A stretch of DNA of 38,894 bases from Nitratifractor sp. Lineage in GTDB: Bacteria; Campylobacterota; Campylobacteria; Campylobacterales; Sulfurovaceae. Shown piece by piece: positions 1 to 38,894 of this stretch. Made by a program: the position numbers and the translations under genes. Location of the stretch: positions 1 through 38,894 of the forward strand of contig WFQO01000162.1 of assembly GCA_015486995.1 (NCBI GenBank), read 5' to 3'. The notes under the pieces are model-generated. The model worked only from the letters and a program-made list of their open reading frames with translations, had not been told where the DNA came from and searched no databases. Position 1 is the stretch's first letter; every line of letters begins with the position of its first letter.

Positions 1-441
1 GTTCACGGCTTCGGCGCCGGAGACTGCTTCCGCCTCTGGGGTTTCTTTCGTCTCGGCAGGAGCTTCCTCCGGCGTCTTTTCGGGAGCGGGTGCTTCGCTT
101 GCCGGGGCGGGTGTTTCCGCTGCGACAGCTTCGGCGGGGCTTTCGGTTTCGACGGGTGCTTCAGCAGCGGGAGCCGTTTCATTCTCCGTCGTGCTTTCGA
201 CCGTTTCCGTAGATTTTTTCTTGACGACTTTGATGCGTCTAGGCTTCTCGGCACCGGGTTTGGGAAGGTCCGCGGGCCACCGGCCCGTCATTACGTAATC
301 CATAAGCATCGCGGCCTGGTCGAGAGTGACGGAACTTCCCGCGACCTTTACGTTGTATCCGAGTTCCTTGGCTTTGGCCAGGACCTCATTGTTCGACATC
401 CCGGCTTCGGCCGCGATCTCCTGGATTTTCACTTTATCCAT
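1..441 (-). CDS. infB: Translation initiation factor IF-2, N-terminal part (truncated by window edge)
   Basis: Minus-strand reading from ATG at 441: MDKVKIQEIAAEAGMSNNEVLAKAKELGYNVKVAGSSVTLDQA..., IF2-N domain followed by a Pro/Ala/Glu-rich linker; lies downstream of ylxR and thrB. Confidence 0.9.
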   Translation of the reverse strand, partial: MDKVKIQEIAAEAGMSNNEVLAKAKELGYNVKVAGSSVTLDQAAMLMDYVMTGRWPADLPKPGAEKPRRIKVVKKKSTETVESTTENETAPAAEAPVETESPAEAVAAETPAPASEAPAPEKTPEEAPAETKETPEAEAVSGAEAVN

Positions 442-673
442 CGGTGTCTAACTCCTTTATCAGCTTGAGGAAATCCTCTTCTTCTAGTTTAAATCGTTTT
501 GTGATCTGCCTGATCCTCTTCGGGTTTCTTCCGCACTCTCGACAGACGTAGCAACTTCGTCCGCTGCCTGTATAGGCGATCGCTCGGTTTTCGACGAACT
601 GTATTCGGATGAGTGAATGTTGGGATTCTCTGTTTCTGCAGGCAATACACATTCGTATAGGATACTTTTTCAT
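434..673 (-). CDS. YlxR/DUF448 family RNA-binding protein
   Basis: MKKYPIRMCIACRNRESQHSLIRIQF...GSGRSCYVCRECG, typical YlxR motif; overlaps the infB start; the ORF-track start at 958 is out of context (antisense frame of thrB). Confidence 0.85.
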   Translation of the reverse strand: MKKYPIRMCIACRNRESQHSLIRIQFVENRAIAYTGSGRSCYVCRECGRNPKRIRQITKRFKLEEEDFLKLIKELDTDG

Positions 674-693
674 AGGGATTATAGCAGAATTCC

Positions 694-1578
694 TCAGGGC
701 TTTCCAATGACGCCTACATTGTCCAGAGTGTGGGTCATGACGCGAAACTGCGGGAAATGTTCTTCCAGCACCTTGTGGAGTTTCAGGGCGTCGTCGGCAT
801 AGGCAAGATTGAAAAAAGTCGACCCGCTGCCGGAGAGTGTACTCATCAACGCCCCGTTTTCCAAGGCGAGTTTCTGAACCTCGAAGAGCTCGGGCATCAT
901 CCGCATTCGGCGCTCCTGGTGGATCTTGTCCTTGGAAGCGATGCGGAGCTGGTCCCAAGATTCGCTCATAAAAAGTGCCGTCATATAGGCGGCCCGGGAG
1001 AGTGAATAAACCATCTCCTCCTTGCTGTACATTTTGGGAAGGACGTGGCGGGAACGGTTGGTAGAGATGGTACGGTTGGGGACGACAAGCACGGCCCGCA
1101 GATAGGAGGGAAGGCGGCGTTTTTTGCTGTAGACCCGATCCCCTTCGATGCAGGCGACATTGAAGCCTCCCATCACCGCGGGGGTAATGTTGTCGGGATG
1201 GTGCTCGTAGCGCAGGGCGAGATTGAGAATCTTGCGTTTGTTGTACTTGAGTCCGGCGGCGAGATGCGCGGCGGTGATGGCCGAGACGATGACCGCCGAG
1301 GAGCTGCCCAGTCCCCGGGAGATGGGAATGCGGTTGGTGAATTCGAAACGAAAACTCTGCTTCGAGCCGTTGCTGAGCCGGCGAAACTGTTCATTGAAGA
1401 TATGGAGGAAGAGGGAATTCTTTTTGATCCGGGGATTCTGGGCACCCTCTCCTTTGGTCGAAAGGCTCAGAAAACGGGAGGGTTTGATGACGATCTCGTT
1501 GCGCAGGTCAATGGCCAGACCGAGGGTGTCAAATCCGGGACCGAGATTGGCACTGGTGGCGGGTACGCTGATCTGCAC
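694..1578 (-). CDS. thrB: Homoserine kinase (GHMP family)
   Basis: MQISVPATSANLGPGFDTLGLAIDL..., GHMP motif ISRGLGSSSAV. Confidence 0.95.
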   Translation of the reverse strand: MQISVPATSANLGPGFDTLGLAIDLRNEIVIKPSRFLSLSTKGEGAQNPRIKKNSLFLHIFNEQFRRLSNGSKQSFRFEFTNRIPISRGLGSSSAVIVSAITAAHLAAGLKYNKRKILNLALRYEHHPDNITPAVMGGFNVACIEGDRVYSKKRRLPSYLRAVLVVPNRTISTNRSRHVLPKMYSKEEMVYSLSRAAYMTALFMSESWDQLRIASKDKIHQERRMRMMPELFEVQKLALENGALMSTLSGSGSTFFNLAYADDALKLHKVLEEHFPQFRVMTHTLDNVGVIGKP

Positions 1579-1593
1579 GGGGGACCTTTGGGT

Positions 1594-2073
1594 TCAGACG
1601 GAGGGAAGGCGGTAATCCGGTTCCCGATCCGACAGGATCTCGAGATGCTTCAAGCTCTCGGGCATTTGAAACTCCTGCGGAATCTTCTCGTCAAATTTTC
1701 GTGTTATTATAGTCTCTTTTTCTTTGACAAAATAGAGCTTGCCCATCGCTTTCAAAGGCTTTCCGCCATTGAGAGCGAAGGCACTGACGGCGGCAAACGG
1801 GATTTTTCTCACCGCTTCAAGCGTCCGCAATGTGATGTAAGTGAGTTTGATCCCCATATAACTGCCCGGTCCGTTGACGTAGAGGACCTGTTTTACCGGA
1901 CTATGCTCCAGAGTATGATTAAGTGTTTCGACGAGGTTTTCGGAGACATATCCTTCGATTTTTCTGCTCTTCAGAAGAGTGCCCTCCACCGAGTAGATCC
2001 CGATTTGCCAGGGAGAAGCGATGGGGTTGAGAAGAAGTATGAGGGGGCTGTTTTCAGGCAAAGCAGCGCTCAT
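1594..2073 (-). CDS. Short TsaB/YeaZ-like protein (tRNA threonylcarbamoyladenosine pathway)
   Basis: LYVNGPGSYMGIKLTYITLRTLEAVRKIPFAAVSAFAL resembles the TsaB GPGSFTGLRIG... motif; short (about 159 aa); synteny lpxC-tsaB-like-thrB. Confidence 0.7.
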   Translation of the reverse strand: MSAALPENSPLILLLNPIASPWQIGIYSVEGTLLKSRKIEGYVSENLVETLNHTLEHSPVKQVLYVNGPGSYMGIKLTYITLRTLEAVRKIPFAAVSAFALNGGKPLKAMGKLYFVKEKETIITRKFDEKIPQEFQMPESLKHLEILSDREPDYRLPSV

Positions 2074-2938
2074 AGTAGGAAAGTCGGGCCGCACCGAGAC
2101 TGAGAATCTCGTAATTGGCCGATTCGGCGAAGAGAGCCTGCGTCAGTTGATGGTTGAGGTCGTGGCTTCCGGCAAAGGAGCGGTACCGGCCGACCAGATT
2201 ATATCCGGCGACCTTCATATCTCCCATCGCGTCGAGGATCTTATGGCGGACAAACTCGTCGGGATAGCGCAGCCCTTCGGGGTTGAGGACTCGCTGATCG
2301 TCGAGGCCGATGGCGTTGTCGAGGCTGGCACCCATCGCGAGATTCCGGCTTTGGAGATACTGAATGTCCCGGGCGAAACCGAAAGTACGGGCGCGAGCGA
2401 TCTCCTCGGTATAACGGCGGCGGGTAAAATCGAAGCGGTAGTGCTGACGCCCGATGGCGGGATGGTCGAAATCGATGGTGAAATCGAACATCGCCCCCTC
2501 GAAAGGTTCGAGGCGGACAAATTTCTCTCCGTCACGAACTTCCACGGGCCGTTTGATGCGCAGAAGCCGCTTAGGTTGACGCAGCTTTTGGATCCCGGCC
2601 TCCTCAAGCAGGAGGCAAAAAGAGACGGCGCTGCCGTCCATGATCGGCATTTCGTTGCCTTCGAGGATGACGCGAAGGTTGTCAATCCCGTAGGCATAGA
2701 GGGCGGAAAGAAAATGTTCGATGGTAGAGATGTAGCCATCGGGATCTCCGATGACGGTCGCCATACGTGTGTCGATGACCGCGTCGACGCTCAAGGGAAT
2801 GCTTCGACCCAGATCGCTGCGGTAGAAGATGATGCCGCTGTCGTCGTCGAGGGGTTCGATTCGCAGGCGGACCGATTCCCCTTTGTGTAGGCCGATACCC
2901 ACGACCTCAACCGGGCGCGCGATGGTGCGTTGATACAT
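2054..2938 (-). CDS. lpxC: UDP-3-O-acyl-N-acetylglucosamine deacetylase
   Basis: MYQRTIARPVEVVGIGLHKGE...STIEHFLSALYAYGIDN...RHKILDAMGDM, canonical LpxC motifs. Confidence 0.95.
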   Translation of the reverse strand: MYQRTIARPVEVVGIGLHKGESVRLRIEPLDDDSGIIFYRSDLGRSIPLSVDAVIDTRMATVIGDPDGYISTIEHFLSALYAYGIDNLRVILEGNEMPIMDGSAVSFCLLLEEAGIQKLRQPKRLLRIKRPVEVRDGEKFVRLEPFEGAMFDFTIDFDHPAIGRQHYRFDFTRRRYTEEIARARTFGFARDIQYLQSRNLAMGASLDNAIGLDDQRVLNPEGLRYPDEFVRHKILDAMGDMKVAGYNLVGRYRSFAGSHDLNHQLTQALFAESANYEILSLGAARLSYYERCFA

Positions 2939-3020
2939 TGTAATGCCTTTTGAGCGTACTTGACTTATTATAACGAATTCTAAACAAAAAGCCAACAAGG
3001 CTCAAGGACAATCGATTGTT

Positions 3021-4439
3021 TCATCGTGAGCTCTTCTGGCTGGCGATGATCCGGTCGGCCCGTTTGAAAACTTGATCGATATGGCTTTTGATCCAGTTGG
3101 CTTTCATCCAATCCATCGGAAGCACTTCCGTCCCCTGGACAAGCATCCCGAAATGGAGATGATCCCCCAGGGCCAGACCGGTTTTGCCGGTCTTGGCGAT
3201 CACTTCGCCGGCGCGGACCTTGTCGCCTTTGGCGACGAGCAGCGACGAGCAGTGCCCGTAGAGGGTGTAGAGGCCGAAGCCGTGGTCGATGATCGGCATA
3301 TTGCCGTAGATTCCGTTGTAGGAGGCGAAGACGACGGTCCCGGGATTGGAGCTGAAAATGGGGGCGTTTCGGGTACTGGCGAGGTCGTAGCCCATATGGT
3401 AGGATCGGGAGACCTCCACATTGCGATCTTTGTAGTAATAGTGCCGTTCGGTACCGAAGTCAGCGACACGTTTGGCGTGCTTGAGCGGATAAAAGGCCCG
3501 CAGCTTCCAATGGGAGAAATCGACCGGAGTGACTTTGGAACTGTAGCGATGGATCAGTGCTTCGTTCCTTTTACGCAGATCTTCGTTGACTGCTTTGAAA
3601 CGCTTGAGAGGATCGTGGATCTTGGCGATTTCGGGAAATTGCGAAGCAATCTCGGCGATTTTCCCGTTGAGGAAGCGGTCGCTGAGTTGGATCCAGGATT
3701 GACGGTATTTGCGGTTGATCGTCTCGAAGGGGACCCGTAGGACGCTGCGGTTACCCGCCAGGTCTTCGGCGATGATTTCCGCCTGAAATCCAGGCTGGCG
3801 GAAGGGCCAGGCGAGGAGAGTGGCGTAGGTCCCCTTTGCGGTGTAGGGGATCGCTTTCCACTCCCGCCCCCCGGCGCGCAGTACGACGCTTTTGAGGTGA
3901 GAATCCCGGGCTTGGAAAATGACCAGGGCACTGCCTCCTCGGACGATGCTCGGGCTCTGGGCCAGGACACCGAGGGCCGGAGGGGTCCGGTCGACGAGAA
4001 TCTTGGATTCGGCGTGGGCCCGGTTGCCTTTGCCGAAATTCCAGAGGCTTCGGTCCGCCACATCCACCTGCAGGATCCAGGGGGCGCGTTTGGGGTCGAG
4101 TTCGATCTTTTCGGAAATGGTAACGGGGATTTTGGCCTCTTTCAACCCCTCGACGAACGTGCCCGAGGCGAGGAGAATGCGTTTGACCCCGTCGGTGAGG
4201 AAGACCCGGTAACTTCCCAGCCCCTGGTTGTCCGCGACCCGGATACCGATCGGTTTTTTGGGATTCCAGTAGCGGGTGGCGGGGAGCTCCACGGTGGGGG
4301 CGATGCGTTCGAATTTGGGAGAGAACCAGACGTATCCGGCGGCCCCTCCGGCGATCAGCAAAAAGAGCAACAGGAGGATCCATCCACCGCCTCCCCGGCG
4401 TCGGCGCCGGGAACCGTAGTAGTTTTTTCTTCGTCTCAT
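3021..4439 (-). CDS. M23 family metallopeptidase with N-terminal membrane anchor
   Basis: N-terminal basic stretch plus TM; C-terminal HMGYDL...GHCSSLLVAKGDKVRAGEVIAKTGKTG...HLHFGM (LytM/M23 motifs). Confidence 0.9.
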   Translation of the reverse strand: MRRRKNYYGSRRRRRGGGGWILLLLFLLIAGGAAGYVWFSPKFERIAPTVELPATRYWNPKKPIGIRVADNQGLGSYRVFLTDGVKRILLASGTFVEGLKEAKIPVTISEKIELDPKRAPWILQVDVADRSLWNFGKGNRAHAESKILVDRTPPALGVLAQSPSIVRGGSALVIFQARDSHLKSVVLRAGGREWKAIPYTAKGTYATLLAWPFRQPGFQAEIIAEDLAGNRSVLRVPFETINRKYRQSWIQLSDRFLNGKIAEIASQFPEIAKIHDPLKRFKAVNEDLRKRNEALIHRYSSKVTPVDFSHWKLRAFYPLKHAKRVADFGTERHYYYKDRNVEVSRSYHMGYDLASTRNAPIFSSNPGTVVFASYNGIYGNMPIIDHGFGLYTLYGHCSSLLVAKGDKVRAGEVIAKTGKTGLALGDHLHFGMLVQGTEVLPMDWMKANWIKSHIDQVFKRADRIIASQKSSR

Positions 4440-5419
4440 TGTTTTGTCAATACTCCTTCCTTTTCGATACGGTGCAAAAGGGCTTTGATCAAGGCATCGC
4501 TGTCAGAGTCCGGAACCTCGAAGCCCACGGCTTCCCGATGACCGCCTCCGCCGAAAGCCTCGGCCACGGGAAGCAGATTGATTCCTTTGGAGCGTAGAGA
4601 GACTTTGATCTCGTTTTTCATTTCGACCACCAAGGCCGCCACTTCCACCGTCACCAGAGAACGGGCATAGTCGACCACTCCATCCAGGTCGCTGACTGTC
4701 GCCCCCGTTGCGGCGAGATCCTCCCGGCTGATTCGCATGATCGCCACCCGGGCATCCGCATAGAGCCGCAAAGATTCCAGCGCTTTGCCCAGGATACGCA
4801 GTGAAGCCAGAGAACGCCTCTGAAGCATCATCTGCGCGATAGTGGCCGGATCGGCTCCCCGTTCGATCAACGATCGGGCGAGGACGAAGGTCTCCGCCGT
4901 GACGTTGGAAGTGGTGAAGTGGCGGGTGTCGGAGATCAGCGCGGCGTAGAAGGCTTCGGCGCTCTCTTTTCTGACGGGAAGCCACCCCTCGAAGAGTCGA
5001 TACGCCACTTCCGAAGTACTCACGGCAGTGGGGTCGACGACGTTGAGGGTTCCGAAACGGCTGTTGCTGACGTGATGATCCAGATTGACGATCGTTCGCT
5101 CTTCCAGCCCCTCGAAGCCCAGTCGATCGAGACTGCCGCAGTCGCAGCTGACGATCAGGGAATCTTCGTAATCCATCTTCCACTTGATCTTTTTATACCC
5201 TTCGAGAAAATCGAGGGTTCGGGGGATTTCCCGGCTGGCGTTGGCGATTTCGACTCGCTTGCCCAGGCTTTTGAGCAGATGGTAGACACCGAGAGAGCTT
5301 CCGACGGCATCGGGATCAGGACGAATGTGGGAAAGGACGGTGACCGAGGGGAAGTGCTCCAGAAGCTGCCGAAATTTCCGCCGTGCCTCCTCCCAATCGA
5401 CGTGGGAAAGGGAACTCAT
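4436..5419 (-). CDS. DHH/DHHA1 phosphoesterase (NrnA-like oligoribonuclease/pAp phosphatase)
   Basis: From M at 5419: MSSLSHVDWEEARRKFRQLLEHFPSVTVLSHIRPDPDAVGSSLG...NLDHHVSN...GGGGHREAVGFEV. Confidence 0.88.
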   Translation of the reverse strand: MSSLSHVDWEEARRKFRQLLEHFPSVTVLSHIRPDPDAVGSSLGVYHLLKSLGKRVEIANASREIPRTLDFLEGYKKIKWKMDYEDSLIVSCDCGSLDRLGFEGLEERTIVNLDHHVSNSRFGTLNVVDPTAVSTSEVAYRLFEGWLPVRKESAEAFYAALISDTRHFTTSNVTAETFVLARSLIERGADPATIAQMMLQRRSLASLRILGKALESLRLYADARVAIMRISREDLAATGATVSDLDGVVDYARSLVTVEVAALVVEMKNEIKVSLRSKGINLLPVAEAFGGGGHREAVGFEVPDSDSDALIKALLHRIEKEGVLTKQ

Positions 5420-6252
5420 CCCTCCACCCGCATAGAGAGGTCGGGCCAAGTCGCCTGATGAATCACGCTGCCGGAGCTGATCGCATCGATCCCCGTGGCG
5501 GCGATCGCTTCGATGGTCTCCAGGGTGACGTTGCCGCTGGCTTCCATCAGGATGTGGGGATAGCGGGCGTTGCGAAACTCCACCGCTTTGCGAATCGTCT
5601 CGGGAGGCATATTGTCGCACATCACGATGTCGGCGCCCACGGCCATCGCCCGTTCCACCATTGCCAGGTCTTCGCACTCGATCTCGATCTTGGCGGTGAA
5701 GGGGATTTTGCGCCGGACCTCTTTCATAAAGCGTTCCAAATCGTCGAGGGTCCGCAGGTGGGTATCTTTAAGCATCAGGCAGTCGTCGAGCCCCATCCGG
5801 TGGTTCTGCCCTCCGCCGCAGCGTACGGCGTATTTCTCGAAAGCCCGCAGACCCGGGCGGGTTTTGCGGGTATCGAGGAGCACGCAGTCGTAGGGGGTGA
5901 GTTTCTCGACGTAACGGGCTGTCAACGTAGCGATCCCGCTGGCGTGCAGAGCGAAATCGAGGATCGAACGCTCCAAAGAGAGCAAATCTCTCGACGCGCC
6001 CCGGACCTCCAGAAGCCGGTCGCCGGGGGCGAAGGTTTCGCCGTCGTCGATTGTCCACACCAGTTCGATGTCGTAGAGAGCTTCCACGGCGTCGATGTAC
6101 TCCCGTCCGGCAAAAACCCCGTGGCTTTTGGCGACGATGACCGCCTGCACAGGGCGGGAGTCGGCGATCCTGGCGAAGAGATCTCCGCGCCCCAGATCCT
6201 CTTCGACGGCGTTACGGACGAAGGCTTCGATCAGACGCTGGGCGACTCTCAT
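5416..6252 (-). CDS. nadC: Nicotinate-nucleotide pyrophosphorylase (carboxylating)
   Basis: From M at 6252: MRVAQRLIEAFVRNAVEEDLGRGDLFARI...DTRKTRPGLRAFEKYAVRCGGGQNHRMGL. Confidence 0.95.
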   Translation of the reverse strand: MRVAQRLIEAFVRNAVEEDLGRGDLFARIADSRPVQAVIVAKSHGVFAGREYIDAVEALYDIELVWTIDDGETFAPGDRLLEVRGASRDLLSLERSILDFALHASGIATLTARYVEKLTPYDCVLLDTRKTRPGLRAFEKYAVRCGGGQNHRMGLDDCLMLKDTHLRTLDDLERFMKEVRRKIPFTAKIEIECEDLAMVERAMAVGADIVMCDNMPPETIRKAVEFRNARYPHILMEASGNVTLETIEAIAATGIDAISSGSVIHQATWPDLSMRVEG

Positions 6253-7244
6253 TTGACCTCCAGCATCCGCTCGAGGGCCAGGCGGGCATAGTGCACCGTC
6301 TCGTCGTCGACGAAAATTTCGTTGATGGGCTTGCCCTCTTCGATCGATTTGAGGGTGAGGTAGAGATCTTCCAGGGTCGTCTCGTTCATCGTGGGGCACT
6401 CGGGCTTGGTGGAGGAGAGGACATAGGTGTTCTTTTTCCGCATCCGGTGGACCAGGTTGTATTCGGTACCTACCGCCACTTTCTGTTCCGGATCAAGTTC
6501 ATTCACATACTTGATCAGCTGGGAGGTGGAGCCTACGAAATCGGCCACCGCCACCACCTTGGGGTCGCACTCGGGATGCACGGCGATCTTGATGTCGGGA
6601 TAGCGGCGGCGGTAGAACTCCACGTCATCCACGGTAAAGAGCTGATGCACGGAGCAAAAGCCGTTGAAGCAGAGGACGTCGGCCTCTTTGGGATTGCAGC
6701 CCTCTTCACCGACAACGCAGGATTTGAGCCCCATCATGTTGGCCACGTTCTGCCCCAGGCAGCGATCGGGGACGAAGAGGATCTTTTTGCCGCTCTCCAA
6801 TCCTTTTTCGATGATCTTGACGGCGTTGGAGCTGGTGCAGACCATTCCTCCCATCTTCCCGACTTTGGCTTTGACGGTGGCGTCGGAGTTGATGTAGGTG
6901 ATCGGCAGGAGATCCTCCCGGCTCACCCCGCCCTTTTCGATCGCTTCAACCGTGTCGTCGTAGTAGCTGCCGTCGATCATCCGCGCCATGGCGCAGCAGG
7001 CGATCTTGGGCATCAGGACCCGCTTTTCGGGGGCGATCACTTTGACGCTCTGCCCCATGAAGCCTACGCCGCAAAAGACCACCCAGGGGTTTGCGTCGGC
7101 TTTGCATTTGCGGGCCAACTCCAGGCTGTCGCCGGTGATGTCGGCCATTTCGAAGACTTCGTCCCGCTGATAGTAGTGCCCGACGACGGTGACGTCCAAT
7201 TCCTTTTTGAGGCGCTCGATCTCGGCGCGATAATCGATACTCAT
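6249..7244 (-). CDS. nadA: Quinolinate synthase
   Basis: VVGHYYQRDEVFEMADITGDSLELARKC..., conserved Cys and HPECD motifs; 4-nt overlap with nadC. Confidence 0.95.
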   Translation of the reverse strand: MSIDYRAEIERLKKELDVTVVGHYYQRDEVFEMADITGDSLELARKCKADANPWVVFCGVGFMGQSVKVIAPEKRVLMPKIACCAMARMIDGSYYDDTVEAIEKGGVSREDLLPITYINSDATVKAKVGKMGGMVCTSSNAVKIIEKGLESGKKILFVPDRCLGQNVANMMGLKSCVVGEEGCNPKEADVLCFNGFCSVHQLFTVDDVEFYRRRYPDIKIAVHPECDPKVVAVADFVGSTSQLIKYVNELDPEQKVAVGTEYNLVHRMRKKNTYVLSSTKPECPTMNETTLEDLYLTLKSIEEGKPINEIFVDDETVHYARLALERMLEVK

Positions 7245-7490
7245 TGCTTGGATCCTTCCGGAAAATTTCTGAATTATACACTATTGGGAGAGGTGGGAAG
7301 GTCTTTGGGCTGTGATGACTCCCCCCTGGAATTTAGACAATGAGGATGGGAAAATAAGCTCCGCTATAACGATGAAATCGGAGTCTTCAGCTTCGAAGCG
7401 GCAAGTCGACAAAGATGCCGCACCTGGGTAGCACGGTATACATTTCGATAAAATACAGGCCATTTATTAAAGTAAAAAGGCAATTTACCT

Positions 7491-8120
7491 ATGGAATTAC
7501 TCGGAAATCTGAACATTCAACTCTATCTGGCCGCCTACCTCATCGCCGGCATCCCCTTCGGATATCTTTTGGCCAAGATCTTTGCCGGAGTGGACATCAA
7601 GCAGGAGGGCAGCGGCAACATCGGGGCCACCAACGTCCTGCGGGTCCTCAAGCAAAAAAACCCTTCTCTGGCCAAAAAGCTGGGGGCGGCGACGCTCTTC
7701 CTCGACGCGATCAAGGGGATCGTCGTCCTCCTCATCGCCAAAATGGCGGGCGCCGAGCCTCAGACCCTCTGGACCGTCGCCGTCCTGGCAGTCTGGGGGC
7801 ACTGCTTCAGCATTTTCCTCAACTTCGAAGGGGGCAAAGGGATAGCCACGGGCTTCGGGGTCCTGCTCTTTCTGCTGCCGATCCCCACGCTGATCGCCCT
7901 GGCTGCCTGGGCGATCGCCGCCAAGACGATCAAGATCTCTTCTCTTGCTTCCCTGATCGCCCTGGCGACACTTCTGATCGCCAGTTATATTATTTATCCC
8001 GAGGGGATCCCCGGCATCGGTACCCACGCGCCGATCTGGATCATCGCCGTGACGGTTTTCTATAAGCATATCCCCAATCTCGTCCGCCTGTTCCGCAAAG
8101 AGGAAGCTCCCGTCGCATGA
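7491..8120 (+). CDS. plsY: Glycerol-3-phosphate acyltransferase PlsY
   Basis: YLIAGIPFGYLLAKIFAGVDIKQEGSGNIGATNVLR...FEGGKGIATGFG. Confidence 0.94.
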   Translation: MELLGNLNIQLYLAAYLIAGIPFGYLLAKIFAGVDIKQEGSGNIGATNVLRVLKQKNPSLAKKLGAATLFLDAIKGIVVLLIAKMAGAEPQTLWTVAVLAVWGHCFSIFLNFEGGKGIATGFGVLLFLLPIPTLIALAAWAIAAKTIKISSLASLIALATLLIASYIIYPEGIPGIGTHAPIWIIAVTVFYKHIPNLVRLFRKEEAPVA

Positions 8121-8452
8121 GGATCGAGATCCGTTCCCTGCAGATCGACGCGGTTATCGGAATCCTTCCCGAGGAGCGGGAAGCTCCTCAGCGCATCGTC
8201 GCCGACCTGTGGGCCGAGTACCGCTACGAAGCGGGCGACTACCTCGACTACGCCGCCGTGGCCGAAACGATCCGCCACCACCTCGTCAAGGAAAAATTCG
8301 GCCTCCTCGAAGAGGCGCTCCTTTCTCTGAAAGAGCGTATCTTCGACGAGTATCCTCTCATCGAAAGACTCGAACTCCGCCTCGAAAAACCGGAGATCCT
8401 CGAGCATTGCCGCGTCGCCGTCAGTGAGCGCTGGAGCCGTATCGATTTTTGA
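8117..8452 (+). CDS. folB: Dihydroneopterin aldolase
   Basis: MRIEIRSLQIDAVIGILPEERE...DYAAVAETIRHHLVKEKFGLLEEAL; overlaps plsY by 4 nt. Confidence 0.85.
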   Translation: MRIEIRSLQIDAVIGILPEEREAPQRIVADLWAEYRYEAGDYLDYAAVAETIRHHLVKEKFGLLEEALLSLKERIFDEYPLIERLELRLEKPEILEHCRVAVSERWSRIDF

Positions 8453-8457
8453 AACAT

Positions 8458-8886
8458 TCACTCACCAAAAGTTTTCTGAAGCCCCTCGATCAATGCCTTT
8501 CTTTCGACATCACTGAGCCGGGCCTTCGGATGCATCAGCGTATAGATCGCCGGGGGCATCTCTCCCTCTTTCAGCTCCTTGGCGGCTTTCTTCCCTTCGT
8601 TCTTCTCCTTCACTCCCCAGAGGGAGACGTTGAAGTGCTCCCGTCCTTCGTTAACATCGTGGGTCACCAGCCAGGAGACGGGAGCGATATTGGCATAGGC
8701 GGGCCAGCGGGTCCGGTTGCTGTGGCAGTCGGCGCAGGCCCGCTCGAAGAGCGCTTTGGTCCGCGGAGAGTCCCACCGGGGCTCATTGACGACGGCAGGA
8801 TTGTAATGGTCCCGGCCGTAGGGAACGATTTGAATGACTACGGCGAGCCCGACGGCCGCCAGGGTGATTTTCGTGAGTTTTTTCAT
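8458..8886 (-). CDS. Heme-binding domain (Haem_bd type) exported monoheme protein
   Basis: N-terminal TM/signal, ACADCHSNRTRWPAYANIAPVSWLVTHDVNEGREHFNVS...GEMPPAIYTLMHPKARLSDVER. Confidence 0.85.
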   Translation of the reverse strand: MKKLTKITLAAVGLAVVIQIVPYGRDHYNPAVVNEPRWDSPRTKALFERACADCHSNRTRWPAYANIAPVSWLVTHDVNEGREHFNVSLWGVKEKNEGKKAAKELKEGEMPPAIYTLMHPKARLSDVERKALIEGLQKTFGE

Positions 8887-8917
8887 CGGAGGGATCCTTT
8901 ATTCTTGTGATAGGCAC

Positions 8918-8950
8918 ATTCTAAAGGAGTGAGATGAAACAGGAATGAAA
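8918..8950 (-). promoter_or_regulatory. Candidate promoter/operator TTTCAT-N5-TTTCAT-N10-TAGAAT
   Basis: Minus strand TTTCATTCCTGTTTCATCTCACTCCTTTAGAAT, about 30-65 nt upstream of the heme-binding-domain gene. Confidence 0.65.
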
Positions 8951-8953
8951 TGC

Positions 8954-10291
8954 TCAAAGGAGAACTTCGACCGTCGTCCCTTCGCCTTCGGTGGAGTGAA
9001 TCTCCATCTTTCCGTCGTGGAGGGTCACGGCCCGTTCGGCGATGGAGAGGCCCAGGCCGAAGCCGGGGATACGGCGGCTGCGGGCTTCGTCGGCGCGGTA
9101 GAAACGTTGGGTAAGGTGCCGCAGTTTCGCTTTCGGAATGCCGGGACCGCGGTCCCGGACGCGGAAGCGGATCTTTCCCTCGTCTCTTTCGAGAGTCATA
9201 TCGATGACCGTTTCCTCGGGGCTGTATTTGATGGCGTTCTCGACGAGGTTGCCGAAGAGTGCGGTCATCAACGTGGGATTGCCCCGGTATTCCAACGGGG
9301 ATTCGATCGCGGTGTGCAGCTCGATGGCGTGGGATTCGGCAAGGGGACGCAGTTTCTTCAGCGCCTCTTCCAGTAGCCGATCCAGACGCAGCGTTTCGAA
9401 ACTTTCGGACACGTTTTCCGGGGAGTAGCGGCTCAACAGCAGCAGGCCTTCGCTCATCCGTTCGATGGAGCGGGTCTCCCGGGCCAGACGTTCCAGAACG
9501 TCACGGCACTCCTCGGGGCTGCGATCCCGGCGGAGAGCCAGCTCGATCTCTCCGCGTATCACCGTCAGGGGGGTGCGCAGTTCGTGGGCCAGGTCGCTGT
9601 TGAAGCGCTCCAGGGTCTCCACCCCCTCCCGCAGGCGCAGAATCATCGCGTTGTAAGCGTCGGTCAGCGCCTGGATCTCGTCGTCCCGGTCGGGGGCGGG
9701 GACCGTACGGGAAAAGTTGTCCACGCTCACCTGGCGGATGGAGTCGGTGAGCGTTCGGATCGGTGTGAGGATCCGCCCGATGAGCCGCCACGCCATCCCC
9801 AGGAGGATCAGCGTCAGGGGGATCAGGCTCGCCGCGAAGATCTCCATCGTCTCCAGGCTTTCGTTGGGAATGTCCCGCTTCTGCAGGACCACCGCGCCGG
9901 AAAAGGGGCGGCTGAAACGCTCCCAGTAACAGGCGTCGAGGCGCTCACCGCCCTGCAGAAGAAACTCTTTGCCGCTGTGCTCCAACGGGCGGCAGATTTC
10001 GGGGCGGTAGCCGGGGGTGCGGGCGGCGATCCGGCCGTCGCGGATCAGCGCCGCCTCGGTATGGAGGGGAAAGTGCAAAACGATCACGCCGTCACGGACC
10101 GCAGTCTCCTTGCCCAGCAGTCGCCCCTCGGCCTCCAGGGCCGTCTCCCGTAGCTCCGCCAAGACCTTGTGGCGCAGATTCTGTCGGGAGAGGCTGTAAA
10201 AGAGCCAGGAAAAGCTCCCCATCAGCAGCAGGAGCAGTAGAGAAAAACGGAGCATCAGTCGAGTGCGCAGACTTCTGTTTTTGTCAGACAT
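8954..10291 (-). CDS. Sensor histidine kinase (HAMP, HisKA, HATPase)
   Basis: Two TMs, LAHELRTPLTVIRGEIELAL H-box, GNLVENAIKYSPEE N-box, GFGLGLSI G-box. Confidence 0.93.
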   Translation of the reverse strand: MSDKNRSLRTRLMLRFSLLLLLLMGSFSWLFYSLSRQNLRHKVLAELRETALEAEGRLLGKETAVRDGVIVLHFPLHTEAALIRDGRIAARTPGYRPEICRPLEHSGKEFLLQGGERLDACYWERFSRPFSGAVVLQKRDIPNESLETMEIFAASLIPLTLILLGMAWRLIGRILTPIRTLTDSIRQVSVDNFSRTVPAPDRDDEIQALTDAYNAMILRLREGVETLERFNSDLAHELRTPLTVIRGEIELALRRDRSPEECRDVLERLARETRSIERMSEGLLLLSRYSPENVSESFETLRLDRLLEEALKKLRPLAESHAIELHTAIESPLEYRGNPTLMTALFGNLVENAIKYSPEETVIDMTLERDEGKIRFRVRDRGPGIPKAKLRHLTQRFYRADEARSRRIPGFGLGLSIAERAVTLHDGKMEIHSTEGEGTTVEVLL

Positions 10292-10940
10292 CGAGGATGT
10301 ACCCCATCCCCCGGCTGGTGCGGATCCGCTCTTTGCCGATCTTTTTGCGCAGGTTGTAGACGGTCACCTGGATGACGTTGCTTTGCAGAAAAGTTTCACT
10401 CTCCCAGAGCTGGGTTTCGATCATCTCCCGGGAGACCGGCGCCCCCCGGTGTTTGAAGAGAAAGAGCAGCAGATCGTACTCTTTGCGCTTGAGTTCGATC
10501 TCCTCTCCCTCGAGCCATACCCGGCGGGAGGCGAGATCGAGGCTCAACGGCCCTGCCTCGAGCCGGTTGCCCGCGCTGCCCAGGCTACGGCGGTAGAGTG
10601 CCCGGATCCGCTCGATCAGTTCGTCGAGGCTGAAGGGCTTGGGCAGGTAGTCGTCGGCCCCTTTGCGCAACCCCTCGATCCGATCGTCAACTTCGCCCCG
10701 GGCGGTGAGCATCAGCACCGGAAGATCGACGCCCTTTCGCCGAAGGCGCTCGAGGAGTTCCGGCCCGCTGATTCCCGGCAGCATCCAATCCAGAATCATC
10801 AGGTCGAAACACTCCATCTCCGCCCGGTAGAGCCCCTCTTCCCCGTCCGGAGCCGTTACGCTCCGCCACCCCTCTTCGGCCAGGGTCCGCTCCAGCAGCG
10901 AAGCGATCGCCGGATCATCCTCTACGATCAATATCTTCAT
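10284..10940 (-). CDS. OmpR-family response regulator
   Basis: MKILIVEDDPAIASLLERTLAEEGW...LMILDWMLPGISG...KPFSLDELIERIRAL... winged-helix C-terminus; overlaps kinase by 8 nt. Confidence 0.93.
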   Translation of the reverse strand: MKILIVEDDPAIASLLERTLAEEGWRSVTAPDGEEGLYRAEMECFDLMILDWMLPGISGPELLERLRRKGVDLPVLMLTARGEVDDRIEGLRKGADDYLPKPFSLDELIERIRALYRRSLGSAGNRLEAGPLSLDLASRRVWLEGEEIELKRKEYDLLLFLFKHRGAPVSREMIETQLWESETFLQSNVIQVTVYNLRKKIGKERIRTSRGMGYILDV

Positions 10941-10975
10941 TGCATCTTCTCCACACTTAACACTATATTTTTCGA

Positions 10976-11701
10976 TCATACCAAAACGAGCAGAGGTAAC
11001 TGGGCCGGGGCCCGGTAACGCCGATGAATCCCCCAGGTTCCGACGCCCCGGCTGACGAAAACGGCGGTTTTGCCGACACGATGGAGCCCCTCGATAAAAG
11101 GTTGTTCCAAGCGTACCAGCCAGTGAAAAGGCCAGATCTGTCCGCCGTGGGTGTGGCCGCAGAGAAAGAGAGCGGCTTCGGCCCTTTGGGCGTAGCGGTA
11201 ATCTTTGGGTTGATGGGCCAGAAAGATGCAGGGCAGATTTTTTTCCCTACATTCCGTCACGAGAGTGTCGGGGTCGCGCCGGCGGCCCCAAAAGGGGGCG
11301 AAGCGGTCCGCCAGGCCGGCGAGAAGAATTGTCCGGCCCCGGAAGGTGCGGATCGTCGTTTCCCCCTCCAGCACGATAATGCCGCAACGGTTCAGAACCC
11401 GCAGTAGCGCAGGATATCCGTAGACCTGATCGTGGTTACCGCTGACGAAAAAAACCGGCATCCGCAGACGGCGAAGACGCAAAAGCAGGGGAAGGATCTT
11501 CCCCACGGGCGTATCCACCAGATCCCCGGTGAGCGCCACGAAATCTGGGACGGCGGCGTTGATCCGGTCGATGAGCCCGTCGAGCTCCCTTCGGCGATGG
11601 CGCCGGGAGAGATGGGGATCGCTCAGGTGGAGGATCCGCAGACCTTTGGCCCCGGGATCGCCCACCGGGATTTCGATCCGTTCGATGGTGAGCTCTTCCA
11701 T
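10976..11701 (-). CDS. Calcineurin-like metallophosphoesterase (YkuE type)
   Basis: LRILHLSDPHLSRR...ALTGDLVD...VSGNHDQVYG...LCGHTHGGQI. Confidence 0.88.
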   Translation of the reverse strand: MEELTIERIEIPVGDPGAKGLRILHLSDPHLSRRHRRRELDGLIDRINAAVPDFVALTGDLVDTPVGKILPLLLRLRRLRMPVFFVSGNHDQVYGYPALLRVLNRCGIIVLEGETTIRTFRGRTILLAGLADRFAPFWGRRRDPDTLVTECREKNLPCIFLAHQPKDYRYAQRAEAALFLCGHTHGGQIWPFHWLVRLEQPFIEGLHRVGKTAVFVSRGVGTWGIHRRYRAPAQLPLLVLV

Positions 11702-11707
11702 CGGGGT

Positions 11708-12235
11708 TCAGCGATGCAGACGCAGATAGACGGTGATGTCCACGGCGTCGCGCACCGTCAGGAACATCAGTTTGGGCGGCTGGATTCCATAATCACTCAT
11801 CAGGATCCGAAAGCGGCTGCGCAGCTCCAGAGTTTTTCCTTTCCGAACGATTTTGGCAGGGATCTTCAGGCGGCGGCTCGTTCCGTGGAGGGTCAACGTT
11901 CCCTCGATCAGATAAGCGGAGCCCTGCCGTCGGACCTTTGCGATAGTGAAGCGGATCTTGGGGTATTTCTTTACCGCCATCGCTTCGTACATATGCTCGT
12001 CGCGCTTGTGATTGTCGGAGCGGAGATCTTTGGCCCGGATCCAGACTGTGCCGTGGAGGCTCGCAGGGTCCGAAGCGACGCTCAGAGAGGCGTGAACCCG
12101 GGAAGTGGCCGGATCGATGCTCGAATCCCCGAAGACTTCGGTGTGGGCGCGGATGTATCCTTTGTCGAGATGCAGCGACGCCGCCGAAAGCAACGAAGCG
12201 GCGACGAGGGCCAGCAGGGTGAGAAACTTTTTCAT
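11708..12235 (-). CDS. YceI family periplasmic polyisoprenoid/quinone-binding-like protein
   Basis: Signal peptide; HLDKGYIRAHTEVFGDSSIDPATSRVHASLSV...RDEHMYEAMAVKKYPKIRFTIAKV, YceI signature. Confidence 0.85.
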   Translation of the reverse strand: MKKFLTLLALVAASLLSAASLHLDKGYIRAHTEVFGDSSIDPATSRVHASLSVASDPASLHGTVWIRAKDLRSDNHKRDEHMYEAMAVKKYPKIRFTIAKVRRQGSAYLIEGTLTLHGTSRRLKIPAKIVRKGKTLELRSRFRILMSDYGIQPPKLMFLTVRDAVDITVYLRLHR

Positions 12236-12271
12236 CGGAGAACTCCTTGGGTGAGTCTTGGATACGTATCG

Positions 12272-13258
12272 CTACGTATTACGGGAGGATTGTGCCTCCT
12301 GAAGATGAAACGAAGGTGAACGGAAATGACGAAGCGTGCCGTAAAGCGCCATCGCGATGGGAACGAGCAGAAGGGTTCCCGTCAACGCTACGCCCAGCCC
12401 GGCTCCGGAGGCGCCCCAGCCGATGGCCAGCATCGCCGCCGCTACCCGCCTCAGGTCCGCCTCCCGGCTCAGCCGGCGCAGGATCACCACATTGTAGTAG
12501 GAGATCGCCACGGGATAGACGGCCGCGAGCAGATCGGGAAGCGCGGCGAAATAGGCAGTGTAGCTCAGGGCGAAGAGCAGGGCCACGGCCTGGCGGGAAC
12601 GGCGCCAATTCAGCGGCGCCCGAAGGGCCAAAACGATACCCAGCAGATGAAAGAGAGCGATCTGAAGGCCGTGGCCATCGCGCCAGATCGAGAGGGAGGG
12701 ATCCCTCGAGAGGGTTTCGAAGAGGGCCGAATCGAGAAAGGCCCAGAGCGCCATCACAGCGATCCCTCCGGCTCCCAGGCTCGGCAGCGCCCGCGGACGG
12801 CGGCGCCCCTCGGCCCAGGGAAGCAGAAGCAGCGCCGCGAGCGTCAGCCCCAGGCCCAGGGGCCCCCGCCAGAGAAGAGGGGTGGTAAAGAGCAGTGTAC
12901 CGGCCACGTAGGAGAGCCCCAGGGCTCCGCCGAGCACCAGGGGACCGCCTTCACGCAGCAGGCGGATCATCAGCGGGGCGCTGGCTCCCATCGCGAGGCC
13001 CAGAATCAGGAGCGAAGCCGGGGAGAGAGAAGCGTAGGAGAGGGTCACCCACCCTTGCAGGATCAACAAAACCGCCAGTTTTCGGCGGAGAGTTCCGGGG
13101 AGCCGTCCGCTCAGCAACGTGCCGAGCACGCCCCCCATCGGCAGCCAGAAGATCCGGGAGAGATCCGAGTGGAACATCTCCACGATCCCCGTCTGGGCGA
13201 TCAGAAGATAATAGAGAAACTGCACGGCGACCAGCAGGGTCAAAGCCAGAGTTTTCAT
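12272..13258 (-). CDS. Polytopic membrane protein of unknown function (MFS-like hydrophobicity)
   Basis: 328 aa, many hydrophobic segments, 4-nt overlap with upstream gene; no confident family. Confidence 0.7.
   Translation of the reverse strand: MKTLALTLLVAVQFLYYLLIAQTGIVEMFHSDLSRIFWLPMGGVLGTLLSGRLPGTLRRKLAVLLILQGWVTLSYASLSPASLLILGLAMGASAPLMIRLLREGGPLVLGGALGLSYVAGTLLFTTPLLWRGPLGLGLTLAALLLLPWAEGRRRPRALPSLGAGGIAVMALWAFLDSALFETLSRDPSLSIWRDGHGLQIALFHLLGIVLALRAPLNWRRSRQAVALLFALSYTAYFAALPDLLAAVYPVAISYYNVVILRRLSREADLRRVAAAMLAIGWGASGAGLGVALTGTLLLVPIAMALYGTLRHFRSPSFHLQEAQSSRNT
12289..12321 (-). promoter_or_regulatory. Candidate promoter/operator GTTCAC-N5-TTTCAT-N10-CACAAT
   Basis: Minus strand GTTCACCTTCGTTTCATCTTCAGGAGGCACAAT, about 54-86 nt upstream of the YceI gene. 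Confidence 0.5.
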
Positions 13259-14892
13259 CGGGGCCTCCTTTCGGTTTTTATAGCTTCGGCCTCCTGAAAG
13301 ACCTTTGTTTCTACGGGATGACTTTCCGGAAGGACCGATTTGTCATTCCGGAGAAAAAGAAAATAGAGATAGGCGAATCCCAGGTCGTAGAGGCCGAGGA
13401 TCCATCCCTCGATGCCGAGCACTCCCGCCAGAGCCAGGGCGAGGAAGGCGGCTCCTACGAAGAGGCGGATCGACGCCGTCGCCCGGGTCAACACGTCACG
13501 GGAGCCCCCGAAACGCAGGGCCAGAAAATGCACCGAGGCGGTCCCGGCCATAAAGGCGAAGATCACCCAGTGCGCCGAGAGGTCGAAGGGCCAACCCAAC
13601 CGCCCGTAGATCCACTGCCCGGCGAAGATCAGCCCGAGTGCCCCGAGTCCGTCGCCCAGGAAGCCGGCCAGGTTGTAGAGCAGCGAAGCGGAGAGATCCC
13701 GGGGCAGGCGACGGGGAAGCCAGAGCAAAAAAGCCGACAAGGCCAGGGCGCCGAAGAGGCTGCGCAACTGCCAATAGAGATAGGGGTCGCCCAGATTCAG
13801 GCCCGCTTCCGTGATTCCCGCCAGGCTTAGCACCAGCGCCATCGCGGTCAGGCTGCCGGCGAAGAGCCGGACAAAGAGCATCCCGGCCCCGCGGCGGATC
13901 CGCTCGGCATAGAGAGAAAGCGCCAGAAAGCCGACCCCCAGCCCCATCGCCAGGTGGGCGTGGCCGACCACCAGATCGTTGCGGTGGAAGGCCCAGCGCA
14001 GCTCTGGAATGAAGAGAATGTTCCCCTCCAGATCCACGAAGAGAAAGGCGACCACCGAAATGCCCAAGATCCACCGTGCAGCCCGGGAGAGTTCGGCGTC
14101 TCTCCACCAGCGCCAGAGCAGCGGAATGTAGAGCAGCGTCAGCCACTGGGCCGCCCACTCTCCGCCGTAACTCAGGGGCCCGACGAAAAAGCGCCAAAGC
14201 AGGGTCAGCAGATAGCCCGCCAGAGGCACGATCCAAAAGATCGCCCAGCGCGCCCGAAAGGGGGTGCGGGAGAGAAGCTTGAAGGCCAGATAGTAGATCG
14301 GCAGCAGGGCGAAGCTCATCCCCAGGGTGTTGTCGCCGTGAGGGCCTTGGAGAGTCTGGGTCACGGGGCCGTTGACCGGGTTCATCAGCAAGAGCAGCGC
14401 CGCCGGCGCCAGGAGGGTCACCGCCAGGGAGACCCGCACCCAGAGGGGTAGCCGCTCGTAACGCCGTACCGCCTTGAAGAGTGCTGCGATGTAGAAGACT
14501 CCCGCCAGGGCCAGGAGAAAATTGAGTCGATAGTCGAAATCGTAGAAGGGCAGGCCCCGCCGGTCCCCCAGCAGAAGCGTCAGGACCATCAGAATCAAAA
14601 AGAGATACCAGCTCAGGGCGTAGAGGCCCAGGGAGTGCAGAATCTTCGGTGGCAACTCTCCCGTCTCTTTCTCGATCAGAAGAAAGGGGAGGTAGGAGAG
14701 CAGCAGGGGAATCGCCCCGTAGAGCATCAGGGAGATGTGTACGGCGCGAAGGCGCGTCAGCGAGAGAATCGCCGAATCGGGCTGATAGCCCAGCAGTTCG
14801 AGGGAGGCGACGAAGCCCACGGCGACACTCAACGCCAGAATTGCGATGGACAGCGGGAAATGGAAATCGAGGAACTTAGACAAGGCGGCCAT
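13255..14892 (-). CDS. Divergent heme-copper oxidase subunit I-like (cbb3/NOR-related) membrane protein
   Basis: LTRLRAVHISLMLYG (helix II His), GPHGDNTLGMSFALLPIYYLAF (helix VI), LEGNILFIPELRWAFHRNDLVVGHAHLAMG (compare CcoN [28 protein letters not shown], recalled). Confidence 0.75.
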   Translation of the reverse strand: MAALSKFLDFHFPLSIAILALSVAVGFVASLELLGYQPDSAILSLTRLRAVHISLMLYGAIPLLLSYLPFLLIEKETGELPPKILHSLGLYALSWYLFLILMVLTLLLGDRRGLPFYDFDYRLNFLLALAGVFYIAALFKAVRRYERLPLWVRVSLAVTLLAPAALLLLMNPVNGPVTQTLQGPHGDNTLGMSFALLPIYYLAFKLLSRTPFRARWAIFWIVPLAGYLLTLLWRFFVGPLSYGGEWAAQWLTLLYIPLLWRWWRDAELSRAARWILGISVVAFLFVDLEGNILFIPELRWAFHRNDLVVGHAHLAMGLGVGFLALSLYAERIRRGAGMLFVRLFAGSLTAMALVLSLAGITEAGLNLGDPYLYWQLRSLFGALALSAFLLWLPRRLPRDLSASLLYNLAGFLGDGLGALGLIFAGQWIYGRLGWPFDLSAHWVIFAFMAGTASVHFLALRFGGSRDVLTRATASIRLFVGAAFLALALAGVLGIEGWILGLYDLGFAYLYFLFLRNDKSVLPESHPVETKVFQEAEAIKTERRPR

Positions 14893-15499
14893 CCTTGATC
14901 TCCAAAACCCGGTCGGCTTCCCGGGCCAGGGTCCGGTCGTGGGTCGCTACGACGAGGGTCGTCCCCTCCGCGGCGATCCGGCGGAAGAGGTCGAAGACCT
15001 TGCGGGAGTTTTTCGAGTCGAGATTGCCCGTGGGTTCGTCGGCGAAGAGGATCTTCGGGGCGTTGGCCACCGCCCGGGCGATGGCGGCCCGCTGCCGCTG
15101 CCCGCCGGAAATTTCGTCGGCTTTTTTTGGGGCGATTTCGGCGACGCCCAGGCGATCGAGCAGCTCCGGGATCGCCTCCCGGCGCTCCCGGCCGGCGGCC
15201 AGGGCCACGTTTTCGGCGACACTCAGGTAGGGGATCAGGTAGTGGAACTGAAAGACGAATCCGATGTATTCCCGTCGGAATCGGTTCAGGTCGCCCCACT
15301 CTTTGGCGGGCTTTCCATCGATACGCAGCTCCCCCGAGTCGGGACGCAGCAGAGTCGAGAGGATCGCCAGCAGGGTCGATTTGCCGCTGCCGCTCTCGCC
15401 GGTGAGGGCGACGAATTCTCCGGGAGCGACCCGCAGGGAGATGCCGTCGATCGCCCGCTCCTTCCCGTAGAAATGAATCAGATTGTTTGCGTGAATCAT
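14876..15499 (-). CDS. ABC transporter ATP-binding protein (MacB/LolD type)
   Basis: GESGSGKSTLLAILSTLLRPDSG Walker A, ISGGQRQRAAIARAVANAPKILFADEPTGNLDSKNS signature/Walker B. Confidence 0.93.
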   Translation of the reverse strand: MIHANNLIHFYGKERAIDGISLRVAPGEFVALTGESGSGKSTLLAILSTLLRPDSGELRIDGKPAKEWGDLNRFRREYIGFVFQFHYLIPYLSVAENVALAAGRERREAIPELLDRLGVAEIAPKKADEISGGQRQRAAIARAVANAPKILFADEPTGNLDSKNSRKVFDLFRRIAAEGTTLVVATHDRTLAREADRVLEIKDGRLV

Positions 15500-16581
15500 G
15501 CCCGGCTCCCTCGTGTGATCAGTTCCATCGGATCGATCCCCGACGCCCGCCAGGCGGGCAGGATCGCCCCCAACACGGTCATCGTCAGGGCGGCGATGCC
15601 CACCTCCGCGGCCAACGCCGGGGTGATCACCCCATCCACGTAGCCCTGCAGGGCCGGCAAATGCCGCAGGACCCAGAGGATCCCCAGCGCCGCCGCCAGT
15701 GCACTCAGATAGGAGAAGATTCCCAGAATCAGCGTCTCGGTGAGGATACGCCCCACGATGCTTCCACGGCCGTAGCCCAGGGCCCGGAGGATGCCAAACT
15801 CGTATTTGCGCTCGAGCATCGTCACACTCATGATCGACGCGATGGAGATCAGCCCCATCAGCAGCGCGATGAGGCTGATGACATCCGCGGAGGTTTCGAT
15901 GATGCGAAACTGGTGATAGTTTTTGACGAAGGCGTCGGTGCTTTTGACCTCGATCCGGTCGGAGAGTTTGCGGATGGCTTCCATCACCTTCTGGGCCGGC
16001 ACTGTTTTGTCCAGGTCGACGAAGAGCATCGACGCCTTTTTATGGAAAAGCTTTCCGGCATCCGAGAGGGTCAGGATCACCCCGCCGCTTTCGAATCCGG
16101 TCTCCGAGCCGAAAACACCGGAGATCCTGAATTTCCGATCTCCGATCTGCAGACGATTTTCGCTGCCGAAACGTCCGGCGATCCCCCGGCCCACAAGTAC
16201 CTCTCCCCGTTTCGGATAGTGGCCCGAAAGAAGCCGGTAGTTTTTCATCCGCTCCCCAGAGAGCCCGTAGACGGCGACGATGGGGAGCTTCCCGGCGGGG
16301 CTGGCGCCCACGATCATCGCCGTCACCCGCCGGACCCCGGGGATCCGCGCGATGCGGGGTATCAACGCCGTATCGACGTCGCTGAAAAAGGTATCCGAAA
16401 TTTTGGCCTGGGTGACGATGAGGTCGCCGTCGCTACGCAGGATCGTGCTGTAGGAGCTGACGATCCCGTGGGCGACGGCGCTGATCAGAAAGACCGCCGT
16501 CACCGAAACCGTCAGACTGAGAAAAATGAGCAGGCTCCGCATCCGATTGGCCTGCAGGGCCTTGAGCGCCTGTGTGAACAT
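15496..16581 (-). CDS. ABC transporter permease (FtsX/MacB-like)
   Basis: N-terminal TM, periplasmic MacB-like domain, three C-terminal TMs (SIMSVTMLERKYEFGILRALGYGRGSIVGRIL...). Confidence 0.9.
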   Translation of the reverse strand: MFTQALKALQANRMRSLLIFLSLTVSVTAVFLISAVAHGIVSSYSTILRSDGDLIVTQAKISDTFFSDVDTALIPRIARIPGVRRVTAMIVGASPAGKLPIVAVYGLSGERMKNYRLLSGHYPKRGEVLVGRGIAGRFGSENRLQIGDRKFRISGVFGSETGFESGGVILTLSDAGKLFHKKASMLFVDLDKTVPAQKVMEAIRKLSDRIEVKSTDAFVKNYHQFRIIETSADVISLIALLMGLISIASIMSVTMLERKYEFGILRALGYGRGSIVGRILTETLILGIFSYLSALAAALGILWVLRHLPALQGYVDGVITPALAAEVGIAALTMTVLGAILPAWRASGIDPMELITRGSRA

Positions 16582-16628
16582 CGAGGTTCTCCCTTCTCTT
16601 CAGGCCATAAAGCCTGGATTTCGGGAGA

Positions 16629-16661
16629 AGAATAGAGGCCGGAGATGAAATAAAAATGAAA
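16629..16661 (-). promoter_or_regulatory. Candidate promoter/operator TTTCAT-N5-TTTCAT-N10-TATTCT
   Basis: Minus strand TTTCATTTTTATTTCATCTCCGGCCTCTATTCT, about 48-80 nt upstream of the ABC permease. Confidence 0.65.
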
Positions 16662-16729
16662 TCCCCCTTCCCGGGGAAACTTTTTGTGCTATAATTAAAA
16701 AAATCTTAAACTGAACGAAGGCTTAAACG

Positions 16730-17404
16730 ATGCGAATCCTCATTATCGAAGATGAAGTGACCCTCAACAAAACTCTTGCCGAAGGCCTCAAAGAGTACGG
16801 GTATCAGAACGACGTGGCCGAGAGTCTGGCCGACGGACGCTACTTCCTCGACATCCGCAACTACGATCTGGTACTGTTGGACTGGATGCTCCCCGACGGG
16901 GACGGGATCGAACTGATCCCGGAGATCAAGGAGAAACGCCCCAAGACCGCCGTCATCGTTCTCTCCGCCCGAGACGATAAGGAGAGCGAGATCGAGGCGC
17001 TACGCGCCGGGGCCGACGACTACATCAAAAAGCCTTTCGATTTCGATATCCTGCTCATGCGCATCGAAGCCAAGCTCCGCTTCGGCGGCAGTAACATTAT
17101 CGAGATCGACGACCTGGTCATCAACCCCGAAGAGGAAAAAATCATCTACAAGGGCGAAAGCATCGAACTCAAGGGCAAACCCTTTGAAGTCCTGACCCAC
17201 CTGGCGATGCACAAAGATCAGATCGTCTCCAAAGAGCAGTTGCTCGACGCCATCTGGGAAGAGCCCGAACTGGTCACCCCCAACGTCATCGAAGTCGCCA
17301 TCAACCAGATCCGCCAGAAGATGGACAAACCCCTGGGGATCATCACCATCGAGACCGTCCGACGGAGAGGATACCGGTTTTGTTTTCCCCAAAAGAAAGC
17401 TTAA
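16730..17404 (+). CDS. cosR: OmpR-family response regulator, CosR/HsrA-like
   Basis: C-terminus KPFEVLTHLAMHKDQIVSKEQLLDAIWEEPELVTPNVIEVAINQIRQKMDKPLGIITIETVRRRGYRFCFPQK nearly identical to recalled CosR/HsrA C-termini; synteny with ferredoxin and ppx. Confidence 0.82.
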   Translation: MRILIIEDEVTLNKTLAEGLKEYGYQNDVAESLADGRYFLDIRNYDLVLLDWMLPDGDGIELIPEIKEKRPKTAVIVLSARDDKESEIEALRAGADDYIKKPFDFDILLMRIEAKLRFGGSNIIEIDDLVINPEEEKIIYKGESIELKGKPFEVLTHLAMHKDQIVSKEQLLDAIWEEPELVTPNVIEVAINQIRQKMDKPLGIITIETVRRRGYRFCFPQKKA

Positions 17405-18681
17405 GAAGCAGTTATCTCATCAAACTCATCGCCGCGATGGCGGTGCTCCTACTCATTTTCTCTTTCGTGCTTTTTCATTATATCCGTTACAACATGGAGG
17501 CGGAACTGTACGCGTCTTTGACCAAACAGGCTGAATATCTTCTCGCCAAAGACAAAAACCTCGAACACATTGTCTCCCGACAGAAAGAGTTGCTTAAAAA
17601 GACACTCGGTATTCAGGCCTCCATCGTCCAAAATCCTCGGCTGAAACGTTCGAATTCCTACTTCAGAATCGTCCATCGCAAAGATGGCGAATACCTGCTC
17701 GGCTATTTCCCCATCAAAAGACAAACGAGGCATTTTCTTCGACTCGAGATGGACATCAGTCAGCCGATGCATATGCTCAAAGAGGTCTTCCGGGCCATCG
17801 TCCTGCTCAATCTTCTCTCCATGGGATTGATCATCCTCTACGCCTACATTCTCTCTCGAATGTTGATTTTTCCCGTCACCGATTTCAGTCAGCGATTGAT
17901 CCGCATGAACGAAAATCTTCTTGAAACCCTCCACCCCGAAGAGTTTCCGATCGAATTTCGTCCTTTGGCACGCTCGATCAACCACCTCGTCACACGGATC
18001 AAGAATCATTATCTGTACAGAAAAGAGCTTTTCGTAGGGACCGCCCACGAACTGAAAACCCCTCTCGCCGTCATGAAGACCCGCAGTCAGGTCGCTCTGA
18101 TTAAGCGACAAAAATCGTTGGAGGACTTGGAGAAAGTTTTACGTGAAAACATCGAAACCATCGATGCGATGGATGCATTGATCGGCCAGATTCTGCAATT
18201 CGGGAGAGACGAAGGGGCACAGTTTGATGCGGCGGTTGAAAAGGATATCGTCTCTTTCATTCAAAAAAAGATCGACGAATTGCAACTGCTCGCTCATGCA
18301 CAGAACAAAGAAATTTCCATCCGCTGCACTCCTGCACATTTGACGATGCGCTTCCAACCGCATCTCGTCGATCAGATCCTCCGAAATCTCGTCCAAAACG
18401 CTCTGCGCTACACTCCGGAAGGGGGTGTTTTGCGTATCGCCTGCCGTCGGGAGGAAAACGAATTCTTTCTTAGCGTGGAAGATGAAGGCCCCGGTGTCGA
18501 AAAAGGCCTCGATCTTTTCGCTCCTTTTCGCCGTTCCAAAGATTCACCGGGAGCGGGTCTCGGCCTTTTTCTCGTCCGCAACGCCGTCGACTCGCTGGGA
18601 GGCTCCATCACCCTGAGCAACCGTCCCGACGGACGGGGAGCCGTCGCACTTCTGCGGCTCCCCGTCGAAGAGGAAGAGTGA
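17380..18681 (+). CDS. Sensor histidine kinase, apparent partner of the CosR/HsrA-like regulator (TTG start)
   Basis: TM-periplasmic-TM, FVGTAHELKTPLAVMKTRSQVAL H-box, RNLVQNALRYTPEGG, GAGLGLFLVRNAV; overlaps regulator by 25 nt. Confidence 0.9.
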   Translation: MFSPKESLRSSYLIKLIAAMAVLLLIFSFVLFHYIRYNMEAELYASLTKQAEYLLAKDKNLEHIVSRQKELLKKTLGIQASIVQNPRLKRSNSYFRIVHRKDGEYLLGYFPIKRQTRHFLRLEMDISQPMHMLKEVFRAIVLLNLLSMGLIILYAYILSRMLIFPVTDFSQRLIRMNENLLETLHPEEFPIEFRPLARSINHLVTRIKNHYLYRKELFVGTAHELKTPLAVMKTRSQVALIKRQKSLEDLEKVLRENIETIDAMDALIGQILQFGRDEGAQFDAAVEKDIVSFIQKKIDELQLLAHAQNKEISIRCTPAHLTMRFQPHLVDQILRNLVQNALRYTPEGGVLRIACRREENEFFLSVEDEGPGVEKGLDLFAPFRRSKDSPGAGLGLFLVRNAVDSLGGSITLSNRPDGRGAVALLRLPVEEEE

Positions 18682-18752
18682 ACTACCCTTTTAACGTCCA
18701 CCTAAGCTTTGATAAGCTATAAACTCGAAAATCTTTTTTCAACGAGGTAAGT

Positions 18753-19004
18753 ATGGCCCTGATGATCACCGACGACTGCATCGCTTGCGACGCATGCCGT
18801 GAAGAGTGCCCCAACGAAGCGATCGAAGAGAACGATCCGATCTACATCATCGATCCCGACCGATGCACCGAATGTGTCGGCTTTTACGATGAGCCGCAGT
18901 GCATCGCCGTCTGCCCGGTCGACTGCATCGTCCCCGACCCCGACAACGTTGAGAGTGTCGAGGAGCTGAAGTTCAAATTCGAGCAGCTCCAGGAGGAGCA
19001 GTAG
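18753..19004 (+). CDS. 2[4Fe-4S] ferredoxin (YfhL/FdxB type)
   Basis: MALMITDDCIACDACREECPNEAI...CTECVGFYDEPQCIAVCPVDCI. Confidence 0.93.
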   Translation: MALMITDDCIACDACREECPNEAIEENDPIYIIDPDRCTECVGFYDEPQCIAVCPVDCIVPDPDNVESVEELKFKFEQLQEEQ

Positions 19005-19011
19005 GCCTCCG

Positions 19012-20505
19012 ATGCCCAAACGTATCGCCGTCATCGACATCGGCTCCAATTCCGCCCGTCTGGTGATTTACCAGCGAACCAGCCGCTACGGTTTTCATCT
19101 GATTGTCCAGCAGAAGAGCCGGGTCCGTATCGGAGAGGGGGCCTACGAGCGTGACGGAGAACTCCAGGAGATCGGTCTACGCCGGGCTTTCGGCGCTCTA
19201 CAATCTTTCCGCCATACGATTGAAGAGTACAAGGTCCGCAAAGTCCACTGCGTCGCGACTTCCGCATTGCGTGACGCACCCAACCGAAGTGATTTCATCA
19301 CGAAGGTCCGACAGAAACTGGATCTGCATATCAAGGTTATCGACGGCGAAAAAGAGGCTTTTTTCGGTGCGGTCGCCGTGGTCAACCTTCTTCCGACGGA
19401 AAGCGGAATCACCGTCGACATCGGCGGAGGATCGGCCGATATGGCCCTCCTGCAAAACGGTCGAATCATCGCGACCCACTCTCTCAAACTTGGAACGGTC
19501 CGGCTCAAAGAACTCTTCAGCGACCGACATCTCGATCCGGAAGCGGCCAAATCTTTCATCCGTAGAGAACTGGAGAAGTTGCCGGAGATCTTCCGCAACC
19601 GCACAGCCGTCGGAATCGGAGGAACGGCTCGAGCTCTCTCCCGAGGAATCATCCTCAAAAACAGATACCCCTTCGAAAAGATTCACGCTTTCGAATATTC
19701 GGTGAAAAAGGAGAGAGCCTATCTCGAAGCGGTCGCTTCAGCGAAGAAAGAAGAGCTTCCCGCCCTCTTCATCAAAAAAAATCGCCACGATACGATCCGG
19801 GAAGGGGCGTTGATTTTTCTGGAGATCCTCGAAACGATCGGAGCACAGACGGTACTCAGCAGCGGCGTGGGTGTTCGGGAGGGAGTCTTTTTGCACGATC
19901 TGCTTCGCAACGACCGGCTCCATTTCCCTCCGGGGATCAACCCGAGTCTGCGCAGCATCAAAGACCGTTTCGATCTGCTCAAACTCCCCGAGGGGAACAA
20001 ACAGAAACTCGGTCGTCAACTTTTCGAAACCCTGAAGGAGGAGTTCGGCGGCTCGAAGCACCACGCTTTGATGCTCCACCACGCCCTCTCTCTCTCGAAT
20101 ATCGGCAAAATGCTGACAATTTACAAAGAACACCAGCACGCTTTCTATATCGCCAGCCAAGAGCTGAATTACGGCTTCACCCACCGGGAGATGCTTACCA
20201 TCGCTTTGCTGCTGCGTTCCAAGGGTGACGCCCTCTATTACCGCCCTCTCTATCGCCGATACAAAAAGCTGCTCCCTTCCAAAAAAAAGATCAAATGGCT
20301 AGCTTTTATCTATACACTGACATTGATCCTTCATGAAAACTCATCCGCCGCGGAAATCAAATTTAGCTGGGACGAAAAAACGCTCCGCATCGTCAGCGAC
20401 CGTCCTCTCTATCTGGCTCATGAGGAGATCGCCGGTCTGGAAAAACCTGCAAAATTCACTCTCCGACTTGACGACGGCTGTCAGGCTTACCGCCCGGAGG
20501 AGTGA
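19012..20505 (+). CDS. Ppx/GppA family exopolyphosphatase/guanosine pentaphosphatase
   Basis: MPKRIAVIDIGSNSARLVIYQ...TVDIGGGSADMALL...AVGIGGTARALSRG. Confidence 0.92.
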   Translation: MPKRIAVIDIGSNSARLVIYQRTSRYGFHLIVQQKSRVRIGEGAYERDGELQEIGLRRAFGALQSFRHTIEEYKVRKVHCVATSALRDAPNRSDFITKVRQKLDLHIKVIDGEKEAFFGAVAVVNLLPTESGITVDIGGGSADMALLQNGRIIATHSLKLGTVRLKELFSDRHLDPEAAKSFIRRELEKLPEIFRNRTAVGIGGTARALSRGIILKNRYPFEKIHAFEYSVKKERAYLEAVASAKKEELPALFIKKNRHDTIREGALIFLEILETIGAQTVLSSGVGVREGVFLHDLLRNDRLHFPPGINPSLRSIKDRFDLLKLPEGNKQKLGRQLFETLKEEFGGSKHHALMLHHALSLSNIGKMLTIYKEHQHAFYIASQELNYGFTHREMLTIALLLRSKGDALYYRPLYRRYKKLLPSKKKIKWLAFIYTLTLILHENSSAAEIKFSWDEKTLRIVSDRPLYLAHEEIAGLEKPAKFTLRLDDGCQAYRPEE

Positions 20506-20587
20506 GCGACAAGCCTCTCTTGTCACTTCAACCCAAATTTTGCAGTAGAATTTGCGTCAGCTGCGCCGGCTAATGCATAGTTTGGGA

Positions 20588-21880
20588 TTATTTCTCCAAA
20601 CGGATCCGTACGCTTCGTTCGTGTGCCGTCAATCCTTCGGTTTTCGCCAGCAGAGCACAGGCTTCCCCCAGTTCGTCGATCCCTTTTTCGCTCATCATGA
20701 TTAGGGAGGATTTTTTCAGAAAATGTTCCACACTCAGCGGAGAGTAGAACTTCGCCGTTCCTCCGGTCGGCAGTGTATGATTGGGACCTGCGATGTAGTC
20801 ACCGATGGGTTCGGGGGTGTAACGCCCCAAAAAGATAGCGCCGGCATGTCGGATGCTGCCCAGCAACTCCATGGGCGAGGCGGTCATCACCTCCAGGTGT
20901 TCCGGGGCGATTCGGTTCATCAGATCCACCGCCTCCGCCATATCGGAAGCGACGATGATAGCACCCCGCTCTTCGATCGATTTGCGGGCGATGGGTTCAC
21001 GCTCCAGTGTTCCCAGGGCCCTCTCCACCTCGTCGTTGACCCGGTTGGCCAGTTCCGCGTCGTCGGTAATGAGGATCGAGCTGGCCATCTCGTCGTGCTC
21101 CGCCTGACTGAGCAGATCCATCGCCAGCCAATCGGGGCGGGCACCGGAATCCGCCAGAATGCCGATTTCACTGGGCCCGGCGATCATGTCGATATTCACC
21201 TCCCCGTAGACCAGTTTTTTGGCGGTGGCGACAAAGATATTTCCCGGGCCGGTAATGACATCCACTTTGGGGATCGTCTCGGTGCCATAGGCCATGGCTC
21301 CGATCGCCGAAGCGCCGCCTACCTTGAAAACTTTGTCGATTCCGCACAGGTGGCACGCCGCCAGGAGCAGAACATTGATCTCGTTGTCCGGTGTCGGCGT
21401 ACAGACGACGATCTCTTCGACTCCGGCGACAATGGCGGGAATCGCGTTCATCAGCAGGGAGCTGGGATAGGCGGCTTTGCCTCCGGGGATGTAGAGACCT
21501 GCCCGATCCACAGCCGTCACTTTCTGCCCCAGCATGGAACCGTTTTTCTCGTAGTCGATCCAGGAGCGCGGCATCAGTTTTTCATGGTAGGCTTTGATAC
21601 GGTCGTAGGCCAGGTGCAGCGCCTCTTTGAGTTCCGGAGAGATCGCCTCGTAGGCCATCTCCATTTCAACGGGATCGACCTGTAACTCTTCGTCGCTTTT
21701 GGGCTCCCAGCGATCGAAACGGGCGATATGCCGACGCAGAGCGGCATTGCCCTCCTGGCGAATCTCCTTGAGTAGATTCCCCACCGTCTCCGTCACCTTG
21801 TCGATATCCATCGCTCCCCGTTTGAGAAGTTCTCCGAATTCCGTCGAAAAATTTTCATCACCGCTGTAATAGATTTTCAT
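20588..21880 (-). CDS. hisD: Histidinol dehydrogenase
   Basis: VDRAGLYIPGGKAAYPSSLLMNAIPA...ITGPGNIFVATAKKLVYGEVNIDMIAGPSEIGI...GPNHTLPTGGTAKFYSPLSVEHF. Confidence 0.97.
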   Translation of the reverse strand: MKIYYSGDENFSTEFGELLKRGAMDIDKVTETVGNLLKEIRQEGNAALRRHIARFDRWEPKSDEELQVDPVEMEMAYEAISPELKEALHLAYDRIKAYHEKLMPRSWIDYEKNGSMLGQKVTAVDRAGLYIPGGKAAYPSSLLMNAIPAIVAGVEEIVVCTPTPDNEINVLLLAACHLCGIDKVFKVGGASAIGAMAYGTETIPKVDVITGPGNIFVATAKKLVYGEVNIDMIAGPSEIGILADSGARPDWLAMDLLSQAEHDEMASSILITDDAELANRVNDEVERALGTLEREPIARKSIEERGAIIVASDMAEAVDLMNRIAPEHLEVMTASPMELLGSIRHAGAIFLGRYTPEPIGDYIAGPNHTLPTGGTAKFYSPLSVEHFLKKSSLIMMSEKGIDELGEACALLAKTEGLTAHERSVRIRLEK

Positions 21881-21901
21881 CGCTGTCTACCTTTTTAAGA
21901 T

Positions 21902-22813
21902 TCAAAATTCATTATCCAATTCCGGGTATTTTCGCCGATATCTCGGCAGCATACTTTCGTTGCCTTTGAGACCGCCCTGATGCAGGTAAAGAATTTCTCC
22001 TCCACTCTCCCACATCTTTTTTTCAAATAGCGTCAACCACCCTTTCGGATCGTAGAGCAGATCAAACTCCACCCCCGTCTGTCGATACAATTCTAACCAA
22101 AGTCGGTAAAACTCCCGATAGAGTTTCCCGAAATGATATTTTTTCCGGGTATCCAAAACCGTAGGCCAGAGTTTTTCATCGGATTCCAGCATGGCGAACT
22201 GCCGGCGCAGGTATCGGGCATCACCGACACAGGGAGTCGTGACGACCTTCGTCGTCAATGAAGAGTGAGCCGTGAGCAGTGAGCAGTTTTTTTGGAGATA
22301 GAGGGCAGTGGTTCCGGTGCCGGAAGGAAGAAAAACTGTCAATACTTCGATGCCGTTGCGCTCCTGCCACTCAACGATCTCCCGGGCCAGGAGACGGATC
22401 CCCTCTTCCGCCTCCGGCTGTCGTCCTCCCTCTTCGACAAAGAGGACTTCCTTTCCCCCTTTTCCCTTTTTGATGTCTGTTTTCTCATAAAAAACCGTTC
22501 CGTTTTCCAGAGCCGCCCGATAATTTCCGATGGGATTCTTCCTCAACCAGGTCGGAATATGGTCGACGAAATACGCGAACTCCCACCCCCGCATTTTCGC
22601 CAGGACCGAAAGGGAATACATCGCATTGGATTGGACAGAGCCGTAGGAGACGACTTTGCGTATGTCGGGGAATTCTCCCTCGAGCCAATGATAGAATTTG
22701 CGCGCTTTGTTGCCCGAAAAATCGGGATGGATCCGATCGTCGCGTTTAAGGAAATATTCCCTTCCCTCGAATCGGATCCGTTCCACCGGGCTGGGGATGG
22801 CAAGTTTCTGCAT
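21902..22813 (-). CDS. PLP-dependent ACC deaminase/D-cysteine desulfhydrase family protein
   Basis: FLKRDDRIHPDFSGNKARKFYHWL...YGSVQSNAMYSLSVLAK...LPSGTGTTALYLQK...TTPCVGDARYLRRQF; contains an unusual insert. Confidence 0.82.
   Translation of the reverse strand: MQKLAIPSPVERIRFEGREYFLKRDDRIHPDFSGNKARKFYHWLEGEFPDIRKVVSYGSVQSNAMYSLSVLAKMRGWEFAYFVDHIPTWLRKNPIGNYRAALENGTVFYEKTDIKKGKGGKEVLFVEEGGRQPEAEEGIRLLAREIVEWQERNGIEVLTVFLPSGTGTTALYLQKNCSLLTAHSSLTTKVVTTPCVGDARYLRRQFAMLESDEKLWPTVLDTRKKYHFGKLYREFYRLWLELYRQTGVEFDLLYDPKGWLTLFEKKMWESGGEILYLHQGGLKGNESMLPRYRRKYPELDNEF
22264..22287. repeat. Heptamer tandem repeat AGTGAGC-CGTGAGC-AGTGAGC-AGT inside a CDS
   Basis: 3.4 heptamer units, translated on the minus strand as part of NCSLLTAHSSLT. 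Confidence 0.85.
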
Positions 22814-22870
22814 CTTTCAAATCCTAAAATACCCCATACTATGGCAACTTTTGCTTAATCTTTCGTAAGC

Positions 22871-22885
22871 TGTGTATAATACACA
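22871..22885. promoter_or_regulatory. Palindrome TGTGTATAATACACA embedding a TATAAT -10 box upstream of nrdB
   Basis: Perfect 7-1-7 palindrome; TATAAT at 22875-22880. Confidence 0.55.
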
Positions 22886-22924
22886 TCTTTCAGAAAATAT
22901 AACAAAAAAAGAGGAATAAACCCG

Positions 22925-23938
22925 ATGAAACCCGAACACTACTACAATCCCCACGGCGAACCGATCCTGGACGAAAAAATCTACGGCGGCAATCCGACGG
23001 GCTTCGTCGACTTCAACCGTCCCCGTTACAAATGGAGCGTCAATCTCTACGATCTGATGAACGCCAACACCTGGTTCCCTTCCGAGGTCAATACCGCGGG
23101 GGAGAAGAAGAACTTCGAACTGCTTACCGAGAACGAGCAGGCGATCTACAAACTCACTTTCGCCCAACTCAGCTTCAACGACAGCGCCCAGGAGGAGTAC
23201 CTCTCCGACTTCCGCCGCCTGGCCAACAACCGCCTCGTCAAAGCGGCTTTGAGTCTGCAAATCATGCAGGAGGTCAACCACTCCAAGAGTTACGCCGTAC
23301 TTCTCGACGCCGCCGGCAACTCCGATGAAGTCTTCGATCTTTACAAGCACGACATCGCCCTCAACCGGAAAAATCAGCGCATCGCCGAACAGTTCGCCCG
23401 CTACATCGACGGCAATTCCGCCGACGAAATGCTCCTCAGCGCCATGGCCAGCGTCAATCTCGAAGGCATCTATTTCCTCCTGGGATTCAGCTACATCTAT
23501 GTCCTCGGCGACAAAGTCCCCGGCGCCAGGGATATGATCAAGTTCATCGCCCGAGACGAGATCAATACCCACCTGCCCCTCTTCGCCAATATTTTCAAAA
23601 CGATCTACAAAGAGAACAAAATCCCCGCCTCCGTGGTTGATAAAGCCTACGAGATGATCAAAGAAGCGGTGGACATCGAACTGGAATATGGAAAGTATCT
23701 GCTGGAGAATTATCCGATCATGGGCTTGACCGAAGAGCTGATCGAAAAAACCGTCTACAACTACGCCAACGATCGCCTCAACAAAATCGGTCTCGATCCG
23801 ATCTTCACACAAAGCAGTGAAACCTATCTGCAAAAACTCGTCGAAAAGCATTTACGCATGAACGACGTACGCAGCAATTTTTTCGAAAGCAACGTCAGCA
23901 ACTACGCAAAAAACAGTCTCGATCTGGACGATTTTTAA
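22925..23938 (+). CDS. nrdB: Class I ribonucleotide reductase, beta subunit
   Basis: NPTGFVDFNRPRYKWSVNLYDLMNANTWFPSEV...EVNHSKSYAVLLD...; di-iron ligand-like residues. Confidence 0.95.
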   Translation: MKPEHYYNPHGEPILDEKIYGGNPTGFVDFNRPRYKWSVNLYDLMNANTWFPSEVNTAGEKKNFELLTENEQAIYKLTFAQLSFNDSAQEEYLSDFRRLANNRLVKAALSLQIMQEVNHSKSYAVLLDAAGNSDEVFDLYKHDIALNRKNQRIAEQFARYIDGNSADEMLLSAMASVNLEGIYFLLGFSYIYVLGDKVPGARDMIKFIARDEINTHLPLFANIFKTIYKENKIPASVVDKAYEMIKEAVDIELEYGKYLLENYPIMGLTEELIEKTVYNYANDRLNKIGLDPIFTQSSETYLQKLVEKHLRMNDVRSNFFESNVSNYAKNSLDLDDF

Positions 23939-23954
23939 AACGGAGGGAAAACCT

Positions 23955-23991
23955 CTCTTTCCTCTCCCCTCTTCCCTCTTCCCTCTTCCCT
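23955..23991. repeat. Heptamer tandem repeat (CTCTTCC)n
   Basis: CTCTTTC-CTCTCCC-CTCTTCC-CTCTTCC-CTCTTCC-CT just after the nrdB stop. Confidence 0.9.
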
Positions 23992-24149
23992 AAAGTTATT
24001 TCATCAGTCTCTATAATATCGGAGTCGGCCAAAGTCCTTCCTCCAGGTAAACCCTTTTTCAAAATACGAAGCGCAAAAAACGGAAAACGACTGTTCAATC
24101 ATCTTTCAACGAATTCAATGTTAGAATGGAGGGAAGGAGGGCAAAAAAA

Positions 24150-25811
24150 ATGAAGAGAGGAGAAGTGGAGAAGAGACCATCCTACAGAGTTCGTTCGGCG
24201 GAGGAAGCCTCGGCTTTTCTCTCCCGGGCCACGTTTGGAGCGACGGAAGAGTCGATCAGAGAACTGAAGCGGATGGGCAACTACCGGCGGTGGATCCGCC
24301 GGGAATTCAAAAAAAAACCGAGCTACCATCTCGAGTGGATACTCCATCACGCCAAGGGAGTCGACGGGACAGAGGATTTGAAAGACGATCCGGAAGGTTG
24401 GCAGCGCTATAGCGACGCACTGGGGACCATGCAGCGTGATGCCTGGTGGGACATTGTCGTGCACCGTTCGGACCAGCTGCGCCAACGCGTCGCTTTCGCA
24501 CTGAGTGAAATTCTCGTGATCTCCCGTAACGGCCCTCTGCTCAGTTTCCCCGATGCCCGACTCTCCTATTACGATCTCCTGGTGCGACACGCTTTCGACA
24601 ATTTCGAAACGCTGTTGAGAGCGGTGACCTATCACCCCGCCATGGGAAAATATCTCAGCTATCTGGGCAACGCCAAAGCAAATCCCCGATCCGACCGGCA
24701 CCCCGACGAAAATTACGCCCGGGAGGTGATGCAGCTTTTTACCATCGGACTCTACGAACTGAATCCTGACGGGACGCAGAAGCTTCGCGACGGCCGGCCG
24801 ATCCCGACCTATACCCAGCAGGATATCCGGGAGATGGCCAGAGTCTTCACCGGATTGAGTGACGACAACGGCGAATTCCCCGCCGAAGCCGCTTTTTCCG
24901 ACTTTCACAGTCGGACTTCTCCCATGATCTCTTTCGAAGAATATCATGACCGGGGAGAGAAACGGATCCTCCACGGGCGAAAAATCATCCCTGCAGGCGG
25001 AGATACCGTCAGCGATATCAACACGGCACTGCATCATCTCTTCATGCATCCCAATGTCGGCCCCTTTCTTGCCCGTCGCCTGATCCAACGTCTGGTCACC
25101 AGCAATCCCTCTCCCCGATATATCGCTCATGTCGCCAGAGCTTTCAACGACAACGGAGAAGGGGTACGGGGCGACCTCAAAGCGGTCATCGAAGCGATCC
25201 TCCTCGATGAAGAGGCTCTCCGGGAGAGACACGATCCGAAAATCTTCGGAAAATTTCGCGAGCCGCTGCTCTATCCGGCCCATCTTTTCCGGGCTTTTCA
25301 TGCCAAAAACGGCATCCATACCCTTCGCCAGGGAGAAGAAAAGGTCTATCGCTATCGCTCTTTCAATTTCAACGGAACCGGCATGATGCGCCAGGAAGGG
25401 CCTCTCGAAGCTCTGACGGTCTTCAACTACTTCACACCTGACGACGGCCCCTATGCCCTTAAGAAAAAAGGCCTGGTGGCCCCGGAGCTCGAACTCTACG
25501 GCAAACAGGGGATCGACGACGTCATTATTGGGCTGGTGACGGAGAACAGCTATGTCTATCGGCTTTTCCATATCACGGCACACCTGCAACTTCAACGTGA
25601 AATTGCACTCATCGCCCGCAAGCGTTACCGTCGTCTAATCGACCGGCTCGATCTGATTCTCACGGGATCCCGCCTAAATCCCCGGACGAAACAGGCCGCA
25701 CTGCACTACATCAAGCGCCACATCCGTGACAAACAAATGACCCACGAAAAGATGGCCCGTCTCGTCATCGGTCTGATCATGACTTCACCCGATTACGCAT
25801 TTCAGCGATAG
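24150..25811 (+). CDS. DUF1800 domain-containing protein
   Basis: ASAFLSRATFGATEESIRELKRMG...WWDIVVHRSDQLRQRVAFALSEILVIS...NYAREVMQLFTIGLYELNPDG; ORF opens at 24126, start at 24150 (MKRGEVEK) also plausible. Confidence 0.9.
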   Translation: MKRGEVEKRPSYRVRSAEEASAFLSRATFGATEESIRELKRMGNYRRWIRREFKKKPSYHLEWILHHAKGVDGTEDLKDDPEGWQRYSDALGTMQRDAWWDIVVHRSDQLRQRVAFALSEILVISRNGPLLSFPDARLSYYDLLVRHAFDNFETLLRAVTYHPAMGKYLSYLGNAKANPRSDRHPDENYAREVMQLFTIGLYELNPDGTQKLRDGRPIPTYTQQDIREMARVFTGLSDDNGEFPAEAAFSDFHSRTSPMISFEEYHDRGEKRILHGRKIIPAGGDTVSDINTALHHLFMHPNVGPFLARRLIQRLVTSNPSPRYIAHVARAFNDNGEGVRGDLKAVIEAILLDEEALRERHDPKIFGKFREPLLYPAHLFRAFHAKNGIHTLRQGEEKVYRYRSFNFNGTGMMRQEGPLEALTVFNYFTPDDGPYALKKKGLVAPELELYGKQGIDDVIIGLVTENSYVYRLFHITAHLQLQREIALIARKRYRRLIDRLDLILTGSRLNPRTKQAALHYIKRHIRDKQMTHEKMARLVIGLIMTSPDYAFQR

Positions 25812-25820
25812 GAGCTTTCG

Positions 25821-27194
25821 ATGCATCCCAACAAAAAACGAAGAGATTTTCTCAAACAAAGTGTCACGGGAGCCCTGGGAGTCGCCGTATCCTCCCTTCC
25901 CTCGAACGCCGCCGAAACAACACCCCGTCCGCCATCGGATGAAGGATACAAAGCTCTGGTCTGCATACTCCTTGAGGGCGGAGCCGATACCTTCAATATG
26001 CTCATCCCCCGTCAAAAAAAGAGCTACAGAAAATATAAGCAGTTGCGCGGAGAGCTCGCTGTAGCACGTGACACTCTACTTCCGATCGATACCGAGTACG
26101 GTTTTCGAGGAAATATGGGCGAGATGCAAAGACTCTATCGGGGAAAAAAGCTTGCCGTCGTCGCCAACGTCGGGACTCTTGTCGAACCGGTAACTCCCCG
26201 GGAGGTCCGGGAGGGAAATAAAAGAATTCCCTTCGAACTCTTCGCGCACAACACGCAACGAAATCAATGGATGTTCGGGGATGCTACGGGCAATACCCAC
26301 AGCGGGTGGGGAGCACGTGCCGCCGACCGCCTCTACGCCTCATCCGATCCGGCACGCTCCTACAGTACCGTCGATACAGCGGATGTTAACACCCTTCTTT
26401 TTGCCGGCGGGAGAAAGGATCCTCTCCATTTCACGGAGGCAAACATTTCACCCGATACGATGCGGCGCTACGGTTTCGGTCCGGAATCCGGGGGCGGTGC
26501 TTTCGGAAAGGTCTATCAACACCTCTACGCTTTGCACCAAAGCGACCGCAATCCTCTACAAGCAACCATGGCACGACAGCGAATCCGAGAATTGAACCTA
26601 CCAATCAAACTCGAGGGACTTTTTGACGGAGTGCGGGATTTTGACGGATTTACTACCGGTGTTCACGAAGTGGGCAAACCGCTCGGCTCCCAGCTGGAGC
26701 TTGTCGCCCAGACACTCTCCGTCAAAGATCGGTTTCCGGGAAGACCGAGACGGCAGATTTTTTTCGTCGATCATCACAACTGGGATACCCACGACAGCGA
26801 CAATAGGCATCAGGCGGGCTACCTCAGTGACTCTCTCGGAGCCTTTCAACGGGCGATGGAAGCGTTGGAGATGGAAGAGGAGGTCACCGTACTGACCCTT
26901 TCGGACTTCGGTCGCTCCCTTACACCCAACGGAGCGGGGACCGATCACGGATGGGGGACCTTTGCTTTTGTCATGGGAGGAGCTGTCAAAGGAGGCGAAA
27001 TTTACGGAAAAATGCCGCGCATCGAACGAAACTCTCCCGATGCCTGGTACGACCGACTTGTTCCCGCTTTTGCGATGGAGAGTTACCTGGCGACTCTTCT
27101 GTCCTGGATGGGCCTCTCGGAGGAGGAACTCGATCTCGTCCTCCCGAATCTTAGGAGCTTTCCTACTCGCAATCTCGGCTTTATGAGAGAATAA
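25821..27194 (+). CDS. DUF1501 domain-containing protein with Tat-like leader
   Basis: KKRRDFLKQSVTGALGVAVSSLPSNAAE leader; LVCILLEGGADTFNMLIP...HNWDTHDSDNRH...LSDFGRSLTPNGAGTDHGWGTFAFVMGGAVKGG. Confidence 0.92.
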   Translation: MHPNKKRRDFLKQSVTGALGVAVSSLPSNAAETTPRPPSDEGYKALVCILLEGGADTFNMLIPRQKKSYRKYKQLRGELAVARDTLLPIDTEYGFRGNMGEMQRLYRGKKLAVVANVGTLVEPVTPREVREGNKRIPFELFAHNTQRNQWMFGDATGNTHSGWGARAADRLYASSDPARSYSTVDTADVNTLLFAGGRKDPLHFTEANISPDTMRRYGFGPESGGGAFGKVYQHLYALHQSDRNPLQATMARQRIRELNLPIKLEGLFDGVRDFDGFTTGVHEVGKPLGSQLELVAQTLSVKDRFPGRPRRQIFFVDHHNWDTHDSDNRHQAGYLSDSLGAFQRAMEALEMEEEVTVLTLSDFGRSLTPNGAGTDHGWGTFAFVMGGAVKGGEIYGKMPRIERNSPDAWYDRLVPAFAMESYLATLLSWMGLSEEELDLVLPNLRSFPTRNLGFMRE

Positions 27195-27200
27195 TCTCTC

Positions 27201-28280
27201 TCAATACCGATCGATGCAGTTCAACTCCTCAAACGCCAGCACGACCCGATCCCGCATCGACTCTTCGCCGGCACGCAGCCATTTTCTCGGATCGTAATAT
27301 TTTTTGTTGGGCTTGTCTTCCCCTTCTGGGTTGCCGATTTGGCTCTGGAGATAGTCGTGATATTTCGCCTCGTATCCGCGGACACCGTCCCAGAAAGCCC
27401 ACTGGGTATCGGTATCGATGTTCATTTTCACGACCCCGTAGCTGATCGCCTCCTTGATCTCTTCGGGGCTCGAGCCGCTGCCGCCGTGGAAGACAAAGCT
27501 GACCGGCTTGGGGCCCGTATTGTGCTTTTTCCGGATATACTCTTGGGAATTGCGCAGGATCTTTGGCTCCAGATGGACGTTACCCGGTTTGTAGACGCCG
27601 TGAACATTGCCGAAACTCGCGGCAATGGTAAAACGGTCACTAATGGCACTGAGACGCTCGTAGGCTTCACAGACCTCTTCAGGCTGGGTGTAGAGTGCGG
27701 CGTTGTCGACGTGGGTATTGTCCACCCCGTCTTCTTCTCCTCCGGTAATGCCCAGTTCAATCTCCAGGGTCATCCCGATTTTGCTCATCCGTTCAAGATA
27801 CTTTTCGCAAGTGGCCAGGTTTTCTTCGAGAGGCTCTTCGCTTAGATCCAGCATATGCGAAGAGAAGAGCGGTTTGCCGTACTTTTCATAATGCGCTTCA
27901 CTTGCCTCAAGCAATCCGTCAATCCAGGGCAGAAGTTTGCGGGCGGCATGATCGGTATGGAGGATGACCGGAATACCGTAAGCTTCCGCCAATTCGTGAA
28001 CATGCTTGGCACCGCTGATCGCTCCCAGAATCGCCGCTTTCTCCCCTTCGTTGCTCAGCCCTTTTCCGGCATAGAAGGAAGCTCCCCCGTTACTGAACTG
28101 GACGATGACGGGAGAGTTGACTTTCCTGGCCGCTTCCATGACGGCGTTGACCGAATCGGTCCCGACGACATTGACGGCCGGCAGGGCGAACTCCTGCTCC
28201 TTGGCGATTTCGAAGATTTTTTGAAGATCATCACCGGTCGCGACCCCGGCTTTGACGTATTGTGAGATTTTCTTGGACAT
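27201..28280 (-). CDS. fbaA: Class II fructose-bisphosphate aldolase
   Basis: VIVQFSNGGASFYAGKGL...VILHTDHAARKLLPWID...ELGITGGEEDGVDN...VFHGGSGS. Confidence 0.97.
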   Translation of the reverse strand: MSKKISQYVKAGVATGDDLQKIFEIAKEQEFALPAVNVVGTDSVNAVMEAARKVNSPVIVQFSNGGASFYAGKGLSNEGEKAAILGAISGAKHVHELAEAYGIPVILHTDHAARKLLPWIDGLLEASEAHYEKYGKPLFSSHMLDLSEEPLEENLATCEKYLERMSKIGMTLEIELGITGGEEDGVDNTHVDNAALYTQPEEVCEAYERLSAISDRFTIAASFGNVHGVYKPGNVHLEPKILRNSQEYIRKKHNTGPKPVSFVFHGGSGSSPEEIKEAISYGVVKMNIDTDTQWAFWDGVRGYEAKYHDYLQSQIGNPEGEDKPNKKYYDPRKWLRAGEESMRDRVVLAFEELNCIDRY

Positions 28281-28315
28281 TTCCGCTCCTTTTGAATTTT
28301 ATAGGTGCCCTATAG

Positions 28316-29089
28316 TTATTTGCCAGGCACTTTGAGCTTTTCACCGACACGAATCACACTCTTGTTGTTCATCCCGTTGAGCTGCTGAAGCTCTTTGACG
28401 GAGATCCCGTAGCGGTGAGCGATTTTCGAGAGGCTGTCACCGCTTTTGACGACATAGACCCCCGCTTTCGATGAGGAGGTAGCGGAGCGTTTCGTGCTCT
28501 TGGCGCTGTGCTTCAACCCTTTGCTCCCCATCTCGATCTTCGCGTCTTTCATCAGATTCTTAACAAACTTTTTCTGTTTGAGCTGCATCGCGATGATCGG
28601 TTTGACCTTCTCAAGGGGAACGATTTTCCCCGTCTTCCTGTTCTTAAAGAAACGTTTGTTCTTTTTGTAAACCGCTTCGATCTCCGCGTCACTGACCGGG
28701 ATCGACGCCGACTCTTTACGCACCCAGGCATCGGCGATCGCCATCTGCTTTTCCCGGTTGCTCAGGGACTTTTCCGCCTTCTTTATCAATTCTTGCATAT
28801 GTTTACGAACATAAAAATCCAAGATCAACTGCTTTTGAATCTTGACAGGCACTTTCTGCTTTGCCTTCTCCAGGATCAGTTTGTCGGTGGCGATGGCTTT
28901 GATGACTTTTTGCCGATCCGACTTTTTGAGCATGCTGTAGTTGGCCCGTCCGCGGGTTGCTTTTTTGACGAAAGCGTTGGCCTCTTTCAGCGTCACGGGA
29001 TAGCCGTTGACCGTTGCGATCACTTTGGCGGCAGCGACAGAGATTCCCATCCCTATCAGCAGGACCGATAGTGCAAAACGTTTTTTCAT
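28316..29089 (-). CDS. Exported SurA/PEB4-N-like protein lacking a recognisable parvulin domain, with C-terminal LysM
   Basis: Signal peptide; [25 protein letters not shown]...; C-terminus [46 protein letters not shown]. Confidence 0.85.
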
Positions 29090-29177
29090 AGGTCTTTCTT
29101 CCTTCTTTTGATCTTCATACCGTTCTTTTCCATTCTCTAATTGTATCGCTACTCAGCCAAATTTCGAAATCAGAAAG

Positions 29178-30029
29178 TCACTGCTTATTTTCGGGCGTAT
29201 CAAAATACGTGACCTTGGCTTTCTCTTTGAGCTGTTTGGTCTCCTCTCCCATCTTCTGTGCAAAGCGTTGCTGCTTGAGCTTCATAATCACCTTCTCTTT
29301 GACCTGATCGAAGGGAATAGTCTGCGCCGGTTTCTTGTCTTCGAGATAGATGACGTGCCAGCCGAACTGGGTTTTGACGGGCGTTTCGGTAATCGTTCCC
29401 TTTTTCAGGGCGAAGGCGGCTTTGGAAAAGGGAAGCACCATCTGCTCTTTGGTGAAATAGCCCAGATCTCCCCCTTTGGGACCGGTCGGACCCGTCGATT
29501 TCTCTTTGGCGAGTTCGATGAACTTTCGCTTGAGGGCTTCACCCTTGAGCCCTTTGAGTTCGGCAATCACCGCTTCGGCGCTCTTTTTGTCTTTCAGCAG
29601 AATGTGCCGGGCGTGGGCCCGCTCCGGCATCTTGAACTGATCCAGATGCTTTTGATAAAACGCTTTGGCTTCACTTTCACTGACGATGGTCTTATCGAAC
29701 TGATCTTTCGCCCAGGCGTTGATCAGCAGTTTTTTGGCGGCCAGATCCACCATCTGCCTGTACTCCGGCGATTTGTCGGCACCCGCTTTTTTGGCCGCCT
29801 GCGCCAGAAGTTCCGTCTCGATCAGCCCGTCGAGAACCTTTTTTTTCATCTTGGGATCCAGCAGATCGTAACTGATCGGTTGTCCGGGCTGTAGTTGGTG
29901 GAGGAAAGCATTGGCTTCCGCTTTCGTGATTTTAATGCCGTTGACTTCGGCGAGAACATCCGACGCCGTCGCAGGAACACAGATGCCGATCATACCGATC
30001 ATCGCGGCAGTCAATATCTTTTTCTTCAT
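29178..30029 (-). CDS. Periplasmic peptidyl-prolyl isomerase, parvulin type (PEB4/CBF2-like)
   Basis: Signal peptide; VLAEVNGIKITKAEANAFLHQLQPGQPISYDLLDP...ARHILLKDKKSAEAVIAELKG...GPKGGDLGYFTKEQMVLPFSKAAFALKKGTITETPVKTQFGWHVIYLEDKK; adjacent to fba. Confidence 0.93.
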   Translation of the reverse strand: MKKKILTAAMIGMIGICVPATASDVLAEVNGIKITKAEANAFLHQLQPGQPISYDLLDPKMKKKVLDGLIETELLAQAAKKAGADKSPEYRQMVDLAAKKLLINAWAKDQFDKTIVSESEAKAFYQKHLDQFKMPERAHARHILLKDKKSAEAVIAELKGLKGEALKRKFIELAKEKSTGPTGPKGGDLGYFTKEQMVLPFSKAAFALKKGTITETPVKTQFGWHVIYLEDKKPAQTIPFDQVKEKVIMKLKQQRFAQKMGEETKQLKEKAKVTYFDTPENKQ

Positions 30030-30188
30030 TTTTTTCCATCCTCGTTTTTATTAAGGCCTTTCCCTACACGCTTAGGAAAAACCTTGATTTTAATGTGAAG
30101 TATAACCGCTCATATTAAATCAAGCGTTAATCATTCTTGCGTAGCCTATGCTAAGATTGCGTCAAAATCCCGGATCCGGAAGTGCAAC

Positions 30189-30854
30189 GTGAAAACCCGT
30201 AAGAAAAAAGTGAAAATGGCTACCCGTAAAGAGATCGAGGAGATCAAGCGGCTTTTGCTGGAGCATTATCCCGACAGTGTCACCGAACTACACTATCGTA
30301 ATCTCTACGAACTTCTCGTCTCGGTGATGCTCTCCGCCCAATGTACCGACAAGCGGGTCAACCTCATCACCCCCGCTCTTTTTGAAAAGTACCCCGATCC
30401 CGCCACCCTCGCCCGAGCCGACGTGGAAGAGGTCAAAGAGTACATCAAAACCTGCTCATTCTTCAATAACAAAGCCAAAAACCTCGTCGCGATGGCGAAA
30501 ATGGTGATGGAAAAATACGGAGGAGAGATCCCTCTCGACGAAAAAGAGTTGATCAAACTCCCCGGTGTCGGCCAGAAAACCGCCCACGTCGTCCTGATCG
30601 AATACACCGGGGCCAACCTCATGGCCGTCGACACCCATGTCTTCAGAGTCGCCCACCGCCTGGGGCTCAGCAATGCCACCACCCCTGAGGGGACCGAAAA
30701 AGACCTGGTTCGCAAATTCCAAACCGACCTCCATCGGCTTCACCAGGCCATGGTGCTCTTTGGGCGCTATATCTGCAAAGCGGTCAAACCGGAGTGCGAC
30801 CGATGCTTCCTGACCCAATACTGCAAAAGCAAAGAGAGCTTCAAAGCGAAATAG
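30189..30854 (+). CDS. nth: Endonuclease III
   Basis: LLVSVMLSAQCTDKRVNLITPALF...IKLPGVGQKTAHVVL...VDTHVFRVAHRLGL; C-terminal FeS cysteines. Confidence 0.96.
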   Translation: MKTRKKKVKMATRKEIEEIKRLLLEHYPDSVTELHYRNLYELLVSVMLSAQCTDKRVNLITPALFEKYPDPATLARADVEEVKEYIKTCSFFNNKAKNLVAMAKMVMEKYGGEIPLDEKELIKLPGVGQKTAHVVLIEYTGANLMAVDTHVFRVAHRLGLSNATTPEGTEKDLVRKFQTDLHRLHQAMVLFGRYICKAVKPECDRCFLTQYCKSKESFKAK

Positions 30855-30863
30855 GAGAGAAGT

Positions 30864-31004
30864 ATGATCGGAGAATACATCAACGGCGGCCTGATGCTGC
30901 TGATTCTTGCCGCGACGATATGGATCCTCAAATCCCCGAAAAAGCCGAAAGACAAGTCCGGGGAAGAATCTCAAAAAGAGGGAAAAAATGACAGTGCACA
31001 GTGA
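30864..31004 (+). CDS. Small single-TM protein (46 aa)
   Basis: MIGEYINGGLMLLILAATIWILKSPKKPKDKSGEESQKEGKNDSAQ; good RBS (aggagag) just after nth; not in the supplied ORF track because of size. Confidence 0.5.
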   Translation: MIGEYINGGLMLLILAATIWILKSPKKPKDKSGEESQKEGKNDSAQ

Positions 31005-31055
31005 ATGCACAATGAAACGGCTATACTCTGCAATTCCCAAAAAGGAGCTCTGCGT

Positions 31056-31490
31056 ATGAAAAAAATTCTCTTCCTTCTTGCTTTCACCGTTCTCGGTGCC
31101 CAGGCGGGTTTCCGATCCATCGATGCCGACACACTGCTCAAGATGCAGGCCAAAGGCATCCCTGTCATCGACATCCGCACCCCGGCCGAATGGAAAGAGC
31201 GCGGTATCATCAAAGGGGCGCACCTGCTAATGTTCTTCGACCGCCAGGGACGTCCCCATATCGACGAATGGATGAAGGAGTTCCGGAAACTGGTCCCCCA
31301 AAAAAATGCTCCCGTCATCCTCTACTGCGCTCACGCCAACCGGAGCAAAGCCGTCGGCCACTGGCTCAGTGACAAACTCGGCTACCAAAAAGTCTATGAA
31401 CTCAAAGGGGGGATCGAATACGGATGGAAAGAGCTGGGCAAACCCGTAGTCAAGCCAGAAAAGAAAGAGGAATCGGTCAAGAAAAATTAG
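31056..31490 (+). CDS. Exported rhodanese-like domain protein
   Basis: MKKILFLLAFTVLGAQAGFRSIDADTLLKMQAKGIPVIDIRTPAEWKERGIIKGAHL...VILYCAHANRSKAVGHWLSDKLGY. Confidence 0.88.
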   Translation: MKKILFLLAFTVLGAQAGFRSIDADTLLKMQAKGIPVIDIRTPAEWKERGIIKGAHLLMFFDRQGRPHIDEWMKEFRKLVPQKNAPVILYCAHANRSKAVGHWLSDKLGYQKVYELKGGIEYGWKELGKPVVKPEKKEESVKKN

Positions 31491-31509
31491 CGGCTATGCC
31501 GTCGGTGCC

Positions 31510-32412
31510 CTAACATTTCCCTGAAAGGATGAAATCCACCGTATTGTTGACGTAGGCGTTGTGTTTGTTGTCCTTGTGGTAGATGATGTAGAATTTCCGC
31601 TTCATCGTGTACCCCTGGAAGCGGGCTTCGTAAAAGATGCCGTTTTGGACCTCTTCGGCGACGGCGTAATGGGAAACGATGGAGACGGTGGGATGTTCGG
31701 GGTCCTTTTCGGCCCGCTTGATCGTCTGGAGTACCGCCGTGGTATTGGAGACTTCGCTGAGGACGTTGAAGTCCTTGCAGCCGACCCCCAACTCCTGGAA
31801 CACTTCCTGCACCACTTTGCGCGTCTGACTTCCCTCTTCCCGGCAAACCCATTTGAATTCGTAGAGATCCTCAGGACGCAGGATTTTGGGCAGAGGAACG
31901 TTGCTGAAGACGACCAGTTCATCTTCACGCCACTCCCGCACCACGAGATCGTCGTCGACAATCGGAGCTTCGATGAGCCCCAGGTCGATTTTGCGTTCGC
32001 GGACCATCTCGGCGATCTTACGGCTCACTTCGATGGTCAGTTTCACATCGTTGTTGATCACCTGGCTGAGGGTATTGAGGCACTCTCCGGGCAGGACGTA
32101 GTTGCCGATCGTAAACGACGTCCCCAGACGGAAAGTGATCTTCTTGTTGATGATCCGCAGGATATCCGCATCGGCTTCATGGATGCACCGCTCCAGATTT
32201 ACCGCCACTTTGTAGAGCTCTTCCCCGGCGTTGGTCAGCCGGATACCGTTTTTTTTCCGTTCGATGATCTTCGTATCGAGGTATTTCTCCAGAAATTTGA
32301 TCTGCTGCGTCACCGCCGGCTGGGAAATCCCCAATTTCGCCGATGCCCGGGAGAAACTTCGCTCACGTACCACCGTCAGAAAGGTCTCCAGTTTTGTAAA
32401 ATCCTTGAGCAT
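31510..32412 (-). CDS. LysR family transcriptional regulator
   Basis: LETFLTVVRERSFSRASAKLGISQPAVTQQIKFLEKYLDTKIIERKKNGIRLTNAGEELY HTH. Confidence 0.94.
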   Translation of the reverse strand: MLKDFTKLETFLTVVRERSFSRASAKLGISQPAVTQQIKFLEKYLDTKIIERKKNGIRLTNAGEELYKVAVNLERCIHEADADILRIINKKITFRLGTSFTIGNYVLPGECLNTLSQVINNDVKLTIEVSRKIAEMVRERKIDLGLIEAPIVDDDLVVREWREDELVVFSNVPLPKILRPEDLYEFKWVCREEGSQTRKVVQEVFQELGVGCKDFNVLSEVSNTTAVLQTIKRAEKDPEHPTVSIVSHYAVAEEVQNGIFYEARFQGYTMKRKFYIIYHKDNKHNAYVNNTVDFILSGKC

Positions 32413-32629
32413 CTTCTCCCTTTTCCTTATTGTGATCCATTAAAAATGGATAGTTCTTTATTATTAGGATGATAACACAGAATGGAATAACTTTGACTTA
32501 TATTTTTGAAACTTATCAGTTTTTTTTACTAATTCAAGGATTTTATATGATGAAAAAGGCCACTTACGCCGATTTTAATTCAATGTCGATATAATTATTC
32601 TATATTATAAGAAGGAAGTATACGGAGCG

Positions 32630-34687
32630 ATGCTTGAGCAATTGAACGAAGCGCAACGGGAAGCGGCCACCCACATCGACGGCCCTTTGCTGATCCTCGC
32701 GGGTGCCGGCAGCGGCAAGACCAAAACCCTCACCACCCGTTTGGCCTATCTGATCGGAGAGGTAGGGATCGATCCCGCCAATACCCTGACCCTCACCTTC
32801 ACCAACAAAGCCGCCGCCGAAATGCGCGACCGGGCCTTGCAGCTCCTCGACGACCGGACCGCCTATCCTCCGCTCCTGTGTACTTTCCACAAATTCGGTC
32901 TGCTCTTTCTCAAGTTCCACATCGGCCGCCTGGGGCGAGAAAACAGCTTCGTCATCATCGACAGCGACGACAAAAAGCGCCTGATCCGTTCCCTAGCCAA
33001 AGAGCTCAAGATCGACCTAAACCTCTCTTTCCTGGCCGGCGAAATCTCCAAATACAAAAACACCCTCCTCAGCCCTGAGGAGGTCATCGCCAAGGCGGAG
33101 CTTCCCGATTACAAGAAAGCCGCACGGATCTACCAGGCCTACCAGCGCAACATCGAAGAGAACAATCTCGTCGATTTCGATGATCTGTTGATGCTCAGCT
33201 ACCGCATCCTCGAAGAGAACGACGATCTCCGGCGGGAGACCAGTGAACGCTACCAGTACATCATGGTCGACGAGTATCAGGATACCAACGAACTGCAATA
33301 CAAACTTCTCCGCCTGCTCAGCAGCGAACACGACAATCTCTGCGTCGTGGGCGACGACGACCAGAGCATCTACGGCTGGCGGGGAGCCAATCTCAGAAAC
33401 ATCCTGGAGTTTCACGAACATTTCGACAATACCAAGGTGGTCAAACTCGAAATCAACTATCGCTCCACCGCTCCCATCCTTGAAGCGGCCAACAATCTCA
33501 TCGAGCACAACAGCCGCCGACTGGGAAAAACGTTGCTCAGCCACCGGGGTGAAGGTCCCGAAGTCAAGCTGCTCCACTCCCTCGACGAGAGCCACGAAGC
33601 CCGCAACATCGCCCAAAAGATCCAGACACTCCTCGCCGAAGGCGCTTCCCCCGAAGAGATCGCAGTCCTCTATCGGATCAACGCTCTCTCCCGCTCCCTC
33701 GAGGAGGGATTCAGCCGCGAGGGGCTGAGCTTCAAACTGATCGGCGGAATGCGCTTTTATGAGCGGGCGGAGATCAAGGACATCATCAGCTATTTCCGGG
33801 TCCTCTCCAACCCCCACGACGATTTCAGCTTTCTGCGTATCATCAACAAACCCAAACGCGGCCTGGGGAAGACCACCATCGAACGACTCCAGCATCTGGC
33901 GCACGAAAAACGCCAATCCCTCTACCGCAGCATCGATGAACTCAGCCGGGAGCAGCTAGCAACGGTCGTAAGTAAAAAAGCCGCCAAAACCCTCAAAGAG
34001 TTGATCGAAACGATCCACGAACTCCAGGAAGAGAGCCGAAAATCGCTCTACAACTTCGTTGACTTTTTCGAAGAGAAGATCGGCCTTCGCGACTATTACG
34101 GCGCAATGGTCGACGGCTTCGACCGGGTACTCAACATCGACGAATTTTACGGCTATCTCCGTGATTCGGTGATGAAAAACCCCGAACTCACCCTCGACGA
34201 ATTTCTCAACGACATTTCGCTCCAGAGCGACCAGGACGAAGTCGACGGCAACGCCATTACGATTATGAGCATTCACGCCGCCAAGGGGTTGGAGTTCGAG
34301 CACCTCTTCGTCATCGGGATGGAAGAGGAGTTCTTTCCCCTGCTGGGCGACGGTTGCAATATGGAGGAGGAGCGCCGTCTCGGCTACGTCGCCATCACCC
34401 GCGCCAAAAGCGACCTGACGCTCTGCTACTCCGACAGCCGCTTCTACAAAGGCCGCCGCAAACAACTCAAAAAAAGCCGTTTCCTCGGTGAAGCGGGCCT
34501 GATCCAACATGCCAGTCTCAAAGTGAGCAAAAGCGCCGAATACAAAAAGGGCGACCTGGTCAAACACAAGATCTTCGGCATCGGACGCGTCCAGGCCGTC
34601 AGCAAATCCGGCAAAGAGTACAAACTCCGCATCAACTTCGGCGGCACGAAAAAAGAGATCCTCAGCTCTTTCGTGCAGCCGGTATGA
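32630..34687 (+). CDS. UvrD/Rep family ATP-dependent DNA helicase
   Basis: LNEAQREAATHIDGPLLILAGAGSGKTKTLTTRLAYLI...MVDEYQDTNELQY...VGDDDQSIYGWRGA...MSIHAAKGLEFEHLFVIGMEEEFFP. Confidence 0.96.
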   Translation: MLEQLNEAQREAATHIDGPLLILAGAGSGKTKTLTTRLAYLIGEVGIDPANTLTLTFTNKAAAEMRDRALQLLDDRTAYPPLLCTFHKFGLLFLKFHIGRLGRENSFVIIDSDDKKRLIRSLAKELKIDLNLSFLAGEISKYKNTLLSPEEVIAKAELPDYKKAARIYQAYQRNIEENNLVDFDDLLMLSYRILEENDDLRRETSERYQYIMVDEYQDTNELQYKLLRLLSSEHDNLCVVGDDDQSIYGWRGANLRNILEFHEHFDNTKVVKLEINYRSTAPILEAANNLIEHNSRRLGKTLLSHRGEGPEVKLLHSLDESHEARNIAQKIQTLLAEGASPEEIAVLYRINALSRSLEEGFSREGLSFKLIGGMRFYERAEIKDIISYFRVLSNPHDDFSFLRIINKPKRGLGKTTIERLQHLAHEKRQSLYRSIDELSREQLATVVSKKAAKTLKELIETIHELQEESRKSLYNFVDFFEEKIGLRDYYGAMVDGFDRVLNIDEFYGYLRDSVMKNPELTLDEFLNDISLQSDQDEVDGNAITIMSIHAAKGLEFEHLFVIGMEEEFFPLLGDGCNMEEERRLGYVAITRAKSDLTLCYSDSRFYKGRRKQLKKSRFLGEAGLIQHASLKVSKSAEYKKGDLVKHKIFGIGRVQAVSKSGKEYKLRINFGGTKKEILSSFVQPV

Positions 34688-34692
34688 TCTTC

Positions 34693-34724
34693 GAGTGAGG
34701 AGTGAGAAGTGATGAGTAGTGAGG
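34693..34724. repeat. Degenerate heptamer tandem repeat (GAGTGAG-like)
   Basis: GAGTGAG-GAGTGAG-AAGTGAT-GAGTAGT-GAGG directly after the helicase stop. Confidence 0.6.
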
Positions 34725-34751
34725 AACGGAAGGCGCCTGTGGCGCCGTTAT

Positions 34752-34800
34752 TGGGGGCAGGGCTTCAGCCCTGCTTTGCGGGACTGAAGTCCCGCCCCCA
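34752..34800. repeat. REP-like double hairpin with outer inverted repeat
   Basis: TGGGGGC-[AGGGCT TC AGCCCT]-GCTTTGC-[GGGACT GA AGTCCC]-GCCCCCA. Confidence 0.8.
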
Positions 34801-34830
34801 TTTAATCGCATCACAAAATGACGCCCCGAA

Positions 34831-34897
34831 ATTCTCAATTCTCAATTCTCAATTCTCCATCAAAACTCTACCCACTACCCGCTACCCACTACCCACT
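34831..34897. repeat. Composite heptamer repeat cassette (ATTCTCA)n + (CTACCCA)n, copy 1
   Basis: ATTCTCA x3 + ATTCTCC, spacer ATCAAAACT, then CTACCCA/CTACCCG/CTACCCA/CTACCCA. Confidence 0.92.
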
Positions 34898-34917
34898 GCT
34901 CTTTATAGGAGCGCCCC

Positions 34918-35748
34918 GTGAATCGCCTCTTTGTCGTCGACAAGCCGATTTTTGTCTCTTCCAACCGCTATATGAACGTCATCAAGCGAAAATACGGCAC
35001 CAAAAAAGTCGGCTTTTCCGGGACGCTGGACCCTTTCGCCACCGGTTGCCTCATCGTCGCGACGGGGCAGTACACCAAACTTTTTCAGTATCTGGACAAA
35101 ACACCCAAAACCTACCGGGCGACTCTCTGGCTGGGAGCCGAATCGGCCAGCCTCGATCTTGAAAATATTTTAAATATCAGAGAAGTGCCGCGCACTGACG
35201 AAGAAAGTCTTCGAAAAATCCTCTCATCTTTGGAAGGGGAGCTGGAATATCTGCCCCCAAAATACAGCGCCAAAAAGATCGACGGGGAACGGGCATACCG
35301 ACGAATGCGAAACGGGGAAGAGGTCATGATGAAGTCTGTCCGCTCGAAAATTTACTCCTTGCGCCTTCTCCACTACCGCCACCCCTTTGTCACCTTCGAA
35401 GCCACTGTCAGTGAAGGGACCTACATCCGAAGCCTTGGAGCGATGATCGCCGATGCTCTGGGCCTCCCCGGAACTTTGAGTTCTCTCCGTCGCCTTCGGG
35501 AGGGAAAGTTCCGAATCGGCAAGCAGGAACCGCTCGACCCCCTCGACTACCTCGCTTTGCCAGAAAACCGCTACTATGGGGATCCCGAATGGCTCGAACT
35601 CGGCAAAAGACTCCTGCCCCGCTTTTTCGAAAAGCAGGAGAACGGCCTTTACGTCGTCGGCACGGAAAACTTTTTTTCCATTCTGGAGTTCAAAGAGGGT
35701 GAAATAAAGTACCGATTGAATCGGATCGAGAAGTATAGGGGAGGATGA
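34918..35748 (+). CDS. truB: tRNA pseudouridine(55) synthase (GTG start)
   Basis: MNRLFVVDKPIFVSSNRYMNVIKRKYGTKKVGFSGTLDPFATGCLIVATGQYTKLFQYL. Confidence 0.95.
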   Translation: MNRLFVVDKPIFVSSNRYMNVIKRKYGTKKVGFSGTLDPFATGCLIVATGQYTKLFQYLDKTPKTYRATLWLGAESASLDLENILNIREVPRTDEESLRKILSSLEGELEYLPPKYSAKKIDGERAYRRMRNGEEVMMKSVRSKIYSLRLLHYRHPFVTFEATVSEGTYIRSLGAMIADALGLPGTLSSLRRLREGKFRIGKQEPLDPLDYLALPENRYYGDPEWLELGKRLLPRFFEKQENGLYVVGTENFFSILEFKEGEIKYRLNRIEKYRGG

Positions 35749-35785
35749 ATGTTTTTCAGTCATAGGGATGATGCCTTCGGCATCG

Positions 35786-35813
35786 TTATTGGTTATTGGT
35801 TATTGGTTATTGG
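35786..35813. repeat. Heptamer tandem repeat (TTATTGG)x4
   Basis: Four perfect TTATTGG units, preceded by the palindrome GATGCCTTCGGCATC at 35770-35784. Confidence 0.95.
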
Positions 35814-35840
35814 GAGCGTTGCGCAGCAACACATACCTGA

Positions 35841-35901
35841 ATTCTCAATCCTCAATTCTCCATTCTCCATTAAAAATCTACCCACTACCCACTACCCACT
35901 A
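35841..35901. repeat. Composite heptamer repeat cassette (ATTCTCA)n + (CTACCCA)n, copy 2
   Basis: ATTCTCA-ATCCTCA-ATTCTCC-ATTCTCC, spacer ATTAAAAAT, then CTACCCA x3; same order and spacer as copy 1. Confidence 0.92.
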
Positions 35902-35907
35902 CTCTCT

Positions 35908-35939
35908 GATGGCCACCGGAGGGCCCTCCGATGACCATC
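35908..35939 (+). promoter_or_regulatory. 32-nt inverted repeat spanning the ispE ribosome-binding site and start codon
   Basis: GATGGCCACCGGAGGG|CCCTCCGATGACCATC, 14 of 16 positions complementary; ATG at 35931. Confidence 0.6.
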
Positions 35940-36707
35940 ACCGCCCCCGCCAAAGTCAACATTTTTCTCAAGATCACCGGACACCGCAACGGATACCACA
36001 CCCTGCTCTCCCGCTTTATGCAGGTCCCCGATCTCTACGATACGATCCGCTTCGTTCCCTGCGACTGCGAGACCTTCACCATCGAGGGCTGTCCCGGCGT
36101 CCCCAGAGAATTCAACACGATCTACAAAGCCTGGAAACTTCTCAACGAAACGACCGGTGACCTGGATCTTCTGGAGTTCTTCTATCATCACAAGGTGGTG
36201 GTACAAAAGCGTATCCCTTCCCAGGCGGGCCTGGGGGGCGGCAGCTCCGACGCGGGGGCTTTTATGCGGCTGGTTCATCGGGTCTGCGACCTCAAGATCG
36301 GCCTCGACGACTTGGCTGACCTGGGCAGCCGAATCGGTGCGGATGTACCTTTTTTCATTCACGATTATACCAGCGCCAATGTTTCGGGCTTCGGAGAGAT
36401 CGTCGAAGCTTTCGACGAAGTTCCCCTCCCCCTCGAAATTTACACCCCTCCGATAGGCTGCGACACCGCCGAAGTCTACAAAATTTTCAAAGAGCGCTTT
36501 TTACCGCAGATCGATCCGCTCTCTTTCCAAGGATGGGAAAAGCTCCCCTCCATCGATCTTCTCGATCGCATCGCGGATCCCCGCCTCCTCAACGATCTCT
36601 ACCCCGCTGCGCTTCTCGCCTGTCCCAAACTCCGGGAATACGAACGCCCCGGATGGTTCTTCAGCGGAAGCGGAAGCAGCTTCTTCCGTCCCTCCTCTTC
36701 CGGATAA
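35931..36707 (+). CDS. ispE: 4-diphosphocytidyl-2-C-methyl-D-erythritol kinase
   Basis: MTITAPAKVNIFLKITGHRNGYHTLLSRFMQV...KRIPSQAGLGGGSSDAGAFMRLV. Confidence 0.94.
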   Translation: MTITAPAKVNIFLKITGHRNGYHTLLSRFMQVPDLYDTIRFVPCDCETFTIEGCPGVPREFNTIYKAWKLLNETTGDLDLLEFFYHHKVVVQKRIPSQAGLGGGSSDAGAFMRLVHRVCDLKIGLDDLADLGSRIGADVPFFIHDYTSANVSGFGEIVEAFDEVPLPLEIYTPPIGCDTAEVYKIFKERFLPQIDPLSFQGWEKLPSIDLLDRIADPRLLNDLYPAALLACPKLREYERPGWFFSGSGSSFFRPSSSG

Positions 36708-36723
36708 CGACTCTAGAATTTCA

Positions 36724-37941
36724 TCAGAATTCGATCACCCCGTTTTTAAGAACATATTCGTTGCTAAAAAAGGGATCCCGCACCCCAAGCCTCCGATCCA
36801 TTTTCGGATCGATCTGTCGGTAGATCACTTTGTAGTTGATCAAATGTGTCCCCTTGGGAATTGTGAAGGTCTCGGCAACGCTTGCGTAGGGAGCCAGCCG
36901 GCTGTCCGGGCCTTTTTTCCTGGCCAGATGGGGAATCGTCTCCTCTCCCTCTGCATCGATCCAGTGAGCGGTATAGAGTTTACGCTGTTCGGAGATCTGT
37001 TTGCCGTCTTTTCCAAAAAAAGCGACACGAATCTCGAGATCTCTCAGTCCATATCCGGTTGGGACCTTGTGGGGAACCTGACTTTCTATCGAAACCGTCA
37101 GTTGATCTTTTTGCCGTTCTGCGGAAATCTTGAGATATTTTTCATAGATTTTGCTGTTGTCGATACTGGCAAAGAGATGATCTCGGACCAGACGCTTGAC
37201 CCGTCCGCCTTCCCCTCCGAAATTGGAGGCGATTCCCTTTTTCTTGCCGCTCATGTGACATTCGATGCACTGCGGTGCATTCGGATGCTCAGCTTTGGCC
37301 GTTTCATACTCTTTGCCGGTGCTGTAGACTTCAACTCCAAAATCGTTTGTATCACTGTAGTGACACACAAAACAGAGACGGTTGGGGTTGTTGACGAAGA
37401 ACTCCCGCTTTTGAGTCTTGTGATAGGGAGAGACGGCCCCTTCGAAGGGGCCGAACATGGTTCCCTGCGGTCCGAACTCCACCACATCAAATCCCCGTTT
37501 CCCACCCTCTTTGTCTAAATGGATTTTATCCACATTATGGCAGACGATGCAGTTGATACCATTTTTCATCGTCGGGGTCTTAAGCATCCGATCCACCGAT
37601 TGTTTGTCAATATCTAGCAGCAGTCCCAATTTATCCGCACTGTTGATCGACCGTTTTTCTATCCGGGGATTATGGCATTTCGCACACTCTACAACGATCT
37701 CCTCTTTGGTCTTCGTCATTTCGTGGGCCACAATGTAGTCAAGGGTTTTGTCATAAAGATCGTTTTTGGTGAAATGAGAATGAGCATGACGTGACGTCTG
37801 CCACTGTTTCGAGATGTCCGTATGACACGCTTCACAGTTTCTATTGGTCGCATAACGCGAATCGATCTTCTCCCCCTCCAGCAAATCCAAGCCCGCTAAG
37901 AGAGCGAGAGCGACGATAAACCATCTCTTTCCACCTCGCAT
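36724..37941 (-). CDS. Exported multiheme cytochrome c (five CXXCH motifs)
   Basis: CEACH, CAKCH, CIVCH, CFVCH, CIECH; signal-anchor N-terminus; C-terminal domain without heme motifs. Confidence 0.9.
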   Translation of the reverse strand: MRGGKRWFIVALALLAGLDLLEGEKIDSRYATNRNCEACHTDISKQWQTSRHAHSHFTKNDLYDKTLDYIVAHEMTKTKEEIVVECAKCHNPRIEKRSINSADKLGLLLDIDKQSVDRMLKTPTMKNGINCIVCHNVDKIHLDKEGGKRGFDVVEFGPQGTMFGPFEGAVSPYHKTQKREFFVNNPNRLCFVCHYSDTNDFGVEVYSTGKEYETAKAEHPNAPQCIECHMSGKKKGIASNFGGEGGRVKRLVRDHLFASIDNSKIYEKYLKISAERQKDQLTVSIESQVPHKVPTGYGLRDLEIRVAFFGKDGKQISEQRKLYTAHWIDAEGEETIPHLARKKGPDSRLAPYASVAETFTIPKGTHLINYKVIYRQIDPKMDRRLGVRDPFFSNEYVLKNGVIEF

Positions 37942-37960
37942 CGGCTCTTCCCTTTTCCTG

Positions 37961-37981
37961 CTATAATTTTTTCAATTATAG
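37961..37981. promoter_or_regulatory. Inverted repeat CTATAATT-N5-AATTATAG in the divergent cytochrome/smpB promoter region
   Basis: Perfect 8-bp arms, each containing TATAAT on opposite strands. Confidence 0.55.
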
Positions 37982-38024
37982 CCTATATAGCCGAAGAGGC
38001 ACAAAGAAAGAGAAATAACGGATC

Positions 38025-38486
38025 ATGGCCATCAAAATCATTGCTCGAAATAAAAAAGCACGACATGAATATGAAATTCTGGAAAAATATGAAGCGGGAA
38101 TCGAGCTCCAGGGCAGCGAGGTCAAAGCGCTGCGCCAGGGGCGGGTCAATCTCAACGACGCCTACTGCCGCTTCATCAAAGGCGAACTCTGGCTCCTCAA
38201 CGCCCATATCGGCCACCTGGAGACCGCCAACCGCCACTTCGCCCGGGAAGAACGGGCCCCACGTAAACTGCTGCTGCATAAAAAGCAGCTCCACTCACTC
38301 TACGGCAAAGTCAACAAAGAGGGGCTCACCATCGTCCCCCTGATGCTCTACTTCAACGAACGCAACCGGGCCAAACTCTCCATCGCCCTGGCCAAAGGGA
38401 AAAAACTCCACGACAAACGCGAAACCCTCAAACGCCGCACCCTCGATCGCGAAGCGGCCCAAGCGATGAAAAATCGGGGACTTTGA
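38025..38486 (+). CDS. smpB: SsrA-binding protein
   Basis: MAIKIIARNKKARHEYEILEKYEAGIELQGSEVKALRQGRVNLNDAYCRF. Confidence 0.97.
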   Translation: MAIKIIARNKKARHEYEILEKYEAGIELQGSEVKALRQGRVNLNDAYCRFIKGELWLLNAHIGHLETANRHFAREERAPRKLLLHKKQLHSLYGKVNKEGLTIVPLMLYFNERNRAKLSIALAKGKKLHDKRETLKRRTLDREAAQAMKNRGL

Positions 38487-38496
38487 TAGCAAACGC

Positions 38497-38894
38497 TTAT
38501 TGGATTTTGTTGCGTCGCAGTTCGTTACGCACCTTGCGGTAGAGGGCTTTGAGCCGGTGCAGGAGACCGCCTTCTCCGGCGGGAAGAAAGGCTTTGACTT
38601 TCTGCCAGATTCGGCGAAGGTCCGCCTTGAGACGATGAACCGCCGCCATGCTCTTGCGGTAGATTTCCCGGGATTTGAGCCAGGCGAGGAATGCCAGGAT
38701 TTTCTCGTAGGCCCAGGCGAACCAGGCAAAAGAGAGAAGCTGTTCGCGGCTGACGCCGAAGAGCCAGAAAGTAAAAGCGGCGATGGGGATCTTGAGCCCG
38801 TAGAGCAGGAGACCCGGCAAGAGCATCCCCTGGACGATCAAAACCCCCGCCGTCACCCCCGCCAGCTCCACTCCGCCGAAGAGCAGGACAAAAA
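38497..38894 (-). CDS. Membrane protein of unknown function, probably truncated at window edge
   Basis: Frame stays open to the window end (LFGGVELAGVTAGVLIVQGMLLPGLLLYGLKIPIAAFTFWLFGV...), basic C-terminal helix. Confidence 0.6.
   Translation of the reverse strand, partial: FVLLFGGVELAGVTAGVLIVQGMLLPGLLLYGLKIPIAAFTFWLFGVSREQLLSFAWFAWAYEKILAFLAWLKSREIYRKSMAAVHRLKADLRRIWQKVKAFLPAGEGGLLHRLKALYRKVRNELRRNKIQ

Follow-up and report, generated by a model that had tools for sequence, protein, structure and literature searches.

A heptamer repeat array in a recurrently occupied loop of a PLP-dependent enzyme gene of Nitratifractor

The dominance of seven-base repeats in many bacteria has posed an open question since at least 2007. 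The locus described here raises this question within a coding sequence: how does a tandem array of seven-base units come to lie in the gene of an enzyme, and does it act there as a switch of the reading frame? The window is the whole stretch of DNA that was analyzed, 38,894 nucleotides of a Nitratifractor sp. (assembly GCA_015486995.1, contig WFQO01000162.1, positions 1 to 38,894 of the forward strand). A sequence-only reading of this window had pointed out a heptamer repeat within the gene of a PLP-dependent enzyme, and had proposed that it forms an in-frame insert with potential for phase variation.

The array and its host gene

The host gene is an ORF of 303 amino acids on the minus strand (21902-22813). 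Its PDB matches are 9jqf_A (E 2.9e-57), the nearest solved relative, and 1j0a_A (E 3.6e-05). The TIGR01275 score of 35.3 bits lies far below the curated cutoff of 289.4 bits, which leaves the protein outside this family, and a comparison of the ORF with Pfam models gave no match at 0.001. Judged from the TIGR01275 score and the PDB matches, the ORF encodes a diverged member of the ACC deaminase/D-cysteine desulfhydrase-like PLP enzymes, distantly related to the named enzymes themselves. The gene looks metabolic, and its product does not look like a surface antigen. It adjoins an ORF on the same minus strand (20588-21880) which we take to be hisD-like.

Tandem Repeats Finder reports a repeat at 22264-22287 with a period of 7, 3.4 copies and 88% matches, the unit being AGTGAGC on the plus strand and GCTCACT in the sense of the gene (minus strand). 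This agrees in sequence and position with the repeat that the sequence-only reading had placed in the PLP-enzyme gene. Read directly from the sequence in gene sense, the full array comprises five heptamer registers (22252-22286, minus strand), which run from 22286 down to 22252 as CTGCTCA CTGCTCA CGGCTCA CTCTTCA TTGACGA with the final two units diverged. Just two neighbouring full units are identical, the remainder having diverged, and two unit types are adjacent within the array. The period-7 score of the array is 13, and a score of at least 13 was reached in none of 100 first-order Markov simulations of the window. At this score the window contains six period-7 arrays, and other periods from 4 to 15 gave none except period-14 echoes of these same arrays. 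The tandem 7-bp units exceed chance, and the array is a heptameric simple sequence repeat. The loop that contains the array can form a stem of 4 bp only, so that it does not qualify as a palindromic element of the intragenic REP or RPE type.

The array lies in a loop, here called loop B, which covers residues 173-189 between LQK and TK (22247-22297, minus strand), and it encodes part of LQK-NCSLLTAHSSLT-TKVVTTPCVGD. In the alignment with 9jqf, this solved relative is gapped at the loop position. A structure model built from three sequences was poor (pLDDT 47) and usable for secondary structure only; its secondary structure and the 9jqf alignment suggest that the loop is exposed at the surface just before a core beta strand.

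Two loops across the orthologues

Among 124 orthologues, many of them from fragmented draft genomes, the length of loop B ranges from 8 to 31 codons, with 17 codons in the window gene. The difference from the minimum of 8 codons, together with the gap in 9jqf, bears out the proposal of an in-frame loop extension derived from the repeat. The accompanying claim that homologues pass almost straight from LQK to xVxTTPCVGD holds for some, namely those with 8-codon loops (natural examples of this length are L016 and L030), and fails for many others in which the loop has 13-18 codons. Loops of similar length and unrelated sequence, which had been named as the finding that would speak against an insertion, are common as far as length is concerned; about one fifth of the sampled loops, however, consist of heptamer repeats, and REP-like palindromes are found in others, so that the loops amount to more than unrelated sequence. 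With a period score of at least 9 as threshold, heptamer arrays were found at loop B in 26 of the 124 orthologues, and none of the other periods from 4 to 11 reached this score in any of them (for period 7, shuffled loop B sequences gave 0.02 at this threshold). The coding sense of loop B is C-rich, and the units vary with the lineage: GCTCACT, CTCTTCA, CTCACTC, CTCTCCA, CACCCTT, CCTACCT, ATCATCC, ATCAATC and GTCCAAT. Two orthologues (L131 and L119) have longer, perfect arrays of about 5 copies. The nearest relative (G005, 87% protein identity) has kept the length of 17 codons with its units further decayed. Many B loops are free of repeats, and G007 lacks heptamers in loop B although its genome is rich in them. 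Further orthologues carry a GTCGGGG..CCCCGAC hairpin followed by CTAC at this position, resembling, by motif and stem, the GTAG-tagged REP class (PMC3733652).

A second loop (loop A, residues about 106-123; 22445-22498, minus strand) is occupied likewise. Here period-7 arrays are present in 18 of the 124 orthologues and arrays of any other period in none. They lie on the strand opposite to those of loop B, with a G-rich coding sense (AGTGAGC, AATGAGG, GGGAGCA). In the window gene, loop A holds two copies of AAAAGGG with a score of 7, under the threshold, and Tandem Repeats Finder gives 22450-22471 as period 8; this is possibly the remnant of a decayed array. Heptamers and REP-like palindromes occupy both loops, and each kind is oppositely oriented between them. 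In loop A, L015, L189 and L190 carry a GTCATTC...GAATC palindromic element in frame, which in L015 is CGTC-tagged and REP-like, and L151 and L138 share a CTTCGAC..GTCGAAG palindrome with a 15-bp stem. The two orientations differ in their coding capacity. The C-rich sense of the window unit is free of stop codons in all frames, whereas a G-rich array of the TGAGCAG type places a TGA in any given frame each 21 nt. Several natural G-sense arrays at loop A have TTA at the position of the would-be TGA (L012, L124, L128, L150 and L155), as translation of the array would lead one to expect.

On a tree for which the loops had been left out, parsimony requires at least 18 changes of the heptamer state at loop B and at least 12 at loop A. 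The number of independent array gains is uncertain because many branches are weak (31 of 120 starred). Within the genus, a single ancestral array with turnover of its units fits as well as repeated insertion and is a fair alternative, since two unit types already adjoin in the window array. An association of arrays at loops A and B was significant over rows (Fisher p 5e-6), but only about four phylogenetically independent pairs are informative and we make no claim of paired acquisition. Loop B is a site at which small repeats of the intergenic type land or expand again and again, and what it holds is no one-off insert.

Period-7 arrays in the genome

The genome of the window was surveyed as sampled stretches. 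In 227 kb, exact tandem runs of about three or more copies numbered 12 at period 7 and 0 at periods 3-6 and 8-20, and in 400 kb of another genome of the genus (G011) 33 such runs at period 7 stood against 1 at other periods. Period 7 is dominant and dispersed through the genome, as in heptameric simple sequence repeats. The units are numerous and include AATGAGG, AATGACC, AAAATCC, AATTCTC, ACCCACT, ACTCCTC and ACTGCTC. The additional arrays of the window lie near 23961, 34830, 35785, 35840 and 35878. A CTCTTCC array of 5.3 copies (23955-23991) is situated just downstream of an nrdB-like ORF (22925-23938). Two intergenic regions beside a truB-like ORF (34680-34920 and 35740-35930) are made up over nearly their entire length of three parts in identical order: a G-rich array or run, a central stretch and C-rich arrays (AATTCTC and CTACCCA). 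The central stretch of the former region contains the palindromes GCAGGGCTTCAGCCCTGC and GCGGGACTGAAGTCCCGC. Two long arrays in G011 are perfect (27.6 copies of AACTCTC at L091:4201-4393 and 15.1 copies of AACGACC at L089:13307-13412) and are good candidates for measuring instability of copy number.

Heptamer richness varies widely among genomes. A five-fold YCA pattern with period 7 had at least one match in 52 of 150 genomes of the order and none in G003, which belongs to the same genus. A few genomes, G290 among them, favour period 8; in G290 and G244, both of the same order, period-8 arrays of YCA units equal or exceed the period-7 ones in abundance. A general rule that every heptamer contains YCA, a hypothesis of our own and no criterion taken from the literature, was dropped, the reversed control pattern being equally frequent. 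In-frame arrays also occur in other proteins of G011. In an E2 acyltransferase the array separates the lipoyl from the E3-binding domain, in a nitrite/sulfite reductase-like protein it lies beyond the domains that were matched, and in a nucleotidyltransferase-family protein it falls inside the matched stretch. These arrays suggest that the tolerance of linkers and loops extends beyond the PLP-enzyme gene.

The arrays have a polarity. In samples from eight genomes, array pairs at most 250 bp apart were G-rich on the left and C-rich on the right in 28 cases and the reverse in 0. With ORFs defined by a simple longest-ORF rule, the G-rich strand of intergenic arrays pointed away from the nearest ORF in 84 cases versus 19. 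A matching placement was described for the GGGAATC-type heptamers, there single heptamers, of Xanthomonas and Nostoc (Rehm et al., PMC4692102). Slippage alone fails to predict such polarity, which would be expected under either a polar origin or selection that acts at the ends of genes. At L062:17064-17145, an AGTGGGT (G-rich) and an ACCCACT (C-rich) array form a near-perfect inverted pair with a short gap and a common GTGCGTAG variant, and it looks as though one array were a copy of the other.

Reading frame, origin and relation to known systems

The expectation that changes in heptamer copy number would shift the frame was correct. Computed for the window gene, every copy-number change by one or two heptamers ends in a stop after 183-199 codons. 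A natural case is found in G006, whose gene was compared with that of G001 (91% nucleotide identity over the gene). The single frame-breaking internal gap is 14 nt long, equal to two units, and lies exactly in the array. The longer form is also present in G009 and in the genome of the window, so that it is simplest to assume that 14 nt were lost in G006 or in its assembly. The G006 gene has apparently been broken in this way, the loss amounting to exactly two units.

We put the probability at roughly 80% that the array is a local copy of the genome-wide period-7 class which resides in a tolerant and recurrently occupied loop, and that changes in its copy number are a hazard and no switch. In this explanation, the lineage would generate and spread strictly period-7 tandem repeats, mainly in intergenic DNA, of which the window insert is one local copy that may have grown by slippage after seeding. 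The array would survive in the gene by virtue of a tolerant loop before a core beta strand and of a C-rich sense that is stop-free in all frames. This loop, and the second one likewise, would be occupied again and again across lineages by heptamer arrays of many units and by REP-like palindromes. Purifying selection would hold the total length of the loop in frame while the units drift, and a copy-number change would be a mutational hazard by which the gene is broken now and then.

It is very unlikely that the array is instead a phase-variable contingency locus, in which heptamer slippage would turn the enzyme on and off in a selected and reversible manner. One- or two-unit changes do switch the reading frame, as the two-unit loss in G006 illustrates, and some orthologues have the longer, perfect arrays mentioned above. 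The window array, however, is no long near-perfect tract: at 3.4 copies and 88% matches it is short and interrupted and decays further downstream, while G005 has kept its length constant in spite of unit decay. In addition, most orthologues are open, the product is an enzyme other than a surface antigen, and such a role was judged unlikely for the similar heptamers of Xanthomonas and Nostoc (Rehm et al., PMC4692102). Phase variation, of which the sequence-only reading had seen the potential, is not supported as a function of the array. That the loop is an ordinary one of variable length, in which the repeats are what any free loop acquires through random slippage, is an improbable explanation as well. 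Loop lengths of 8 to 31 codons, many without a repeat, are in line with it, but random slippage should yield several periods and period 7 is alone in the loop and dominant in the genome; the strand polarity of the arrays also argues against it.

A more far-reaching alternative is that the arrays move as mobile DNA or arise through a dedicated polar process, either mobile-element-like, such as a REP-type transposase system, or an extension of 3-prime ends at breaks in which heptamers are added during repair, and that they land where REPs land. We consider this unlikely; if true, it would explain the near-exclusive step of 7 nt, the G-then-C polarity without exception in the samples and the landing sites shared with REPs, including the two loops. 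The 28 versus 0 and 84 versus 19 counts speak for it, as does the use of the same two loops, in opposite orientations, by heptamers and REP-like palindromes, but polarity may equally stem from selection at gene ends. Heptamer-rich genomes more often have RAYT-like Y1 transposases (Fisher p 3e-5), but this association is insignificant once stratified by family (p 0.08-0.23), and a RAYT-like transposase was set aside as array source. The incomplete genome of the window itself has no Y1 or reverse transcriptase match. Reverse transcriptases as a general source were likewise rejected, as they showed no association over 150 genomes and none was found in heptamer-rich G000 or G011.

A local copy of the period-7 class in a tolerant loop has partial counterparts in several known systems. 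The STRR of cyanobacteria are heptanucleotide repeats. Heptanucleotide simple sequence repeats of bacteria were treated by Mrazek (2007), as cited in PMC4679880, and examples are the TAACTGA repeats of Beggiatoaceae (PMC4679880) and the GGGNATC repeats of Xanthomonas and Nostoc (PMC4692102). Like those described here, such repeats form short tandem 7-bp arrays that are dispersed over the genome, mostly intergenic and sometimes in ORFs, including in the stop-free orientation, and the GGGAATC type matches our arrays in its polarity towards neighbouring ORFs. The abundance of heptamers, their presence in ORFs and the presence of REP or RPE elements in ORFs are already known. The reported heptanucleotide repeats have one dominant unit per genome, whereas many units per genome occur here, and throughout the family one orthologous enzyme has had the same two loops occupied repeatedly. 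A search of the open literature found no report of a family in which two loops of one enzyme have repeatedly taken up heptamer arrays and palindromes interchangeably. More than 100 sequenced versions of these loops, in short repeat-free, heptamer and REP-like palindrome forms, make the orthologue set a natural record of the arrival, unit change and departure of arrays under the constraint of a reading frame, in a metabolic enzyme that repeatedly takes up intergenic-type repeats as protein sequence. Haemophilus-type contingency loci (PMC2651432) likewise have coding-sequence units whose length is no multiple of 3, so that copy changes shift the frame, but in the window the array is short and imperfect, and the gene looks metabolic. 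Intragenic REPs and Rickettsia palindromic elements (PMC3733652, PMC10969869) are likewise small intergenic-type repeats in frame in protein genes, and GTAG-tagged REP-like elements occur in the same loops of the relatives of this gene; the window insert differs from them in being a tandem heptamer array and no palindrome.
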